NCBI GenBank assembly: GCA_027067965.1
Contig: JAMOUV010000004.1
Span: 62,001-126,000, forward strand
Source: Flavobacteriales bacterium
GTDB lineage: Bacteria; Bacteroidota; Bacteroidia; Flavobacteriales; Flavobacteriaceae
DNA: 64,000 nucleotides
Direction: 5' to 3'
Shown piece after piece: positions 1-64,000 of this stretch. The notes under the pieces were generated by a model. The model saw only the letters and a program-made list of their open reading frames with translations, was not told where the DNA came from and ran no database searches. Numbering within the stretch: position 1 is the first letter of the stretch; every line of letters begins with the position of its first letter. The position numbers and the translations under genes were made by a program.

Positions 1-1
1 C

Positions 2-931
2 AGGGCTTGGGGTCGAGAAAGTGCCGTGTATCGAATAGCAGGAGTAATCGGCGTGATAGCCGGATGGTTTGCCACCGCTCTTATAGCATTTACTGTAGCA
101 GCCATTTTTGCATCCTTAATTTATCATTGGTTCGGCTTCACTTTTATTCTCTTTGCCATCGCCATGTTTTTGGTTTATAAAAATCATCTGCGTTTCAAGA
201 AAGAAACCAAAGAAAAGAAAGAAGAAGTTATCAGCATCACCCATATTATCAGTGACGACTTGAAACAAATACTTACCAAAACCTTTATGCGCTTGAGTTC
301 CTTACTTTCGTTATTAAAAACTCAATATTCGGGCATCGTAGAAGGTATCAAAGCATACGACGACGATAAACTGGAAGAAATTAATACGGATATAAAGAAA
401 ATATTTTCACAAGGCAACAAATTGCGGGAACAATTGTATTATGTACTGCAATATGTGGACAAAAGCCAAATTAAAATTGCCAACAATTATATTAAACTTA
501 TCAACAGGGTGCAAGATATTATTCAATCCTTGCATTTTATCTCCAAAGCATCACGGGATTATATCAACAATCAACATGCGCCCTTGTTAAAAGATCAAAT
601 CCAAGATTTGGAGAATATTTCCAATCGATTTACCGAATTTATCGAAATTGTAGAAAATGCCTATAAGAATAATGATTTTAGTACGCTAAAAAAATTCTAT
701 AAATCCACTTCGGAATTGGAACAAATTATTGACGAAAGCATAGAAAGACAAATCAACAGGGTGCAGGAAGGCAAAGTGGATGTTAAAAATAATGCTTATA
801 TGATGGGAATTCTCAATGAATCGCGTGATTTAATTGATAGTTTCAGACGAATTATTAAAATAAGCATCAAATTGAATAAACCGATTAAAAAAGCCGCCAA
901 TCTTCAACAGGATACCGGTGAAGAATCATAA
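2..931 (+). CDS. PiT-family inorganic phosphate transporter, C-terminal part (5' end outside window)
   Basis: The reading frame is open from base 2, so the gene begins before the window; a GTG at 26 is only an internal codon. The visible 309 residues start with the run AWGRESAVYRIAGV, which I recognise from the late membrane segment of PiT (PHO4) phosphate permeases. Two hydrophobic helices follow (about residues 9-60), then a charged KKETKEKKEE linker and about 230 residues of predicted helix. This tail resembles the PhoU-like cytoplasmic helical domain that Bacteroidota PiT proteins often carry. The protein should import phosphate across the inner membrane using an ion gradient. The family call rests on the short membrane motif and the overall architecture. 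Confidence 0.75.
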   Translation, partial: RAWGRESAVYRIAGVIGVIAGWFATALIAFTVAAIFASLIYHWFGFTFILFAIAMFLVYKNHLRFKKETKEKKEEVISITHIISDDLKQILTKTFMRLSSLLSLLKTQYSGIVEGIKAYDDDKLEEINTDIKKIFSQGNKLREQLYYVLQYVDKSQIKIANNYIKLINRVQDIIQSLHFISKASRDYINNQHAPLLKDQIQDLENISNRFTEFIEIVENAYKNNDFSTLKKFYKSTSELEQIIDESIERQINRVQEGKVDVKNNAYMMGILNESRDLIDSFRRIIKISIKLNKPIKKAANLQQDTGEES

Positions 932-973
932 TAAACCGGGCATATTGGAGTTAGTATAAATAAAAGTTTGCGA

Positions 974-1921
974 ATGAAATTCAGAAAGATTCCGATATTC
1001 ATATTATTTGTCTTTTTTGTCATATCGATGAATGCCCAATTATTTGACACCTCGAAGGATTTCAATTTATTTAGAAAATATAAACCCTGGGGAATTCAAT
1101 TTTCGGCTAATTTATATCCGTTTTACACCCATACGACCCCTTCCGTTGCGGAACTGACACCCTTGCGGTACATGATGTGGGGCGGTTCGGCCGGATTGGT
1201 CTATCATTTGCGTTTTACCAATCATTTCGGGCTCAAATTCAACCTCAAAGCTGAAATGCAACCCGTTTATTCCTATAAATTTCATTTGAATGACGCTCAG
1301 ACAAGCGATGGAAATGATTTTAATGACAATACGGGAAATCAATATGGCTCATTTCAATTCAGGTTACCGGTCGGAATGGAATTTCGAAGTTATTACATGC
1401 GGCGATATATTTTCTTTATGCAAGCCGGTATGGATTTCGGTTATATGTTGGGGTATAACAAGATAAAATCGCATAACACTTATTTTCAAACGGCTTTTAT
1501 AGGTAAAAATTTCTTCACTTACGACCCGTATGTCAAATTCGGATGGTATTATGAATTTCCGCGACTTTTATGGCAAACGGCCATAGTATATCGGCATACT
1601 TTAAAAAATTATTACAAAGGCGGCTATACCGTCAATCATATGAAAACCGCTCCTTCGGAAACGGGATTCATTTCTCAAAGCGGCAAATATATTGGCTTGG
1701 AATTTGTATTGTATTTCAAGCGGCCCGATACCGGCGAAGCCGACTGTCCCGGCAAAGTGCATAGCAAAAAGGTTTTGAAAAGACAACGAGCCATCCAAAA
1801 AGCCCGCCGGCGTGCAGAAAAAGCCGAAGACAAGATTCGCCGAAAAGAAATCAAACGTAACAGAAGATTGAAACGAAAAAACAAAAAGAATAAAAAAAGA
1901 AAAAAATTTATTATATTTTGA
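974..1921 (+). CDS. Outer membrane beta-barrel-like protein with a very basic C-terminal tail
   Basis: This is a 315-residue protein of unknown function. The start is taken at ATG 974, because the frame can open at TTG 968 but MKFRKIP gives a clean signal peptide ending at MNAQ. The middle (about 25-255) is rich in aromatic residues, Gly and alternating hydrophobics, as expected for an outer membrane barrel. The last 55 or so residues are almost all Lys, Arg, Glu and Asn, with runs such as KNKKNKKRKK. Such tails recur in Bacteroidota envelope proteins, but I know of no assigned role. The next gene starts 14 bases after the stop, so the two are probably co-transcribed. Confidence 0.65.
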   Translation: MKFRKIPIFILFVFFVISMNAQLFDTSKDFNLFRKYKPWGIQFSANLYPFYTHTTPSVAELTPLRYMMWGGSAGLVYHLRFTNHFGLKFNLKAEMQPVYSYKFHLNDAQTSDGNDFNDNTGNQYGSFQFRLPVGMEFRSYYMRRYIFFMQAGMDFGYMLGYNKIKSHNTYFQTAFIGKNFFTYDPYVKFGWYYEFPRLLWQTAIVYRHTLKNYYKGGYTVNHMKTAPSETGFISQSGKYIGLEFVLYFKRPDTGEADCPGKVHSKKVLKRQRAIQKARRRAEKAEDKIRRKEIKRNRRLKRKNKKNKKRKKFIIF

Positions 1922-1935
1922 TAAATGTTAGCCCT

Positions 1936-2745
1936 ATGAAAAGATTTATTTACATCGGATTAATCGCCTTATTTATTATTTCTTGCAAAACCGTAAGTTT
2001 TACCGGCAGGAAACAATTGAATTTTATATCCAATTCTCAATTATTCCCGGCCTCTTTCGCCCAATATGATGCATTTTTGAAAGAGCATCCCGTAAGTCAT
2101 GACGAGACCCAAACCGAACGCATTGCACGTATCGGTCAAAGATTGGTTAAAGCCGTAGAATTGTATTATAAATCGAAAGGATGGGAAGATCAATTACAAG
2201 GTTACAAATGGGAATTTAATTTGGTTTCAGATTCGGTAATGAATGCCTTTTGTATGCCGGGCGGCAAGGTGGTTTATTTCGAAGGTTTATTGAAAGTAAC
2301 CGAAACGGACGATGAAATTGCAGCCGTAATGGGGCATGAAATCGCGCATGCTTTGGCCAATCACGGGGCGGAACGTATGTCGCAAATGTACGCCCAAAAT
2401 GCGGGCGCCATTCTCACTTTATTGGCCACGGCCAATGCCTCACCCGAAGACCGGCAAAAATGGATGGCTATTTACGGTTACGGTTCCACATTGGGTGTGA
2501 TACTACCCTACAGCAGAAAACATGAAGCGGAAGCCGATAAAATCGGACAGATTTTAATGGCTATTGCCGGATATAATCCGGATGCGGCCGTCAATGTATG
2601 GATTAAAATGAGCCGGATGGCCGGACAGCAACCGCCGGAATTTATGTCCACTCACCCGTCGCATCAAAAAAGAATCGAAAATTTAAAGAAATGGGCTCCC
2701 GAAGCCAAAAAAATCGCACGAAAATACGGTGTGATATTCCAATAA
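1936..2745 (+). CDS. M48-family zinc metallopeptidase, lipoprotein (LoiP/YcaL-like)
   Basis: This 269-residue protein has an N-terminal lipoprotein signal with the candidate lipid-modified Cys17 (IISC). The zinc site is HEIAH at 134-138, and Glu197 in EAEAD is the likely third ligand, the M48 pattern. It lacks the multiple membrane helices of HtpX, so it resembles the small periplasmic, membrane-anchored M48 proteases (LoiP, YcaL, BepA-like) that act in outer membrane protein quality control. ATG 1936 is preferred over the upstream TTG 1918 because it begins the signal peptide directly. It lies just after an outer membrane protein gene and before slyD, a context that fits envelope protein maintenance. 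Confidence 0.85.
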   Translation: MKRFIYIGLIALFIISCKTVSFTGRKQLNFISNSQLFPASFAQYDAFLKEHPVSHDETQTERIARIGQRLVKAVELYYKSKGWEDQLQGYKWEFNLVSDSVMNAFCMPGGKVVYFEGLLKVTETDDEIAAVMGHEIAHALANHGAERMSQMYAQNAGAILTLLATANASPEDRQKWMAIYGYGSTLGVILPYSRKHEAEADKIGQILMAIAGYNPDAAVNVWIKMSRMAGQQPPEFMSTHPSHQKRIENLKKWAPEAKKIARKYGVIFQ

Positions 2746-2786
2746 TTTGACGTAACTTTATATTTTAATCATTTAAACTTAAAATT

Positions 2787-3275
2787 ATGCCTATCAAACG
2801 CAATCAAGTGGTAAGTATTTCTTACACATTGAAGGACCCCGAAACGGGCGAACTCATCGATCAAAGTACTCCCGACCGGCCTTTGAAATTTATCACGGGT
2901 CTCGGACACATTATTCCCGGTTTGGAAAACGAAATTCTTAAAATGGAGAAAGGCGAAAGTAAAGAAATATTAGTCAAATCGGCCGATGCTTACGGACCGG
3001 TAAATCCCGAAGCCATTCAAGAAATTAATCGAAGCGACTTGGCTCATATCGAAGATTTGAAAGAAGGAATGATTTTGTATGCGCAAGACAGTCAAGGTCA
3101 TCAAATTCCCGTAAAAATCATCAAAGTATCGGATGACAAAGTGACTATCGACCTGAATCATCCTATGGCCGGAAAAGATTTGTTATTCAATGTAAAAATC
3201 ATGGATGTGAGAGATGCCACGGAAGAAGAATTGGCCCACGGACACGTTCATGACGATGACGGACATCATCATTAA
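2787..3275 (+). CDS. slyD: FKBP-type peptidyl-prolyl cis-trans isomerase, SlyD-like
   Basis: This 162-residue protein shows the SlyD pattern. It opens with a split FKBP domain (VVSISYTLKD, then GLGHIIPGLE around 38-47), continues with an insert-in-flap chaperone domain around 70-130, and returns to FKBP strands. It ends in a short His/Asp-rich tail (HGHVHDDDGHHH), which in SlyD binds nickel or zinc; the tail is much shorter than in E. coli SlyD and has no cysteines. The role is proline isomerisation and holding of unfolded chains. The stop overlaps the stop of the convergent gene on the other strand (bases 3272-3275), leaving no room for a terminator between them. Confidence 0.92.
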   Translation: MPIKRNQVVSISYTLKDPETGELIDQSTPDRPLKFITGLGHIIPGLENEILKMEKGESKEILVKSADAYGPVNPEAIQEINRSDLAHIEDLKEGMILYAQDSQGHQIPVKIIKVSDDKVTIDLNHPMAGKDLLFNVKIMDVRDATEEELAHGHVHDDDGHHH

Positions 3276-3616
3276 ATCAATCCTTCTCGTTTGAAGTATT
3301 CGATTATCGCCTTTTTGTAAAAATTAATGTGTTCCTTGCCTTCCAATGAGGGCAAGGATTTTTTTTGTACATAGACGGGCCAACCGTCCGAATCGGTTCC
3401 TTTTTTTTCATAAAAACCTTTCGGTTCCAACACGGCACATGCTCCGATATGCATCAAATTTAATTTATCGTCTTTCGAAAAATCAATAAAACCTTTTCCA
3501 AGTTCCTGTACGCCAATAAGATACAAAATAGTATCCATGGAAGGGGTTTCACCTAAAGTAAAATTTTCCTTAAAAAAATCCTCTATTTTTTTCCATTGAA
3601 TTTCTTGCTCGTCCAT
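3272..3616 (-). CDS. Conserved hypothetical protein, 114 aa
   Basis: I do not recognise a named domain. The protein is 114 residues, soluble and acidic at its start, with helical ends and a central segment ILYLIGVQELGKG that looks like a conserved core. There is no signal peptide or membrane segment. It starts 2 bases after the mgtE stop and its own stop overlaps the slyD stop, so it is the last gene of the dut-rsmA-mgtE transcript. Codon use matches the neighbours, which argues that it is a real gene. I infer no function. Confidence 0.65.
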   Translation of the reverse strand: MDEQEIQWKKIEDFFKENFTLGETPSMDTILYLIGVQELGKGFIDFSKDDKLNLMHIGACAVLEPKGFYEKKGTDSDGWPVYVQKKSLPSLEGKEHINFYKKAIIEYFKREGLI

Positions 3617-3618
3617 CT

Positions 3619-4983
3619 TTAAAAACCTAAAATTATTTTGGCGATACTAAAAAACAAGAACAAACCGATAATATCATTACTGGTGGTAATAAACGGACCT
3701 GTTGCTACGGCGGGGTCGATACCGTACTTGTCTAAAATCAACGGGACGAATGTACCCACCAAAGAAGCATTAATAATCACCACAATTAACGAAATAGCCA
3801 CGGTAACGGCCATCATCAAATCGAAACCTTGCAGAATATGTCCCAAAAATAATTTTCCGATCAAAAGCAACAAAATGGCCAAAACCAATCCGTTAAAAAA
3901 ACTCAAAACAATTTCTTTTAATAATCTTTTCAAGATCGAACCTTGAAAACTACCTTTTGCCAAGGCCTGTACTACAATGGCCGACGATTGCACACCCACA
4001 TTTCCTGCAGTTGCCGCAATCAATGGAGTGAAGAAAAATAAGGTGGCGTATTTGGTTAATGCTTCGCTAAAACCGTTGAGTACCACCACACTTAAAAATC
4101 CACCCAATAAAGCCACAATTAACCAAGGCAATCGGGCTTTCATCATATTTTTGATGGTATCATCCGGTTCCACTTCATCCGCCAAACCGGCTACCATTTG
4201 AAAATCTTTTTCGGCTTCTTCTTGCACGTAATCCATCACATCGTCCAGCGTAATTTGTCCTACCAAATGGCCGAAATCGTCCACTACGGGCACGACAAAC
4301 AAATTATATTTCTGCATTAAATTGGCCACATCCCTTGCATGATCGGATACGTGCACATAATGAATATTCGGGTTATACACATCCTTGATAGCGGCCTTGG
4401 TTGAAGTAGTCAGAAGACGTTTTAAAGATAACCGTCCTTTGAGTTTATTATCATCATCCACCACATAAATGGTATGGACTTGCGGCATATTTTCCGCTTG
4501 TTTTCGCATTTCGCCCACGGCGCGCAAGATATTCCAATTTTCGTTTACTTGGACCAATTCTTTTCCCATCAAACCGCCCGCGGTATCTTCGTCATAGCGC
4601 AATAAATCCACAATATCTTTGGCATGTTCGATGTCATCAATCGAAGTAATGACTTCCTGTTTTTGTTCGGGAGGGAGTTCCGAAAGCAAATCCGCCGCCT
4701 CGTCGGTCTGTAGTTCTTCCACAATTTCGGAAATCTCTTCGGGCGAAAGTTTATCCAATATCTCTTCCTGCAAATCTTCGTCCAATTCCGTAATCACGTC
4801 CGCCTCCACTTCGTCCGGCAATAACCGTAGGATATATACGATTTGATCAATCTCCAATTTTTCCAAAATATCGGCTATATCGGCCGGATGCATACCGTCC
4901 AACAAACTCATCACCATGCGGTTGTCTTTCTTTTCAACCGCCTGTTGCAATCCGGATAATATGTCCTTTTGTTTATTTTGCAT
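3619..4983 (-). CDS. mgtE: Magnesium transporter MgtE
   Basis: This 454-residue protein has the full MgtE layout. An acidic N-terminal helical domain (about 1-125; motifs such as LLDGMHPADIADIL and LPPEQ) is followed by a tandem CBS pair (about 130-255; LMGKELVQV, VDDFGHLVGQITLDD) and five membrane helices (about 280-454). MgtE is a homodimeric Mg2+ channel whose cytoplasmic N and CBS domains close the pore when Mg2+ is high. Its start overlaps the rsmA end by 11 bases, so translation is probably coupled. Ribosome-methylating RsmA next to a Mg2+ channel is common operon packing and need not mean a functional link. Confidence 0.95.
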   Translation of the reverse strand: MQNKQKDILSGLQQAVEKKDNRMVMSLLDGMHPADIADILEKLEIDQIVYILRLLPDEVEADVITELDEDLQEEILDKLSPEEISEIVEELQTDEAADLLSELPPEQKQEVITSIDDIEHAKDIVDLLRYDEDTAGGLMGKELVQVNENWNILRAVGEMRKQAENMPQVHTIYVVDDDNKLKGRLSLKRLLTTSTKAAIKDVYNPNIHYVHVSDHARDVANLMQKYNLFVVPVVDDFGHLVGQITLDDVMDYVQEEAEKDFQMVAGLADEVEPDDTIKNMMKARLPWLIVALLGGFLSVVVLNGFSEALTKYATLFFFTPLIAATAGNVGVQSSAIVVQALAKGSFQGSILKRLLKEIVLSFFNGLVLAILLLLIGKLFLGHILQGFDLMMAVTVAISLIVVIINASLVGTFVPLILDKYGIDPAVATGPFITTSNDIIGLFLFFSIAKIILGF

Positions 4984-5743
4984 CTCGTTGCATCAAATCA
5001 TATAATTTTAAGAAATCACCGGGGGCCAATTCTTCGGCTCTTTTGGACATGAATTCGGTCCATGGCTTTTCGAGCGGCAAGTTAATACTTTTTAAACTGT
5101 TTCTCAAAGTTTTTCTGCGCTGATTAAAGGCCGTTTTGACCAATTTTTTCAATTCATCAAAATCGACCTCCGGCATATTCTCTTTCCGTTCCATCTTTAA
5201 GACGGCCGAATGTACTTTGGGAGGTGGAACAAACACGCCCGGCGGCACGGAAAATAATATTTTTACTTGATAAAATAATTGGGTCAATACGGACAAAATA
5301 CCATACACTTTGCTACCGGGTTGGGCGGCAATCCTTTCGGCCACCTCGGTTTGAAACATGCCCACGGCTTCGGGAACTAACAAGCGATTTTCCAGTATTT
5401 TAAACACAATTTGGGTAGAAATGTTATAAGGAAAATTTCCAATAATACCCATGGGAGCATTCCGGCTGAGGGCGGCCAAATCGGTTTTTAAAAAATCTCC
5501 GTGGATGATTTGAATATGTTTGTCTTTATATTTTTTCTTTAAAAATTCATAGGCCTCTTCATCCTTTTCTATCAGGATTAATTTCAAGGGCAAATCAATC
5601 AAAAAATCGGTAAGGAATCCCGTACCGGGACCCACTTCCACCAGGTAATCGTATTTTGAAGGGTCAAGGGCCCGGACGATTTTACCGGCAATATTTTTAT
5701 CTTTTAAAAAATGCTGGCCGTAATGCTTTTTGGGGCGAACCAT
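4973..5743 (-). CDS. rsmA: 16S rRNA (adenine1518/1519-N6)-dimethyltransferase
   Basis: This 256-residue RsmA/KsgA protein dimethylates two adjacent adenines in helix 45 of 16S rRNA late in 30S assembly. It starts with the family N-terminus KKHYGQHFLKD. SAM motif I is VEVGPGTGFLT (35-45), and the catalytic motif IV reads NFPY at 103-106 (NLPY in E. coli). The C-terminal helical domain carries FNQRRKTLRNSL, typical for this enzyme. It is the second gene of a dut-rsmA-mgtE run, 3 bases after dut and overlapping mgtE by 11. Confidence 0.96.
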   Translation of the reverse strand: MVRPKKHYGQHFLKDKNIAGKIVRALDPSKYDYLVEVGPGTGFLTDFLIDLPLKLILIEKDEEAYEFLKKKYKDKHIQIIHGDFLKTDLAALSRNAPMGIIGNFPYNISTQIVFKILENRLLVPEAVGMFQTEVAERIAAQPGSKVYGILSVLTQLFYQVKILFSVPPGVFVPPPKVHSAVLKMERKENMPEVDFDELKKLVKTAFNQRRKTLRNSLKSINLPLEKPWTEFMSKRAEELAPGDFLKLYDLMQRDAK

Positions 5744-5746
5744 GTT

Positions 5747-6187
5747 TTATTTTTTTCCGGTACTTCCGAATCCACCGGCGCCACGTTCGGTTTCGTCGAG
5801 TTCATCTACCGGGTGCCATTGAATTTGCTCGAATTTATTAATCACCATTTGAGCGATTCTATCCCCGTCGTTTATCACAAATTCTTCTTGCGAAAGGTTA
5901 ATCATAATAATTTTAATTTCCCCCCTGTAATCGGCATCAACGGTGCCGGGAGTATTAAGCAAAGTAATGCCGTGTTTGATGGCCAATCCGCTTCTCGGCC
6001 TGATTTGGGCTTCATATCCCGGGGGCAAAGCAATATAAAGTCCGGTAGGCAGCAACTTGCGTTCACCCGGCTTGAGAACCACCGGTTCGTTCAAATCGGC
6101 ACGCAAATCCATGCCGGCCGATTGGGAGGTTTCGTAGGAAGGTAAAGGGTGCTTGGAGCGATTAATAATAGAGACTTTTAACATCAT
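5747..6187 (-). CDS. dut: dUTP diphosphatase (trimeric dUTPase)
   Basis: All five trimeric dUTPase motifs are present in 146 residues: AGMDLRA (I), PRSG (II), GTVDADYRG (III, with the catalytic Asp), GDRIAQ (IV) and the glycine-rich C-terminal GAGGFGSTG (V) that closes over the substrate. The enzyme hydrolyses dUTP to dUMP and PPi, which keeps uracil out of DNA and feeds dTMP synthesis. I place the start at ATG 6187 (ATG 6184 is also possible); the frame extends to a TTG at 6202 but that lies on the -7 box. It heads the transcript through rsmA and mgtE. Confidence 0.95.
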
Positions 6188-6199
6188 TGACTTTTTTTG

Positions 6200-6207
6200 C
6201 AAAGTTA
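6200..6207 (-). promoter_or_regulatory. Probable Bacteroidota -7 box upstream of dut
   Basis: Read on the minus strand this is TAACTTTG, an exact match to the TAnnTTTG -7 element of Bacteroidota promoters, 12 bases before ATG 6187. I see no TTG -33 element at 17-23 bases upstream, so only half of the promoter is supported. Confidence 0.5.
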
Positions 6208-6232
6208 AAGAAATGGATTTAAAATTTTTCCA

Positions 6233-6262
6233 TTAAAAAAAAGCCGGGAAATTTCCCGGCTT
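6233..6262 (-). terminator. Rho-independent terminator of the collagen-like lipoprotein gene
   Basis: A perfect 22-base palindrome (6241-6262; AAGCCGGGAAA and its complement) is followed, in minus-strand reading, by a run of T. It lies 24 bases after the stop of the lipoprotein gene and separates that gene from dut. Confidence 0.85.
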
Positions 6263-6286
6263 TATGTGCATTGAATCAGAAGTTTT

Positions 6287-6817
6287 TTATGGTTCAATTT
6301 TGTAATAAGCGCATACATCATAATAGTTTTTTACATCCACTCCTTCTTGACTTAAATGTTCAAGAATCGATTGTTTTGAACTATTACTTGCATGTTGTCC
6401 ACCGGGAATGATCACATATCTAAATTTATTGGATGAAGGAATAACGAATGGCGTATTATTGGTGTTATCTTTTAAAAAATAATATAAAATAACATGATTA
6501 ACTCTTATTTTGAAATCAAAATAAAGTATATCAGCTATAGTAGGTAATTGCCAGACATCATTCGCATAATTCTTCCAATATACCAATACTACACCATGAT
6601 CAAATACATCCTGCGTGAGTTCATTCTCTGAAATATCATATTTCTGCACCTTTGTTCCGTAAAAATTATCCTCCGACCAGGTAGGCGTAATCCAATCGGA
6701 ATAAATTACATTAGCCGTCCCGGGAGGACCTTGAGGACCTTCAGGTCCTTGACAAGATAACATTAATCCAATAATTAATGCAAAGAACAAATAGCTTAGT
6801 TTTTTGAAGTTTTTCAT
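6287..6817 (-). CDS. Lipoprotein with a short collagen-like GPxGPxG stretch
   Basis: This 176-residue protein begins with a lipoprotein signal peptide and lipobox LMLSC (Cys22). Immediately after the lipidated Cys comes GPEGPQGPPG, three Gly-X-Y triplets as in collagen. The rest is a compact domain of aromatic and beta-like character (DWITPTWSEDNFYG, VILYYFLKD, YVIIPGG) that I cannot assign. Short collagen-like linkers next to the lipid anchor occur in other Bacteroidota surface lipoproteins, probably as stalks; three triplets are too few for a stable triple helix. The gene stands alone, 100 bases after nqrF, and ends in its own strong terminator. Confidence 0.7.
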   Translation of the reverse strand: MKNFKKLSYLFFALIIGLMLSCQGPEGPQGPPGTANVIYSDWITPTWSEDNFYGTKVQKYDISENELTQDVFDHGVVLVYWKNYANDVWQLPTIADILYFDFKIRVNHVILYYFLKDNTNNTPFVIPSSNKFRYVIIPGGQHASNSSKQSILEHLSQEGVDVKNYYDVCAYYKIEP

Positions 6818-6916
6818 GGCTTTATGATTTAAATGTTTAGTGAAAAGTATCTCAATGTCAAATCATTTGGAATGACAAAAATCATAAAATGCTTAACTCA
6901 TATTTTTATGTTTTTT

Positions 6917-8218
6917 TTACCCACCGAAATCGTCATACCGGATGTTTTCGGGCGGCACGCCCAAATCTTCCAACATTTGAACCACGGCCTTGTTCATCAT
7001 CGGCGGGCCGCAGAAGTAATACTCGATATCTTCGGGTGTGGGATGTTTGCTTAAATAATTGTCATATAATGCTTGATGGACAAATCCTATAAATCCTTCT
7101 CCTTCCGGGTCGTCCAGTGATTTTTTCACTTTCCAGTTATCTTCGGGCAACGGGTCGCTCAATACCACATAGAATTTAAAGTTGGGAAATTCCTTCTCCA
7201 ATCCGCGGAAATGATTCAGATAAAACAGTTCCATTCTGGACCGTCCACCATACCAATAAGATACTTTTCGATCGGTTTTCAAGGTCTTAAACAGGTGGAA
7301 CAAATGCGATCGCATGGGTGCCATACCCGCGCCACCGCCGATATATACCATTTCGGCATCACTATCCTCGTTGATAAAGAATTCGCCGTAAGGTCCGGAA
7401 ATGACCACTTTATCGCCCGGTTTTCGTGAAAAAATATAGGAAGAAGCAATTCCGGGATTTACATCCATCCAGGTATTTTTCTTTCTATCCCATGGCGGAG
7501 TGGCAATACGGACATTCAACATAATGCGACGTCCTTCGGCCGGATAACTGGCCATGGAATAGGCCCGGATAACTTCCTCGTCGTTACGCATAACCAAAGG
7601 CCATAAGTTATATTTATCCCAAATAGGTTTGAATTTATCCGGTTCGCCGGGATGTTCTTCGGGATGAGCCGTAATATCTATATCGGTATATTTCACCGTA
7701 CAAGGCGGCACTTCGATTTGAATATAACCACCCGGTTTATAATTAATATCTTCGGGCACTTCCACCACAAATTCTTTAATAAAAGATGCCACATTATAAT
7801 TGGACACCACGGTAGCTTCCCATTTCTTCACACCGAATACTTCTTCGGGCACCTCAATTTCCATATCTTCCTTCACCTTCACTTGACAACCCAGCCGCCA
7901 TCCTTCTTCTTTTTCTTTTTTGGTAAAATGCGGTTCCTCGGTCGGCAATAATTGGCCGCCGCCCTTCAAAACTCTCACTTTACATTGCACACAACTACCT
8001 TTCCCTCCACATGCCGACGGAATAAAAATTCCTTGTTCGGCCAATGTACTCAACAAAGTTCCGCCCGATTCGACCTCCAGTTCCTTCTCACCATTGACAA
8101 TAATCTTAACTTTTCCGCCCGGAACCAATTTGGCTTTAGCGTATAACAACATCGCCACCAACAGGAGCACCACAGCCAAAAAAACGAGTACACTTATTGA
8201 AATTAATTTAATATCCAT
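6917..8218 (-). CDS. nqrF: Na+-translocating NADH:quinone reductase subunit F
   Basis: NqrF is the electron entry subunit: it oxidises NADH through FAD and passes electrons to a 2Fe-2S cluster. In these 433 residues one sees a single N-terminal membrane anchor (about 5-25), a ferredoxin-like domain with ligands Cys70, Cys76, Cys79 and Cys111, an FAD domain with RAYSMASYP around 215, and an NADH-binding domain with [12 protein letters not shown] and CGPPMMN. Cysteine positions and length match the well-studied NqrF proteins. It is the last gene of nqrABCDEF, 14 bases after nqrE. Confidence 0.97.
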
Positions 8219-8232
8219 TTTCTATTTTTAAT

Positions 8233-8847
8233 TTAGATTTTTATTCCCATAAATGCCAAAAATCCGATGGCCATCAGGCCGGTGATAATAAAAGCAATAC
8301 CCAAGCCACGCAATGGAGCGGGCACGTTTGAATAGGCGATTTTTTCTCTAATGGCAGCCAAAAATACAATGGCGAGCAACCACCCTATTCCGGAACCTAA
8401 TCCGTAAACAAAGGCCTCACTCAAATGAGTAAATCCTTTTTGTTGCATAAATAACGAGCCACCCAAAATAGCACAGTTTACGGCAATCAAAGGCAAGAAA
8501 ATACCCAAAGATGCATATAATGCGGGAGCAAAACGCTCTACAAACATTTCAACCAATTGTACCATGGAAGCAATGACGGCTATAAACATGATAAAGGTTA
8601 AGAAACTCAAATCCACATCGGCCAAAGACGGGTGCAACCATTTCAACGCACCGGGTTGCAAAAGATACTTATTCAGTAAGAAGTTAATGGGCACGGTAAT
8701 GCCCAATACGAAAATCACGGCCACACCGAGTCCTACCGATGTTTTTACCTTTTTGGATACGGCCAAATAGGAACACATACCCAAAAAGAAGGCGAAAATC
8801 ATGTTTTCGATAAAAATGCTCTTTATGAAAATATTTAATAGTTCCAT
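8233..8847 (-). CDS. nqrE: Na+-translocating NADH:quinone reductase subunit E
   Basis: NqrE (204 residues, six membrane helices) pairs with NqrD in the membrane core of the sodium pump. The two cysteines that hold the shared intramembrane iron-sulfur centre are visible at Cys25 ([11 protein letters not shown]) and Cys125 ([11 protein letters not shown]). NqrE and NqrD face opposite ways in the membrane and are paralogous, which fits the similar motifs in the two genes. The gene follows nqrD by 4 bases. Confidence 0.96.
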
Positions 8848-8851
8848 CGTA

Positions 8852-9478
8852 TTATTCTTTTTCGGTTAAACCGGGCATCAAACTTCTTTGTACCCAAATA
8901 ATAATTCCTACCGTAATTAATGCCATTGCGGGCATCAACATCATACCGTTGTCCATATATCCGTGTTGGTAGAACCAGTCAGGAATAACTTTTATATTAA
9001 ATAAAGTTCCCGACCCGAACAATTCGCGGAAAAAGGCCACGATAATTAAAATCAATCCGTAACCGGCTCCATTCCCGATTCCATCCAAGAATGAGGCCCA
9101 CGGCTTATTGTCCATCGCAAATGCTTCCAAACGGCCCATAACAATACAGTTGGTAATAATTAATCCGACAAAAACGGATAATTGCTTGCTCACATCATAG
9201 GCAAATGCCTTCAGAAACAAATCCACCAAAATAACCAATGAAGCAATAACGACCAATTGCACGATAATTCTAATCCGCATGGGAATGTAATTTCTGATAA
9301 GGGAAATAATCACGTTACTAAATCCCAAAACCACCATTACCGATAATGCCATGACTACGGCGGGCATCAATTTGACCGTCACGGCCAAAGCCGAACAAAT
9401 ACCTAAGACCTGCACGGTAATGGGGTTGTTTTCAAAAAGCGGATCCAATAATATTTCTCTTTGCTTTTTTGAAGCCAT
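8852..9478 (-). CDS. nqrD: Na+-translocating NADH:quinone reductase subunit D
   Basis: NqrD is an integral membrane subunit of 208 residues with six helices. It carries the expected paired cysteines, Cys28 ([11 protein letters not shown]) and Cys111 ([11 protein letters not shown]), for the NqrD/NqrE iron centre. The motif TNCIVMGR is characteristic of the NqrD/RnfE family. Its position between nqrC and nqrE, with gaps of 2-4 bases, separates it from the related Rnf subunit. It takes part in coupling electron flow to Na+ export. Confidence 0.96.
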
Positions 9479-9480
9479 AA

Positions 9481-10248
9481 TTATTTATTTTTTTGATTTT
9501 TTAATTTCTTAAAATATACTTCGTAATGTTTGACGCGTTCATTAATCATTTCTTCCACGCCGTTACAGGTTAATGTGGAACCTGAAATGGCATCCACCTT
9601 ATGATCATCTTTATTGGCTTTATCTTCCAAATTTTTTACCAAATCCAAGCCCACAAAGTTGCCTTGTTCGTCGAACAATTTTTCTCCTATAAACCTGTCT
9701 TCAAACCATTTGCTTGTAATTTCGGCTCCCAAACCGGGGGTTTCGCCTTTATGGCCGAATTTTACTCCCGCAATGGTACGCAAGTCCGGTTCCAGTGCCA
9801 AATAACCCCAAATATCGTCCCATAAACCTTTACCGTATAAGGGTATCACATAATATGTTTTTCCGTCTTTCTCGGCGATAAACAAGGGATAAACTTGCTC
9901 GGAAGCCGGTTTTTTTATTTCGGTTTTTAAATCCACGTCAAATGCTTTTATTCCTTCGACCTCTTCTCCCTTTTCGTTCAAAGCGATTTGTTTAACAAAA
10001 TATTTTTCAAAATATTGTTCGATTAATTTATAACTTAAGTTTAACCCTTTGGCCTTGGCCACTTCGGCTAATTTTTGTTTGTCCAATCCGATGGTATATA
10101 GCAAGTCCGTCATTTTTTCTTGGCGGATGTTATTTTCATGAAAAGGTTTGAAAAACGTATATGCCGAAGCCAGCAAAATGCCTACCACCGAAACCAGAAT
10201 GATGGTAAAAATAAATGTATAAATATTGCTGTTTCTATCGAATTTCAT
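9481..10248 (-). CDS. nqrC: Na+-translocating NADH:quinone reductase subunit C
   Basis: NqrC (255 residues) has one N-terminal membrane helix and a periplasmic FMN domain. The flavin is attached covalently to a threonine in DAISGST, here Thr225, the same number as in Vibrio cholerae NqrC; the attachment is made by an ApbE flavin transferase, which is not in this window. The motif TPGLGAEI around 170-177 also fits. It passes electrons between the other flavins of the complex. It sits between nqrB and nqrD with very short gaps. Confidence 0.96.
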
Positions 10249-10253
10249 AATGC

Positions 10254-11414
10254 TTAATTTTTAAGTTTTAAACGTTTCATTCTTCGTTTGGCATTTGCTT
10301 CCACTACATAATAATCAATAGTAGGTGCTACGACGTTCATTAAGAGTATGGCCAACATGACACCTTCGGGATAGGCCGGGTTGAGTACCCGGATCAATAA
10401 GGCGAATACGCCGATCAGAAATCCGTAAATCCATTTTCCCGTTTTGGTCTGGGCGGCCGTTACCGGATCGGTAGCCATAAACGCCAAACCGAAGGCAAAA
10501 CCGCCAATCATCAGATGCTGCCACCAAGGGAATTGCATTAATGAATTGGCGCCCCATGCATTGAAAATCAGTCCCATTAATATGCCACCTACCAAACCGG
10601 ACAGGACAATGCGCCAACTGGCCACTTTGGTAAAAAGCAATAAAGCCAATCCGATAAGAATCATCAATACCGACGTCTCACCTATACTACCCGGCATGGT
10701 GCCTAAAAACATATCTTTGGCGGTCCAAGGAAATTCCCTTCCCTGAGCCAATAATCCCAAAATGGTTTCGCCCGAAATGGCATCGTGTTGAGCGGCTCCT
10801 GCCACCCATACCTTATTTCCGGACATGGTGGCGGGATATGCAAAAAAGGCGAATGCACGTGCCGTTAAAGCGGGGTTCACGATGTTCATACCGGTTCCTC
10901 CGAAAACTTCCTTACCGAATATCACGGCAAAAGCCACGGAAACAGCCAAAATCCAAAGCGGAATGGTAACGGGCATGATTAAGGGTATCAATAAACCCGT
11001 GACCAAATATCCTTCGTTTACTTCATGACCGCGCCGGATGGCGAAATAAAATTCGATACCGAGCCCTACTACATAAGAAACAATAATCAGCGGCAAAACC
11101 TTTTTGGCTCCGAATAATAATTCTTTCCAAAAACCCACCGAACTTTCAATACCCGCCGGAACGGCTTGCAAATAATATTGGTGCCCTACGTTCCACATGC
11201 CGAAAATGGTAGCCGGAATCAATGCCAGGACTACGATAAACATGATTCTTTTCAAATCGACCGCACTTCTGATGTGGGCACCTTTTTCCGTCACCAATTC
11301 GGGTGTATATAAAAAGGTGTAGAAAGCGCGGTAGGCGGGCGCCATTTTTTCATATTTTCCTCCTTCGAGAAAATGATGTTCGTATTTTTTAAGTAATTTG
11401 TGTAACCCTTTCAT
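10254..11414 (-). CDS. nqrB: Na+-translocating NADH:quinone reductase subunit B
   Basis: NqrB (386 residues) is the large membrane subunit holding covalent FMN and riboflavin and forming the Na+ path. Many hydrophobic helices are visible from about 55 to the end. The covalent FMN site should be Thr217 in DAISGET; the usual motif is SGAT, so the third position is Glu here instead of Ala. Other family signatures are GKEVFGGTGMNIVNPAL (167-183), MPGSIGE and ATDPVTAAQT. It lies 10 bases after nqrA. Confidence 0.96.
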   Translation of the reverse strand: MKGLHKLLKKYEHHFLEGGKYEKMAPAYRAFYTFLYTPELVTEKGAHIRSAVDLKRIMFIVVLALIPATIFGMWNVGHQYYLQAVPAGIESSVGFWKELLFGAKKVLPLIIVSYVVGLGIEFYFAIRRGHEVNEGYLVTGLLIPLIMPVTIPLWILAVSVAFAVIFGKEVFGGTGMNIVNPALTARAFAFFAYPATMSGNKVWVAGAAQHDAISGETILGLLAQGREFPWTAKDMFLGTMPGSIGETSVLMILIGLALLLFTKVASWRIVLSGLVGGILMGLIFNAWGANSLMQFPWWQHLMIGGFAFGLAFMATDPVTAAQTKTGKWIYGFLIGVFALLIRVLNPAYPEGVMLAILLMNVVAPTIDYYVVEANAKRRMKRLKLKN

Positions 11415-11424
11415 AATTTTATTT

Positions 11425-12765
11425 TTAACCTACTTCTATCATCATTACATTCAAGCCGTCGCGTATAATATTTTGTGCATTGATTTTACTTGAACTGATA
11501 TAATCGACCAGTGCAAAATCTTCCGGTGCCACTTCCATAATTCCCAATTGCTCCATCTTATCGACATCGCCCGTCAAACATGCTTTGAGCAAATGCACGG
11601 GATAGATATCCAAAGGCACCACTTCTTCCACTTCTTCCGTCATCACAAAGGGACGCTCTTCTCCGTGCAAGGAAGTGTCATAAGATTTTTCTTTATTGGA
11701 AAACCAATCGAAATCCACCCGATAAACGGTTTTGCGCGAGGTACCGAAAAACGGCATCCAACCGAAAAATCTCGCTTTGTTTCCTTCTTCCAAAACGGTC
11801 ACGCTGCTGTCGGCCGTATTCATAAAACCATCCGAAGTGATATTGGTTCCGGTCAAAGGATTTCCGCTGATTATTCTTACGTTTTTCCCTTTCTTAATTT
11901 TTGCCGGCATAATATCATTTAAATAGGCACCTGAAATGAGTTTGTAGTACTGCGGATTTTCGAGCATATCGCCTGCAAAAGCCACATTTTTGTGCATATC
12001 CACAATTCCTTTTTCAAACAAACGGCCGATAAATACCACAATCCACGGTGGTATTACCCATAAGCGGTCGCCCTTGTTAACCGGATGGGTTTTGGCAATG
12101 GACAAACTTACATTGCCGGCAGGATGCGGGCCGTACACTTTGATCAATTCGACATTTTCGGTTTCATGAAAAAAACTTTTTCCGTTTCCGTCCACGGTTA
12201 AATAAACTTTACCGGAAGTAAGTTTGTTTATCACATCGACACCTCTTTGAAATTCTTTCCGGTAATCATGCATGGCAAAGGAATAGTCGGGTGCAAGGGG
12301 CGCCGTATCATAGGACGGAATATAAATCGCCGAAGGAATATCTTCGGGACTGGGCACAATGTCATAAGGCCTTTGCTTAATGTAAGGAAACAGGCCTGAA
12401 GCCAACAATGCTTTCATTACACTGTCGCGCGATGAATCATCCGTGCGGAAAGTTTTATATTCATCATTCGAGTCGGCTTCGATAATGACTCGCAATATTA
12501 CCCGGCGCTTACCTCTTACAATTTCTTTTACGGTTCCGCTTACGGGCGACGTAAAAATCACATCGGGTTGATATTTGGAATAAAACAAGGCATCCCCTGC
12601 TTTTACTTTATCGCCCGGTTGGACAAATAAACGCGGGTTGATTCCGATAAAATCTCCCGGCTTTACCGCATAATACTTTGAACGCGGCAATACTTCTACG
12701 GAAGTTTGAGGTTTCCCTTTCATAGGAATATTCATTCCGCGTTTTACTTTTATTTCGATACTCAT
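11425..12765 (-). CDS. nqrA: Na+-translocating NADH:quinone reductase subunit A
   Basis: NqrA (446 residues) is the peripheral cytoplasmic subunit and has no membrane helix. The N-terminus KVKRGMNIPMKGKP and the barrel-sandwich-like segment around 50-90 (FYSKYQPDVIFTSPVSGTVKEI) are typical. The role of NqrA in quinone binding has been debated in the family. It is the first gene of the six-gene operon. I found no convincing TAnnTTTG box in the 180 bases upstream. Confidence 0.96.
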   Translation of the reverse strand: MSIEIKVKRGMNIPMKGKPQTSVEVLPRSKYYAVKPGDFIGINPRLFVQPGDKVKAGDALFYSKYQPDVIFTSPVSGTVKEIVRGKRRVILRVIIEADSNDEYKTFRTDDSSRDSVMKALLASGLFPYIKQRPYDIVPSPEDIPSAIYIPSYDTAPLAPDYSFAMHDYRKEFQRGVDVINKLTSGKVYLTVDGNGKSFFHETENVELIKVYGPHPAGNVSLSIAKTHPVNKGDRLWVIPPWIVVFIGRLFEKGIVDMHKNVAFAGDMLENPQYYKLISGAYLNDIMPAKIKKGKNVRIISGNPLTGTNITSDGFMNTADSSVTVLEEGNKARFFGWMPFFGTSRKTVYRVDFDWFSNKEKSYDTSLHGEERPFVMTEEVEEVVPLDIYPVHLLKACLTGDVDKMEQLGIMEVAPEDFALVDYISSSKINAQNIIRDGLNVMMIEVG

Positions 12766-12913
12766 TTTGTTTGAATAATTTTATTGGATTTTCCTTGCTA
12801 ATTTCGAATGTAAATTTTGCGTAAAATCTCTTAATTTATTATGATTTTGGTCATGTAAAACAACTAAAAATCCGTTTTTTTAAACGGTTTATTTTCAATT
12901 AATATAACTTATA

Positions 12914-12942
12914 AAAAGGGCCGGCCGCCGGCCGACCTTTTT
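12914..12942 (-). terminator. GC-rich hairpin terminator after the S46 peptidase gene
   Basis: GGCCGG and CCGGCC, separated by CCG, form a strong stem. It is flanked by an A-run on one side and a T-run on the other, so it could stop transcription in both directions. It lies 5 bases after the S46 gene stop (minus strand). No plus-strand gene reads into it. Confidence 0.75.
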
Positions 12943-12946
12943 TATA

Positions 12947-15154
12947 TTAATTACCCATTAAGCCGGGGGCTTTTCGCAATTCGACCGGTTTGTGTTTTAA
13001 AATTCTTTTTTTGACGCTTAATTCGTCCAATAATCTTTGCGCACCGCCATATTTATCGATAATAAATAATACATACCGGATATCCACCATAATGCTTCGG
13101 GCAATTTCCGGACGATAATAAATATCTTCCATCACGCCTTCCCAAACCCCGTCAAAAGCCAATCCGATTAATTGTCCGTCAGCGTTCAATACGGGACTTC
13201 CGGAGTTTCCGCCCGTAATGTGATTGGTTGCCAAAAAATTCACAACCATTGTGCCGTCCGTATTTCGATAGCGTCCGTAATCACGTTTTTCATATAACTC
13301 GATTAATTTGGGGGGCACGTCAAATTCGTCGTCACCGGGTATATATTTTTCCATCACACCGTAAAGATGGGTAAAAGGTTTATAAACAACCGCATCACGC
13401 GGACGGTAGCCCTGTACGCGTCCGTATGAAACACGCATGGTAAAATTGGCATCGGGATAAAATACTTTTTCGGGATAGGCCAGCATTTGGATTTTCATAT
13501 ATTTACGCATGAGTTCCTTCATTTCTTCATTAAAAGCCGAAAGCGGACGCATCACTTTATCTTTGAAATATTCATCTTGGGTTTTTAATAAATTAAATCC
13601 GTAATCTTTCTCCAATATTTTGATAAATTTTTTCCGCTTTTTACCGAACAATTCTTTGAGTTTTTCTTTATCGGCCAGCACCGATTCGCCGTATAATTTT
13701 TCGGCCACATTTTCGGCTCCGTTTTCAAACTCCGCTTTAAATTCGGGTGCGATATAATCTTGCGGAATGACTTGGAGGTAATGATCCATTAATGCGGCAA
13801 AAATTTCCTTATCGGCATCTTTATGATAATTTTTCAAAACCCGATTAAGCAAGTAATCTTCTATTTCGGCTTTTGTTTTGTCAAAACGTTTTTTATCCGC
13901 CTTTGCAACCCGGTATAAGGAATTCAATAGCGCATAACTGATAGTCGCATCGATGTTGCGATAAAAAATTTCGCGGTGTATGTCGGCGGCCACTTGTAAT
14001 TTTTCGGTTTTTTCATATAATTTTTTCAATTTGGCCAATACATCGCGGTATTTTTCTTTCCATTCGGGATTTTTTTCGATTCTTCTTTGCAATTCGGCTT
14101 CGTAATCTTCTTTGGCTTTTACGGCATTAAATTTCTTGAGTCCTTTACTTTCGCCAATCCAGAATTTCCAATAATTAGCCAATGAAGCAAATTTGGTCGA
14201 GAGTTGCAATTCGGCTTTGGGGTCTTTTTCCATATATTTTCTTAATACATCAAGTGTTTTTTCTCTTACGGCTACACGGGCGGGGTCGCGCAAATCCTGA
14301 ATTTGTTTCACCGCATAAGAAGTCAAATAAGCATTGGTCCGGCCGGGAAATCCCATTACGATGGTAAAATCACCCGGCTCTACTCCATTTAATGATATCT
14401 CCAAATATTTTGCGGGCTTGTAAGGCACATTCGATTCGGCATATTCGGCCGGGCTATTGTCAGGAGCCGCATATACACGAAAAATGGAAAAATCGCCCGT
14501 GTGACGGGGCCACATCCAGTTGTCGGTATCGCCGCCGAATTTTCCGATGCTTTCGGGCGGGGTTCCCACCAAACGTACATCGGGATATTCGGTAGATTCT
14601 ATAAAGTAATACTTATTGCCTTTGAAGAAGGGCTTTATTTGATACCGTTTGAATTTCTTTTTGGCAAACTTAGACAGGAATTTATGTATATTCTTGTCTA
14701 TCAACGATTGGCGTTCGCGAGCCGAAGCATCTTCGGGCACATTTTTAAGGATGATATCCGTTACATCGGTGATGTTATTTATTAGATGTACACTCAAATT
14801 TACGGGTATTTCTTCGTCAAAACTCTTGGCCCAAAAACCGTCTTTCAGATAATTATGTTCGACTGACGAAACCGACGCAATGGCCGCATAACCGCAATGA
14901 TGATTGGTAAATAATAATCCTTTCTCGGAAACGAATTCCGCCGTACATCCGTTGCCCAATTGCACGACGGCATCCTTAACGGCCGGTTTTGAAGTGTGCC
15001 AAATATCTTCGGCGGAAATTTTCATTCCCATTTGTTTCATATCCGCCTCCACCTTTTTGATTTCATTGGGAAGCCACATACCTCCTTCACCTTTTTGTGC
15101 CATTAAGGTCAAGGGAAGCAATAAAATAATCAAGCTGTAAAATAAGTTTTTCAT
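12947..15154 (-). CDS. S46-family dipeptidyl-peptidase, DPP7-like
   Basis: This 735-residue secreted serine peptidase of family S46 releases dipeptides from the N-terminus of oligopeptides in the periplasm. ATG 15154 is chosen because it opens a signal peptide (MKNLFYSL to LMAQ); the longer frame to 15190 adds 12 non-hydrophobic residues overlapping the previous gene. The catalytic His is in TNHHC (His86) and the Ser is Ser651 in GGNSGSP. Eighteen residues after the Ser is Gly669, at the position that is Gly in DPP7 (hydrophobic P1) and Arg in DPP11 (Asp/Glu P1). DPP7-like specificity is therefore inferred, assuming no gap in between. Confidence 0.92.
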   Translation of the reverse strand: MKNLFYSLIILLLPLTLMAQKGEGGMWLPNEIKKVEADMKQMGMKISAEDIWHTSKPAVKDAVVQLGNGCTAEFVSEKGLLFTNHHCGYAAIASVSSVEHNYLKDGFWAKSFDEEIPVNLSVHLINNITDVTDIILKNVPEDASARERQSLIDKNIHKFLSKFAKKKFKRYQIKPFFKGNKYYFIESTEYPDVRLVGTPPESIGKFGGDTDNWMWPRHTGDFSIFRVYAAPDNSPAEYAESNVPYKPAKYLEISLNGVEPGDFTIVMGFPGRTNAYLTSYAVKQIQDLRDPARVAVREKTLDVLRKYMEKDPKAELQLSTKFASLANYWKFWIGESKGLKKFNAVKAKEDYEAELQRRIEKNPEWKEKYRDVLAKLKKLYEKTEKLQVAADIHREIFYRNIDATISYALLNSLYRVAKADKKRFDKTKAEIEDYLLNRVLKNYHKDADKEIFAALMDHYLQVIPQDYIAPEFKAEFENGAENVAEKLYGESVLADKEKLKELFGKKRKKFIKILEKDYGFNLLKTQDEYFKDKVMRPLSAFNEEMKELMRKYMKIQMLAYPEKVFYPDANFTMRVSYGRVQGYRPRDAVVYKPFTHLYGVMEKYIPGDDEFDVPPKLIELYEKRDYGRYRNTDGTMVVNFLATNHITGGNSGSPVLNADGQLIGLAFDGVWEGVMEDIYYRPEIARSIMVDIRYVLFIIDKYGGAQRLLDELSVKKRILKHKPVELRKAPGLMGN

Positions 15155-15165
15155 GTTTGTTTTAT

Positions 15166-15744
15166 TTAAATATTTTCTTTTGTTCGCCATTTTAAAAAAT
15201 TAAAAATATGCTTGACATTCGTCCTGTATTTTTTCATCATAAGTTGAATGGAAATATTTTCCAAAAAGGCCAAGCTGGTCCATAGAAATACTATTTTGAA
15301 AAAAAGCGGATCGAATCCTTTATAAAAGAGCCAGAAAACAAATGCCGACTGTAGTAATCCTCCAATTTTCCATGAATATAAATGCAAACTTGAGATTTTT
15401 CCGAATTTTATCCATGAAAACAAATCCGTAAATATGAAATAAAATAAAATTAATACGGCCGCCCATTTATATTGTTCGAAATCATTCCATTTCAGTTGGT
15501 AAATACCAAAAATCGTTACTACATATATCATCAAATCGGCCAAGGAATCCAAGCGGGCCCCGAAATCGGTTTTCAAATTAAAAGTGCGGGCAACAAATCC
15601 GTCCAAGACATCTGTTGATACACTAAAAATCCATAAATAAAAAAATTCGTTTTCCTGTCCGCTCAGCGCAAAGTATATCAGAAAAGGCACGGACAAAATT
15701 CTCAGAGACGTAATAATATTGGGAAGATTAAAATTCTTACTCAT
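15166..15744 (-). CDS. CDP-alcohol phosphatidyltransferase family protein
   Basis: This 192-residue membrane enzyme carries the family signature in DVLDGFVARTFNLKTDFGAR, continued by LDSLAD (about 44-69), where the spaced Asp residues bind metal and catalyse. It joins a CDP-linked lipid to an alcohol. Possible products are phosphatidylglycerol phosphate (PgsA-like) or another phospholipid; the sequence alone does not decide. About five to six hydrophobic helices are visible. It overlaps the DUF721 gene by 4 bases and is followed after 11 bases by the S46 peptidase gene. Confidence 0.88.
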   Translation of the reverse strand: MSKNFNLPNIITSLRILSVPFLIYFALSGQENEFFYLWIFSVSTDVLDGFVARTFNLKTDFGARLDSLADLMIYVVTIFGIYQLKWNDFEQYKWAAVLILFYFIFTDLFSWIKFGKISSLHLYSWKIGGLLQSAFVFWLFYKGFDPLFFKIVFLWTSLAFLENISIQLMMKKYRTNVKHIFNFLKWRTKENI

Positions 15745-16040
15745 AGGAGAATTAATTTTTTAATGCGTTCTTCTCCGATTTTATCATTCATATTTTTGAT
15801 AATCATTTTTTTGCCCCGGTTTAATTCATCACGCATCGAAGAGGAATTAAGCCATACCTTCAAGGTTCCGTCTTTGAATTTTACACGGGTGGTATAAGGT
15901 GCAAGGGTATTATCCATCATCTCATACCATATTCTTTTGATTTGCTGTTCGGTGAGATTACGGGACAATTTTTTGTCTTTTTGAAAAAGATTATCCAGTG
16001 CTTGTTTTAAATTAAAAGTATTGTGTTCGTCTTTATTCAT
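15741..16040 (-). CDS. DUF721 / DciA-like protein
   Basis: This small 99-residue protein has the DUF721 pattern: an N-terminal helical part and a C-terminal KH-like fold with LKVWLNSSSMRDELNRGKKMIIKNMN. DUF721 proteins next to recF are related to DciA, which helps load the replicative helicase in bacteria lacking DnaC. The position directly after recF, with a 4-base overlap, is the usual Bacteroidota arrangement. A role at the replication fork is therefore inferred from family and context. Confidence 0.85.
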   Translation of the reverse strand: MNKDEHNTFNLKQALDNLFQKDKKLSRNLTEQQIKRIWYEMMDNTLAPYTTRVKFKDGTLKVWLNSSSMRDELNRGKKMIIKNMNDKIGEERIKKLILL

Positions 16041-17122
16041 ATCCTGAAAATCATAGTTTCCTTAGGAATATCTTTCAATAAACGTTCCAAGCGTTCGGGG
16101 TGCGTATCGCTCAAAAATACTTGACCGAACATGCCTGTTTCCACCCATCGAACCACTTGTTTGACCCGTTTGGGGTCCAATTTATCGAAAATATCGTCAA
16201 ATAACAATATGGGTGCGCTCTTTTTTCGTTCTTTCAAACTTTCGTATTCGGCCAATTTTAATGCAATCAAGAATGATTTTTGCTGTCCTTGGCTTCCGAA
16301 TTTTTTTACCGGATAGCCGTTTATCGTAAAAATCAAATCGTCCCGATGAATTCCACGGGTGGTGTGTTGCATTAATTTATCGCGTGATAAATTTTCCTTA
16401 AACCATTGAATCAGTGGTTTTTGATGCAAATCCGATTTATAAATAATATCCACTTCTTCGGTATGACGTGATAACCATGCATATTTGTCCTGTAAAAAAG
16501 GCCTGAAATTATCCACAAAAATTTTGCGTTTTTCAAAAATTCTCATACCGTACACATGAAGTTTTTCGTTATAAACTTCAAGGGTGTCATGATCGAAAGT
16601 ATCGTTAAGTGCAAAATATTTCAGCAGACGGTTTCTTTGAGATAGATAACGGTAATAAGCCGTTAAATCGGCTAAATATTCCTTATCGAATTGCGAAATA
16701 ATTTTATCGATAAATTTTCTTCTGATTTCTCCTCCCTCGCTAATCAAATCGCGGTCGTAAGGCGATATCATAACTACGGGTATCAATCCGATATGGTCGG
16801 CTAATCTCTCATAAGGTTTTCCGTTTCGCTTTAAAATGCGTTTTTCTCCTTTTTTATATTGGAGCAAAATTATTTCGTCGGTCCGATTGACGGGATCGTA
16901 AAATTCACCTTTAATACTGAATTCATTTTCGCCGTGTCTGACAATCATACTCAAAGGCAAATGAAAATAAGATTTACCGAATGCAAGCATATTAATGGCA
17001 TCCAATATATTAGTCTTTCCCACCCCGTTATCACCTGCAAAAGCATTCAATGTTTCGGCAAATCGAAACGAAACCCTGTCGAAATTTTTAAAATTGTAAA
17101 GATGTAAATGTTTTAAAATCAT
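16037..17122 (-). CDS. recF: DNA replication and repair protein RecF
   Basis: RecF (361 residues) is an SMC-like ATPase that, with RecO and RecR, helps load RecA at single-strand gaps. The N-terminus LKHLHLYNFKNF and Walker A GDNGVGKT (30-37) are clear. The ABC-type signature region is KFGSQGQQKSFLIALKLAE, and Walker B is ILLFDDIFDKLD. The gene overlaps its neighbours on both sides by 4 bases, so its translation is probably coupled to that of the membrane protein before it. No dnaA or gyrB is adjacent. Confidence 0.96.
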   Translation of the reverse strand: MILKHLHLYNFKNFDRVSFRFAETLNAFAGDNGVGKTNILDAINMLAFGKSYFHLPLSMIVRHGENEFSIKGEFYDPVNRTDEIILLQYKKGEKRILKRNGKPYERLADHIGLIPVVMISPYDRDLISEGGEIRRKFIDKIISQFDKEYLADLTAYYRYLSQRNRLLKYFALNDTFDHDTLEVYNEKLHVYGMRIFEKRKIFVDNFRPFLQDKYAWLSRHTEEVDIIYKSDLHQKPLIQWFKENLSRDKLMQHTTRGIHRDDLIFTINGYPVKKFGSQGQQKSFLIALKLAEYESLKERKKSAPILLFDDIFDKLDPKRVKQVVRWVETGMFGQVFLSDTHPERLERLLKDIPKETMIFRI

Positions 17123-17769
17123 TTTTCTTTATGAAAAACATATTTAAAAAATTGAAAAGCGGTAGCCAAAACAAATAAAAACGATAGTAAACTAATGGGT
17201 GGTAAATGACCGTACCATGAATCCACATCAAACCACCGAGTGGCATGAAAAACGGATAGATGTAATCCTAAAAAAGTTAGAAAAACGAAGAAAAGTTTTT
17301 CGAATTTAAATGAACCGCCGTAATCCATATCTTTTACCGCCCGGAAAAAAACTTTGCTGATAAGAACGGTAAAAATAAAAGTGATAATACCGAAAAGCAC
17401 CATGGATGCTCCCGAGAACAATATTTCTCCTTCGGAATTAAAAATAGTTTTGAAAAATGTGGTAGGCAATAAGACCGCCGAAAGTAGTAAATGCAAAATG
17501 GCCATCGAATATATCATCAAACCAAGTAAGGCCCTGTCCAAGGATTGGATTTGATGTAAATTCACAATAAATAGCAAGATTACAAACGAAAAAGCAAACG
17601 CTTTGTTCATGATGAATAGCGGAATGGCATTTATGTCATATGGCCCTATCACCACATAGCGTATCACTGCGTAAGCAAATGCTAAAAAAAATACGGCAAT
17701 TACCACCAGAAAAGTTCTTTTTCTTTTCTGCGGATCCGGGTTATTTATTTGATTTATATCGATATTCAT
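17119..17769 (-). CDS. Hypothetical membrane protein, about six helices
   Basis: I do not recognise the family. The 216 residues begin with a short polar segment (about 1-18) and then contain some six hydrophobic helices with few charges between them. Histidines stand near helix ends (IVNLHQIQ, FHATRWFDVDSWYG, AILHLLL), so a haem-binding or quinone-related role is possible but unsupported. It overlaps oxyR and recF by 4 bases each, so it belongs to the same transcript. It is probably not a channel of a known class. Confidence 0.6.
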   Translation of the reverse strand: MNIDINQINNPDPQKRKRTFLVVIAVFFLAFAYAVIRYVVIGPYDINAIPLFIMNKAFAFSFVILLFIVNLHQIQSLDRALLGLMIYSMAILHLLLSAVLLPTTFFKTIFNSEGEILFSGASMVLFGIITFIFTVLISKVFFRAVKDMDYGGSFKFEKLFFVFLTFLGLHLSVFHATRWFDVDSWYGHLPPISLLSFLFVLATAFQFFKYVFHKEK

Positions 17770-18713
17770 ATTTTTTCTTTTTTGGGTAAAGGACTGATAA
17801 TACGCACATCATAAAATACAATCATGCCTTTTATTATGGCCTTGATAAGTTTATACAGGGCGTTCACAATGCCTTTTTTATAATTGTCCGTATAATGTAC
17901 CAAACTGATTTCGCGAGCGGGTTCCGGTTTTTCGAAGGTTTTTAAGTATTTTTTATCCTCTTCGCACAAATCAAGAGTATGCAAATAAGGAAGCAATGTC
18001 ATGCCCAATCCTTCTTTAGATAATTTAATTAATGTTTCGAAACTTCCCGTTTCCAAATAGAATTCGTCGGGAAAAATATTATCCGAACGACAAATATTCA
18101 AAATATTATCTCTAAAACAATGTCCCTCTTCGAGCAATAATATATCATCGACAGCCAAATCCTGATCAACTAATTTTTCTTTCCCGTACAATCGATGTCC
18201 TTTAGGAATAAACGCCACAAAAGGTTCGTTGTACAACGGCAATTCTTTGATTTTCGAATCTTCCAAGGGAGTAGCCAATAAACCCGCGTCCAATTCTTCT
18301 TCTTTCAGCATATCGATTATTTCCTGTGTGGTTCGTTCATAGATTTTTAATTGTACTTCGGGATATTTTTTAATAAAATCTTTCAGAAAGACGGGAAGCA
18401 AAGTGGAAGATAAAGTAGGGATGATCCCCAATTTAAATTCTCCGCCGATATATCCTTTTTCGTTTTTTACAATTTCTTCTATCTTATTATTTTCTATTAA
18501 AATCTTTTTGGCTTGTTCTATGATTTTTTCACCGATAGGTGTAATTTTCAGTGGTGTTTTGGAACGATCGAAAATTTTTACGCCGAGTTCTTCTTCCAGG
18601 TTTTTAATTTGCATGCTTAAGGTAGGTTGTGTGGCATGCACCTCTTTGGCGGCTTTGGTAAAATTTCTGTATTTGGCTACGGCCAATAAATATTTCAGTT
18701 GTGCTATCGTCAT
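17766..18713 (-). CDS. oxyR: LysR-family peroxide sensor OxyR
   Basis: This 315-residue LysR-type regulator has an N-terminal helix-turn-helix (about 1-60; AKEVHATQPTLSMQIKNLEE) and a periplasmic-binding-protein-like sensor domain. The redox pair is present as Cys199 and Cys208 in EEGHCFRDNILNIC, the same residue numbers and spacing as in E. coli OxyR. These cysteines form a disulfide on exposure to hydrogen peroxide and switch the protein to an activator. It overlaps the upstream arsC-like gene and the downstream membrane-protein gene by 4 bases each. Typical targets (katG, ahpC, dps) are not in the window. Confidence 0.93.
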   Translation of the reverse strand: MTIAQLKYLLAVAKYRNFTKAAKEVHATQPTLSMQIKNLEEELGVKIFDRSKTPLKITPIGEKIIEQAKKILIENNKIEEIVKNEKGYIGGEFKLGIIPTLSSTLLPVFLKDFIKKYPEVQLKIYERTTQEIIDMLKEEELDAGLLATPLEDSKIKELPLYNEPFVAFIPKGHRLYGKEKLVDQDLAVDDILLLEEGHCFRDNILNICRSDNIFPDEFYLETGSFETLIKLSKEGLGMTLLPYLHTLDLCEEDKKYLKTFEKPEPAREISLVHYTDNYKKGIVNALYKLIKAIIKGMIVFYDVRIISPLPKKEKI

Positions 18714-19072
18714 TCAAATAATGTTTTGATATTTTCGGCAGGCCTGCCCAAAACGGCTTTATTTTCAAATATTACAATAGGCCGTTCTATTAGTTTCGGA
18801 TTTTGTGCCATTATTTCAATCAATTCATCATCGGTTAATTCCTTTCCTTTATATTTTTCTTTCCAAATTTTTTCTTGTTTACGTAAAATTTCCCGAGGAC
18901 TCTTGTTCATCATTTTCAACACCGCCCTAAGTTCGGTTGCAGAAGGGGGGTCATCCAAATATTTTCTCATATGAACCGTATGTCCTTTTTCTTCGGCTAA
19001 TTGCTTCAATATATTAAACCCTTCTCTACTTTTTCTGCATCTCGGATTATGCCATATTACTACTCTTCCCAT
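18710..19072 (-). CDS. ArsC-family reductase (thioredoxin-fold arsenate reductase-like)
   Basis: This 120-residue thioredoxin-fold protein starts with WHNPRCRKSREG, where Cys12 matches the catalytic cysteine of glutaredoxin-linked ArsC. The second family motif, ERPIV followed by LGRP, is also present. It may reduce arsenate, but many Bacteroidota ArsC-like proteins lie outside ars operons and have no tested function. There is no arsenite pump or ArsR nearby. It is the first gene of the operon containing oxyR, so a redox role under peroxide stress is an alternative. Confidence 0.85.
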   Translation of the reverse strand: MGRVVIWHNPRCRKSREGFNILKQLAEEKGHTVHMRKYLDDPPSATELRAVLKMMNKSPREILRKQEKIWKEKYKGKELTDDELIEIMAQNPKLIERPIVIFENKAVLGRPAENIKTLFE

Positions 19073-19091
19073 TTTCTATTTTTTTGCTTCG

Positions 19092-19099
19092 CAAATTTA
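19092..19099 (-). promoter_or_regulatory. Probable -7 box upstream of the arsC-oxyR-recF operon
   Basis: Minus-strand TAAATTTG, an exact TAnnTTTG match, 19 bases before the arsC-like start. No TTG lies at the right distance upstream, so the promoter is only half supported. It would drive the overlapping chain down to the CDP-alcohol transferase gene. Confidence 0.5.
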
Positions 19100-19124
19100 T
19101 AACAATTCGAAATAAATTTTAATC

Positions 19125-20510
19125 TTAGATTTTTTCCAATTCCACCGTAAAATGCCTTAAAATAGGCGGCTCATATACAATTCGATAACCGGTTTTTGCC
19201 TCATGGCGTGTGCCGTAGATATGCTTAAGCACCTCCGCTACAAAATTCATGTGATTATTGGAATAAACACGACGCGGAATAGCCAGCCGTACCAATTCCA
19301 ATTTCGGATAGCGATTTTCCCGCGTAACCGGATCGCGGTCGGCCATAATAGTTCCTATTTCCACCCCTCTAATACCTCCCACCTTATATAATTCTATTGC
19401 TAAGGATTGTGCTCTGAATTGCTCGCGGGGAATGGTGGGCACAAAACGATTGGCATCCAAATAAATGGCATGCCCTCCGATAGGTTGTTGTACCGGTACT
19501 TCCAATTCCATTAATCTACGTCCCAAATAATGCACTTGTTCCACCCGGCTTTCCAAATAATCGAATTCCGTCGCTTCGTCCAAACCTACCGCCAAAGCCC
19601 CCATATCACGACCGGCCATTCCGCCATATGTAATAAATCCTTCATAAAGTATATTGTAAACGATTGCCTTTCGATAAGTTTCCTCGTCTTTCAAAGCAAT
19701 AAATCCTCCGATATTGACCAAACCGTCCTTTTTGGCACTCATCAGCATGCCATCGGCATAAGAAAACATTTCTTTGGCTATTTGCTTGATGGACTTGTCC
19801 TTAAATTCACGCTCCCTTTTCTTTATGAAATAAGTATTTTCGGCAAACCGGGCCGCATCGAAATACAAAGGAATTCCGTATTTTTTGCATAATGCCGAAA
19901 CTTCTCTGATATTTTGCATACTTACCGGCTGTCCGCCCGCAGTGTTACAAGTCACCGTCACGATGACAAAAGGAATCCTTTGACGGCCGTATTTTTTGAA
20001 GGCATCTTCCAATTTTTGCAAATCCACATTTCCTTTAAACGGATGATAGTGTTCGGTATCATATGCCTCATCAATCGTGCAATCCAAAGCCGTGGCTTTT
20101 CTTAATTCGATATGGGCTTTGGTGGTATCGAAATGCATATTTCCCGGAATAATGTCGCCTTCCTTCACCAAGGCGGAAAATAATACATTCTCGGCTCCCC
20201 TACCCTGATGAGTGGGAATCAAGTACTTAAAACCCGTAATACGTTCTACTGTTTCTTTCAATAAATCAAACGAACGGGAACCGGCATAGGATTCGTCTCC
20301 CCGCATCATTTCGGCCCATTGCTCGTCGCTCATAGCACCCGTACCGCTATCGGTTAATAAATCGATAAATACTTGGTAACTTTTGAGTTTAAACAAATTA
20401 TATTTGGCTTCTTTAATCCATTTTTCCCTTTCTTCCGGCGTACTACGACGGATTTTCTCCACCGTTTTGATCTTATAGGGTTCGGCGAATGGGAATTCGG
20501 GAATATTCAT
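19125..20510 (-). CDS. tnaA: Tryptophanase (L-tryptophan indole-lyase)
   Basis: This PLP enzyme of 461 residues belongs to the tryptophanase / tyrosine phenol-lyase family (LLTDSGTGAMSDEQWA, PTHQGRGAEN, MSAKKD with the PLP lysine at 261). Two sites separate the two activities. The C-terminus reads LRHFT with His453, the tryptophanase histidine (His463 in E. coli), where lyases acting on tyrosine have Phe. The residue matching Arg381 of tyrosine phenol-lyase is hydrophobic here (GVEIG). It should turn tryptophan into indole, pyruvate and ammonia. ATG 20510 fits family length better than the upstream 20561. I see no TnaC-like leader peptide and no tnaB permease beside it. Confidence 0.92.
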   Translation of the reverse strand: MNIPEFPFAEPYKIKTVEKIRRSTPEEREKWIKEAKYNLFKLKSYQVFIDLLTDSGTGAMSDEQWAEMMRGDESYAGSRSFDLLKETVERITGFKYLIPTHQGRGAENVLFSALVKEGDIIPGNMHFDTTKAHIELRKATALDCTIDEAYDTEHYHPFKGNVDLQKLEDAFKKYGRQRIPFVIVTVTCNTAGGQPVSMQNIREVSALCKKYGIPLYFDAARFAENTYFIKKREREFKDKSIKQIAKEMFSYADGMLMSAKKDGLVNIGGFIALKDEETYRKAIVYNILYEGFITYGGMAGRDMGALAVGLDEATEFDYLESRVEQVHYLGRRLMELEVPVQQPIGGHAIYLDANRFVPTIPREQFRAQSLAIELYKVGGIRGVEIGTIMADRDPVTRENRYPKLELVRLAIPRRVYSNNHMNFVAEVLKHIYGTRHEAKTGYRIVYEPPILRHFTVELEKI

Positions 20511-20634
20511 GTCATGAATTTTGTTGAAAGATAAGAATTTTTTTGTTGCAATTGTAACCAAATCATCATTTCTTTCTTCGTTTAATCCGTTAAAAGAAAT
20601 ATTTTTAATTGCTTGTTTGATTAAAATAGCAGAC

Positions 20635-22092
20635 TTATTGCGATGGCAATTCAGCCGTTAGTATCTCCCATTCATTATTTGCTTCGAATGTAATAGTTTG
20701 ACCGGCAAAAATCATCAAAGTGTCACCATGATCGGCTTCAATTCCATTAATTTTAATCTTATGCCCGAAAGCATTTAAAACGATCAAAAATTTTTTCGTT
20801 TTCATTCCGAATAAACTCCTAAGGGGAATTCTTTTTACAATAAAAAAAGGCGTCTCCAATATATGCTTGTTGATTTTTAGCGGTCCGGCTTGAAAATTTA
20901 TAGCGCGCAATGCTTTTTCTACATGCAACTCTCGTGGTTTTCCTTTATCATCCTTGCGATTATAATCATAAATTCTATAAGTAATATCGGAGCTTTGTTG
21001 AATCTCTGCCAATAAAATTCCCGCTCCGATAGCATGAACCGTACCTGCCGGAATATAATACCAATCGCCGGGTTTCACTTCTATGGCATTCAATATACTT
21101 TCCACACCGGCTTCTTTTAAGCTCTTAATATAATCCTCACGAGTAATTCCGGGTTTGAATCCCAGATATAATTTGCTCCCCGGCTCAGCGGCCAAGATAT
21201 ACCATGTTTCATTTTTACCATATGATTGACGTTCTTCCCGGGCCATTTTATCATCCGGGTGAACTTGGACGGACAAATCGTCTTGCGCATCGATATATTT
21301 TACCAATAACGGAAAATCTTTTTCCAATTCCACCTCGCCCCAAAATTCCCCGTCCAAGACTTTCCATAAAAAACGCATGTCCATCCCTTTAAAAAAACCG
21401 TTCCGTACACGGGATTCCTTTTGTTCCACGGCCGATACTTCCCAACTTTCACCTGTTTTGTCCGAGGGAATTTGTTTGCCGAAAAAAGTCTTTAATCGAT
21501 TGCCACCCCAAATTTTTTCTTCAAAATGCGGATCGAAAATAAGAGGTTTATCCATAAACATTTTTCCTGCCTCACGAACCAAGACTTCATAAGATTCATT
21601 AAAAATAATTTTGAACCATGCCGTGTATTTTTCCGGATTTTTTTTAATATCTTCCTTAATTTCAGATAAATACATATATTCGTAGGCATCCGCTTCCTTT
21701 GGATTTAGTTGGGGCTCGCCGTCAAATTTTCCAATAAATACATGATCCAATTCATGTTCGGTCAGTCCCCGGTCCAATTCGGCTTTGTATATAAAATGAA
21801 AGATTTCGCGAAGTTCGGTTGCAAATCCCATTTCTTCTTGCAATCGCCTTTCGGCCGCCTCAATCGTTTCTTCGCCGGGTCGCGGGTGACTACAAACCGT
21901 ATTGGTCCATAAACCGCCCGAATGATACTTACCGCTTGCCCGGCGCTGCATCATTAACCGGCCTTCATTATTAAATATAAATACCGAAAAAGCCCTATGA
22001 AGCAGGCCTTTTCGGTGCGCTTCCATTTTGGACATTACTCCTATCGGATGATCCGAATTATCTATAAGTATAACTTTTTCCTCCTTTTTCAT
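20635..22092 (-). CDS. Fused isopentenyl-diphosphate isomerase (type 1) and mannose-6-phosphate isomerase
   Basis: A single 485-residue frame encodes two enzymes. Residues 1-175 are a Nudix-type Idi: Cys67 in TNTVCSHP, the Nudix-like EAAERRLQEEMG and catalytic glutamates in TEHELDHVF (112-114). Residues 180-485 are a type I ManA: KIWGGNRL, zinc ligands Gln276 and His278 in SVQVHPDD, Glu295 in NETWYIL and His353 in PAGTVHAI. No stop or frame change separates them. An ATG pair at Met178/Met180 (Met180 at 21555), preceded by AGGCAGG, could also start ManA alone. Idi balances IPP and DMAPP; ManA links fructose-6-P and mannose-6-P. The start is ATG 22092. Confidence 0.9.
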   Translation of the reverse strand: MKKEEKVILIDNSDHPIGVMSKMEAHRKGLLHRAFSVFIFNNEGRLMMQRRASGKYHSGGLWTNTVCSHPRPGEETIEAAERRLQEEMGFATELREIFHFIYKAELDRGLTEHELDHVFIGKFDGEPQLNPKEADAYEYMYLSEIKEDIKKNPEKYTAWFKIIFNESYEVLVREAGKMFMDKPLIFDPHFEEKIWGGNRLKTFFGKQIPSDKTGESWEVSAVEQKESRVRNGFFKGMDMRFLWKVLDGEFWGEVELEKDFPLLVKYIDAQDDLSVQVHPDDKMAREERQSYGKNETWYILAAEPGSKLYLGFKPGITREDYIKSLKEAGVESILNAIEVKPGDWYYIPAGTVHAIGAGILLAEIQQSSDITYRIYDYNRKDDKGKPRELHVEKALRAINFQAGPLKINKHILETPFFIVKRIPLRSLFGMKTKKFLIVLNAFGHKIKINGIEADHGDTLMIFAGQTITFEANNEWEILTAELPSQ

Positions 22093-22096
22093 GAGA

Positions 22097-22104
22097 CAAA
22101 AATA
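22097..22104 (-). promoter_or_regulatory. Possible -7 box directly before idi-manA
   Basis: Minus-strand TATTTTTG matches TAnnTTTG and ends 4 bases before ATG 22092. If used, the transcript would be leaderless or nearly so. A TTG lies 24 bases upstream (22129-22131), slightly beyond the usual spacing. Confidence 0.35.
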
Positions 22105-22144
22105 GTCAATTTCCAGCGCTTTATAAGGCAATAAATTAAATTCT

Positions 22145-22152
22145 TATATTTG
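22145..22152 (+). promoter_or_regulatory. Probable -7 box of the DUF4395 gene
   Basis: Plus-strand TATATTTG, an exact TAnnTTTG match, 17 bases before ATG 22170. No -33 TTG is seen at the expected distance. Confidence 0.5.
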
Positions 22153-22169
22153 CAACAAAAGTTACATAG

Positions 22170-22628
22170 ATGAAGAAGCACAATGGTTCATGTCCGGTTG
22201 ATTATCGTCAAATCGATCAAAATTTAGTGCGAGCATATGCGTTTATTATTTTTGTCATATTACTGTTTTTACTATTATTTAAATGGAAAGGATTATTAGT
22301 TATACTGATTTTGGATTTTTTTCTACGCCTCCTATTCGGTATCAAAGGCGGTTTATTTTGCCGGCCTTTATCTTTTTTGCTGAGGGCATTAAAAATTGCA
22401 GAAAAACCTATCAATGCCTTACCAAAAAAATTTGCAGTTAAAATAGGATTTCTTTTTTCGATATTATTGGGCATCTTTTATTTAAGCGGTTGGCATACGG
22501 CTTACGGCATCACGTTGTACATATTCCTTATTGCAGTCGGATTGGAAGTTTTTTTTAATTTTTGTCTGGCGTGTTATTTTTATGGTTTTTTTACCAAAAA
22601 TTCATCTCAAGACGGAATTTTCAAATAA
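22170..22628 (+). CDS. DUF4395 family membrane protein
   Basis: This 152-residue protein begins with CPVDYRQIDQNLVRAYAF, the DUF4395 opening. The rest also fits: four hydrophobic helices, a central polar segment ending in NALPKKFAVKIGF, and the late cysteines FNFCLACYFYG. DUF4395 proteins are small inner membrane proteins whose function is not established, and the conserved Cys pairs may be redox active. It is a single gene between the divergent idi-manA and rpoD. Confidence 0.8.
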   Translation: MKKHNGSCPVDYRQIDQNLVRAYAFIIFVILLFLLLFKWKGLLVILILDFFLRLLFGIKGGLFCRPLSFLLRALKIAEKPINALPKKFAVKIGFLFSILLGIFYLSGWHTAYGITLYIFLIAVGLEVFFNFCLACYFYGFFTKNSSQDGIFK

Positions 22629-22752
22629 ACTATCTGGCCCAATGTCCCGGATTCGCTGAAAAACAAAAGGATTTTCATTTTTCCAATACCTTTTTGTAAC
22701 ATTTTCAGTGCATTTACGTATATATAAATGAACCAAAATTTTATTTAGCCCG

Positions 22753-23616
22753 ATGAGACAATTAAAAATCACCAAACAAGTAACCAATCGTGAAACCGCT
22801 TCGTTGGATAAATATTTGCAAGAAATTGCAAAAGTGGACTTGATTACCGCAGACGAAGAAGTGGAACTGGCACAACGTATTAAAGCCGGCGATCGCCAAG
22901 CTTTGGAAAAATTAGTCAAAGCCAATTTACGTTTTGTTGTTTCCGTTGCCAAACAATATCAAAATCAAGGACTTTCCCTACCCGATTTGATCAACGAAGG
23001 CAATATGGGATTAATCAAAGCGGCTGAACGTTTTGATGAAAAACGCGGCTTTAAATTTATTTCTTATGCCGTTTGGTGGATACGCCAATCCATTTTGCAA
23101 GCCCTTGCCGAACAATCCAGAATTGTCCGCTTACCGTTAAATAAAATCGGTGCTATAAACAAAATCAACAAAGCATATGCCCGTTTGGAACAAGCCCTGG
23201 AACGTCCGCCTTCATTGGAAGAATTGGCCGAAGAACTGGATATGCGCGTGGAAGACGTCAAAGAATCTTTGAAAAATGCCGGACGACATGTATCGGTAGA
23301 TGCCCCGTTGGTGGAAGGCGAAGATTCCAATTTACTTGACGTATTGCGGGCCGGTGACGTACCGAATCCCGATAAAGAATTAATCCAAGAATCTCTTAGA
23401 ACCGAAATAGAAAGGGCGCTTTCCACATTAAGTCCGCGCGAAGCCGACGTGATTCGTTTATATTACGGACTGAACGGAAATCATCCTTTAACGCTCGAAG
23501 AGATAGGCGAAACATTCGGATTAACGCGTGAACGTGTCCGTCAGATTAAAGAAAAGGCCATCCGCCGGCTTAAACACAGTTCGCGAAGCAAAATTCTAAA
23601 ACAATATTTAGGATAA
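22753..23616 (+). CDS. rpoD: Primary RNA polymerase sigma factor (RpoD/SigA, Bacteroidota type)
   Basis: At 287 residues this is the short primary sigma of Bacteroidota, lacking region 1.1 and its acidic spacer. Region 1.2 ([18 protein letters not shown]), region 2 ([40 protein letters not shown]), region 3 and region 4 (LTREDR-like [18 protein letters not shown]) are all present. This sigma reads promoters with TTG at -33 and TAnnTTTG at -7, the boxes seen repeatedly in this window. A strong hairpin terminator follows. No dnaG or rpsU is next to it. Confidence 0.96.
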
Positions 23617-23639
23617 TTACATTCTAAAACCTTATTACT

Positions 23640-23664
23640 AACCGCCTTTAGGGGCGGTTTTTTT
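23640..23664 (+). terminator. Rho-independent terminator of rpoD
   Basis: AACCGCC and GGCGGTT form the stem (23640-23646 and 23653-23659), followed by seven T. It lies 23 bases after the rpoD stop. Confidence 0.9.
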
Positions 23665-23706
23665 ATTACTAATAAATTTCCTTGTTGAAATGCTTATTAA
23701 ATCACA

Positions 23707-25194
23707 TTATAACTGAGATTTTTCATTTTTCAAAATTTCAATTAAATCCTGTGGTGATAATGTATTTTCATGATGAGTTCGTACATAAATATCCGCCGCT
23801 TTTCCATGCAGAAAAACGCCTTTTAATGCACTTTTCCATGGCGACAAACCTTGTGCCATCAATCCAGTAATAATGCCCGTCAATACATCGCCGCTTCCGG
23901 CTTTGGCCAAGGCGGGATTTCCGGTAGAATTAAATACCATTTTCTTCCCGTTTGTAATTAAAGTATGGGCGCCTTTCAAACATAAAACCACTTTTGTTTC
24001 CTTGGCAAATGCCTTGGCCGAGTCGAATTTCTCCAATGAATCGGCAGGTTTTTTCCCGGTCAATCGCGCAAATTCACCCGCATGTGGGGTCAAAACGGAT
24101 TGAGCAGGCAAATATTTAAGCCACCGCCTTTTCCGGGCCAGAATATTCAAGGCATCCGCATCAATCACAGCCGGTTTTTTTAGTTGTCTTAATAATTTAC
24201 CGAAAGATTGAACGGTTTTTCGATGCAATCCCAAGCCGGGTCCTATTCCGGCAGTAAATGCCATATCGGGAAGAAGAAAATCTTCATGAAAACTTTTTCC
24301 TTTAGCTCTCATACACATAATTTCGGGCATGGCCGTTTGCAAGACCGGAATTAATTTCCGCGGCACCATGGCACTGACCCATCCCGCCCCAATTACAAAG
24401 GCCGCTTTCGATGCAAATGCCACCGCACCGGCTTTGCCTTCCGACCCGCCGATTAACAACGCATGACTGTAATCTTTTTTTGATGAAAATTTTTTCCTTG
24501 GCGGCAAAGGATCTATGGCCGTCAAGTAAAACTTATCGGTATGGGTTTGACGAATGGCTTCGATATCCAATCCGATGTCCACCAATGAAAAAGAAGGCAC
24601 ATAAAGCCCGTTTTCTTCAAAAAAGAAACTGTATTTGGGAAATTGAAAACTAAAAACATGTGTGGACTTTACGATAGGATCTTTTTCCGAATTAAGCCGG
24701 TCGGCATAGAGCCCGGAAGGCATGTCTATTGCATAAATTATGCGACCCGATCGGTTCATAAATTCGATGGCAGCGGCTGCAATTCCGGAAGCGGGCCTGT
24801 TTAATCCCACGCCAAATATGGCATCGATATATAAATCCGCATCCCTCACAAGCGTTTCATCGAAATCTTCAACCGGCACTTTGGCTTTCAGTAATCTTTT
24901 GTAATTAATTTGAAAATCATCGCTTTCTTTTTTGCTAAACCGCACCACATATACCCGGACATCCATTCCTTTTTGCCATAATTTTCGTGCCAATACCAAA
25001 CCGTCTCCCCCGTTATTTCCCACACCCGCCATGATATTGATTTTTTGCAGAGGATTTAACATGGGTTCCAAATGTTGCAACAAACTATCCACCGCTCTTT
25101 CCATCAATTGTTCGGAAGTTATTTTTTGGTTTTCAATGGTTTTTCGGTCGATTTCTTTGATTTGCGGGGCGGAAAAAATTTTTATGCATTCCAT
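23707..25194 (-). CDS. nnr: Bifunctional NAD(P)H-hydrate epimerase / ADP-dependent NAD(P)H-hydrate dehydratase
   Basis: This 495-residue repair enzyme rescues damaged NADH and NADPH. The N-terminal half (about 1-210) is the epimerase NnrE with the signature AGVGNNGGDGLVLAR. The C-terminal half (about 220-495) is the ribokinase-like dehydratase NnrD, with GPGLGLHRKT, VLTPHAGEFARLTG and NPALAKAGSGDVLTG. Both parts are complete. It is transcribed away from fmt; the two starts are 35 bases apart and share a small promoter region. Confidence 0.95.
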   Translation of the reverse strand: MECIKIFSAPQIKEIDRKTIENQKITSEQLMERAVDSLLQHLEPMLNPLQKINIMAGVGNNGGDGLVLARKLWQKGMDVRVYVVRFSKKESDDFQINYKRLLKAKVPVEDFDETLVRDADLYIDAIFGVGLNRPASGIAAAAIEFMNRSGRIIYAIDMPSGLYADRLNSEKDPIVKSTHVFSFQFPKYSFFFEENGLYVPSFSLVDIGLDIEAIRQTHTDKFYLTAIDPLPPRKKFSSKKDYSHALLIGGSEGKAGAVAFASKAAFVIGAGWVSAMVPRKLIPVLQTAMPEIMCMRAKGKSFHEDFLLPDMAFTAGIGPGLGLHRKTVQSFGKLLRQLKKPAVIDADALNILARKRRWLKYLPAQSVLTPHAGEFARLTGKKPADSLEKFDSAKAFAKETKVVLCLKGAHTLITNGKKMVFNSTGNPALAKAGSGDVLTGIITGLMAQGLSPWKSALKGVFLHGKAADIYVRTHHENTLSPQDLIEILKNEKSQL

Positions 25195-25201
25195 TTTATT
25201 C

Positions 25202-25209
25202 TAATTTTG
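25202..25209 (+). promoter_or_regulatory. Probable -7 box of fmt
   Basis: Plus-strand TAATTTTG fits TAnnTTTG and lies 20 bases before ATG 25230, in the 35-base gap to the divergent nnr gene. The -33 element would fall inside the nnr start region, and I see no clear TTG there. Confidence 0.45.
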
Positions 25210-25229
25210 CGATATGAAGTTAAGAAATA

Positions 25230-26192
25230 ATGAATAAACAAGACAAAAAATCATTGAAAATAATTTTTTTCGGCACGCCGGATTTCGCCGTAGAAAGTCT
25301 CAAACGCATCGTAGAAGACGGCTGGCCGGTAGAAGCCGTCATTACAGCGCCCGACAAACCGGCGGGAAGAGGTAAGAAATTACGCGAAAGCGAAGTCAAA
25401 AAATTTGCAAAAGAACACGGTTTGAAAATCCTCCAACCCGGAAATCTCAAATCGGATGAATTTATCGAAGAACTAAAGAAAATAAATCCGGACGTGGGCG
25501 TAATTGTCGCTTTCCGCATGTTACCCGAAAAGGTTTGGGCACTCCCCCGTTACGGCACCTTTAACCTGCATGGCTCCTTGCTTCCGGATTATCGCGGTGC
25601 CGCACCAATCCATCATGCCATCATAAACGGAGAGGAAAAAACCGGTGTAACGACTTTTTTTATCGATAATAAAATCGATACGGGTGAAATTATCGATCAA
25701 AGAGAAATAAACATTGCGCCCGACGAAACATTCGGAGAACTTTACGATAAATTAAAACGTCTGGGAGCGGATTTGGTCTTGGAAACACTTAAAAACATTT
25801 CCGAAGGAAAAATCAAAACCCGTCCGCAGGATGACCGGAAAGCCAAACATCCCGCCCCGAAACTCACCAAAGAAAATACCAAAATCAATTGGAACCGGCC
25901 GGTAAAACAAATTTATGATTTTATTCGCGGATTATCGCCGTATCCGGGCGCATGGGCATGGCTCGAAACGGACGGAAAACCCAAAAGAATTCATATCTAT
26001 AAAGCGGATTTTGAAGAAGCAAATCATCATTTTTCACCGGGTCATGCCGTGATTTCCGGCAAAAAATTACGCATTGCCGTGCCCGGCGGATATATATTAC
26101 CCTTGCAATTAAAGCCCGAAAGCAAGAAAAGCATGAATGTCCGCGATTTCATAAACGGAATGAAGCACAAAGCCCGAATTCTATTCAAGTAA
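25230..26192 (+). CDS. fmt: Methionyl-tRNA formyltransferase
   Basis: This 320-residue enzyme formylates initiator Met-tRNA using 10-formyl-THF. The N-terminal catalytic domain shows IIFFGTPDFAV and FNLHGSLLPDYRGAAPI (the SLLPxYRG signature, with the catalytic Asn and His). The C-terminal OB-like domain from about 205 binds tRNA. It is not next to def, which would be the classic pairing. Length and motifs are normal. Confidence 0.96.
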   Translation: MNKQDKKSLKIIFFGTPDFAVESLKRIVEDGWPVEAVITAPDKPAGRGKKLRESEVKKFAKEHGLKILQPGNLKSDEFIEELKKINPDVGVIVAFRMLPEKVWALPRYGTFNLHGSLLPDYRGAAPIHHAIINGEEKTGVTTFFIDNKIDTGEIIDQREINIAPDETFGELYDKLKRLGADLVLETLKNISEGKIKTRPQDDRKAKHPAPKLTKENTKINWNRPVKQIYDFIRGLSPYPGAWAWLETDGKPKRIHIYKADFEEANHHFSPGHAVISGKKLRIAVPGGYILPLQLKPESKKSMNVRDFINGMKHKARILFK

Positions 26193-26319
26193 TTGACACA
26201 TACCGATTTAACACATACGGCTTCGTTAAAAAAACAATATAATTATTAATAATTCAAACTTTTATTTTTATCAAAACATCAAATAAATCAAAAGCATAGC
26301 AGATTTTTAATTTTTTTTT

Positions 26320-26327
26320 TATATTTG
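26320..26327 (+). promoter_or_regulatory. Probable -7 box of the HU gene
   Basis: Plus-strand TATATTTG, an exact TAnnTTTG match, directly after a run of T and 21 bases before ATG 26349. No TTG is found at -33; the T-tract may take its place. Confidence 0.5.
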
Positions 26328-26348
26328 TTGCATCAAAAATATATTGCT

Positions 26349-26618
26349 ATGAACAAGACCCAATTAATTGAAGCTATGGCCGCAGATGCCGGCATTAACA
26401 AAACCCAAGCAAAAAAAGCATTGGAATCATTTCTTAACAATGTAGCAAACACCTTAAAAAAAGGTGGTAAAGTTACATTGATCGGATTCGGAACTTTCTC
26501 CACAGTTACACGCAAAGCACGCGAAGGTCGTAATCCCGCCACCGGTAAAAAAATTACTATCCCCGCTAAAACCGTAGTAAAATTTAAAGCAGGTTCCGAA
26601 TTACAAAAAGGTTTGTAA
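26349..26618 (+). CDS. HU family DNA-binding protein
   Basis: This 89-residue histone-like protein has the HU/IHF fold: an N-terminal helical pair (MNKTQLIEAMAADAGINKTQAKKALESF) followed by IGFGTFSTVTRKAREGRNPATG, the strand and DNA-binding arm signature with GRNPxTG. It bends and compacts DNA in the nucleoid. ATG 26349 is used rather than an upstream TTG at 26325, because the -7 box overlaps that longer reading. It is a single-gene transcript with its own terminator. Confidence 0.95.
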   Translation: MNKTQLIEAMAADAGINKTQAKKALESFLNNVANTLKKGGKVTLIGFGTFSTVTRKAREGRNPATGKKITIPAKTVVKFKAGSELQKGL

Positions 26619-26644
26619 TTTAAAAGAAACCCTCTTAACTTTAT

Positions 26645-26676
26645 ACCGTCTTTTCGCACGAAAAGACGGTTTTTTA
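26645..26676 (+). terminator. Rho-independent terminator of the HU gene
   Basis: A perfect 12-bp stem (26645-26656 and 26659-26670, built on ACCGTCTTTTCG) is followed by six T. It lies 27 bases after the HU stop and 14 bases before the next gene. Confidence 0.9.
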
Positions 26677-26689
26677 TATTCAAAAAATT

Positions 26690-27226
26690 ATGAAAGGGAA
26701 ATTATTAATTGCCACGCCCGAATTGCTTACCGATTCTATTTTTTCGCAAAGCGTTATTCTTATTGTTGATGATCATGAAGAAGGAACCGTAGGATTTATT
26801 CTAAACAAACCTCTTCCGGTTTTGGTCAAAGAAGTAACCGATATAAATAGTTCTTTACAAATCTACGATGGCGGGCCCGTATCGATCGATCAAATGTATT
26901 TCCTTCATAATGCGCCCGAAATCATTCCGGGTGGTCAGCAAGTTTATGACAATTTATTTTGGGGCGGCGATATTCGCGTGGTAAAAGAAATCTTTGATGA
27001 TAATGAATCCCTGCTTCAGGACAGAATAAAATTTTTTATAGGATATAGCGGCTGGGGTAAAGAACAACTTGAAAATGAAATTAATGAGGGCGCATGGTTG
27101 GTCTCGGAAAAAAAACTCGATATTTTCAAAATCAACCCGAAAAATCTTTGGAAAAAACTTCTTGTGGAAGTCGATCCTGCGATGGAATTATGGAAAAATG
27201 CACCACAAAATCCCGAATTAAATTAA
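26690..27226 (+). CDS. YqgE/AlgH family protein
   Basis: This 178-residue protein carries the family pattern: LLIATPELLTDSIFSQSVILIVDD at the start, GTVGFILNKPL at about 32-42, the YDGGPV motif near 59-64 and GYSGWGKEQLENEI near 118. AlgH/YqgE is widespread, but its biochemical function is not settled; in Pseudomonas it was first linked to alginate regulation. It follows the HU terminator and precedes fabD by 41 bases. Confidence 0.9.
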   Translation: MKGKLLIATPELLTDSIFSQSVILIVDDHEEGTVGFILNKPLPVLVKEVTDINSSLQIYDGGPVSIDQMYFLHNAPEIIPGGQQVYDNLFWGGDIRVVKEIFDDNESLLQDRIKFFIGYSGWGKEQLENEINEGAWLVSEKKLDIFKINPKNLWKKLLVEVDPAMELWKNAPQNPELN

Positions 27227-27267
27227 TTTTTTAGGATAAATATTTATCTTGCGACAAATTTTTATTT

Positions 27268-28152
27268 ATGAAAAAGGCCTACATTTTTCCCGGTCAAGGT
27301 TCGCAATATCCCGGCATGGGAAAAGACCTCTATGATAAATTTGATGAAGCGAAAACCTTATTTAAACAAGCCGATAAAATTCTCGGTTTCCCCTTATCCG
27401 ACATTATGTTTAACGGTTCGGATGAAGATTTAAGGCAAACCAAAATTACCCAACCCGCCATTTTCGTTCATTCCGTTATTGCGGCAAAACTCTTGGGGTC
27501 CGATTTTCAACCCGACATGTTAGCGGGTCATTCATTAGGCGAATTCTCCGCCCTCACAGCAGGCGGCGCCCTCTCATTCGAAGACGGACTTCAATTGGTT
27601 TTGCAACGGGCCTTGGCGATGCAACGGGCCACGGAATTACGACCATCCACAATGGCGGCCGTATTGGGATTGGATAATGACACCATAGAGAAAATTTGTG
27701 CCGAGACCGAAGGTATTGTGGTGCCAGCTAATTATAATACGCCCGGACAGTTGGTTATTTCCGGCGAAGTGGAAGCCGTGCAAAAAGCCGCCGAAAAATT
27801 GCAAGAAGCCGGCGCACGTCGTGTGGTCATGCTGAATGTGGGCGGTGCCTTTCATTCCCCCTTGATGGAACCCGCCCGTAAAGACTTGGCAGGAGCCATT
27901 GAAAAAACCGAATTTAAACAACCGATTGCCCCGGTCTATCAAAATGTAAGCGGCCTTCCGGAAACATCCCCCGAAAAAATTAAAGAAAACTTGATAGCCC
28001 AATTGACTTCTCCCGTCAGATGGGTACAAACCATTCAAAATATGATTCATGACGGCGCCGGTATTTTTTATGAAATAGGTCCCGGAAAGGTACTCTTGGG
28101 TATGCTTCGTAAAATCGACCGTTCGGTGAAAGGAGAAAAAATCGAACTTTAA
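27268..28152 (+). CDS. fabD: Malonyl-CoA:ACP transacylase
   Basis: FabD (294 residues) moves malonyl from CoA to acyl carrier protein for fatty acid synthesis. The N-terminal FPGQGSQYPGMGKDLY, the catalytic Ser in AGHSLGEFSAL (GHSxG) and the later catalytic His in GGAFHSPLM are all present. Length is typical. It stands alone here, away from other fab genes, and converges on ychF with a 39-base gap and no visible terminator. Confidence 0.96.
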   Translation: MKKAYIFPGQGSQYPGMGKDLYDKFDEAKTLFKQADKILGFPLSDIMFNGSDEDLRQTKITQPAIFVHSVIAAKLLGSDFQPDMLAGHSLGEFSALTAGGALSFEDGLQLVLQRALAMQRATELRPSTMAAVLGLDNDTIEKICAETEGIVVPANYNTPGQLVISGEVEAVQKAAEKLQEAGARRVVMLNVGGAFHSPLMEPARKDLAGAIEKTEFKQPIAPVYQNVSGLPETSPEKIKENLIAQLTSPVRWVQTIQNMIHDGAGIFYEIGPGKVLLGMLRKIDRSVKGEKIEL

Positions 28153-28191
28153 CTCGTAATTTAAAAATTACCTTTAGATACATATCTTTGC

Positions 28192-29289
28192 TTACACATT
28201 AAATCTAAAATGCATCACATCGCCGTCTTGCACCACGTAATCTTTACCTTCAATGCGTAATTTTCCGGCTTCGCGAACTTTGGCTTCGGACCCGTACTTG
28301 ACAAAATCATCGAAAGATATGACTTCGGCCCTGATAAATCCTTTTTCAAAATCCGAATGTATCACACCGGCTGCCTGCGGGGCTTTGATACCCACAGGAA
28401 TAGTCCATGCGCGTACTTCTTTTTCGCCGGCGGTAAAAAATGTTTGCAAACCCAATAATTTATAGGCCTTTTTGATTAACTTGGATATACCCGGCTCATC
28501 GAGTCCCAAATCTTCCAAAAACATTTGCCGTTCCTCATAGGTATCCAATTCCATGATATCCGATTCGGTTTTGGCATCGAGGATTAAAACTTCCGCACCT
28601 TCCTCTTCCGCCATTTTTTCCACTTGACGGGTATATTCGTTTCCGCCGGCCCGCAATGTTTTTTCGTCCACGTTACAAATATACATCACCGGCTTGGCCG
28701 TCAGCAATTGTAAAGGTTTGATATATTTTTCAAAATCATCCTTGTCCAAATCCATTTTCCTGACGGAAATACCTTGCTCGAGATAGTTTTTCAGTTTTTT
28801 TAATACTTCCAATTCCGCCTTGGCATCCGCCATTCCCGCTTTGGCTTGCCGTTCGACTTTGTCCATTCTTTTTTCGACCGTTTCCAAATCTTTCAATTGG
28901 AGTTCGGTTTCGATTATTTCCTTGTCCCTTACCGGATCCACCGAGCCGGCCACATGAGTAATATTTTCATCATCAAAACATCGCAATACATGCAATATGG
29001 CATCGGTTTCACGAATATTGGCCAAAAACTTGTTTCCTAGCCCTTCGCCTTTGCTGGCCCCCTTTACCAAACCCGCTATATCTACAATTTCCAAAGTAGC
29101 CGGTACCACGCGTTGCGGTTTGACCAATTCGTTAAGTTTATCCAAACGTTCGTCCGGCACATTGACCATGCCTACATTCGGCTCAATGGTACAAAAAGGA
29201 TAATTGGCCGATTGGGCACGGGCATTGGACAGACAATTAAAAACCGTGGATTTTCCCACATTCGGCAAACCTACAATACCTGCTTTCAT
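28192..29289 (-). CDS. ychF: Redox-regulated ATPase/GTPase YchF (OLA1 family)
   Basis: This 365-residue Obg-like P-loop protein has GLPNVGKSTVFN (G1), DIAGLVKGASKGEGLGN (G3) and the C-terminal TGS-like domain, with GIKAPQAAGVIHSDFEKGFI. The G4 motif reads NVDE, as in OLA1/YchF, which prefers ATP to GTP. It is ribosome-associated and linked to stress responses. It is the only gene after the 29.34 kb terminator. Confidence 0.96.
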   Translation of the reverse strand: MKAGIVGLPNVGKSTVFNCLSNARAQSANYPFCTIEPNVGMVNVPDERLDKLNELVKPQRVVPATLEIVDIAGLVKGASKGEGLGNKFLANIRETDAILHVLRCFDDENITHVAGSVDPVRDKEIIETELQLKDLETVEKRMDKVERQAKAGMADAKAELEVLKKLKNYLEQGISVRKMDLDKDDFEKYIKPLQLLTAKPVMYICNVDEKTLRAGGNEYTRQVEKMAEEEGAEVLILDAKTESDIMELDTYEERQMFLEDLGLDEPGISKLIKKAYKLLGLQTFFTAGEKEVRAWTIPVGIKAPQAAGVIHSDFEKGFIRAEVISFDDFVKYGSEAKVREAGKLRIEGKDYVVQDGDVMHFRFNV

Positions 29290-29307
29290 TCCTTATTTAA
29301 ATTTCGG

Positions 29308-29341
29308 CAAATTTATGGAAATAATCCCATTAATAAAGCAA
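29308..29341 (-). promoter_or_regulatory. Probable ychF promoter (-33 TTG and -7 box)
   Basis: On the minus strand, TTG (29341-29339) and TAAATTTG (29315-29308) are 23 bases apart, within the range for Bacteroidota promoters. The -7 box is 18 bases before the ychF start. The -33 end touches the terminator of the gene upstream. Confidence 0.5.
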
Positions 29342-29366
29342 AAGAGACACCCGTTAGAGTGCCTCT
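29339..29366 (-). terminator. Hairpin terminator after the 246-aa membrane protein gene
   Basis: AGAGGCAC and GTGTCTCT (minus strand) pair over 8 bp with one G-T, loop of 8, then TTTTGCTTT. It separates the membrane protein gene from ychF. Confidence 0.65.
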
Positions 29367-29395
29367 ATAATAAATGACATGGAATTGTTTCCTGT

Positions 29396-30136
29396 TTAAG
29401 CGGTTTGTGCGATCTCATTCTCGGCCGGATATAATTTTTTACGCAAGGTTTCGTATGCCACGGCCAATGCGAAATATACAATGGGAGCCGTTATAAATAT
29501 TCCTATAATAAACATCAAAAATCCGAGAATCATCAATAAAACGGCAAATATATAGAGAATAAACAGATTGCCTACATGACCGCGAGTGATTTCCCACGAT
29601 TTAGACATGGCTCCTATAAAATCGATATTTTCATCCACTATAAAATAAACCACAAACATTAAGCGGATACTCAAATAAATAATTACCGCTATCAAAATCA
29701 AAAACATAAGTATGGAGAAGAGGGATAATTGACCGAAATCAACATCTAACTTAAGCAAATCTTTCATGCCGGCCGTGCCCATTGTCAATAATAAAATAAA
29801 AAATACAATCCCGTAAATCAGGATCAGGATAATAATTGAATACAATGCATAATTTAAAATTTTCTTTAGCGTGACGGACTGCGCAATAACCTCATTCAAC
29901 CCGAATTTCTCATGGCGAACAACCTTGATTGCATAACCCGTAATAAATAATGATGCGACGATGGATACAAGAATCTGAAGTAAAAACAGAAGCATATTTT
30001 TGCTTCCCCAAGCGGCAAAAACCATTTGAAATGCAAATGCCACAAAAAATACAAAAACGTGGATTAAAAAATTTTCTTTTAATAAATCAAACGCCTTTTT
30101 TACGGCGTCGCCGGGATTAAAATAGATTGGTTTCAT
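29396..30136 (-). CDS. Multi-pass membrane protein (DUF975/UPF0259-like)
   Basis: This 246-residue protein has about six hydrophobic helices. The motif MSKSWEITRGHVGNLFILYIF is the kind seen in DUF975 and UPF0259 (YciC-like) membrane proteins, and in the membrane domain sometimes annotated with glycerophosphodiesterases. No catalytic residues are visible. ATG 30136 (MKPIYFNPGDA) is preferred over the TTG at 30154. A hairpin terminator follows. I infer no specific function. Confidence 0.7.
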   Translation of the reverse strand: MKPIYFNPGDAVKKAFDLLKENFLIHVFVFFVAFAFQMVFAAWGSKNMLLFLLQILVSIVASLFITGYAIKVVRHEKFGLNEVIAQSVTLKKILNYALYSIIILILIYGIVFFILLLTMGTAGMKDLLKLDVDFGQLSLFSILMFLILIAVIIYLSIRLMFVVYFIVDENIDFIGAMSKSWEITRGHVGNLFILYIFAVLLMILGFLMFIIGIFITAPIVYFALAVAYETLRKKLYPAENEIAQTA

Positions 30137-30186
30137 AATTAAGGATTTTTTCAAATTTAATAAAAAAAATCCGGAATTTCCCTAAC

Positions 30187-30210
30187 AAAAAACCGCTCTT
30201 ACGAGCGGTT
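30187..30210 (-). terminator. Rho-independent terminator of the DUF1573 gene
   Basis: AACCGCTC and GAGCGGTT pair perfectly (8 bp, loop TTAC). In minus-strand reading a run of six T follows. It lies 43 bases after the DUF1573 stop. Confidence 0.85.
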
Positions 30211-30252
30211 TCGGCTATTTTATAAAAAGATTTCGTTAAAAATTTATCCTTC

Positions 30253-30693
30253 TTAATGATTAAACACCGGACTTTTTTCTCTTTTTCTTTTTAGATCGAC
30301 TTTGGAAGGATCGATTACCTTTCCTTTTATTTTCAGAATTACCACACCATTGGATTCATTGACCGCGTTGGTATATACCGTGATGGTCTTTCTGAATGCA
30401 CCCGGTTTTTGAGTATTATAATGTACTTTAATGATACCTTTTTCACCCGGCATAACGGGTTTTTCAGGTTTTTCGGCCACCGTACATCCACAACTCGAAC
30501 GCACCCGGCTAATAATTAAGGGTTCATCTCCGGTATTCACAAATTCAAAAGTTCGGTAGCCATCCGATCCTTTGACTACTTCACCATAATTAATTTCCTT
30601 CGAAGTAAAATGTATTTTCGGGCCTTTCTGACCAGATTGTCCGAAAATATATCCGCTTATTAAGATAGTGAATAGAAATATTGCCCGTTTCAT
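30253..30693 (-). CDS. DUF1573 family secreted protein
   Basis: This 146-residue protein has a signal peptide (to about residue 19, GYIFGQ) and a single Ig-like DUF1573 domain: FTSKEINYGEVVKGSDGYRTFEFVNTG, then RSSCGCTVAEKPEKPVMPGE. The CGC motif with its nearby loop is the family mark. It probably acts in the periplasm or at the outer membrane, but no function is established. It ends in a basic tail and its own terminator, and is divergent from valS. Confidence 0.88.
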   Translation of the reverse strand: MKRAIFLFTILISGYIFGQSGQKGPKIHFTSKEINYGEVVKGSDGYRTFEFVNTGDEPLIISRVRSSCGCTVAEKPEKPVMPGEKGIIKVHYNTQKPGAFRKTITVYTNAVNESNGVVILKIKGKVIDPSKVDLKRKREKSPVFNH

Positions 30694-30724
30694 GACTTTG
30701 ATTTTTAAGTTTAAATTTATGAAT

Positions 30725-30732
30725 TAAATTTG
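30725..30732 (+). promoter_or_regulatory. Probable -7 box of valS
   Basis: Plus-strand TAAATTTG matches TAnnTTTG, 21 bases before ATG 30754. A TTG at 30698-30700 is 24 bases upstream, one beyond the usual range. No T-box-like leader is seen in the short gap to DUF1573. Confidence 0.5.
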
Positions 30733-30753
30733 CAATTATTGTAAACAAATTTA

Positions 30754-33387
30754 ATGCCAATGAACATTAATTCCAAATATAATCCTGCGGAAGTTGAAAA
30801 AAAGTGGTATGACTACTGGATGCAACATCGATTTTTCCATTCCGAGCCCGATGAACGAGAACCTTACACCATTGTAATTCCTCCACCCAATGTAACGGGC
30901 GTGCTGCATATGGGACACATGCTCAACAATACGATTCAGGATGTATTGATTCGTCGAAAACGTATGCAAGGATACAACGCCCTATGGGTGCCGGGAACCG
31001 ATCACGCCTCCATTGCCACGGAAGCCAAAGTAGTAGGAAAACTTAAAGAAGAAGGCATTGAAAAAAATCAATTGACACGTGAAGAATTTCTAAAACATGC
31101 ATGGGATTGGACGCATAAACACGGCGGCATTATTTTAAAACAATTGCGCCGTTTGGGTGCCTCATGCGATTGGGAACGAACCAAATTCACGCTCGACCCC
31201 GACTTATACGAATCGGTAATCAAAGTTTTTGTGGATCTATACCGTAAAGGAAAAATATACCGCGGTTACCGGATGGTGAATTGGGATCCGGTGGCCAAAA
31301 CAACCGTTTCGGACGAAGAAGTGATTTATACCGACGAAGAAGGTACGTTGTATTATTTACGCTACCCTATCGTTGGCAGTGAGAACGAATTTATCGAAAT
31401 TGCCACCACACGTCCCGAAACCATTTTGGGCGATACGGCCATCGCAGTAAGTCCGCTTAATGAAAAATACAAACATCTAATCGGTAAAAAAGCCGTGGTG
31501 CCTATAGCCGACCGGGAAATACCCATTATTGCCGACGATTACGTGGACCCGGAATTCGGAACGGGTGCTTTAAAAATTACACCGGCACACGACCCTAACG
31601 ACAAAGAAATCGGCGACCGCCATCAACTGGACTTGATTGATATTTTCAATGAAGACGGCACCCTTAATCAATACGGCTTGCATTACGAAGGCATGGACCG
31701 TTTTGACGTCAGAAAGGCCATTGTCAAAGAATTGGACGAAAAAAATTATTTGGTCAAAACCGAAAAACACACCCATCGTATCGGGCGGTCCGAACGGACC
31801 AAAGCGATTATCGAACCCCGTCTTTCGCGTCAATGGTTCTTGAAAATGAAAGAATTGGCCGGTCCCGCCATCGAAGCGGTTAGAAATGGGGAAATTAAAC
31901 TTATCCCCAAAAAATTCGAAAACCTGTATTTTCATTGGATGGAAAATGTGCGTGATTGGAACATTTCGCGACAATTATGGTGGGGACACCGCATTCCCGC
32001 TTATTATTACGGCGAAGGCGAAAACGACTATGTGGTTGCCGAAAATCTCGAAGAAGCCGTCAAATTGGCCCGTGAAAAAACAGGGAACCCTTCCTTGACC
32101 GAAAAAGATTTGAAACAAGATGAAGATGTTTTGGACACTTGGTTCTCGTCATGGCTATGGCCCATTACCGTTTTCGACGGCATACGTCATCCGGAAAATC
32201 CCGATTTCAAATATTATTATCCGACAAATGATTTGGTTACCGCCCCGGAAATTATATTCTTTTGGGTGGCACGCATGATCATAGCGGGCTATGAATTTGC
32301 CGGCGACAAACCCTTTTCAAATGTCTATTTCACCGGAATTGTACGTGACAAACTCGGTCGAAAAATGTCCAAATCCTTAGGCAACTCGCCCGACCCCATT
32401 GAAATGATAGACCAATATGGCGCCGATGCAGTCCGGGTGGGCATGCTCATGACCTCACCGGCCGGAAATGATTTGCCTTTCGATATTGAATTGGTCTATC
32501 AAGGACGTAATTTCGCCAATAAAATATGGAACGGGTTCCGCTTGCTTAAAAACATGAAGATAGATGAAAACAAAGCCCAACCCGAATATGCCGCACAAGC
32601 GGTAAAATGGTTTACCAACCGTTTTCTCCAAATACTTTCGCAAGTGGAAGATGACTTCGAAAAATACCGTATTTCAGAAGCGCTGAAAAAAATATATTCC
32701 TTGGTCTGGGATGATTACAGTTCATGGTATTTGGAAATTATTAAACCTCCCTACGGAGAAAAAATCGATCGAACCACCTTTGAACAAAGCATAAACATTC
32801 TGGAAAATATTTTAAAATTATTGCATCCGTTTATGCCGTTTATCACCGAAGAAATTTGGCAAAACATTAAACCGCGTTCCGAGAACCAAGCGATTATTAT
32901 CTCATCCTATCCCCAAACCGGTGAATTCGATAAGAATTTAATCTCGGAATTCGAACATATCAAAAACATCATTAGTAACATTCGAAAAATTCGGAAAGAA
33001 AAAAACATTCCCAATAAAGAAAAATTGGTCCTCTATATGGTGGAGAACCGCAAACTCAATCCGGAGTTATTATCCGTTTTATACAAAGCCGCCAATCTAT
33101 CAGCCATTCATTATGGAAATTATGAAGATGCGGCACTTTCCTTCAGGGTGGATAAAAACGAATATTTTATTCCCATTGAAAAATTAGTCGATCCGGAAGA
33201 AGAAAAGAAAAAATTACAAGAAGAATTGACTTATTTGGAAGGATTCCTCCATTCGGTTCGAAAAAAACTTAATAACGAACGATTTGTTCAAAATGCACCG
33301 CCGCAAGTAGTGGAAAAAGAACGAAAAAAAGAATCCGACACACTGGAAAAAATTAAAATCATCACTAAACGTTTGGAAAAACTATAG
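30754..33387 (+). CDS. valS: Valyl-tRNA synthetase
   Basis: This 877-residue class I synthetase is of the ValS type. The HIGH motif is in PPPNVTGVLHMGHML near residue 48, an editing (CP1) domain occupies about 200-350, the KMSKS motif is in GRKMSKSLGNSPDP, and there is a C-terminal coiled coil (about 810-877, LVDPEEEKKKLQEELTYLEG). It charges tRNA-Val and edits misactivated threonine. The start is ATG 30754 or the in-frame ATG two codons later. The next gene begins 31 bases downstream. Confidence 0.97.
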   Translation: MPMNINSKYNPAEVEKKWYDYWMQHRFFHSEPDEREPYTIVIPPPNVTGVLHMGHMLNNTIQDVLIRRKRMQGYNALWVPGTDHASIATEAKVVGKLKEEGIEKNQLTREEFLKHAWDWTHKHGGIILKQLRRLGASCDWERTKFTLDPDLYESVIKVFVDLYRKGKIYRGYRMVNWDPVAKTTVSDEEVIYTDEEGTLYYLRYPIVGSENEFIEIATTRPETILGDTAIAVSPLNEKYKHLIGKKAVVPIADREIPIIADDYVDPEFGTGALKITPAHDPNDKEIGDRHQLDLIDIFNEDGTLNQYGLHYEGMDRFDVRKAIVKELDEKNYLVKTEKHTHRIGRSERTKAIIEPRLSRQWFLKMKELAGPAIEAVRNGEIKLIPKKFENLYFHWMENVRDWNISRQLWWGHRIPAYYYGEGENDYVVAENLEEAVKLAREKTGNPSLTEKDLKQDEDVLDTWFSSWLWPITVFDGIRHPENPDFKYYYPTNDLVTAPEIIFFWVARMIIAGYEFAGDKPFSNVYFTGIVRDKLGRKMSKSLGNSPDPIEMIDQYGADAVRVGMLMTSPAGNDLPFDIELVYQGRNFANKIWNGFRLLKNMKIDENKAQPEYAAQAVKWFTNRFLQILSQVEDDFEKYRISEALKKIYSLVWDDYSSWYLEIIKPPYGEKIDRTTFEQSINILENILKLLHPFMPFITEEIWQNIKPRSENQAIIISSYPQTGEFDKNLISEFEHIKNIISNIRKIRKEKNIPNKEKLVLYMVENRKLNPELLSVLYKAANLSAIHYGNYEDAALSFRVDKNEYFIPIEKLVDPEEEKKKLQEELTYLEGFLHSVRKKLNNERFVQNAPPQVVEKERKKESDTLEKIKIITKRLEKL

Positions 33388-33418
33388 TAAAATTTAGACA
33401 TCAATTAAAAAGAATAAT

Positions 33419-34663
33419 ATGAAAAACAAAATCATCGGTCCCCTATTAATTATCGGTTCCATCTTTTTTATTTTGGGATTTATCACATGGTTAAACGGCT
33501 TATTAATCCCTTATTTAAAAACCGCTTGCGAACTCACCGACTTTCAAGCATTGTTTGTGGCATTTGTATTTTATATCAGTTATACGGTAATGGCCTTGCC
33601 TTCATCATGGATACTAAAAATAACCGGCTTTAAAAACGGCATTTCATTGGGTTTGTGGATCATGGCTTTGGGAAGTTTATTCTTTATTCCCGCTGCCTAT
33701 ACACGATTATATCCTTTTTTTCTTGCAGGGTTATTTATTTTAGGTGCGGGAATGGCCATTTTACAAACCGCCGTTAATCCGTATATTACCATCCTGGGGC
33801 CCATTGAATCGGCGGCAAAAAGAATAAGTTTTATGGGAATTGCTAATAAGGTTGCCGGCGCCATTGCTCCCCTGGTACTGGCTTATTTTGTGGTTCATAA
33901 AGGAGATGATGAAATAATCAGGAATATTTCCAATATGTCCGTTGCCGATAAGAATATGTTTCTTGACGAATTGGCCATGCGCGTCGTGGTACCTTATTTA
34001 ATCATGTCATTATTGCTCTTTCTTGCCGGTATCGGAATTAAATATTCCGGCTTGCCCGATATTGAAAAAGAAGAAGATACGGATGCGACGGTCACCCCTC
34101 ATAAAAGTATTTGGGATTATCCTTATTTAATTTTAGGGGTGATTACTTTATTTCTTTATGTGGGTGCCGAAGTTATAGCCGGCGACACCATTATCCGCTA
34201 CGGTCAATCATTGGGAATACCCATGGAAATTGCCAAAAATTTTACCACCTATACCATGATTGCCATGGTGGCGGGTTATCTGCTTGGTATTTTATTAATT
34301 CCCAAGTATATTTCACAAGAAAAAGCACTGATGGGATCCGCTATTTTGGGAATTATTTTCTCCATCGGCGCCTTAATGACGACGGGTTATACTTCCGTGA
34401 TGTTCATTGCCCTGTTGGGCTTGGCTAATGCCTTGGTCTGGCCGGCCGTCTGGCCGCTAGCCATCAAGGGTTTGGGCGAGCATATCAAAACGGGATCCGC
34501 TTTATTGATTATGGCTATTTCGGGCGGAGCCATTCTTCCGCTGATATGGGGAAAATTGGCGGATGTATATAACACCCATACGGCTTATGTGCTACTGATT
34601 CCCGCCTATTTGTTTATTTTATTTTATGCCGTTAAAGGTCATAAAATAAAAAGTTGGAAATAA
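33419..34663 (+). CDS. FucP-type sugar MFS transporter
   Basis: This 414-residue protein has 12 hydrophobic helices and the FucP branch motifs: IFFILGFITWLNGLLIPYLK at the start, then FILGAGMAILQTAVNPYITILGP and ESAAKRISFMGIANKVAG. Members import L-fucose, glucose, galactose or N-acetylglucosamine with protons. The following two genes encode a sugar nucleotidyltransferase and an N-acetylhexosamine-kinase-like protein, so an amino sugar is a plausible substrate; that is inference from context. Confidence 0.88.
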   Translation: MKNKIIGPLLIIGSIFFILGFITWLNGLLIPYLKTACELTDFQALFVAFVFYISYTVMALPSSWILKITGFKNGISLGLWIMALGSLFFIPAAYTRLYPFFLAGLFILGAGMAILQTAVNPYITILGPIESAAKRISFMGIANKVAGAIAPLVLAYFVVHKGDDEIIRNISNMSVADKNMFLDELAMRVVVPYLIMSLLLFLAGIGIKYSGLPDIEKEEDTDATVTPHKSIWDYPYLILGVITLFLYVGAEVIAGDTIIRYGQSLGIPMEIAKNFTTYTMIAMVAGYLLGILLIPKYISQEKALMGSAILGIIFSIGALMTTGYTSVMFIALLGLANALVWPAVWPLAIKGLGEHIKTGSALLIMAISGGAILPLIWGKLADVYNTHTAYVLLIPAYLFILFYAVKGHKIKSWK

Positions 34664-34733
34664 TTTTTTTTGAACACGTTTTCAAAAAAATCGAATCCCC
34701 GGCGGCATGCATGCGGACCGAAGAAATTATCCG

Positions 34734-35639
34734 ATGACAAGCAAACCCACTTTATTGATTCTTGCAGCGGGCAAAGGCACGCGATACGGCGGATTGAAAC
34801 AATTGGAACCCGTCGGTCCATACGGGCAAACCATTATCGATTACTCCATTTTTGACGCCGTCCGGGCGGGCTTCGAAAAAATCGTTTTTGTTATTAGAGC
34901 GGAAACCGAAAAGGCCTTCCGGGAAAAATTCAATGGAATAACGGACACCATCGTACCGATTGAATATGTGTTTCAACAAACCGAACTTCCGGAAAAATTT
35001 CAACATTTAAACCTTAAACGTAATAAACCCTGGGGAACCGCACATGCCGTATGGTCGGCCGCCGATAAAATAAACGAAGCATTTGCGGTCATTAATGCCG
35101 ACGATTTTTACGGGCGGCAAGCATTCGAATCAATGGCTTCTTTTTTTCAACAAAAAACCGGAAAATATGCATTAATCGGCTATCCTCTGCATCGTACTTT
35201 GTCCGAACATGGAACGGTGTCACGAGGCATTTGCCAAGTGGATGCTAACAACCAACTTGTCAAAATAACCGAACATACTAAAATCGAAAAGAAAAACGGA
35301 AAAATTATTTCTCATTTCAACGGCCGAATCATTGAACTCGATAGAAACGAAACGGTATCAATGAATTTTTGGGGTTTTTTGCCGGATATTTTTCCTCATT
35401 TGGAACGGGAATTCATGGATTTTCTTTCAAAAAACATACATCATCCGGAAAAAGAATTTTATATTCCTTCGGTAGTAAACAAAATAGTGGAAAATCATAT
35501 AAAAAAGGTGTCCGTTCTCCCCGGCGGATCGCTATGGGCGGGAATTACTTATAAGCAGGATAAACGTCGTTTGGAACAAACACTCGAAAAATTGATCAAC
35601 CAAAAAATATATCCCGAAAAATTATGGACAATCAAATAA
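34734..35639 (+). CDS. Sugar-1-phosphate nucleotidyltransferase (NTP_transferase family)
   Basis: This 301-residue protein is of the glucose-1-phosphate nucleotidylyltransferase fold. The nucleotide loop is LAAGKGTRYGGLKQLEPVG, and a metal-binding Asp stands in FAVINADDFYG. It should join a sugar-1-phosphate to UTP or another NTP, releasing PPi. ATG 34734 is used because it precedes the loop directly; the longer reading from 34707 has no homologous look. It overlaps the next gene, a NahK-like kinase that would make the sugar-1-phosphate, by 16 bases. The sugar and the nucleotide are not known. Confidence 0.85.
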   Translation: MTSKPTLLILAAGKGTRYGGLKQLEPVGPYGQTIIDYSIFDAVRAGFEKIVFVIRAETEKAFREKFNGITDTIVPIEYVFQQTELPEKFQHLNLKRNKPWGTAHAVWSAADKINEAFAVINADDFYGRQAFESMASFFQQKTGKYALIGYPLHRTLSEHGTVSRGICQVDANNQLVKITEHTKIEKKNGKIISHFNGRIIELDRNETVSMNFWGFLPDIFPHLEREFMDFLSKNIHHPEKEFYIPSVVNKIVENHIKKVSVLPGGSLWAGITYKQDKRRLEQTLEKLINQKIYPEKLWTIK

Positions 35640-36673
35640 GAAAAATCGCTTTCCGGTTTCCCGTGATCCAACAAATTCTCCATATCCAAACATACGGTTC
35701 GGGACACATCAACGACACCTATAAAATTGAGACGAACAACGGAGATTTTATTTTACAACGAATTAACACTCAGGTCTTTAAAAATGTGGACGGACTTACC
35801 GCCAATTTTAGGGCGGTGAGCGATTTTATGAAGAAAAAAATTAGTGTTTCCCACGAAAAAATGATGTTTCCCGAACTTTTTCCCGCCGAAAACGGCAAGT
35901 ATTATTTCCGGGACGCGCATAATCAATATTGGCGATTGATGAGTTTTATTCCGGATAGCCGGTCGTTCGATAAAGTCGAAAACAGTCAAATGGCTTACAA
36001 AGGCGGCAAGGCCTACGGCTGGTTTATCAAAATGCTTTCGGATTTTCCGGTGGACCGGTTGGTAGAAACCATTCCGCGTTTTCATGATATTGATTTTCGT
36101 TTGGATAATTTTTATGAAAGTTTGAAAAAAGATATGGCAAATCGTTCAAAATCAGCGAAAAAGGAAATTAATACGGCCCGGAAATACGCTCCGCTCATGC
36201 ACCGGCTCAAAAACTTGGGACAAGAAGGAAAAATCCCCGTTCGTGTAACTCATAATGATACCAAAATCAATAATGTTTTGTTCGATTCCCGGATGGAACC
36301 GGTAGCCATAGTCGATTTGGATACCGTGATGCCCGGTTTTGTCCATTACGATTTCGGCGATGCCATCCGCACTTTTACCAATGCGGCTTTGGAAGACGAA
36401 CCCGATTTAAATAAAGTAATTTTTCTAAAAGATTATTACGATGCCTTCCGCGAAGGATTTCTTTCGCAAACGCAAGCCATTTTGAACGAAACCGAAATTA
36501 GGAACCTGCCCTTCTCGGCATTGTATATGACTTATATAATCGGCCTGCGCTTCCTGACCGATTATTTGAACGGCGATATTTACTTTAAAACCGCATACGA
36601 TACCCATAATCTGGTGCGTGCCCGCAACCAATTTCACTTATTGGATCAGATGGAAAAACAACTGAAATATTAA
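35624..36673 (+). CDS. NahK-like N-acetylhexosamine 1-kinase (APH-fold phosphotransferase)
   Basis: This 349-residue APH-fold kinase matches, from memory, the Bifidobacterium enzyme NahK along its length: YGSGHINDTYKI near 24-35, ILQRINTQVF, then VRVTHNDTKINNVLFD with catalytic Asp212, and AIVDLDTVMPG with metal-binding Asp231/Asp233, followed by DFGDAIRT. NahK phosphorylates GlcNAc or GalNAc at C1. Homologues have also been mislabelled as mucin desulfatases. With the FucP-type transporter and the nucleotidyltransferase before it, the three genes suggest sugar uptake, anomeric phosphorylation and activation to a nucleotide sugar. Confidence 0.82.
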   Translation: MDNQIRKIAFRFPVIQQILHIQTYGSGHINDTYKIETNNGDFILQRINTQVFKNVDGLTANFRAVSDFMKKKISVSHEKMMFPELFPAENGKYYFRDAHNQYWRLMSFIPDSRSFDKVENSQMAYKGGKAYGWFIKMLSDFPVDRLVETIPRFHDIDFRLDNFYESLKKDMANRSKSAKKEINTARKYAPLMHRLKNLGQEGKIPVRVTHNDTKINNVLFDSRMEPVAIVDLDTVMPGFVHYDFGDAIRTFTNAALEDEPDLNKVIFLKDYYDAFREGFLSQTQAILNETEIRNLPFSALYMTYIIGLRFLTDYLNGDIYFKTAYDTHNLVRARNQFHLLDQMEKQLKY

Positions 36674-36767
36674 CTTCATATTATCATTCCTTTTCATGCA
36701 CATTTCTTTCTTGTAATAATGCCGATTTTTTTTACGTTACTGACGGAAAATTAAACGAGATATTAAC

Positions 36768-36775
36768 TAACTTTG
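36768..36775 (+). promoter_or_regulatory. Probable -7 box of the udk-divIC-mutA transcript
   Basis: Plus-strand TAACTTTG matches TAnnTTTG, 20 bases before ATG 36796, in the 122-base gap after the NahK-like gene. No -33 TTG is evident. Confidence 0.5.
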
Positions 36776-36795
36776 TAAGAAAATAATTACTTGCC

Positions 36796-37416
36796 ATGTT
36801 TATTATAGGAATCGCCGGGGGAACCGGCAGCGGAAAGACCACGGTGGTTAATAAAATCATTTCCGAACTCGGTACGGACGATATCGGGGTAATCTATCAA
36901 GATTCGTATTATGTGGATTTAAGTCATCTTTCCCTGAACGAACGAAAGGCATTCAATTTCGATCATCCGCGGGCCATTGATTTCGATTTGTTATATACCC
37001 ATCTTCAGGCATTAAAAAACGGCCAAAGCATTCAACAACCCGTTTATTCGTTTATTCGATACAACCGCACCAAAGATACCGTAACCGTACATCCGAAAAA
37101 AGTAATGATTGTTGAAGGAATTTTGATTTTTACCGATCAAAAACTGCGTGATTTGTTCGATTTGAAAATTTATGTGCATGCCGACTCGGACGAACGGCTC
37201 ATACGCCGTATCCGACGGGATATCACCGAACGCGGACGTACGGTGGAAGAAGTGCTTACACGTTACCAAACCACCCTTAAACCCATGCACGAACAATTTA
37301 TTGAACCGACCAAAGTATATGCCGACATCATTATTCCCAACGACCGGCGTAACGAAACGGCAATTGAAGTGATAAAAAGCGTGATAAATCATAATCTAAC
37401 CGACGTTGAACTCTAA
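36796..37416 (+). CDS. udk: Uridine kinase
   Basis: This 206-residue P-loop kinase phosphorylates uridine and cytidine with ATP or GTP. It has Walker A GGTGSGKTT at residues 8-16, YQDSYY at 34-39, FDHPRAIDFD at 55-64 and the lid region RRIRRDITERGRT, all typical of Udk. It opens a run of genes joined by overlaps (divIC/ftsB, mutA, exonuclease). Function is pyrimidine salvage in the cytoplasm. Confidence 0.95.
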   Translation: MFIIGIAGGTGSGKTTVVNKIISELGTDDIGVIYQDSYYVDLSHLSLNERKAFNFDHPRAIDFDLLYTHLQALKNGQSIQQPVYSFIRYNRTKDTVTVHPKKVMIVEGILIFTDQKLRDLFDLKIYVHADSDERLIRRIRRDITERGRTVEEVLTRYQTTLKPMHEQFIEPTKVYADIIIPNDRRNETAIEVIKSVINHNLTDVEL

Positions 37417-37726
37417 TGAACATATAAACACCGCCTTTGAATTCGCCAAGAAAAACCGGTTACTCATTTTGATAATCGGCGGAATTTTATATCTATTGTT
37501 TTTTGACCCCGATTCGATTATTTATCAATTTAAAATCAGTCGTGAAATTAAACAACTCGAGCAAGAGAATACCAAATTGAAACGTCAAATCGACAGTACG
37601 AAGATTATGTTGAAAAAAATGAATGACAAAAAATACTTGGAACGCTATGCCCGCGAAGTTTTATTGCTGCGAAAAGAAAATGAAGATATATATCTATTAG
37701 ATACCACCCGTTATGAAAAAAAATAA
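37406..37726 (+). CDS. Septum formation initiator family protein (DivIC/FtsB-like)
   Basis: This 106-residue bitopic membrane protein has one helix at about 18-35 (LLILIIGGILYLLFF), a leucine-zipper-like coiled coil (about 42-75, ISREIKQLEQENTKLKRQID) and a short extracytoplasmic end with YARE. This is the FtsB/DivIC layout, a scaffold in the divisome with FtsL and FtsQ. The only plausible start is TTG 37406, which overlaps the udk end by 11 bases. It in turn overlaps mutA by 14 bases. The udk-divIC-mutA order is conserved in Flavobacteriia as I recall it. Confidence 0.85.
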   Translation: MNSNEHINTAFEFAKKNRLLILIIGGILYLLFFDPDSIIYQFKISREIKQLEQENTKLKRQIDSTKIMLKKMNDKKYLERYAREVLLLRKENEDIYLLDTTRYEKK

Positions 37727-39026
37727 ATTCCTTTTTGAAGAATTTTCGCCGGTTTCGGCAAAAGAATGGAAACAAAAAATCCAATTCGACCTTAAAGGGA
37801 ATGAGTACGCGACACTCATTACCAAAACCCTTGAAGGAATCGATATAAAACCTTTTTATCACCGCGATACTTTTGTCCGGCTTCCTTATTCGTATCAACC
37901 CGGAAAATTCAAAATTCTTCATGAATATGCTCAGCCGCCCTCGGAAAAAGACATTGAATTTTCGTTCAAGCAAGATGTTGATAAAGTGCGCTTTATAGCC
38001 AATTCGAAACCTAATGTCGAATTATTATCCACTCATTCGAATGTTGAACCGGAACTTCGGTTTGCGGACAAAGACTTTATGCATCTTTTGGAAGAAAAAA
38101 ATATCGGATACGTATTCGATCCGCTTTCCCACTTACTCCGAAGCGGCAACTGGTTTTACAACGAAGAAAAAGATATGGCACTCATCGGGGAAATACACAA
38201 AAATTCGTCGTTTTCCTTGGAAATCGATTTGAGTATCGTGCAAAATGCAGGTGCCAATATCGTTCAACAAATCGCTTACGGCTTGGCACACGGCCATTAT
38301 TATCTCGAAAGATTCGGAAAACGGATTTTACCTGCCATTCGGTTTAAATTCGCAATCGGATACAATTATTTTTTTGAAATTGCCAAATTCAAAGCATTCA
38401 GGTATTTATGGAAATTGATAAGCGAACATGATGCCGAACCTCTCATTTATGCCGTTCCTTCGTTACGCAATAAAACTTTATTCGATCCTTATGTCAATAT
38501 GCTCAGAACCGGAATGGAAATGATGGCGGCCGTATTGGGAGGAGCGGACGAAATTGCCAATTATCCGTATAATTATATTTATAAAAAACACGATTCCAAT
38601 GCCATGCGTTTGGCATCGAATCAATTAATTTTGTTGAAGGAAGAAGCCAAATTCAACCGGATGCTACTGGCCCCGGAAGGCAGCTATTATTTGGAAGAAA
38701 TAGCCGTTCGATTAGCGGAAAAATCCCTGGATTTATTTAAACAAATCGAAAAAGCAGGCGGATATACTAAACAATTGTATGAGGGCGTGATTCAGCGGAA
38801 AATTCATGAGAATGCCCTTAAAGAACAAAAACTTTTCGACGAAGGTAAACTAGTTTTGACCGGCACTAATAAATTTGTCAATCCGGATGAAAAAGTGCCC
38901 GGCTATGATAAAAATATTTATCTTCCCGGAAAGAAATACGAAAAAACACTTATCAAAAAAATTATTCCGAAAAGATTATCCGAAAAAATCGAAAAAAACC
39001 GGATTCAAAACCTGCACAAAACTTGA
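37713..39026 (+). CDS. mutA: Methylmalonyl-CoA mutase small (beta) subunit
   Basis: This 437-residue protein resembles the non-catalytic small subunit of heterodimeric methylmalonyl-CoA mutase, with a TIM-barrel-like body and no B12-binding DxHxxG motif. It opens with FEEFSPVSAKEWKQKIQFDLKG and has SGNWFYNEEK and GADEIANYPYN in the barrel. The enzyme interconverts succinyl-CoA and methylmalonyl-CoA. In Flavobacteriia the catalytic subunit gene (mutB/scpA) normally follows closely; here an exonuclease gene starts at the mutA stop and no mutB is seen in the window. The subunit may be orphaned, or mutB may lie elsewhere. Confidence 0.88.
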   Translation: MKKNKFLFEEFSPVSAKEWKQKIQFDLKGNEYATLITKTLEGIDIKPFYHRDTFVRLPYSYQPGKFKILHEYAQPPSEKDIEFSFKQDVDKVRFIANSKPNVELLSTHSNVEPELRFADKDFMHLLEEKNIGYVFDPLSHLLRSGNWFYNEEKDMALIGEIHKNSSFSLEIDLSIVQNAGANIVQQIAYGLAHGHYYLERFGKRILPAIRFKFAIGYNYFFEIAKFKAFRYLWKLISEHDAEPLIYAVPSLRNKTLFDPYVNMLRTGMEMMAAVLGGADEIANYPYNYIYKKHDSNAMRLASNQLILLKEEAKFNRMLLAPEGSYYLEEIAVRLAEKSLDLFKQIEKAGGYTKQLYEGVIQRKIHENALKEQKLFDEGKLVLTGTNKFVNPDEKVPGYDKNIYLPGKKYEKTLIKKIIPKRLSEKIEKNRIQNLHKT

Positions 39027-40144
39027 AATACGCCGTAATAGATATTGAAGGAACCGGAGGCAATACGGAAAGAAGCCGTATTATGGAAATTGCCGTCTAT
39101 GTTTATGACGACAAAACGGGTGAAATAATCGATGAATTTTCCACTTTGGTCAATCCGGGAAAGAAACCCGATGATTATGTCATCAAAATGACCGGTATTA
39201 CGCAAAAAATGCTAAAAAAAGCACCTAAATTTCACGAAATAGCCAAACGCATTGTAGAAATGACCGAGGACGCCGTACTCACCGCCCACAATGCCGGTTA
39301 TGACTATGCCATGCTTCGTCAGGAATTCAAACGATTGGGATACACATTCGAACGCCCGCTACTGGACACGGTACATCTGAGCGAAGTATTGCTTCCCGGA
39401 ATCAAGTCACCCGGATTGGACAATTTGGTGAAACAATTGAAAATTCCCGCTCCCGACCGGCATCGGGCATTCGGCGATGCCAAAGCCACCGTGGAAATTC
39501 TTAAAATTCTACTTCAAAAAGATCCGGCGGGTAAAAAAATATCGCAACTTATCCATTATCCTTCTCCCAAGAAAAATACCCGTGTAAAGAGACGAAAAGA
39601 ATATAAAATCCTGCAAAAATTACCTCACAAACCCGGAATTTTGAAATTTATCGATGAAGAAGGAAAAATTCTTTATGTCATTTACACCTCCGATCTGCGA
39701 TTGAAAGCGGAAAACATCCTTTCCAAATCAAGTAATAAATTTATCCGGTTGCGACAAAAAACGGCCGACATCACCGGTAAAGTTCTTTATTCCAAGGTGA
39801 TAGGAAAAATCGAGACTCAAAAAATCAGGAAAGAACTCCGGCCGCCATTCAGTCCTTATATTTTTAACGAACATCCCGTTCATTTGCCCGAAAAAACCAT
39901 ACTGCTGTTTGACATCGGGCGAAATCCGTATGAAAAAAGTGTGATTCTTATAGAAAAAGGCAAACTCAGCGGTTATACCTTCGCCGATTTAAATTGGCAA
40001 TCGGCTTATTCGAAAAAATTAAAAAAGAGATTGACTCCATTGCACGACTGTCCTTACGGCCGGTATATTATTGACCGGAAATTGAAAAAGAATTATTTTT
40101 CAAAAATTCAAATTATCGATGACACGCAAACCGGTACTCATTAA
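39023..40144 (+). CDS. DnaQ-like 3'-5' exonuclease with a degenerate GIY-YIG-like C-terminal domain
   Basis: Residues 1-165 are a DEDDh exonuclease of the DNA polymerase III epsilon type: Asp7 and Glu9 in VIDIEGTG, Asp94 in HNAGYD, His147 and Asp152 in DRHRAFGDA. Residues about 198-280 (KLPHKPGILKFIDEEGKILY) align with the opening of UvrC and Cho GIY-YIG nucleases. However, the GVY/YVG tyrosines and the arginine after them are not kept, so this half looks inactive. Similar DnaQ-GIY-YIG proteins occur in Flavobacteria. The start is TTG 39023, sharing four bases with the mutA stop. Confidence 0.78.
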   Translation: MKYAVIDIEGTGGNTERSRIMEIAVYVYDDKTGEIIDEFSTLVNPGKKPDDYVIKMTGITQKMLKKAPKFHEIAKRIVEMTEDAVLTAHNAGYDYAMLRQEFKRLGYTFERPLLDTVHLSEVLLPGIKSPGLDNLVKQLKIPAPDRHRAFGDAKATVEILKILLQKDPAGKKISQLIHYPSPKKNTRVKRRKEYKILQKLPHKPGILKFIDEEGKILYVIYTSDLRLKAENILSKSSNKFIRLRQKTADITGKVLYSKVIGKIETQKIRKELRPPFSPYIFNEHPVHLPEKTILLFDIGRNPYEKSVILIEKGKLSGYTFADLNWQSAYSKKLKKRLTPLHDCPYGRYIIDRKLKKNYFSKIQIIDDTQTGTH

Positions 40145-41030
40145 TCTTGTCGGCCCCACCGCTTCGGGAAAAACGAAAGTAGCCCTGGAATTGGCATTGG
40201 CTTTAGGGACGGAAATCATTTCGGCCGATTCGCGCCAAATATACAAGGAAATGCGTATCGGTACGGCCGTACCTTCCGAAGAAGAATTGCAAGCCGTCAA
40301 ACACCATTTTATCCGCTCGGTTTCCATTCAAGAACCTTATTCGGCTTCTCAATTCGAAAAAGATGCTTTGGAAAAAATAAAAACCTTATCCGAAAAATAT
40401 CCGAAAATTTTGATGACCGGCGGAACGGGCTTATATTTCCATGCCGTAAACTACGGTTTGGACGACATACCCGAAGTACCCCTGGAAATAAGATTAGAAT
40501 TAAACCGGCTGTTTGAAACCCAAGGTATTGAAATATTGCAAAAGGAACTTTTGGAAAAAGACCCCGCCTACTATCGTTTGGCGGATATTCAAAATCCCCG
40601 CCGGTTGATCAGGGCCTTGGAAGTGATTCGACATACGGGCAAGCCCTTTAGTGATTTTCGACGGGCAAAACCCAAGCAAAGACCATTCGAATCCATTTGG
40701 TTCGGATTGTATTGGCCGCGTGAAATTCTTTACGAACGCATCAACAAACGAACCGAAATGATGATACAAAACGGTTTATTAGCCGAAGCCGAACAATTGT
40801 ATCCGTTCAGGCATTTGAATGCTTTACAAACGGTGGGATATCGGGAATTATTCGAATATTTGGATGGAAAGATAAGTTTTGACCAAGCCGTCAATGAAAT
40901 CAAAAAGAACACACGCCGTTATGCAAAAAGGCAAATGACTTGGTTTAATAAAAATCCTGTGATTAAATGGATAGACATGACCCGTGAAAATCCCATTCAA
41001 GTCATCATGGAACAAATTGAAAAATTATAA
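40119..41030 (+). CDS. miaA: tRNA dimethylallyltransferase
   Basis: MiaA (303 residues) adds dimethylallyl to A37 of tRNAs that read UNN codons. The P-loop GPTASGKT is at 12-19. Family motifs follow: ISADSRQIYKEM, then TGGTGLYFHAV and QTVGYREL. The C-terminal basic segment KKNTRRYAKRQMTWF is typical. It overlaps the exonuclease gene by 26 bases and is the last gene of the plus-strand run before the convergent dnaN. Confidence 0.95.
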   Translation: MTRKPVLINLVGPTASGKTKVALELALALGTEIISADSRQIYKEMRIGTAVPSEEELQAVKHHFIRSVSIQEPYSASQFEKDALEKIKTLSEKYPKILMTGGTGLYFHAVNYGLDDIPEVPLEIRLELNRLFETQGIEILQKELLEKDPAYYRLADIQNPRRLIRALEVIRHTGKPFSDFRRAKPKQRPFESIWFGLYWPREILYERINKRTEMMIQNGLLAEAEQLYPFRHLNALQTVGYRELFEYLDGKISFDQAVNEIKKNTRRYAKRQMTWFNKNPVIKWIDMTRENPIQVIMEQIEKL

Positions 41031-41058
41031 TAAAAAAAGACAATAGGAACCGTCCCGC

Positions 41059-42165
41059 TCAGAAGCCGATAGGCATCAATAACATGATAATTTCTTCATT
41101 TTCCCCTACTCCGTCCATGGGACTAATCAATACAGCCCGTTTGGGAGCCGACATGGTCATTTGAACATCTTCACTGTCGAGATGGCTTAACATTTCAATC
41201 AAAGAACGAGCGTTAAATCCGATTGAAATATCTTCGCCATTATAATTGACAGTCATGGTTTCAACCGCCTCACTGGCCATTTCTTCGTTTTTGGCAACGA
41301 TAGTCAATTTGGATCCTTCGAAATCCAAACGAACCAAATGGGTGCTCTTGGCCGCGTATATGGAAGTTCGTTTGAGGGCTTGCAAGAAAAGTTCACGGTT
41401 AATAATCAACACGTAAGGATTATCTTTTGGGATAACCAGTTCGTAATTCGGGAATTTTCCCATAATCAAGGTCGTGTTAAGAATATAATTACCGAAGGAA
41501 AATTCAGCCGCCCGATCGGTAAATCGCATTTGAACGGGTTCATCGTCGGAAGCGGCTAAATTCTTAATAATTTGGGCGGGTTTTTGTGGAAAAATATATT
41601 CTTGTCCTTCTCCGTGAAGGTTTTTTACGGTATATTTAACCAATTTATGTGAATCGGTTGCTACGAAATTCAATCCTTCCGGCTTAAAATGAAATAATAT
41701 CCCGTTCAACATCGGCCGCATTTCATCGTTTCCGCATGCAAAAATGGACTTGGCAATGGCTTCGGAAAGTTGCGAACCTGCAATTTGACGTTCAAATGCT
41801 TCTTCCAAAGGTGCCGGTTTGGGGAAATCTTCTCCGGGATATACCGGCAAACTGTATTTGCCGTTTTGAGCGGTAATTCTCAATTGATTGTCTTCCAAAT
41901 GGAAGGTCAAAGGTTGTTCGGGAAGATTTTTCAAAGTATCCACCAATTTCTCGGCCGGTACGGCAAATAAAGCATCATCATTGCTTTCCATGTCCATTTT
42001 GGCTTGCATGGTGGTTTCTCCCGTGGAGCCCCATACCGTTAATTTCCCGTCGTGAATATCAAAGAGAAAATTATCTAAGATAGGATTGGTATTTTTACTC
42101 TGAATCACGCTTTTAACCGCTTGCAAATTATTCAACAGGTCGGTGCGGGATAAAATAAACTGCAT
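41059..42165 (-). CDS. dnaN: DNA polymerase III beta subunit (sliding clamp)
   Basis: This 368-residue clamp has three repeated domains. The N-terminus MQFILSRTDLLNNLQAVKSVI and the C-terminus ending in MLLMPIGF (hydrophobic cleft end) are typical. The dimer encircles DNA and tethers polymerases. MQF at 42165 is used as start; an in-frame ATG two codons earlier (42171) is equally possible. It is a single-gene unit, not beside dnaA; recF lies 24 kb away, so there is no classical origin cluster here. Confidence 0.95.
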   Translation of the reverse strand: MQFILSRTDLLNNLQAVKSVIQSKNTNPILDNFLFDIHDGKLTVWGSTGETTMQAKMDMESNDDALFAVPAEKLVDTLKNLPEQPLTFHLEDNQLRITAQNGKYSLPVYPGEDFPKPAPLEEAFERQIAGSQLSEAIAKSIFACGNDEMRPMLNGILFHFKPEGLNFVATDSHKLVKYTVKNLHGEGQEYIFPQKPAQIIKNLAASDDEPVQMRFTDRAAEFSFGNYILNTTLIMGKFPNYELVIPKDNPYVLIINRELFLQALKRTSIYAAKSTHLVRLDFEGSKLTIVAKNEEMASEAVETMTVNYNGEDISIGFNARSLIEMLSHLDSEDVQMTMSAPKRAVLISPMDGVGENEEIIMLLMPIGF

Positions 42166-42171
42166 AATCAT

Positions 42172-42505
42172 AAATTTTGTTCGAATACAAATTTACAATA
42201 TTATTTTAAAATATTTTTTTCAGCTCGGCTTTTTGTCGGTAAATTTTTATAAAGTTTCCTTCAGGTATATCTTTAATTCTAATATAATGATATTAGCATG
42301 TTTACTTTATTGATTTTAGCAGAAGAAATATTTTATAACCAAGTATGAATTTTATTATCATAATAATTAAAAAAGATATATATTTTATATACACTCCTCT
42401 TTTTTTTTATAACAAAACTCATTTTTATATGTTTTTTCTTTCACTCCCACCTATTTGAAACTATATATTCAAAAAAAATTTATATTTTGCGAAAAATTTT
42501 AAGTT
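42172..42505. other. AT-rich intergenic region between divergent dnaN and glnN
   Basis: These 334 bases are strongly AT-rich, with several TATATA-like stretches (about 42375-42400 and 42460-42490). On the dnaN side there is a -7 box. On the glnN side there is only a near match (TATATTTTG, about 42480-42490). I see no DnaA boxes (TTATNCACA), no conserved hairpin and no small gene. The region probably carries the control of glnN. Confidence 0.5.
42188..42195 (-). promoter_or_regulatory. Probable -7 box of dnaN
   Basis: Minus-strand TAAATTTG, an exact TAnnTTTG match, 16-22 bases before the alternative dnaN starts. No -33 TTG is found at 17-23 bases upstream. Confidence 0.5.
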
Positions 42506-44683
42506 ATGAATATTCGATTTGTTGCCTTACAACATACTTTTGACAGAAAACCCAAAGAAATAACACCTGTCCCGCAGCGCTCCGCTATTTTTGAAAGTCA
42601 TGTTTTTAATGATCAAAAAATGCGTCAATATCTTGACGAACAAAGTTTTAAGGCTTTTCAACAAATCAAATATGAAGGAAAAGTTGTGGACAGACGCTTG
42701 GCGGATCATATTGCTTCGGCCATGAAACGGTGGGCAATGGAAATGGGTGCCACTCATTATACCCATTGGTTTCAACCCTTAACGGGCGCCACCGCCGAGA
42801 AACACGATTCTTTTCTTGAAAAAACGCCCGAAGGCAATGCATTGGAACGCTTTACGGGAGATCAACTCGTGCAACAAGAACCCGATGCATCCAGTTTTCC
42901 AAGCGGCGGATTGAGAAATACCTTCGAAGCGCGTGGTTATACCGCATGGGACCCCGGTTCGCCGGCATTTATCATGGGTACTACGCTTTGCATCCCGACG
43001 GTATTTATTTCTTACAACGGTGAAGCCCTCGATTATAAAACTCCTTTGATTCGTTCGGTTCAATTCTTGGATAAATATGCTACGGAAACGGCACAATTAT
43101 TTAACCGGGACGTAAACCGGGTATATGCCACCTTAGGATGGGAGCAAGAATATTTTCTAATCGACCGGGCTTTGTATAAATCCCGTCCGGATTTGGTCAT
43201 GACAGGCCGGACACTTGTCGGTCATCCACCGGCCAAAAACCAACAACTCGACGATCATTATTTCGGTTCCATTCCCGAAAGGGTAATGGCCTTTATGCGT
43301 GACTTGGAAATTGAAGCGCTCAAAATAGGGATTCCGGTCAAAACAAGACATAACGAGGTCGCACCAAATCAATATGAAGTGGCCCCGGTTTTTGAAGAAG
43401 TAAATTTAGCCGTCGATCATAATTCCATGCTTATGGACTTGATGAAAAAAATCGCACCCCGCCATCATTTTGAAGTATTGCTACATGAAAAACCTTTCGA
43501 GTTTATTAACGGATCGGGAAAGCATAACAACTGGTCATTGATGACAGATACGGGAATTAATTTATTAAGCCCGGGAAATACACCTAAAAGAAATCTACGT
43601 TTCCTTACTTTTTTCGTCAATGTAATAAAGGCGGTTAATGATTATGAGGAAGTGATTCGCGCTTCCATTGCTTCAGCTGGAAACGATCACCGGCTTGGCG
43701 CCAATGAAGCACCTCCGGCCATTATTTCCGTCTTTATCGGACATTATTTAACTCAAGTAATGAACGAACTCAAGCAAGTTCGAAACGGGAAATTATCGCC
43801 CGATGAAAAAACCGAACTCAAATTGGAAGTCGTAGGAAAAATACCGCAAATTCTTAAAGACAATACAGATAGAAACAGGACTTCGCCCTTTGCATTTACC
43901 GGTAATAAATTTGAAATTCGTGCCGTCGGCTCTTCGGCCAATTGCGCATCACCCATGACCATTCTCAATACCATTGTGGGATATCAACTCAAACAATTTT
44001 TGGCCGATTTTCGAAAAATGCGTGCCAAAGGACTTAAAAAAGACGAAGCCATTTTTAATATTTTACGAGACTATATCTATCAATCCGAAAGAATCCTATT
44101 CGAAGGAAACGGATATAGCGAAGAATGGCATCGCGAAGCCGCCAAACGCGGCTTAAGCAATTTAAAAACAACACCCGAAGCGCTCAAGGTGATTAAAAAA
44201 GACAAAGTGGTTAAACTGTTTGAAGAATCCGGCGTTTATACCAAAGCGGAATTGGAATCGCGATACCATGTCCATCTGGAACAATATAATACCAAACTGG
44301 AAATAGAAGCCCATGTGCTATCCGATTTGATTTCAAATCATGTGGTACCTACGGTAATCAATTATCAAAACCGGTTGGCAGATAGTCTTTCGAACTTAAA
44401 ATCACTTTATCCGCGAACCGAACAAATATGGAAAAATAACGAGAATTTGCTGAAGGAAGTTTCCAGTGTGTTTAATGAATTACTCAAACAACATAAAAAA
44501 CTCGAAAAGGCAATTATTAAGATTAAAAAAATTCAAAGTGAAGAAAAAAAATCGGAGTTCATAGTAGAAAATATTAAACCTGTTATGCAAAAAGTACGTG
44601 AACTTTCCGACAAATTGGAATTAATGATTGATGATGAATTATGGACATTAGTCAAATACAGGGAAATGTTATTTACCCGATAA
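42506..44683 (+). CDS. glnN: Glutamine synthetase type III
   Basis: At 725 residues this is a GSIII, much longer than GSI (about 450-470) and common in Bacteroidota. The N-terminal segment FESHVFNDQKMRQYL precedes the core with MGATHYTHWFQPLTG and EKHDSFLE. Later come KTRHNEVAPNQYEVAPV, then HNNWSLMTDTG and NDHRLGANEAPPA, the metal and glutamate site motifs of this class. It makes glutamine from glutamate and ammonia with ATP. It is a single gene with its own terminator and a long AT-rich upstream region, which suggests separate nitrogen control. Confidence 0.96.
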   Translation: MNIRFVALQHTFDRKPKEITPVPQRSAIFESHVFNDQKMRQYLDEQSFKAFQQIKYEGKVVDRRLADHIASAMKRWAMEMGATHYTHWFQPLTGATAEKHDSFLEKTPEGNALERFTGDQLVQQEPDASSFPSGGLRNTFEARGYTAWDPGSPAFIMGTTLCIPTVFISYNGEALDYKTPLIRSVQFLDKYATETAQLFNRDVNRVYATLGWEQEYFLIDRALYKSRPDLVMTGRTLVGHPPAKNQQLDDHYFGSIPERVMAFMRDLEIEALKIGIPVKTRHNEVAPNQYEVAPVFEEVNLAVDHNSMLMDLMKKIAPRHHFEVLLHEKPFEFINGSGKHNNWSLMTDTGINLLSPGNTPKRNLRFLTFFVNVIKAVNDYEEVIRASIASAGNDHRLGANEAPPAIISVFIGHYLTQVMNELKQVRNGKLSPDEKTELKLEVVGKIPQILKDNTDRNRTSPFAFTGNKFEIRAVGSSANCASPMTILNTIVGYQLKQFLADFRKMRAKGLKKDEAIFNILRDYIYQSERILFEGNGYSEEWHREAAKRGLSNLKTTPEALKVIKKDKVVKLFEESGVYTKAELESRYHVHLEQYNTKLEIEAHVLSDLISNHVVPTVINYQNRLADSLSNLKSLYPRTEQIWKNNENLLKEVSSVFNELLKQHKKLEKAIIKIKKIQSEEKKSEFIVENIKPVMQKVRELSDKLELMIDDELWTLVKYREMLFTR

Positions 44684-44714
44684 ATTTCTTTCATATTTAA
44701 AGGCATCTTTTTTG

Positions 44715-44744
44715 AAGCCGGGCTTATTTGTCCGGTTTCTTTTT
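44715..44744 (+). terminator. Terminator of glnN
   Basis: A 9-bp stem with two G-T pairs (44715-44723 and 44730-44738, AAGCCGGGC side) has a 6-base loop and is followed by a T-rich tail. It starts 32 bases after the glnN stop. Confidence 0.75.
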
Positions 44745-44842
44745 GTTAAAAAGCAGAGAATCAACTTACTAACTCAATCAATATAATAAATAATTCGAAT
44801 AAAAAAATAAAGAAAGGTATTTTATTAACTATTAGCAGGGTT

Positions 44843-45751
44843 TTATTTTAGATTCAAATTATCCCATTTCATGCGATACATGGGCGCTAAATTCATTAAA
44901 ATTTCATAAACCAAATTTTGATTTACCGTATCGGGCCCACCGGAAAGTATCCTCACCAATTCGTCCGATTTGGTATCGAAAAATAATTTAATAAGGATAT
45001 CGGCATTTTTATTATTCACCGTTTCAAGATATTGAAGTGAACGGATTATATTGGTTTTTCCCTCCATGGGATCATCGGCCATTTTGTCCAATCCCAGCCG
45101 GTGATAGGTATAAAATGCCTTATGAAACATAATATTGCTTGCCAGTAATAATTGATCGACCCATTCGGCACGGGAGAAAAATTTTCCTTGATTTTCCCAA
45201 CCGGCAAAACCTTGTCCGGCGGCAGTGGCCTGGATGGATTTTGCTTTCTCGAAATAAGGGCGACCGGCGTTTAATTTGAAACTATCGAAATCATAACCGA
45301 TAATCATATAGACATAAAATGCCAAAACGGCGGTTAAATTATTATCCAACATTTCCGCATTAAAACTAATCGGTTGGTATTCAAGATAGGTAAACGTAAA
45401 ATTTTTATCGGAAACAGTGATGGTATTTGTTTCGTAGGAGGAGTTATAAACCGGCCGGATGCCCGACACATTCAAATCACAAACAAAACGGTTGTTTTTG
45501 TATTCCTTTACTACAATATAAAAATTGGCTTTAATTTTTTCTTCCGGCTTAAATACCTTATTGGTCCACCGGGTAGTATTTAAAAACTCGGTTATCGAAC
45601 GCTCGAGGGTTTTAAAAACATTTTTATTAACCGTTGTGATCCCCGGCGCGCTTACCACGACATCGGCTTTGAGTTCTTGTGCCCGAAATGTTTGGGCGAA
45701 AAAGAAAAAAGTAATGCTATAAAAGATGAGTAATTTCCTCGATGATATCAT
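44843..45751 (-). CDS. DUF4835 family secreted protein
   Basis: This 302-residue protein has a signal peptide (LLIFYSITFFFFAQTFRAQ) and the DUF4835 pattern: ELKADVVVSAPGI near the start, then FKTLERSITEFLNTTRWTN and AVLAFYVYMIIGYDFDSF. DUF4835 genes directly after coaBC are a regular Bacteroidota arrangement, often followed by recN, which is missing here. ATG 45751 gives the signal peptide and overlaps the coaBC end by 35 bases; the longer reading to 45838 has no support. The function is not known, but the protein is exported. Confidence 0.85.
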   Translation of the reverse strand: MISSRKLLIFYSITFFFFAQTFRAQELKADVVVSAPGITTVNKNVFKTLERSITEFLNTTRWTNKVFKPEEKIKANFYIVVKEYKNNRFVCDLNVSGIRPVYNSSYETNTITVSDKNFTFTYLEYQPISFNAEMLDNNLTAVLAFYVYMIIGYDFDSFKLNAGRPYFEKAKSIQATAAGQGFAGWENQGKFFSRAEWVDQLLLASNIMFHKAFYTYHRLGLDKMADDPMEGKTNIIRSLQYLETVNNKNADILIKLFFDTKSDELVRILSGGPDTVNQNLVYEILMNLAPMYRMKWDNLNLK

Positions 45752-46916
45752 GGGCCAATTCTTTTTTGGTCTTGAGCGGTAACTCTTTTTTTCGACCGTC
45801 TTTTTTAATGATAATAACTTTATTGGTATCCGAATCAAAACCCGTTTTTCCTTCCTTATCTGGGCTGTTCAGTACAATCATATCGGCATTTTTCCGTTTT
45901 AATTTATCCAAAGCATGTGCCAATGCATGATCGGTTTCCAAAGCGAATCCCACTACGATTTGTCCTTCTTTTTTATTTTCGCCTACATATTTTAATATAT
46001 CCGGCGTGGGTTTGAGTTCTAATACTAAACGTTTGTCTTTCTTTTTTATTTTGGACCGGGCCGTATTTTCCGGGCTATAATCCGAAACCGCCGCCGACAT
46101 GATTAAAATATCTTGCGAATCCATGCGTTTTTTTGTTTCCTCGAACATTTCCCGGGCTGTTTCCACCCGGACCACTTCATAAGCCGGATTGGCGGGCAAT
46201 ACCTTCGACGGACCCGAAATGAGTGTAACCTCCGCCCCCGCATCGTAGGCCGCTTCGGCCAAGGCCACACCGGTCTTTCCCGATGAACGGTTTCCTATAA
46301 ATCTCACGGGGTCGATGGGTTCGTAGGTAGGGCCGCCGGTGATGAGTACTTTCTTCCCTTTTAACGGGCCGTCTTTCGGGAGGTGTCTCCGTATTTCTTC
46401 AAACAACGTTTCCGGCTCGGGCATGCGTCCTTTACCGCTTAAACCGCTCAGCAATTCGCCTTCGGCAGGTTCGATAATTTTAAATCCGTAGGAAGTTAAT
46501 TTATCGAGATGATTTTTGACAGCCGGATATTGAAACATTTCCCTATCCATTGCCGGAGAGAGCAAAACCGGCTTGTTTTCGGCCGACATCACCACGGCAA
46601 TTAAAAAATTATCCGCCTGACCTTGCGCCAATTTTGCCAAAGTATTGGCCGTAAGCGGCGCAATTAAAATCAAATCCGCCCAGCGGGCCCATTCCACATG
46701 ATTGTTCCATTGATCTCTATCGGTAAATTCGGTGACTATGCGGTTTTGTGATAGAGCCGAAAGCGTTAAAGGTGTGACGAATTCATGAGCCGAACGGGTC
46801 GTCATTACACGAACCTCGGCCCCTTCTTTTTTTAATAAACGAATTAATAAAGGAATTTTATAGGCGGCAATTCCTCCGGTGATGCCAATAATGATATGTT
46901 TCCCGCGAAGGGACAT
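45717..46916 (-). CDS. coaBC: Bifunctional phosphopantothenoylcysteine decarboxylase / phosphopantothenate-cysteine ligase
   Basis: This 399-residue CoA biosynthesis enzyme has two parts. CoaC (about 1-180) is a flavoprotein decarboxylase with GITGGIAAYK, the active-site His in WNNHVEWARWADL and SPAMDREMF, where Asp replaces the more usual Asn of PAMN. CoaB (about 190-399) shows VLITGGPTYEPIDPVRFIGNR-like and SSGKTGVALAEAA motifs. It turns phosphopantothenate and cysteine into phosphopantetheine. The CoaC flap reads SGLSGKGRM without the cysteine of the E. coli flap, a common Bacteroidota variant as I recall. It sits in bamD-rpoZ-coaBC-DUF4835. Confidence 0.95.
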   Translation of the reverse strand: MSLRGKHIIIGITGGIAAYKIPLLIRLLKKEGAEVRVMTTRSAHEFVTPLTLSALSQNRIVTEFTDRDQWNNHVEWARWADLILIAPLTANTLAKLAQGQADNFLIAVVMSAENKPVLLSPAMDREMFQYPAVKNHLDKLTSYGFKIIEPAEGELLSGLSGKGRMPEPETLFEEIRRHLPKDGPLKGKKVLITGGPTYEPIDPVRFIGNRSSGKTGVALAEAAYDAGAEVTLISGPSKVLPANPAYEVVRVETAREMFEETKKRMDSQDILIMSAAVSDYSPENTARSKIKKKDKRLVLELKPTPDILKYVGENKKEGQIVVGFALETDHALAHALDKLKRKNADMIVLNSPDKEGKTGFDSDTNKVIIIKKDGRKKELPLKTKKELAHDIIEEITHLL

Positions 46917-46925
46917 GAAAGGATA

Positions 46926-47267
46926 TTAAAATACTTTATCTTGATCCGCTTCATCGGCAAAACGCCATTTAATCTTACCTTCCAACCATTCTTGCAAGGC
47001 CATGGCCCAAGGTTTGGGAAGCCGTTCGTATTTTTTGGAAATTTCTATATGAGCGGGGTCTTCATGAATTTCCTGTAAGGTTTCTTGAATTTTGTCTAAG
47101 GTTTCCAAATCCTTTTTGAAGGATTCCTTCATTTCCTGTTGAATTTGCTCCGCTCTTTTGGCAATAATCACAATAGCCATATAAATATTATTGGTTGGCT
47201 CGGATACTTTGTCGCGATTGATGGTAATGGTTGTAACAGGTGCTTTACTTTCTTTGAAATCTGTCAT
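46926..47267 (-). CDS. rpoZ: RNA polymerase omega subunit (RpoZ, Bacteroidota type)
   Basis: This 113-residue protein keeps the omega core TNNIYMAIVIIAKRAEQIQQEMK, equivalent to the conserved omega helix with its basic end, followed by a helical extension typical of Bacteroidota. Omega binds the beta' subunit and helps RNA polymerase assemble. Its place between bamD and coaBC supports the call, as rpoZ-coaBC is a widespread pairing. It starts 12 bases after bamD ends. Confidence 0.88.
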   Translation of the reverse strand: MTDFKESKAPVTTITINRDKVSEPTNNIYMAIVIIAKRAEQIQQEMKESFKKDLETLDKIQETLQEIHEDPAHIEISKKYERLPKPWAMALQEWLEGKIKWRFADEADQDKVF

Positions 47268-47279
47268 GGTATTAAAAAT

Positions 47280-48068
47280 TTATGCCGATTTTAATTGTGT
47301 TTCGAGTTGTTTTTTTACTTTTTCCACTTTATTTAAATATTTCGATTCGGGAAAAATTTGCTTAAACTTTTTGTAATATTTTAATGCGTTCTTAATTCGT
47401 TCTTGTTTTTTGGATTCCACACTGTTTAAAGCCAAATTGGCCGCCGCCATAAAACGCCAATAATGTGCTTCTTCACGTAACGGAGAACCGGGATGGTCAA
47501 TGAAAAATAAATCAAAACTCTTTACTGCCGATTTATAATATTCCAAATTATAATACAATTTGGCCTTTTCAAAATCCTTTCGCTGAAATCTTAAGGTTAT
47601 ATCCTTGGTCATGTCATTTATGGTATCCAAAAATTTAGAATCGGGATACTCCCGGATAAACCGGTCGGCTTCTTCCAACATCTTGGTCCCATAAGTCAAA
47701 TCTCTATAATATTCGGGCACGAGTTTGTAATAACATTTTACGATATAGTAATCGGCTTCTTCCGTTTTGGAACTCCCGGGAAATAATTGCGTAAATGTGC
47801 GAAATTGATAACCCGCCGAATGGTATTGTTTTAAATGATATAAACTCTTTGCCCTATGAAACTTAAGTCGTTCGTATTTGGGATGGGTTTTCATCGGTTC
47901 GTCCGCCAATGCATATAATCGCTCGGCTTTGGCATATTTTCCTTGATCGAATAATTTTTCCGCTAAAGTATATTGCTCCAACGGATTGCCCGAATTGAGC
48001 ACCTTTTGATACTCGCCGCAAGAGACCGTAATGAAAATGACGGAAAGTATGGTTAATATCTTTTTCAT
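47280..48068 (-). CDS. bamD: Outer membrane protein assembly factor BamD
   Basis: This 262-residue lipoprotein has a lipobox ending at Cys17 (FITVSCGEYQKVL) and five TPR-like repeats (for example AEKLFDQGKYAKAERLYALA, then YHSAGYQFRTFTQLFPGS). BamD is the essential lipoprotein of the BAM complex that inserts outer membrane barrels through BamA. ATG 48068 is chosen because it starts the lipoprotein signal and lies just after a good promoter; the frame to 48146 covers the promoter and is rejected. It heads the bamD-rpoZ-coaBC-DUF4835 transcript. Confidence 0.94.
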   Translation of the reverse strand: MKKILTILSVIFITVSCGEYQKVLNSGNPLEQYTLAEKLFDQGKYAKAERLYALADEPMKTHPKYERLKFHRAKSLYHLKQYHSAGYQFRTFTQLFPGSSKTEEADYYIVKCYYKLVPEYYRDLTYGTKMLEEADRFIREYPDSKFLDTINDMTKDITLRFQRKDFEKAKLYYNLEYYKSAVKSFDLFFIDHPGSPLREEAHYWRFMAAANLALNSVESKKQERIKNALKYYKKFKQIFPESKYLNKVEKVKKQLETQLKSA

Positions 48069-48485
48069 AGGTTTATTTAGACTTGCAAAGATACTAAAAT
48101 TCACTTTGTCTTGCAATGCCGCAAATTTTACGCCAAAACCAACCAACCCGATATCGGATTGTTTCTTAAATCGATATAAAAACTGTGCTATGGAAGCATT
48201 TCCTGTCCCGGAAACGTCAAACGAATGCTTCTTAGAATACCTCTCCCTAATGAAAACCTAAACCTGTAATTTTTAGGATGAAAAGAGGATATTATAATTC
48301 ATAAGTGGTGAAAAAAGTAGCATATATATACAATGTAGTTGATATGTATTTAAACTGTTTTAAAATTACAATCAAAGAAAATAGGTATTTCTTAATTTAT
48401 TGTATATTTATTTTTTAAATCAATCTATATACTTTAGTTTAGCATATATTGATAACTAATCGCAATTCTTTTTTAATTTATTTAA
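48069..48485. other. Intergenic region between divergent bamD and a small outer membrane protein gene
   Basis: These 417 bases hold the bamD promoter at 48086-48116. The rest is AT-rich, especially 48340-48480, with no hairpin of note, no convincing plus-strand TAnnTTTG box and no small gene I would defend. An open frame of about 23 codons from ATG 48190 lacks any coding look. Confidence 0.5.
48086..48116 (-). promoter_or_regulatory. Promoter of the bamD operon (-33 TTG, -7 TATCTTTG)
   Basis: On the minus strand TTG (48116-48114) and TATCTTTG (48093-48086) are separated by 20 bases, matching the Bacteroidota consensus TTG-N17-23-TAnnTTTG. The -7 box lies 17 bases before ATG 48068, so the leader is short. 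It also decides the bamD start, since it lies inside the longer open frame. Confidence 0.7.
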
Positions 48486-49139
48486 ATGATGAAAAAATAT
48501 TTTAAATACGCACTTCTTATATTCATGCTTTCTAACTTTCAAAATCTATTTTCACAAGAGATTTTTTTTCGTAACGGAATAGGTATTTCCGGCTATAACG
48601 ATCCGGGAGACGGCATGGTTTTTACTTCCGAAATAGGTTGGGGTTATCAAAACTATTTTAGTATAGTGGCCACTTATACTCATTTGCATCAAAATAATGT
48701 AAAAAAAGCCATTTACCGGTACTATAATAATGAAAGTGGTAACGAGTTGACTTACACTTTGCCGGAAGGATATTCCTATAGCGAACTTTCCAGCAGTTTC
48801 CGGCTTTTTATTTACGGGAATCTTCTATCGGTCTTCCCTAATAAATCTCTTAGAAAATGGCGTTTGAATGCCGGAATCGGATTCGGACGTTGGCAAGGCA
48901 TGAGCAATCATTACCGGAATGAATCCGGACAGGTAAAAATGCTTTTTAGCGAAACCCGAACGGGCTTTGATTTGGTGGGTAGAATTAATTTGGCATATTA
49001 TTGGAAAACTTGGCAAATAGGTTTAACGGGAGGAATTGATCATGACGGAATTTATGAAGCGGGTGCCATTGCTTTTCTTGCTTTAAATGCCGGAATACAA
49101 ATCCCATTGGGTGCAAAAAAAAATAAGGAAAGAATATGA
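48486..49139 (+). CDS. Small outer membrane beta-barrel-like protein
   Basis: This 217-residue protein has a signal peptide (MKKYFKYALLIFML to NLFSQ, about 1-24) and a remainder of alternating hydrophobic and aromatic strands (SIVATYTHLHQNN, RLNAGIGFGRW, LAYYWKTWQIGLTGGID) ending GIQIPLG, as in eight-stranded outer membrane barrels. The family is not recognised. It is a single gene with a clear terminator, and the structured element described at 49,271-49,739 begins soon after. Confidence 0.65.
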   Translation: MMKKYFKYALLIFMLSNFQNLFSQEIFFRNGIGISGYNDPGDGMVFTSEIGWGYQNYFSIVATYTHLHQNNVKKAIYRYYNNESGNELTYTLPEGYSYSELSSSFRLFIYGNLLSVFPNKSLRKWRLNAGIGFGRWQGMSNHYRNESGQVKMLFSETRTGFDLVGRINLAYYWKTWQIGLTGGIDHDGIYEAGAIAFLALNAGIQIPLGAKKNKERI

Positions 49140-49144
49140 AACAA

Positions 49145-49175
49145 AAAAAGCCGTCTTATAACAGGGCGGCTTTTT
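49145..49175 (+). terminator. Terminator of the small outer membrane protein gene
   Basis: An 11-bp stem (49145-49155 and 65-75 of the same block, AAAAAGCCGTC side, one G-T pair) ends in five T. It lies 5 bases after the stop. Confidence 0.85.
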
Positions 49176-49240
49176 AGATAAATAATACTTCCTCTACTTT
49201 TTATTATTAATTTAAACTTTCCTATACCAAAATAAATGTA

Positions 49241-49270
49241 ATATTATTCGGTCATTTCTTTTATGCCCTC
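49241..49270. repeat. 30-bp direct repeat, distal copy
   Basis: This block matches 49740-49769 at 29 of 30 positions (26 identical in a row, 49245-49270). It repeats the last codons of the DUF4296 gene, including a stop in the same frame: TAA here against TAG in the gene. The spacing between copies is 499 bases, and the two copies bracket the structured element. Confidence 0.9.
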
Positions 49271-49739
49271 CTGTTTTAGCCATCAGGACACCCAAATTAA
49301 ATTATTTATCTTTTGAACGAGATTTTTACCTAAAATTTTATATTCATTTTCCTAACAAGTATTTTCTTTTGTTCTTTTGTCTTGATACAAAAGAACCATC
49401 CACAGGATCCCTTTGGGAAAAGATCAAGGCAAAAATATGCTTCATCGCGCTCTGACCCGCCGGGAGAAAATCTAGCAAAAGACGAATTTCCTTCGGAAAT
49501 AGATGACAAGCACTTTTGCTGATTTTCTATCCCGGCGTGCCATTCACAGCCAACACCCGGCCCGCATTTTTGCCGGGCCAGCCCTCCTTCCGCCTGACGG
49601 CGGACTTTGAAAAATTTCTATATGTGGGAAAGGAGTGAGAATAAAAGATTCTGAGACACCCAAAAATACCAAAAATTAATTATAATTCGCTTTAAATCAT
49701 CATATTTTTTTTGGCTTAAAAAAGTGGCAAAAAAAGGAA
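49271..49739. repeat. Hairpin-rich non-coding element between direct repeats
   Basis: About 470 bp contain no gene but at least five inverted repeats. (1) 49371-49380 with 49387-49396, a perfect 10-bp stem whose loop CTTGAT is complementary to ATCAAG at 49423-49428, allowing a pseudoknot. (2) 49458-49481 with 49513-49537, about 22 paired bases with two small bulges. (3) 49486-49491 with 49495-49500, nested inside it. (4) 49556-49561 with 49572-49577. (5) 49589-49594 with 49599-49604. The centre is clearly more GC-rich than its surroundings. From memory, similar blocks with TCTTGATACAAAAG and a later ATCAAGGC occur between genes in other Bacteroidota. Confidence 0.75.
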
Positions 49740-49769
49740 ATACTATTCGGTCATTTCTTTTATGCCCTC
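49740..49769. repeat. 30-bp direct repeat, gene-proximal copy
   Basis: Copy of 49241-49270 with one difference (C at 49743). Bases 49743-49769 are the coding end and stop codon of the DUF4296 gene. Confidence 0.9.
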
Positions 49770-50171
49770 AAAAAATGATTTTTTTTCTTTCTTGTCTTTC
49801 TTGTCTTTTTTGGGCCGGGGCACTTGATAAATTTTATCCATGGAATCCAGTTTGCGTTTGATGTCGGATTCGATTTTTTTATAAATTTCCATAAACGTTT
49901 CGGGGCGGTCCAAATAATAATTCAAGGATTCGTAAAAAATCGTGCTATCGATACCGTGTTTCTTAAAAACACTTCGTGACAAATCGACCTCCAAACTGTC
50001 AATTTCTTTTTTCTTTCGGGTATAAAGTTCATTGGCAAATAACAAATCTTCGATAACCGCCCGCATTTGTTCTTCTTCGAGCACTTGAGCGGGTTTCTTA
50101 TTTTCCGATGTGCATGAAACGGAAAACAGCGATAGAATTCCCATCAAAAAGAAAATTATATAATGCTTCAT
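49743..50171 (-). CDS. DUF4296 family lipoprotein
   Basis: This 142-residue lipoprotein has the lipobox FSVSC (Cys20) and the DUF4296 core: QMRAVIEDLLFANELY, then FKKHGIDSTIFYESLNYYLDRPE. A lysine-rich tail (KKDKKDKKEKK) precedes the end GIKEMTE. ATG 50171 shares bases with the stop of the glycosyltransferase gene (ATGA), so the two are coupled; the reading from 50195 is not needed. The last nine codons are duplicated about 500 bases downstream. DUF4296 next to a polyprenol-phosphate mannosyltransferase is a usual Bacteroidota neighbourhood. Function is unknown. Confidence 0.88.
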   Translation of the reverse strand: MKHYIIFFLMGILSLFSVSCTSENKKPAQVLEEEQMRAVIEDLLFANELYTRKKKEIDSLEVDLSRSVFKKHGIDSTIFYESLNYYLDRPETFMEIYKKIESDIKRKLDSMDKIYQVPRPKKDKKDKKEKKSFFEGIKEMTE

Positions 50172-50893
50172 AATTTGCCCCACATATTTTTCCATTTTAA
50201 CTTCAAAACGCCTAAAATTCCTTCCCTCACTATGCCGCCCGTCATCTTCGAGACCCCTTTTTGGCGATTTATAAAGATAATGGGAATTTCTTTAATGCAG
50301 AAACCCTTTTTCCAAGCCCGGTATTTCATTTCGATTTGAAATCCGTAGCCCACGAAATGAATTTTATCAAAATTCAAAGCATTTAACACTTCGCGTCGAT
50401 AACCGACAAATCCCGCCGTGGTGTCTTTGATATGTATGCCCGTAATCAATCGCACGTAAACCGAAGCAAAATAAGAAAGAATCACGCGAGACAGCGGCCA
50501 ATTGACCACATTTACGCCGCTGATATATCGCGACCCGATAACCATATCGCATTGTTCGTCGCGCAAAACGGACAATAAACGGGGCAAATCCGCAGGATTG
50601 TGCGACAAATCCGCGTCCATCTCGAAAATGTATTGATAATCATGACTTAAGGCCCATTTAAAACCACTCACATACGCCTTTCCAAGCCCTTCTTTTTTTT
50701 CGCGAATCAAAAGATGCAAGCGACCGGGAAATTTTTGTTGCAACCGTTTCACTATTTCCGCCGTGCCGTCGGGAGAACTGTCATCGACTACCAAAATATC
50801 GAAGGCCTCTTCCAACGAAAATACCGAATCAATAACATCGCCGATATTTTCGGCTTCATTGTATGTGGGTATGATTACCAATGCATCACCCAT
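50168..50893 (-). CDS. Polyprenol monophosphomannose synthase-like glycosyltransferase (GT2)
   Basis: This 241-residue soluble GT2 enzyme is of the dolichyl-phosphate mannosyltransferase type: LVIIPTYNEAENI, the metal-binding DADLSHNP near residue 93-100, GSRYISGV and RQKGVSKMTG at the end. It should transfer mannose or another hexose from a nucleotide sugar to a lipid phosphate at the membrane, as donor for envelope glycans or glycoproteins. It follows tyrS by 4 bases and overlaps the DUF4296 start. Confidence 0.92.
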   Translation of the reverse strand: MGDALVIIPTYNEAENIGDVIDSVFSLEEAFDILVVDDSSPDGTAEIVKRLQQKFPGRLHLLIREKKEGLGKAYVSGFKWALSHDYQYIFEMDADLSHNPADLPRLLSVLRDEQCDMVIGSRYISGVNVVNWPLSRVILSYFASVYVRLITGIHIKDTTAGFVGYRREVLNALNFDKIHFVGYGFQIEMKYRAWKKGFCIKEIPIIFINRQKGVSKMTGGIVREGILGVLKLKWKNMWGKL

Positions 50894-50897
50894 AGGT

Positions 50898-52196
50898 TTA
50901 GTCTGTCATTTTTAAGATAAAATAAGTTTTTTTGCCCCGTTGAAGCAAGATATACTTATCGTTAATTAAATCCTCTTCCGTAAGGACATAATCGGCCGGC
51001 ACCTTTTGTTTGTTTACCGATACGGCATTTTCTTTCAAAGCCCTGCGTGCTTCGTTGCCCGATTTCATAAATCCCGATTCGGTCAGGGCTTGCATGACGG
51101 GCAGCCCTTTTTTGAGCAGTCCTTTTTTCATTTCTCCAGCCGGCACCCCTTCGAAAATCTCCAAAAAAGTACGTTCATCGAGGTTCTTTAGGGCAGCGGT
51201 CACGTTTTTTCCGAATAAAATACCGGATGCTTCCACCGCTTTTTTCAAAGCATCTTCTCCGTGTACCATCCGGGTTACTTCTTCGGCTAATTTTTTTTGT
51301 AATACGCGGTAATGCGGTGCCTTGCGATGCTCTTCAATCAATTGTTCAATGGCATGGCGGTCCAAAAAAGTAAAAATCTTAATGTATTTTTCCGCATCTT
51401 CGTCCGATACATTTATCCAATATTGATAAAACTTATAAGGCGAGGTGCGCTTGGCATCCAACCATACATTTCCGCTTTCGGTTTTGCCGAATTTACTACC
51501 GTCCGACTTGGTAATGAGAGGCACCGTGAGGGCATAGGCCTTTCCTCCTTCGATTCGCCTGATCAATTCGGTACCGGTGGTGATATTGCCCCATTGATCC
51601 GAACCGCCCATTTGAATTTTGCAATCGTAATTTTTGTATAGATGCAAAAAATCGTATCCCTGCATCAATTGATAGGTAAATTCGGTAAACGACATACCCG
51701 ACTGGTTGTCCGCCGAGGGGTTCAGCCGTTTTTTTACGGAATCCTTGGCCATCATATAATTAACCGTAATATGTTTTCCTACATTCCGGACAAAATCAAT
51801 AAACTTAATATCCTTAAACCAATCGTAATTATTGAGCATTTCGGCCCGGTTGGGTTTGTCCGAGTCAAAATCGAGGAATCGTTTCAATTGTTTTTTAATT
51901 CCTTCTTCGTTCCGGCGCAAGGTTACTTCGTCAAGGAGATTCCTTTCGGCCGATTTTCCGGAAGGGTCGCCTATCATGCCCGTAGCGCCGCCCACCACGG
52001 CCAACGGTTTATGACCATAGCGTTGAAAATGCATCAATAAAATTATCGGGACCAAATTTCCCACATGAAGCGAGTCGGCAGTCGGATCGAAGCCGATATA
52101 TCCCGTTACTTTTTCTTCTTTTAACAAGCGATCGGTTTCGGGAATATAATCGTGGATCAATCCCCGCCATTTCAATTCTTCAAAAAAATCTTTCAT
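50898..52196 (-). CDS. tyrS: Tyrosyl-tRNA synthetase
   Basis: This 432-residue class I synthetase has the HIGH-like motif in [12 protein letters not shown] (around residue 40), the tyrosine pocket [18 protein letters not shown] with GGSDQWGN, and the KMSKS-like KFGKTESGN around residue 233. The C-terminal S4-like RNA-binding domain (about 350-432, [18 protein letters not shown]) is present. It charges tRNA-Tyr. It heads the tyrS-GT2-DUF4296 transcript. Confidence 0.96.
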
Positions 52197-52217
52197 ACTT
52201 ATTCAATTGATTCCGTG

Positions 52218-52245
52218 CAAATATACTGATTTTATAATTGCACAA
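52218..52245 (-). promoter_or_regulatory. Promoter of the tyrS operon (-33 TTG, -7 TATATTTG)
   Basis: Minus-strand TTG (52245-52243) and TATATTTG (52225-52218) stand 17 bases apart. The -7 box is 21 bases before the tyrS start. Both elements match the Bacteroidota consensus. Confidence 0.65.
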
Positions 52246-52499
52246 TTGCATTTAATCCTTTACCGTTCAGAACAAATTGGCAGTTTAATTTTTCATTGAA
52301 TGCTTGAAAAATTACCAGCAGTCCGCGATCTATTGAAAGAAAGATTGGCGGTGAAATTTGATTTTAATCATCCTCTTTTCTTTTTTTTATCGGGCGGCAA
52401 TTAGACTTTCAATATTTTGGATTTTTTGCACTGACAAAGTGCATATAAATTCATTTACCGGCTTTTTGGTGAAAGGGAGAATAATTATTCCAAAAAAAA

Positions 52500-52530
52500 T
52501 TGGATAATCAAGCGGTAAATCATATATTTG
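52500..52530 (+). promoter_or_regulatory. Promoter of secDF (-33 TTG, -7 TATATTTG)
   Basis: TTG (52500-52502) and TATATTTG (52523-52530) are 20 bases apart. The -7 box lies 27 bases before ATG 52558. This is one of the best promoter matches in the window. Confidence 0.7.
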
Positions 52531-52557
52531 CGCATTGTAATGAAAAACTAAGAATCA

Positions 52558-55491
52558 ATGTCAGGAAAAGGATTAGTCAAAACGTTTGCACTCCTACTTG
52601 GAATCATCAGTATCTATCAATTGTCTTTTACTTTTATCGATCAGAAAATCAAAAAACAAGCCAAAATTTTTGCGCAAAATGATTTCACCAAAGAAAGACA
52701 ATATTTGGATTCCATAAAGAATGAAGAAGCATTCAATTTACTGGGGCTTAAATTCACTTACGACGAAGTGAAGAAGCGGGCCATGAAATTGGGTCTGGAC
52801 TTACAAGGAGGAATCAATGTGATTCTTCAAATTTCGGTTCGCGATATTTTAAAAGATTTGGCCAACAACTCGCATGACCCCGATTTTAACCGGGCGCTCA
52901 AGATGGCCGATGAAATGCAGAAAGAGAGCGACAAACCGTATTTGGATTTGTTTTATGAAGCATGGGACGAAATTGCCAAAGAAACGGACAAAAAACTCAG
53001 CAGCCCCAAAATTTTCGGTAACAAAAAACTATCGGGCGAAATCACCCCCGATATGACCGACAGCGAAGTTAAAAAAGTCATTCGCGACAAGGTGGACGAA
53101 GCCATGGTGAGTGCTTTTGAAGTATTGCGTAAACGGATTGACAAATTCGGGGTGGCCTCGCCGAATATTCAGCGATTAGGAAAAAGCGGACGTATTTTAG
53201 TGGAACTTGCCGGGGCCAAAGATATTGAACGGATTAAAAAATTATTACGCAGCACAGCCCAATTGGAATTTTGGCCGGGTTATAAGCAAGAAGAATACAT
53301 GGATTTTCTGCCGGTAATAGATCGCATCATAGCGGCCCGCAATCAAACGGAAACAAAAAAAGATACCACCGATACGGAAGAATTGATTGCAGAAGATTCT
53401 ACAAACGTGGAAAATCTATTGGCCGAGCGAAGACCGTTTACCTCATTAATTAAAAAAGGCGGTTACGGCCCGGTAATCGGATATTTTGAAATCAAAGATA
53501 CCGCCAGAGTTAACCGGATGCTTCATAATCCGGAAGTTATCAAGGCACGACCCGAACATCTGCGATACGCCAAATTCCTTTGGGGCAAACCCGATCCGGA
53601 TTCCGATGTGATTCCGTTGTATATTTTAAAGGGTAATCGCGACAATATCCCGCCCTTAAGCGGAAGCGTGATCGTGGATGCCAGACAGGAATTCGATCAG
53701 TTCGGTAAGCCGGTGGTTACGATGGCTATGAATACGAAAGGTGCCAAAATCTGGGAAAAAATGACCGATGAGGCCTTCCGTAACAAATCCACTATTGCCA
53801 TTGTTTTGGACGATATCGTTTATTCCGCTCCAACGGTGACTAACGGTCCCATTTCGGGTGGAAGAAGCGAAATTTCAGGCAAATTCAGCATTGAAGAAGC
53901 CAAAGACTTGGCCAACGTGCTCCGGGCCGGAAAATTACCCGCCCGTGCCGAAATCATTCAGTCGGAAGTGGTCGGTCCCACCTTGGGAAAAGAGTCCATT
54001 CAAAAAAGTTTAATCGCTTTCTTCCTTGCATTGGTACTAGTCATGCTTTGGATGATTTTCTATTACGGACGTGCCGGTGTGGTTGCATCGATCGTATTGC
54101 TTGTTAACCTGATTTTCATCTTCGGCATTCTGGCCAGTTTGAAATTGGTACTTACCTTGCCCGGCATTGCGGGTATTATATTGACCATCGGTATTTCGGT
54201 AGATGCCAACGTGCTGATTTACGAACGTATTCGCGAAGAATTGCGCATGGGCAAAAACATGAAGCAAGCCATTGCCGAAGGGTACAAAAATGCATTCTCA
54301 TCGATTTGGGATGCCAATATAACCACCTTCCTCACCGGTGTAATCCTGTTTATTTTCGGAACAGGCCCCATTCAAGGTTTTGCTACCACATTGATTATCG
54401 GTATTGTAACCTCGATGTTTACGGCCATCTTGCTATCCAGAGTGTTTATTGAAGAATGGATGGAAAAAGGCAAAAAGATGACTTTTTCCACCAAATGGAC
54501 GGAAAATTTCCTTACAAATGTCAAATGGGACTTTCTGGGGAAACGAAAGATTGCCTATATCTTTTCAGGGATTTTAATTCTTATCAGTTTAATTTCCATT
54601 TTTACCAAAGGACTTAATCCCGGTGTGGATTTTGTCGGTGGCCGGACTTTTACGGTTAGGTTCGCCAATCCGGTAAATCCCAATGAAGTAGCCGCGGCAT
54701 TAGGCGAAGTCTTTATCGACGAAAAAGGAAATAAAATCGTTCCCGAAGTCAAAACTTTCGGAGGAGATAACCAATTGAAAATTACAACCAAATATAAAAT
54801 CGATGCCGAAGGCGAAAACGTAGATACAGAAATCCAACAAAAATTGTATCAAGGTTTGAAACCTTTCCTTCCGGAAGGATTTACTTATGATGAATTTGTC
54901 GGAGTCGCGGGAGAAAAACAATACGGCATCATGCAGTCCATGAAAGTAGGCCCCACCATTGCCGACGATATTAAAAAAGGCGCCATATGGGCCATTATAT
55001 TATCTCTCATCATCATTTTCTTATATATCCTCTATCGATTTAAATATTGGCAATTCTCCGTGGGTGCCATTGCCGCATTGGTGCATGATGTAATCATCGT
55101 ATTGGGTATTTTCTCTTTGACCTACAATATTATGCCTTTTGATATGGAAGTGGATCAAGCGTTTATTGCCGCCATCCTTACCATCATCGGATATTCATTA
55201 AACGATACGGTGGTGATCTTCGACCGTATCCGGGAATTTATGAAAATCCATATCAGTTGGAAATTACCCGATATTATCAACAGTGCTTTGGGCACTACCC
55301 TCTCCAGAACATTGAACACCTCATTTACCACCTTATTGGTATTGATTGTAGTCATGTTCTTCGGAGGAGAAAGTATCCGGGGATTTGTCTTCTCCTTGAT
55401 TATCGGGGTGATTATAGGTACTTACTCGTCGGTATTTGTGGCCACACCGGTGATGTACGAATTGCTTAAAACCAAGTTCAGAAAAAAATAA
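52558..55491 (+). CDS. secDF: SecDF, fused protein translocase subunits SecD and SecF
   Basis: This 977-residue protein joins SecD (about 1-630) and SecF (about 640-977) in one chain, as usual in Bacteroidota. SecD shows LGLDLQGGINVILQ near the start, a large periplasmic part (about 90-470) and the membrane block with GIILTIGISVDANVLIYERIREE. SecF shows NPGVDFVGGRTFTVRF and IGYSLNDTVVIFDRIRE. Twelve membrane helices are expected. It pulls exported proteins through SecYEG from the periplasmic side using the ion gradient. It is a single gene with a strong promoter and terminator. Confidence 0.96.
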   Translation: MSGKGLVKTFALLLGIISIYQLSFTFIDQKIKKQAKIFAQNDFTKERQYLDSIKNEEAFNLLGLKFTYDEVKKRAMKLGLDLQGGINVILQISVRDILKDLANNSHDPDFNRALKMADEMQKESDKPYLDLFYEAWDEIAKETDKKLSSPKIFGNKKLSGEITPDMTDSEVKKVIRDKVDEAMVSAFEVLRKRIDKFGVASPNIQRLGKSGRILVELAGAKDIERIKKLLRSTAQLEFWPGYKQEEYMDFLPVIDRIIAARNQTETKKDTTDTEELIAEDSTNVENLLAERRPFTSLIKKGGYGPVIGYFEIKDTARVNRMLHNPEVIKARPEHLRYAKFLWGKPDPDSDVIPLYILKGNRDNIPPLSGSVIVDARQEFDQFGKPVVTMAMNTKGAKIWEKMTDEAFRNKSTIAIVLDDIVYSAPTVTNGPISGGRSEISGKFSIEEAKDLANVLRAGKLPARAEIIQSEVVGPTLGKESIQKSLIAFFLALVLVMLWMIFYYGRAGVVASIVLLVNLIFIFGILASLKLVLTLPGIAGIILTIGISVDANVLIYERIREELRMGKNMKQAIAEGYKNAFSSIWDANITTFLTGVILFIFGTGPIQGFATTLIIGIVTSMFTAILLSRVFIEEWMEKGKKMTFSTKWTENFLTNVKWDFLGKRKIAYIFSGILILISLISIFTKGLNPGVDFVGGRTFTVRFANPVNPNEVAAALGEVFIDEKGNKIVPEVKTFGGDNQLKITTKYKIDAEGENVDTEIQQKLYQGLKPFLPEGFTYDEFVGVAGEKQYGIMQSMKVGPTIADDIKKGAIWAIILSLIIIFLYILYRFKYWQFSVGAIAALVHDVIIVLGIFSLTYNIMPFDMEVDQAFIAAILTIIGYSLNDTVVIFDRIREFMKIHISWKLPDIINSALGTTLSRTLNTSFTTLLVLIVVMFFGGESIRGFVFSLIIGVIIGTYSSVFVATPVMYELLKTKFRKK

Positions 55492-55517
55492 TCGAAACGA
55501 TATTTTTAAATTTATTC

Positions 55518-55544
55518 AAACCGCCTTCACCGGGCGGTTTTTTT
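55518..55544 (+). terminator. Rho-independent terminator of secDF
   Basis: AAACCGCC (55518-55525) pairs with GGCGGTTT (55533-55540), and the T-run continues to seven T. It lies 26 bases after the stop and reaches the stop of the convergent GT2 gene. Confidence 0.88.
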
Positions 55545-56646
55545 ATTTATCAAACCGGCGCCCTTTCCATTCGAAGGGGGAATTTATTATTAATTTCAAC
55601 CCGAGCAAAACGTATAAAAGCGGAAGTGCGATTTGAATGGACAAAAATTCCGGAAAATCCAATCGAATACGATAAGTCCTTGCCGTATGGCGAAGCAATC
55701 GATAATGTAATCCTATAATTAACATCAACCAAATTAGCCACAAAACAAAAAATTCCGGCCTATAAACGCTCACCGCAAATAGAAGAAACCCTTCAAAGAA
55801 AGTCCACATCTGTAATAACAAAAACATCATTCCGAAATTGAATTTGCCGGCAGTTTTTTTGCTCCAACGGACTCGTTGTTGTATCCATGCATTTAGATTG
55901 GTAACCGGCTTTGTTTTTGCGGCCGCCAAAGGAGATTTCAGATAGGAAAGTTGGGTGGGAAAATGCTTTTTGAATTTTTCCATAAGAAAAATATCATCCC
56001 CACCCGCAAAATCCATATGACCGGCATAAGCCCCCGTTTCAAAAAAGGCCGATTTGTCAAAAGATAAATTGGCTCCATTGGACAAGAAAGGATTTCCCCT
56101 TAAAAATCCGTACTCGGTCAATGCTTGAAGGGCCAAAAATTCTCCCTTTTGTATCCGGCCGATAAAAGAAATGGCGTCTTCAATCAATACGGGAGCCGAA
56201 ATCAATTTTATTTCGCTGTTTTCAACAAGAAAATCATTTCGAATTTGCAAAAATGCCGGTTCGATTGTCACATCGGCATCCAAGGTAATGATATGCGAAT
56301 AACGTGACCGGCGAATACCGGTTAGCAATGCATTTTTCTTTGGCGAACCCGCCCCGGATTCGGCATCCAATAGCAGATAAGGAAAAGAAATTTCCGCATG
56401 TCGAATAGTTTCCACGGACGCATCAATCGAATGGTCATTCACAAAAATAACTTCAAATTTATCCTGCGGATAACGTAATGCATTTAATGATGCTATGAGG
56501 GAAGGCAAATTATTTTGTTCGTTTCGGAAAGGAATGATTATGCTGAACTCGCCGGCCGGCTGGTGATTTTTTAATTCAAACACTTTGTTACCCTTTAAAA
56601 TACGGATAATCCGAAGCAAAACAGCGGCATAAATTAATGTAATCAC
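55543..56646 (-). CDS. Family 2 glycosyltransferase, membrane-anchored
   Basis: This 367-residue GT2 protein has a short N-terminal hydrophobic helix, the catalytic GT-A domain (FSIIIPFRNEQNNLPSLIASL around 35-55; TLDADVTIEP; GAYAGHMDFAGGDDIFLMEKF; the QxxRW motif as IQQRVRWSKK) and two to three C-terminal membrane helices. This is a processive-type or lipid-linked GT2. It precedes no recognisable polysaccharide cluster, so donor and acceptor are unknown. It follows the YbhN-like gene by one base. Confidence 0.88.
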   Translation of the reverse strand: MITLIYAAVLLRIIRILKGNKVFELKNHQPAGEFSIIIPFRNEQNNLPSLIASLNALRYPQDKFEVIFVNDHSIDASVETIRHAEISFPYLLLDAESGAGSPKKNALLTGIRRSRYSHIITLDADVTIEPAFLQIRNDFLVENSEIKLISAPVLIEDAISFIGRIQKGEFLALQALTEYGFLRGNPFLSNGANLSFDKSAFFETGAYAGHMDFAGGDDIFLMEKFKKHFPTQLSYLKSPLAAAKTKPVTNLNAWIQQRVRWSKKTAGKFNFGMMFLLLQMWTFFEGFLLFAVSVYRPEFFVLWLIWLMLIIGLHYRLLRHTARTYRIRLDFPEFLSIQIALPLLYVLLGLKLIINSPFEWKGRRFDK

Positions 56647-56647
56647 C

Positions 56648-57505
56648 CTAGAAAATTTTTCTTAAGCGTAAATAAAACCATAATTGCCCCGCCAAGGCCG
56701 GGAAAAAGGTATTCCATATCCACAACCATAGCATTATAAGAAGTAAAGAGTTTTCGGCCGGAAATAGGCCGGAAAAGAATAAATATGCCACCGAAGTTTT
56801 TACCGGCAAATCCAATCCGGGAATTAATGGAATAAAAGAAACCGCCGCATAATATAGGGCAATTTGTGAGCCCAATAAAAATATATCGGGTGTTCTATCA
56901 CTCGAAAGGATTAACAATATCAGTAGAAAACCGCCGAATACGAAGTAGCGGAGCAAGGACAACAGCAAAATATTTCGAAACTTTTTTCGGAGAAAAATAC
57001 AAACTGCCGCTGCCGTTATTAATAGGAGGACAGGTATATAAACAGGAAATTCGAAATAAATCGTCAAGGCGGTTATCCCTAGCCATAAAGTGATAATCAT
57101 TTGGGAACCTTGTTCGTATGCGACTAATTTTAAAGCGGCCTTTTTGTTATCGAAAAATAAAGGTTTTTGCACAAATTCGCCCGAATTAAAAGGCGTAAAA
57201 AACGACCATGAAAAAGTGCTAAGTTGTTGAAATGCAGCGTCTTTGAAACTTGTTTTTTGTAATCCGGATGCCAAGAATTGCCATTTTTTAATACGGAGGA
57301 CCCAATTTAAACCACCCAAAACAATACCGGCTCCTGCCCACAGGGGATTTACAAATCGAGTAGCCAAAAACATCACATCCACCCGAAGGGATTTATGATG
57401 AAAAATATAAAACAAATAAATTACGGAAAAGCCCAAAATAACGTAAGCGACAATTTTCAAGGTATATCCGGGCGGATTAAGTATTTTTGCCGTAACTTTA
57501 TTCAT
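56648..57505 (-). CDS. YbhN/UPF0104-like membrane protein (lysylphosphatidylglycerol synthase TM region-like)
   Basis: This 285-residue protein has about eight membrane helices. The segment GLNWVLRIKKWQFLASGL and the later FFTPFNSGEFVQKPLF resemble the UPF0104/YbhN and AglD-like family, related to the flippase part of MprF. Such proteins stand beside GT2 genes and may move or bind lipid-linked substrates, which fits the glycosyltransferase one base downstream. ATG 57505 is used; the frame to 57646 would run into ruvC. The family call is moderate. Confidence 0.65.
   Translation of the reverse strand: MNKVTAKILNPPGYTLKIVAYVILGFSVIYLFYIFHHKSLRVDVMFLATRFVNPLWAGAGIVLGGLNWVLRIKKWQFLASGLQKTSFKDAAFQQLSTFSWSFFTPFNSGEFVQKPLFFDNKKAALKLVAYEQGSQMIITLWLGITALTIYFEFPVYIPVLLLITAAAVCIFLRKKFRNILLLSLLRYFVFGGFLLILLILSSDRTPDIFLLGSQIALYYAAVSFIPLIPGLDLPVKTSVAYLFFSGLFPAENSLLLIMLWLWIWNTFFPALAGQLWFYLRLRKIF
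57482..57489 (+). promoter_or_regulatory. Possible -7 box of ruvC, inside the divergent gene's first codons
   Basis: Plus-strand TATTTTTG matches TAnnTTTG and lies 31 bases before the chosen ruvC start GTG 57521. It overlaps the first codons of the divergent YbhN-like gene. No -33 TTG is seen. Confidence 0.4.
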
Positions 57506-57520
57506 AGAAAATCTATTCAG

Positions 57521-58090
57521 GTGCAAAATACAAAAAAACATCATGATGAACTGATTATTATGGGAGTGGACCCGGGCACAATCGTGATGGGGTTCGGAAT
57601 TATAAAAGTGAGCGGCAGCCGCGTTAAACTCCTTTTGACCGATCACTTAATGTTAAGCAAATACGACGCGCACGCCCTTCGTTTGAAGAAAATTTTTGAA
57701 CGCAGCATTCAATTAATAGAAACCTATTTGCCGGATGAAATTGCATTGGAAGCACCGTTTTACGGCAAAAACGTCCAGTCGATGCTAAAACTAGGCCGGG
57801 CACAAGGCGTGGTGATGGCGGCGGCACTCAGTCGTGATATTCCGGTGGTTGAATATAGCCCGAAAAAGGTAAAAATGGCCATTACGGGAAACGGAAATGC
57901 TTCCAAAGAACAAGTAGCCGGCATGCTTAAAACTCTTTTACAACTCAATGCCATGAGCGTCAAACTCGACGAATCGGATGCATTGGCCGTGGCCATGTGT
58001 CATTATTATAACAGAAATAATATTCAATCCGGCCAATCCTATTCGGGCTGGAAAGCGTTTGTAAAGAAAAATCCCGGAAGAATTAAATAA
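57521..58090 (+). CDS. ruvC: Holliday junction endodeoxyribonuclease RuvC
   Basis: RuvC cuts Holliday junctions made by RuvAB. The core reads MGVDPGTIVMGFGII (catalytic Asp in VDPG), then EIALEAPFYGKNVQSMLKLGRAQG (Glu in LEAP) and LDESDALAVAMCHYY (final Asp pair), the full catalytic set. The open frame runs up to 57395, but that part lies in the divergent gene and upstream of the -7 box. GTG 57521 gives 189 residues, close to the family length, and is the best start; ATG 57557 would cut just before the motif. Confidence 0.92.
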   Translation: MQNTKKHHDELIIMGVDPGTIVMGFGIIKVSGSRVKLLLTDHLMLSKYDAHALRLKKIFERSIQLIETYLPDEIALEAPFYGKNVQSMLKLGRAQGVVMAAALSRDIPVVEYSPKKVKMAITGNGNASKEQVAGMLKTLLQLNAMSVKLDESDALAVAMCHYYNRNNIQSGQSYSGWKAFVKKNPGRIK

Positions 58091-58109
58091 AAATTTATCA
58101 ACAGCCGGA

Positions 58110-59042
58110 TCAGGTGCCGTTTTGTTTCTCTTTCAGTTTTACTATACTCATATTCAATTCATGTCCCAGAAGTAAAATCACCGCATATACATACATCATA
58201 AAGAGCAAAATCAATAGCGCACCGATAGAACCGTAAAGTTGATTGTATCGATTGAAATTTTTGATGTAAAGCCCGAACAAATAAAAACCGATTAAAAAGA
58301 ATATGGAACTCATCACACTACCGGGGGAAATTAAGGGTAATTTTTTTCCTTCCTCGGTGCCGAATTTATAAATCACCGATACCGAAAGAAATATCATAAT
58401 AAAATAAAAAATACGCTTGGACCACATTAACCATGGAGAAATATTTTCGATTACGCCATGTTTTTTTAAAGTGTAAATAAAATAAATTTCGAAATAAATC
58501 ATACCGGCCACCGAAATAAATAAAATTAAAATCAATATCACCGAAATTAATAATGCGTAGGCATATTGCTTGTAGAATTTGCGGTTGTGATATACTTTAT
58601 TGACCGAAGATTCGAATCCCGTGAGGATGGCATTCACACCGTTTGCCATAAAGAATAATGACAAAATAATACCGGCCGAAAGCAAACTTTTACGGCGATT
58701 GGTAGCGATATCGTATATGATACCGTCAAAGAGTTCGTGGGTTTTGGGTGGCAGTACATCATGAAAAAAATTAATTACACCTTCTTGAAAACCTTCTATC
58801 GGCACGAAAGCAATGGCGCTTAAAACCACCAATAAAAAAGGGAATAAAGCCATAAAAAAATTGTAGGCAATTGCCGATGCACGCATGGTGAGGAAGCCCT
58901 CGATTACACCGAACGAATAAAATCGTAATATATCAAACAAACTCAGTTCGGGATAAAAGGGGACTTTGATATGTTTGGCCCAGAATTTTAACTTGACCGA
59001 ATAACCTAAAAAACGATATTTTATTTTTCGAAATAAATTCAT
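58110..59042 (-). CDS. YihY/BrkB family membrane protein
   Basis: This 310-residue protein has six hydrophobic helices of the YihY type. Typical segments are FLTMRASAIAYNFFMALFPFLLVVLSAIAF (about 52-80), LSAGIILSLFFMANGVNAI and YGSIGALLILLFMMYVYAVILLLGHELN. The family was once misnamed ribonuclease BN; its function is unsettled. ATG 59042 overlaps the dipeptidase stop as TAATG, so it is coupled to that gene; the TTG at 59066 is less likely. Confidence 0.9.
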   Translation of the reverse strand: MNLFRKIKYRFLGYSVKLKFWAKHIKVPFYPELSLFDILRFYSFGVIEGFLTMRASAIAYNFFMALFPFLLVVLSAIAFVPIEGFQEGVINFFHDVLPPKTHELFDGIIYDIATNRRKSLLSAGIILSLFFMANGVNAILTGFESSVNKVYHNRKFYKQYAYALLISVILILILFISVAGMIYFEIYFIYTLKKHGVIENISPWLMWSKRIFYFIMIFLSVSVIYKFGTEEGKKLPLISPGSVMSSIFFLIGFYLFGLYIKNFNRYNQLYGSIGALLILLFMMYVYAVILLLGHELNMSIVKLKEKQNGT

Positions 59043-60208
59043 TAATCCGGTAAATTTTTTAACCAAAATCGCATGGCATTTTCGCCCGTTATCATTCGGA
59101 TTTCTTCTTCTGAAAAACCTTTTTTTCTCAATTCTTTCACCAGAAAATGCAAGCCCCTTACATCGGTAGGCGTAACCACCGCACCGTCGAAATCAGAACC
59201 TAAGGCCACATATTGCACCCCGACCAAATCCGCGATATAACGCATGGTTTCGGCCACATGTTTGTAATCGGGTTTACAAACGGTATGGGCAAAAAATCCC
59301 ACCCCGATTAATCCGCCGCTATGCGCTATGGCACGAAGATGTTCATCGGATAAATTTCGACCGTTATTGCATATTCCTTTGGCTCCCGTATGCGAAGTAA
59401 TCAAAGGTCTCTTGGCAATGGAAAGTATATCGTCAATGGCTTTTTCGGAAGCGTGCGCCAAATCGATTACCATACCCAATTCATCCATTTTCTTAATCAC
59501 TTCCTTGCCGAATGGGGTTAATCCGCCTTTTTTCTCGCCTTGTGCGGAACCGCCCAATTCATTATCAAATAAATGCATGGGGCCTGCCATACGCACGCCG
59601 GCTTGATAAAATATATCCAAGTTATCGACATTGCCTTCCAAACTGTGTAAACCTTCTATACCTAACATTCCGGCCGCCAAAATTCCATCGGTTTGATGCA
59701 AATCGTTCAAGTATTTTTTCAAATCCCCCTTGGTCTTAATCAAACGCAAGGTCCCGCCCGATTTGCTTGCATATTTTTCCAGTCGTTTGCACTGTTCCAA
59801 TACTCTGTTTTTCAAGCTGAACCATGTGGCCGGGTCGCGCCCCGATAAGATAAAAGGAACGGTCAATTTATCCGAATCGGACGAATTGGCTTCGATGCTC
59901 AAAGATTTCGGCACCTTGCTGACAATTGTAAAAATCTGAAAATGGGGTCTCGATTCCCTAAGCCAAGGAATATTGACCATGCCTCCCTTATGAGTGCGAT
60001 TCAAATCGGTCCCCCACAGGAGTGCATCGGAATGCATATCCACGGTATAGGGCAAGCGATCGTATATTTTCTGATATTCCGGCTCCGTCTTTTCGTAAGG
60101 ACCGCGTTGGACGGGCATATTATAAGCCGAAAGCAAATATTCGGGTAAGAAAAGATGAAGAACCGTATAAAGGAAAAACAAAAGAAAAAGCACGTACAAT
60201 TTTTTCAT
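59042..60208 (-). CDS. M19-family membrane dipeptidase
   Basis: This 388-residue protein has an N-terminal membrane segment or signal anchor (about 3-22) and the M19 (renal dipeptidase) metal-site motifs. These include VDMHSDALLWG with the HxD pair, GIEGLHSLEGN with the bridging Glu, IDLAHASEKAI and LITSHTGAKG with later His residues, and GSDFDGAV near the end. It cleaves dipeptides, probably in the periplasm, and would work on products of the S46 and M1 peptidases encoded elsewhere in the window. It shares its stop with the YihY start. Confidence 0.93.
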   Translation of the reverse strand: MKKLYVLFLLFFLYTVLHLFLPEYLLSAYNMPVQRGPYEKTEPEYQKIYDRLPYTVDMHSDALLWGTDLNRTHKGGMVNIPWLRESRPHFQIFTIVSKVPKSLSIEANSSDSDKLTVPFILSGRDPATWFSLKNRVLEQCKRLEKYASKSGGTLRLIKTKGDLKKYLNDLHQTDGILAAGMLGIEGLHSLEGNVDNLDIFYQAGVRMAGPMHLFDNELGGSAQGEKKGGLTPFGKEVIKKMDELGMVIDLAHASEKAIDDILSIAKRPLITSHTGAKGICNNGRNLSDEHLRAIAHSGGLIGVGFFAHTVCKPDYKHVAETMRYIADLVGVQYVALGSDFDGAVVTPTDVRGLHFLVKELRKKGFSEEEIRMITGENAMRFWLKNLPD

Positions 60209-60359
60209 GCTATTTTTTTAAGCAATTTAAAGAAAAGCGTTTGATTTATAAAACAAAACTTCTTTGGCAATAGATAAATTTCTTATTTGAACATTTAGAA
60301 ATTGATGAAATAACACCAAAAATCAATAAATCCGGAAATCGATATTTATAAACCTCCGG

Positions 60360-61115
60360 TTATAAAGCCGCCTCGATAATAGCCAAGAAATCTTCCGGCT
60401 TAAGCGAAGCGCCGCCTACCAAACCTCCATCCACATCGGGACGCGAAAACAAATCGGCCGCATTGGATGGCTTCACACTTCCGCCGTAAAGAATTCTGAT
60501 TTGTTCGGCCGTTTGTTCGCCGGCCATACCGGAAACGACTTGCCGAATGAACCGATGCATTTCCTGTGCTTGATCGGGCGTGGCGGTCTTACCCGTTCCT
60601 ATAGCCCAAACGGGTTCGTAAGCAATGGTCATCCGCGACCAATCAGCCGGAGTCAAAGCATGCAATGAAGCTTCCAGTTGTTCGCGTACCGTATCAAAAT
60701 GCCGTCCGGCTTCGCGTTCCTCCAAAACCTCTCCCACACAAAAAATAACCTGCATCTCGTGGTCCATTGCCGTTTTTACTTTTTTAGCCAAAAGTCCGGC
60801 ATCTTCACAAAAATATTGGCGGCGTTCGGAATGTCCGAGAATAACCCGGTCAATACCTACCGAAAGCAGCATGGGCGCGGATACTTCACCAGTAAATGCC
60901 CCGGCCGTTTCCCAATGCATATTTTGGGCCGACAGTTCGATGGCACTGGCTTTCAATATTTCCCGTAGGGGATATAAATAAGGAAACGAAGGCGCCACCA
61001 CGACTTCGACCTTATCTCCGGAATGAAAATTTTTCTTTAACTCTTCAACCAAATCAATGGCTTGCTTTAAAGTGAGGTTCATTTTCCAATTTCCGGCTAC
61101 TATTTTTTTTCTCAT
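60360..61115 (-). CDS. tpiA: Triosephosphate isomerase
   Basis: This 251-residue TIM barrel enzyme of glycolysis and gluconeogenesis has Asn and Lys in VAGNWKMNL (10-12), the electrophile His in GHSERR, the catalytic Glu in AYEPVWAIGTGKTAT (followed by loop 6) and LYGGSVKP near the end. All active-site residues are kept. It follows dgt by 19 bases on the same strand. Confidence 0.97.
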   Translation of the reverse strand: MRKKIVAGNWKMNLTLKQAIDLVEELKKNFHSGDKVEVVVAPSFPYLYPLREILKASAIELSAQNMHWETAGAFTGEVSAPMLLSVGIDRVILGHSERRQYFCEDAGLLAKKVKTAMDHEMQVIFCVGEVLEEREAGRHFDTVREQLEASLHALTPADWSRMTIAYEPVWAIGTGKTATPDQAQEMHRFIRQVVSGMAGEQTAEQIRILYGGSVKPSNAADLFSRPDVDGGLVGGASLKPEDFLAIIEAAL

Positions 61116-61134
61116 AATGATATATATTTGATTA

Positions 61135-62472
61135 TTAATAATCGGCTAACTCGATACCGTTAAAATTCTTGTACCATTCGATGGCTTGTCGATCACTCAT
61201 CGAAGTAACGAACATTACCGCATCCATAATTTTGTCATACCGCGTTTGTCCCGTACGGTATGCCAAGGGCATCAATAAATGATATTGTTTAAACGATTCG
61301 GGATTCAAACGGGCGGATACGAATTTTTCCAATAAAAACGGAATCACCGTCTTGCCGGCCGCTTCATTTTTCAACACGGCGGAATGATGATAAATTTTGG
61401 CAATGCTTTCTTTTAAAATCTCGTCCAAAACCGACTTCAAATCCTCGTCTAACATGGAAATTAAAGAATGCGAAAAATGCCCCGAAACGATATCTTCCTC
61501 GTTATCAACGAAAATTTCCACCACTTCTTGAATCAAACGGTTGATTGCATGGGCACGCAAATACCCGATTAACTGCTTGAACGGCAATAGTCGAGTGGAA
61601 ATATTTTGTTGCTCTTCATTGAGCGAAGTCAATCCTGAAAACTTTTCGACTATTCGATCCTTATCAATCAATCCCAAATAAAAACCGTCTTCATAATCGA
61701 GTAAGGTATAACAAATATCATCGGCCGCTTCCGTAAGATAAACCAAGGGAAAACGGTGCCACTTTCTTCTCTCCGGACCGGAAGCATCTATCAGCGACAA
61801 ATCGCGGGCTATTTCCTCGAAAACCGGAATTTCGGACTGAAATAATCCGTACTTACGAGTGGATTTATCCGGATTCGAATGAACTTCCTGCGGATATTTG
61901 ACAAACGCACCCAATGTGCCTAAACTTAACCTGAGTCCGCCGCGGATTTGCGAAATATGAGCAGGTGTATGAGTCAGCACGCGAAAACCTGCGGCATTGC
62001 CTTCGAAATTTTGAAAATCGGCCTTTTGTTTCTCCGTCAATCCTTCCAATAAACGTTCTCCTTCGTCCGAGCGAAAAAAATCCGAAACGGCTCTTTCGCC
62101 TTCATGCCCGAAAGGCGGATTGCCGATATCATGAGCCAAAGCGGCCGCCGATACCATATAACCGAAATCTTCGGGTCGCAGGTGCAATTCCGCAGCAAGA
62201 GACGGATATTTTTCCAAAATCTTTTTACCGGTCAAATAACCCAATGACCGACCGACCGAAGCGGTTTCCAAACTATGGGTCAACCGGTTTCGAACCTCCT
62301 CGGATTTCGGTACGGGCAAAACCTGCGTTTTGTTTTGCAAGCGCCTGAAGGCATCAAAAAAAATAATGCGGTCGTAATCCCTTTGAAATTCCGAACGGCT
62401 TTCATCGGAATTCACTCCTTTTTTCCCCAGCCGCAAACCGGCATTCTTCAAGTAATCAAACCAATTTGACAT
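61135..62472 (-). CDS. dgt: Deoxyguanosinetriphosphate triphosphohydrolase (dGTPase), HD domain
   Basis: This 445-residue HD-domain enzyme cleaves dNTPs (classically dGTP) to nucleoside and triphosphate. The His in NRLTHSLETASVGRSLG, the HD pair in ALAHDIGNPPFGHEGE and a later Asp in YLTEAADDICYTLLDYEDG are present. The opening RSEFQRDYDRIIFFDAFRRLQNKTQV is typical of the dGTPase group rather than of generic HD proteins. It heads a two-gene run with tpiA. Confidence 0.94.
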   Translation of the reverse strand: MSNWFDYLKNAGLRLGKKGVNSDESRSEFQRDYDRIIFFDAFRRLQNKTQVLPVPKSEEVRNRLTHSLETASVGRSLGYLTGKKILEKYPSLAAELHLRPEDFGYMVSAAALAHDIGNPPFGHEGERAVSDFFRSDEGERLLEGLTEKQKADFQNFEGNAAGFRVLTHTPAHISQIRGGLRLSLGTLGAFVKYPQEVHSNPDKSTRKYGLFQSEIPVFEEIARDLSLIDASGPERRKWHRFPLVYLTEAADDICYTLLDYEDGFYLGLIDKDRIVEKFSGLTSLNEEQQNISTRLLPFKQLIGYLRAHAINRLIQEVVEIFVDNEEDIVSGHFSHSLISMLDEDLKSVLDEILKESIAKIYHHSAVLKNEAAGKTVIPFLLEKFVSARLNPESFKQYHLLMPLAYRTGQTRYDKIMDAVMFVTSMSDRQAIEWYKNFNGIELADY

Positions 62473-62488
62473 CTAAAAAATCGTTTTT

Positions 62489-62496
62489 CAAACTTA
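62489..62496 (-). promoter_or_regulatory. Probable -7 box of dgt-tpiA
   Basis: Minus-strand TAAGTTTG, an exact TAnnTTTG match, 16 bases before the dgt start. No -33 TTG is seen at the usual distance. Confidence 0.5.
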
Positions 62497-62572
62497 CGGA
62501 AAATTTTTATTGAAAAAACTCGTTACTATTTTAAAAATGCGTATTTTTACAAACGATAAATTATTGAAATCC

Positions 62573-64000
62573 ATGAAAAAGATACTATCTGTTTTTTTAA
62601 TCGTTTTGATAAGCGGAGGAATTTGGGCACAAGAAAAAAAGATTCCCAAAGGTCATGAAAACACAAGCAAATTCAGACAATTATACGATTTGCTTCCCAC
62701 ACCTAACGCGTACCGGGCAGCCGACGGAAATCCCGGACCGGACTATTATCAAAACCGGGCCGATTATTTGATGAACATCCAATTGATTGACGACAAAAAA
62801 CAACCCGTTTTAAAAGGCGAAGAAACCATTGTCTATCATAACAATTCGCCTCAAACCTTGCATTATTTATGGGTGCAATTGGATCAAAACCGCAGAGCAC
62901 CCGATTCGTTTACCAAAAAAATTACGCCCGATGGGAACAACGTGATGCTGAGACCGGGAAAATTCATTTCCGAATTTACCGATTTGGGTTACGAAGGCGG
63001 TTATCATATCGACTATGTAAAGGACGACACCGGAAAAGATTTGAAATATACCGTAAATTTCACCATGATGCGGGTGGATTTACCCAAACCGCTCAAACCC
63101 GGCGAAAGTTACATGTTGAAAATCAAATGGTGGTATAATATCAACAATTTCACGCAGGATTGGGCACGTTCGGGATACGAAGAATTCCCTGACGGCGAAA
63201 AAGAATATATCATCGCCCAATTTTTTCCCAGAATGGCCGTGTATTCCGATGTGGAAGGATGGCAAACCAATCAATTTATAGGCACGGGCGAATTTGCATT
63301 GCCTTTCGGAAATTACTCCGTTACCATCACCGCACCGGCCGATTTCGTATTGGACGGAACGGGTGTTTTGGTCAACCGGAACGAAGTTTTTACCAAACCG
63401 CAATACGAACGTTGGCTCAAAGCCACCAAAACCTTTGACAAACCCGTCATTGTGGTCAGCCAAGAAGAAGTAGCGAAAAAAATAAAAAATCCCGAAACCG
63501 AACAAACCAAAAAATGGGTTTTCAAAGCCAAAGATGTCCGGGATTTTGCCTTTGCCGCCTCACGTCGTTTTATTTACGATGCCATGGCGGTGGATATCAA
63601 CGGCAAAACCAAAATGGCCATTTCCATGTATCCGCCCGAAGGCAATCCTTTATGGGAAAAATATTCCACGCGAGTAGTAGCCCACACACTTAAATCCTAT
63701 TCCGATATACTTTTTGATTATCCATATCACAAAGCCATCTCGGTCAATGCCTATCGTCAGGGTATGGAATACCCGATGATTTGTTGGAATTACGGGCGCC
63801 CTAAACCCGACGGCACCTACAGCGAGCGGATTAAAAACGGCATGATCAGCGTCATTATTCATGAAGTAGGCCACAACTGGTTCCCCATGGTGGTTAATTC
63901 CGACGAACGCCAATGGATGTGGATGGATGAAGGACTGAATACCTTCGTGCAATTATTAACCCAACAAAGATGGCAAAAAGGATTTCCTTCCCGGGGTTTC
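62573..64000 (+). CDS. M1-family aminopeptidase-like metallopeptidase, N-terminal part (cut by window end)
   Basis: The frame opens at ATG 62573 and is still open at the last base, giving 476 residues. It begins with a signal peptide (MKKILSVFLIVLISGGIWAQ). A beta-rich N-terminal domain follows. The zinc site is HEVGHNW near residue 433, with the downstream Glu in WMDEGLNTF, the pattern of M1 gluzincins. The exopeptidase GAMEN motif is not plain; GMEYPMICWN stands in its place. It is probably secreted or periplasmic and acts on peptides. The C-terminal half is missing here. Confidence 0.88.
   Translation, partial: MKKILSVFLIVLISGGIWAQEKKIPKGHENTSKFRQLYDLLPTPNAYRAADGNPGPDYYQNRADYLMNIQLIDDKKQPVLKGEETIVYHNNSPQTLHYLWVQLDQNRRAPDSFTKKITPDGNNVMLRPGKFISEFTDLGYEGGYHIDYVKDDTGKDLKYTVNFTMMRVDLPKPLKPGESYMLKIKWWYNINNFTQDWARSGYEEFPDGEKEYIIAQFFPRMAVYSDVEGWQTNQFIGTGEFALPFGNYSVTITAPADFVLDGTGVLVNRNEVFTKPQYERWLKATKTFDKPVIVVSQEEVAKKIKNPETEQTKKWVFKAKDVRDFAFAASRRFIYDAMAVDINGKTKMAISMYPPEGNPLWEKYSTRVVAHTLKSYSDILFDYPYHKAISVNAYRQGMEYPMICWNYGRPKPDGTYSERIKNGMISVIIHEVGHNWFPMVVNSDERQWMWMDEGLNTFVQLLTQQRWQKGFPSRGF

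Follow-up and report, generated by a model that had tools for sequence, protein, structure and literature searches.

A putative IS1634-family MITE carrying a pseudoknotted, RNA-like module at the end of a DUF4296 gene

The odd duplicated gene end at 49240-49769 of the window (the whole stretch of 64,000 nt that was analysed) can be explained as the trace left by a type of transposon that makes long and variable duplications. Taken as a whole, the interval is very probably a MITE of the IS1634 family which was mobilised in trans, duplicated 31 bp of its target and carries a structured, RNA-like cargo. An IS1634 MITE is in itself a known kind of element; the new part is the pseudoknot cargo, which is flanked by unrelated ends in different elements and is widespread outside the genus. 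With a confidence slightly short of even, we tentatively read this core as an undescribed, Bacteroidota-wide RNA with two linked pseudoknots, a swappable and hitch-hiking cargo with a selected function of its own, whose carriers are elements with unrelated ends (the IS1634 type and the GAATTAGGCGC type) and, in other lineages, a recurrent neighbour gene. If the module is active as RNA, it would be an RNA cargo that is mobile and has been selected for a role, and Taishania pollutisoli CZZ-1 is a named strain that carries it.

The element and its IS1634-type relatives

The direct repeat comprises 31 nt with one mismatch (49240-49270 and 49739-49769), and a longer alignment pairs 49230-49270 with 49729-49769 (repeat family of 41 nt, 90%). 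Across the 64-kb window it is the sole pair of 30-mers having at most one mismatch and lying 30-1000 nt apart, and none of the 20 windows shuffled in two-base blocks had any such pair. The preliminary description of this DNA had reported a 30-bp repeat with one mismatch, which is here refined to 31 nt and found to be unique in the window. Since the DUF4296 gene (49743-50195; Pfam PF14129, 59 bits) is read from the minus strand, its authentic end is the copy at 49740-49769, and the copy at 49241-49270 is additional. This agrees with the earlier assignment of the former to the end of DUF4296 (TAG) and of the latter to a duplicate (TAA). The gene-side copy of the target-site duplication (49739-49769) holds the last codons and the stop TAG of DUF4296; the far copy (49240-49270), which runs in frame to TAA, is a mere duplicate, and no strand is assigned to either. 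The interior had also been called gene-free, and the ORF list indeed contains no credible gene inside the repeat interval, only short overlapping frames.

Between the two copies lies the whole mobile element (49270-49737, minus strand, 468 bp), the left end of which adjoins the DUF4296 gene. Its border is uncertain by one base, as 49270, shared by the far copy of the repeat and the element end, is assignable to either. The left terminal inverted repeat is CCTTTTTTTGCCACTTTT (49720-49737, minus strand), and the right one (49270-49282) reads CCTGTTTTAGCCA on the plus strand, with 0 mismatches to CCTGTTTTNGCCA. A left subterminal motif, GGGTGTCTC (49653-49661, minus strand), stands 76 nt from the left end, and a right motif, GGGTGTCC (49286-49293, minus strand), starts 24 nt from the right end. 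The window's own genome (G000, 2.05 Mb in 33 contigs) has two full transposase-free copies and one that is core-only; the second full copy, at 93%, is found at G000:C33:65292-65765, and the core-only copy, at 84%, at G000:C32:67901-68139. This second full copy, L002, has the inverted ends CCTGTTTTCGCCA...TGGCGAAAACAGG and the subterminal motif GGGTATCCC at 80 nt from its left end. Compared to these, the ends of the window copy are slightly decayed, with two changes in the left end.

Nine genomes of the genus were searched with the profile NF033559 (IS1634 transposase), which matched in G002 and G003, one of the two above the cut-off. The transposase of G003 is a fragment inside which the contig starts, and its score of 79 bits is below the cut-off of 100. 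Upstream of it are CCTGTTTTCGCCACTTTT and GGGTGTCCC, and the stretch preceding its start codon reads CCTGTTTTCGCCACTTTT...GGGTGTCCCAG. The end bases of this IS are identical to those of copy L002 at 18/18 positions and to those of the window copy at 16/18. The IS1634 transposase of G002 (P0001) is an unlikely parent, as no such right end follows it. When 299 genomes of the family were searched with the G003 fragment (E <= 1e-15), two matched. Four complete IS1634-type ISs were found in G148, two of which were scanned (363.5 and 363.8 bits; cut-off 100), and one complete IS in G273. In the ISs of these two genomes, the distance of the GGGTG motif from the nearest end is 79 nt on the left and 24 nt on the right, the positions for G148 being computed on one copy. 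Overall, the related left motif is found at 79 nt in three of three IS1634-type ISs and the right motif at 24 nt in both of those with a right end, compared to 76 and 24 nt in the window copy. As no match to PF01609 or NF033559 was found for a parent transposase in the G000 assembly, the window element may be a fossil that is now immobile.

In its passages on these elements, the 2008 review of the IS4 group (PMC2266710) gives ends of the form C-----YT and typical duplications of 5-6 bp for IS1634. For IS1549 and IS1634 the same passages give long variable duplications of 8-514 bp, without a mechanistic model, so that long duplications are an exception within the family as it is treated there. 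The window element is similar to IS1549 and IS1634 in that its ends fit C-----YT and that it too has long variable target duplications, to judge by those passages (PMC2266710), and it has the same end layout as the IS1634-type ISs found in this analysis. In contrast to the ISs of the family, it has no transposase gene, is 468 bp instead of about 1.66 kb long, and holds a structured module instead. Because of the shared ends, the GGGTG spacing and the long variable duplications, the element is filed here, on sequence comparison, as a non-autonomous MITE of the IS1634 family. In the passages on it that we cite (PMC9769881), MITECca01 of Cardinium, a Bacteroidota endosymbiont, is likewise a short, IS-derived and transposase-free element that was spread by its parent IS; it differs in that it is derived from IS982 and is about 240 bp long, and those passages describe no structured cargo.

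Architecture of the structured core

The core extends over 49367-49607 on the minus strand, where model R1 scores 236 bits (this copy being among those used to build R1). The structure of the core, supported by covariation, was drawn on one alignment row (L090). All of its parts are given for the minus strand. The P1 hairpin TCCGCC/GGCGGA (49589-49604) forms helix 1, with 6 of 7 pairs invariant in the genus. The P2 hairpin (49559-49579) forms helix 2, and its loop GGCAAAAAT at 49566-49574 can pair with a strand J according to the pseudoknot test below. The long middle hairpin (49454-49543, helices 3-5) has a strongly covarying stem, in which 8 of the 11 basal pairs are changed on both sides; it is missing in copy L091. 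The bridging strand ATTTTTGCCTTGAT (49423-49436) contains both J (ATTTTTGCC), which pairs with the P2 loop, and CTTGAT, which pairs with the loop of the last hairpin, as supported by covariation and by the pseudoknot test. This terminal hairpin, GTTCTTTTGT-ATCAAG-ACAAAAGAAC (49371-49396, helices 6 and 7), forms an H-type pseudoknot with CTTGAT.

The covariation alignment consisted of 13 of the 17 complete cores from four genomes of the genus, the rows of which are related. Copies L084 2986, L085 9650 and L103 were left out for their other middle part and L091 for having no middle hairpin. Over the 62 named pairs of these 13 cores, 97.9% of the cells are paired and 17 pairs are changed on both sides. 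The covariation score is 0.224, compared to 0.084 for shuffled alignments and at most 0.064 for slid ones, and further pair types are not above shuffles (60 of 500 reach the observed value).

The pairing of the P2 loop with J was spotted by eye first and was then tested on covariance-model hits. The 46 hits of this test, 1 from the genus and 45 from outside, were chosen among the best matches and are a subset of 49, from which two L213 rows (a repeat of L209) and L244 765-908 were left out. The P2/J pseudoknot is kept, with at least 8 of 9 pairs Watson-Crick, in 22 of the 46 selected hits, which comprise 16 distinct strand pairs. In these, a P2 loop forms 8-9 Watson-Crick pairs of 9 with its own J, whereas the mean of the cross pairs is 4.47 and 18 of 240 cross pairs reach 8. 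Shuffles of J equal the real pairing in 0 to 3.6% of trials over the 22 hits, except for L210 (12.6%). The pseudoknot is absent in the other 24 of the 46 selected hits, most of which still keep the terminal hairpin, and for this reason the terminal hairpin seems to be a module of its own. The weak-match loci L212, L216, L217, L218 and L219 are outside the test set, and no clear P2/J pair was seen by eye in the first four of them. A 6/6 partner for the terminal-hairpin strand is present in 41 of the 46 selected hits. The six pairs CTTGAT/ATCAAG are invariant within the genus and variable outside of it, where we listed, by design partly from full matches only, the variants CTTGAA/TTCAAG, CTTGAC/GTCAAG, CTTTGA/TCAAAG and CTTGGC/GCCAAG. 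Compensatory change is therefore present in both pseudoknots.

Folding of the interior beats that of shuffles on both strands, with z values of -3.00 and -3.66 and 0 of 100 shuffles equal on each strand. This, together with the fact that the core lives in DNA transposons, would suit a core that works as a single-stranded DNA signal in replication, recombination or transposition, and not as RNA, which we regard as an unlikely but serious reading. On the modelled strand, however, G.U pairs outnumber A.C pairs (10 vs 3 cells, 6 vs 3 pairs), and this small excess weakly favours an RNA of that strand. With RNA as the presumed working form, a structured module of about 220 nt with two linked pseudoknots would have replaced the transposase gene of the IS. 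The module would then be a cargo that works at the 3' ends of genes, either as an RNA itself or on RNA, e.g. by stabilising or insulating the 3' end so that such insertions are tolerated. This particular role is possible but less likely than not.

A second core subtype, with a longer, different middle and an altered bridging strand, was seen in L086, L085 9650-9965, L084 2986-3303 and L103 1572-1885; in most of these, the middle part reads GAATACGCAATGACA.../...GTGTCATTGCGTATC.

The BOX elements of pneumococcus and the Correia/NEMIS elements are, like the window element, modular, structured and dispersed intergenic mini-elements. They belong to other phyla and have other ends, and we know of no double pseudoknot in them of the kind found in the window core.

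Carriers and distribution of the core

In eight copies of the genus, the core lies between GAATTAGGCGC-type inverted repeats (type B). A flush 12-bp duplication is present in just two of the eight, L097 (12/12) and L107 (11/12), and the GAATTAGGCGC type is on that account less securely a transposon than the IS1634 type. The remaining type-B copies have short repeats near the border or none accepted by the script; the 18-nt repeat of L103 is not flush. In the short type-B copies L109 and L114, only remnants of a decayed core are left (17-18 bits), and L062 has a diverged core inside. Copies L086 and L087 have one end of each type and no duplication above chance, as expected of recombinants. Cores without recognised MITE ends are found in L003 and L093. 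As a separate observation, the core in L089 457-678 and L092 4355-4574 is flanked by repeats of 112-113 nt and has ends of neither type; these are perhaps further transposon types.

A core that is mobile by itself, i.e. a REP-like or hairpin element which was inserted into several MITEs and whose duplication would be the two GGGTGTCC repeats, appears improbable to us. It would account for L175, a core-less MITE of IS1634 type with a single GGGTGTCCCG and no model match, and for the cores without recognised MITE ends (L003, L093) and beyond the genus. However, the GGGTG repeats are part of the IS ends, as core-less ISs have them at the same spacing. L175 is also explicable as a deletion between the GGGTG repeats, and the short type-B copies, with their decayed remnants, do not count as core-less. 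Outside the genus, moreover, no constant duplication was found around the core at the 15 places examined, two of which have direct repeats clearly above shuffles: L209, where the repeat is a neighbouring copy, and L210, where a pair of 40 nt does not adjoin the core.

The model search matched 59 of 149 genomes of the family at E <= 0.001 and 52 of 395 genomes of the phylum at E <= 1e-6, in both cases with the own genome included, and a good part of these matches are the terminal module alone. Carriers outside the genus include Taishania pollutisoli (Flavobacteriales, 110.7 bits) and Flavobacteriales UBA5422 (125 bits), and a bin labelled Ignavibacteriaceae has a core-model match of 43.9 bits. 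By eye, the core or terminal module of these three carriers follows the end of what is seemingly the same small gene (L150 1172-1374 and 6385-6564, L122 560-776, and L138 5430-5703 on the minus strand) and is itself followed by a similar non-coding stretch. As judged by eye, this would be either a phylum-crossing transfer or a contaminated bin. The same element family is carried by the MAG JAADEB (contigs L120, L124, L128 and others), whose title, Chlorobiota, looks wrong.

In some genomes of the family, the terminal pseudoknot hairpin occurs in clusters of the same orientation, a few hundred to a few thousand bases apart (L189 1836-3196, L188, L187). Cassette arrays, which were suspected from these clusters, seem less likely: no cassette order was seen when the ORFs of two clusters were read, and the strict motif was found in only one of the four clusters searched. 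Upstream genes point toward the core in 22 of 27 copies, which we selected ourselves and in which ORFs of at least 90 aa were crudely called. Since the mirror count is 16 of 27, there is no clear orientation bias between the core and its neighbours.

The structured module, which keeps its two pseudoknots by compensatory change far beyond the genus, has no Rfam match: a search of the 64-kb window with Rfam release 15 at gathering score gave 0 matches, and three sub-threshold matches are far below the gathering scores. The tRNA/tmRNA search gave nothing for the core. In 10 core loci, Rfam gave three matches to Flavo-1, none of them over the core. Flavo-1 RNA (RF01705) is a structured RNA of Bacteroidota, as is proposed for the core, but it does not match the core. 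In these three of the 10 loci, the Flavo-1 RNA (L150 1976-2052, L209 1787-1856 and L215 440-530) is no more than about 1 kb away from a core or terminal module. The viral collection contained 0 exact matches to the 23-letter pattern of the bridging strand. We found no description of the element in the open-access literature of PMC; an undeposited motif, in Weinberg 2010 (PMC2864571) or elsewhere, may conceivably overlap the core.

Origin of the duplicated gene end

The element was searched for in 40 genomes, five of which matched: the own genome, G001, G002 and G005 of the same genus, and G015. The end match in G015 (L057) is taken as chance because it lies before an ordinary gene. A search of the plasmid collection gave just a 25-nt match in six Leptospira records, also taken as chance. 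Duplications were surveyed in 23 of the 35 distinct copies, namely those having 150 nt or more of sequence to either side. The four copies of the genus having both IS1634-type ends and both flanks show duplications of 31, 88, 83 and 38 nt. The direct repeat that flanks copy L002 has 88 nt, is identical at 86/88 and is unrelated to the repeat of the window; the copy with 38 nt has a decayed right end and a repeat that is identical at 35/38. By our reading, the duplicated stretch covers a gene end in three of the four copies, and the fourth lies between divergent gene starts. A fifth insertion site, the halves of which are in G001 and G005, has a matching flank of 92 nt (90 identical) and 17 extra bases before the element. 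In the truncated element L183 (G005:C62:5686), the IS1634-type right end is followed by the terminal hairpin alone. The transposase-bearing ISs of G148 and G273 have flush, 100% identical duplications of 325, 131 and 93 bp, which adds clean cases of 93-325 bp in the bacterial family of the window.

Because the copies differ in both the length and the sequence of their repeats, the repeat is read from these comparisons as a target-site duplication of transposition, with no fixed attachment site. In the proposed mechanism, an IS1634-type transposase acting in trans would recognise the CCTG...CAGG inverted repeats together with the GGGTG motifs, which lie about 76-79 nt inside the left end and 24 nt inside the right one. 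A widely staggered cut at the end of DUF4296 would then duplicate 31 bp of the target site, among them the stop and the nine codons before it, such that the gene would keep its own end after the insertion. The IS would have been lost later from the own genome.

The preliminary description had compared the insertion to elements that restore tRNA or gene ends. Such a site-specific, att-type element, inserted by an integrase at a gene 3' end with the repeat as gene-restoring att core, is very improbable here. The repeat does cover the gene end, and the repeats of the copies at folP-like and valS-like gene ends also span the stop codon (the neighbour-gene names folP, valS, recG and queG were assigned by eye). 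However, instead of a constant attachment core, the repeats have 31-88 nt and are unrelated in sequence between copies, one copy sits between two gene starts, and the inverted ends are common to the element and the IS1634-type ISs. As the IS1634 family is known for the peculiarity of long and variable duplications, the gene end was most probably copied by transposition and not restored in the att manner. The alternative named in the preliminary description, in which the gene end was duplicated in tandem and the sequence in between then decayed, is hardly tenable: it would fit two nearly identical repeat copies and an interior without a credible gene, but this interior has covarying structure. 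It also shares 93% identity with the second full copy, which lies at an unrelated site between other flanks, has inverted ends and is bordered by a different duplication of its own.

With transposition of a MITE as the preferred reading, the sister copies and the covariation support the earlier proposal that a non-autonomous mobile element was inserted here; its structured core is conserved, and it has copies elsewhere. The interior would have been dismissed as drift if it had no other copies; it recurs as a dispersed repeat in the same genome. The check for empty sites in relatives of the DUF4296 gene gave no close empty site. In five other genomes of the genus, neither the core (best other match 6.8 bits, E 0.58) nor the 30-mer repeat (0/5) was found at these relatives, but they are only 34-37% identical and too distant for proof of an empty site.

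Two further IS duplications, of 281 and 156 bp, match across two copies with swapped flanks. These copies, L201 and L204 (G148:C1:2056628 and 2014367), are in opposite orientation, and the swapping of flanks between them suggests that the approximately 42 kb in between were inverted by recombination.
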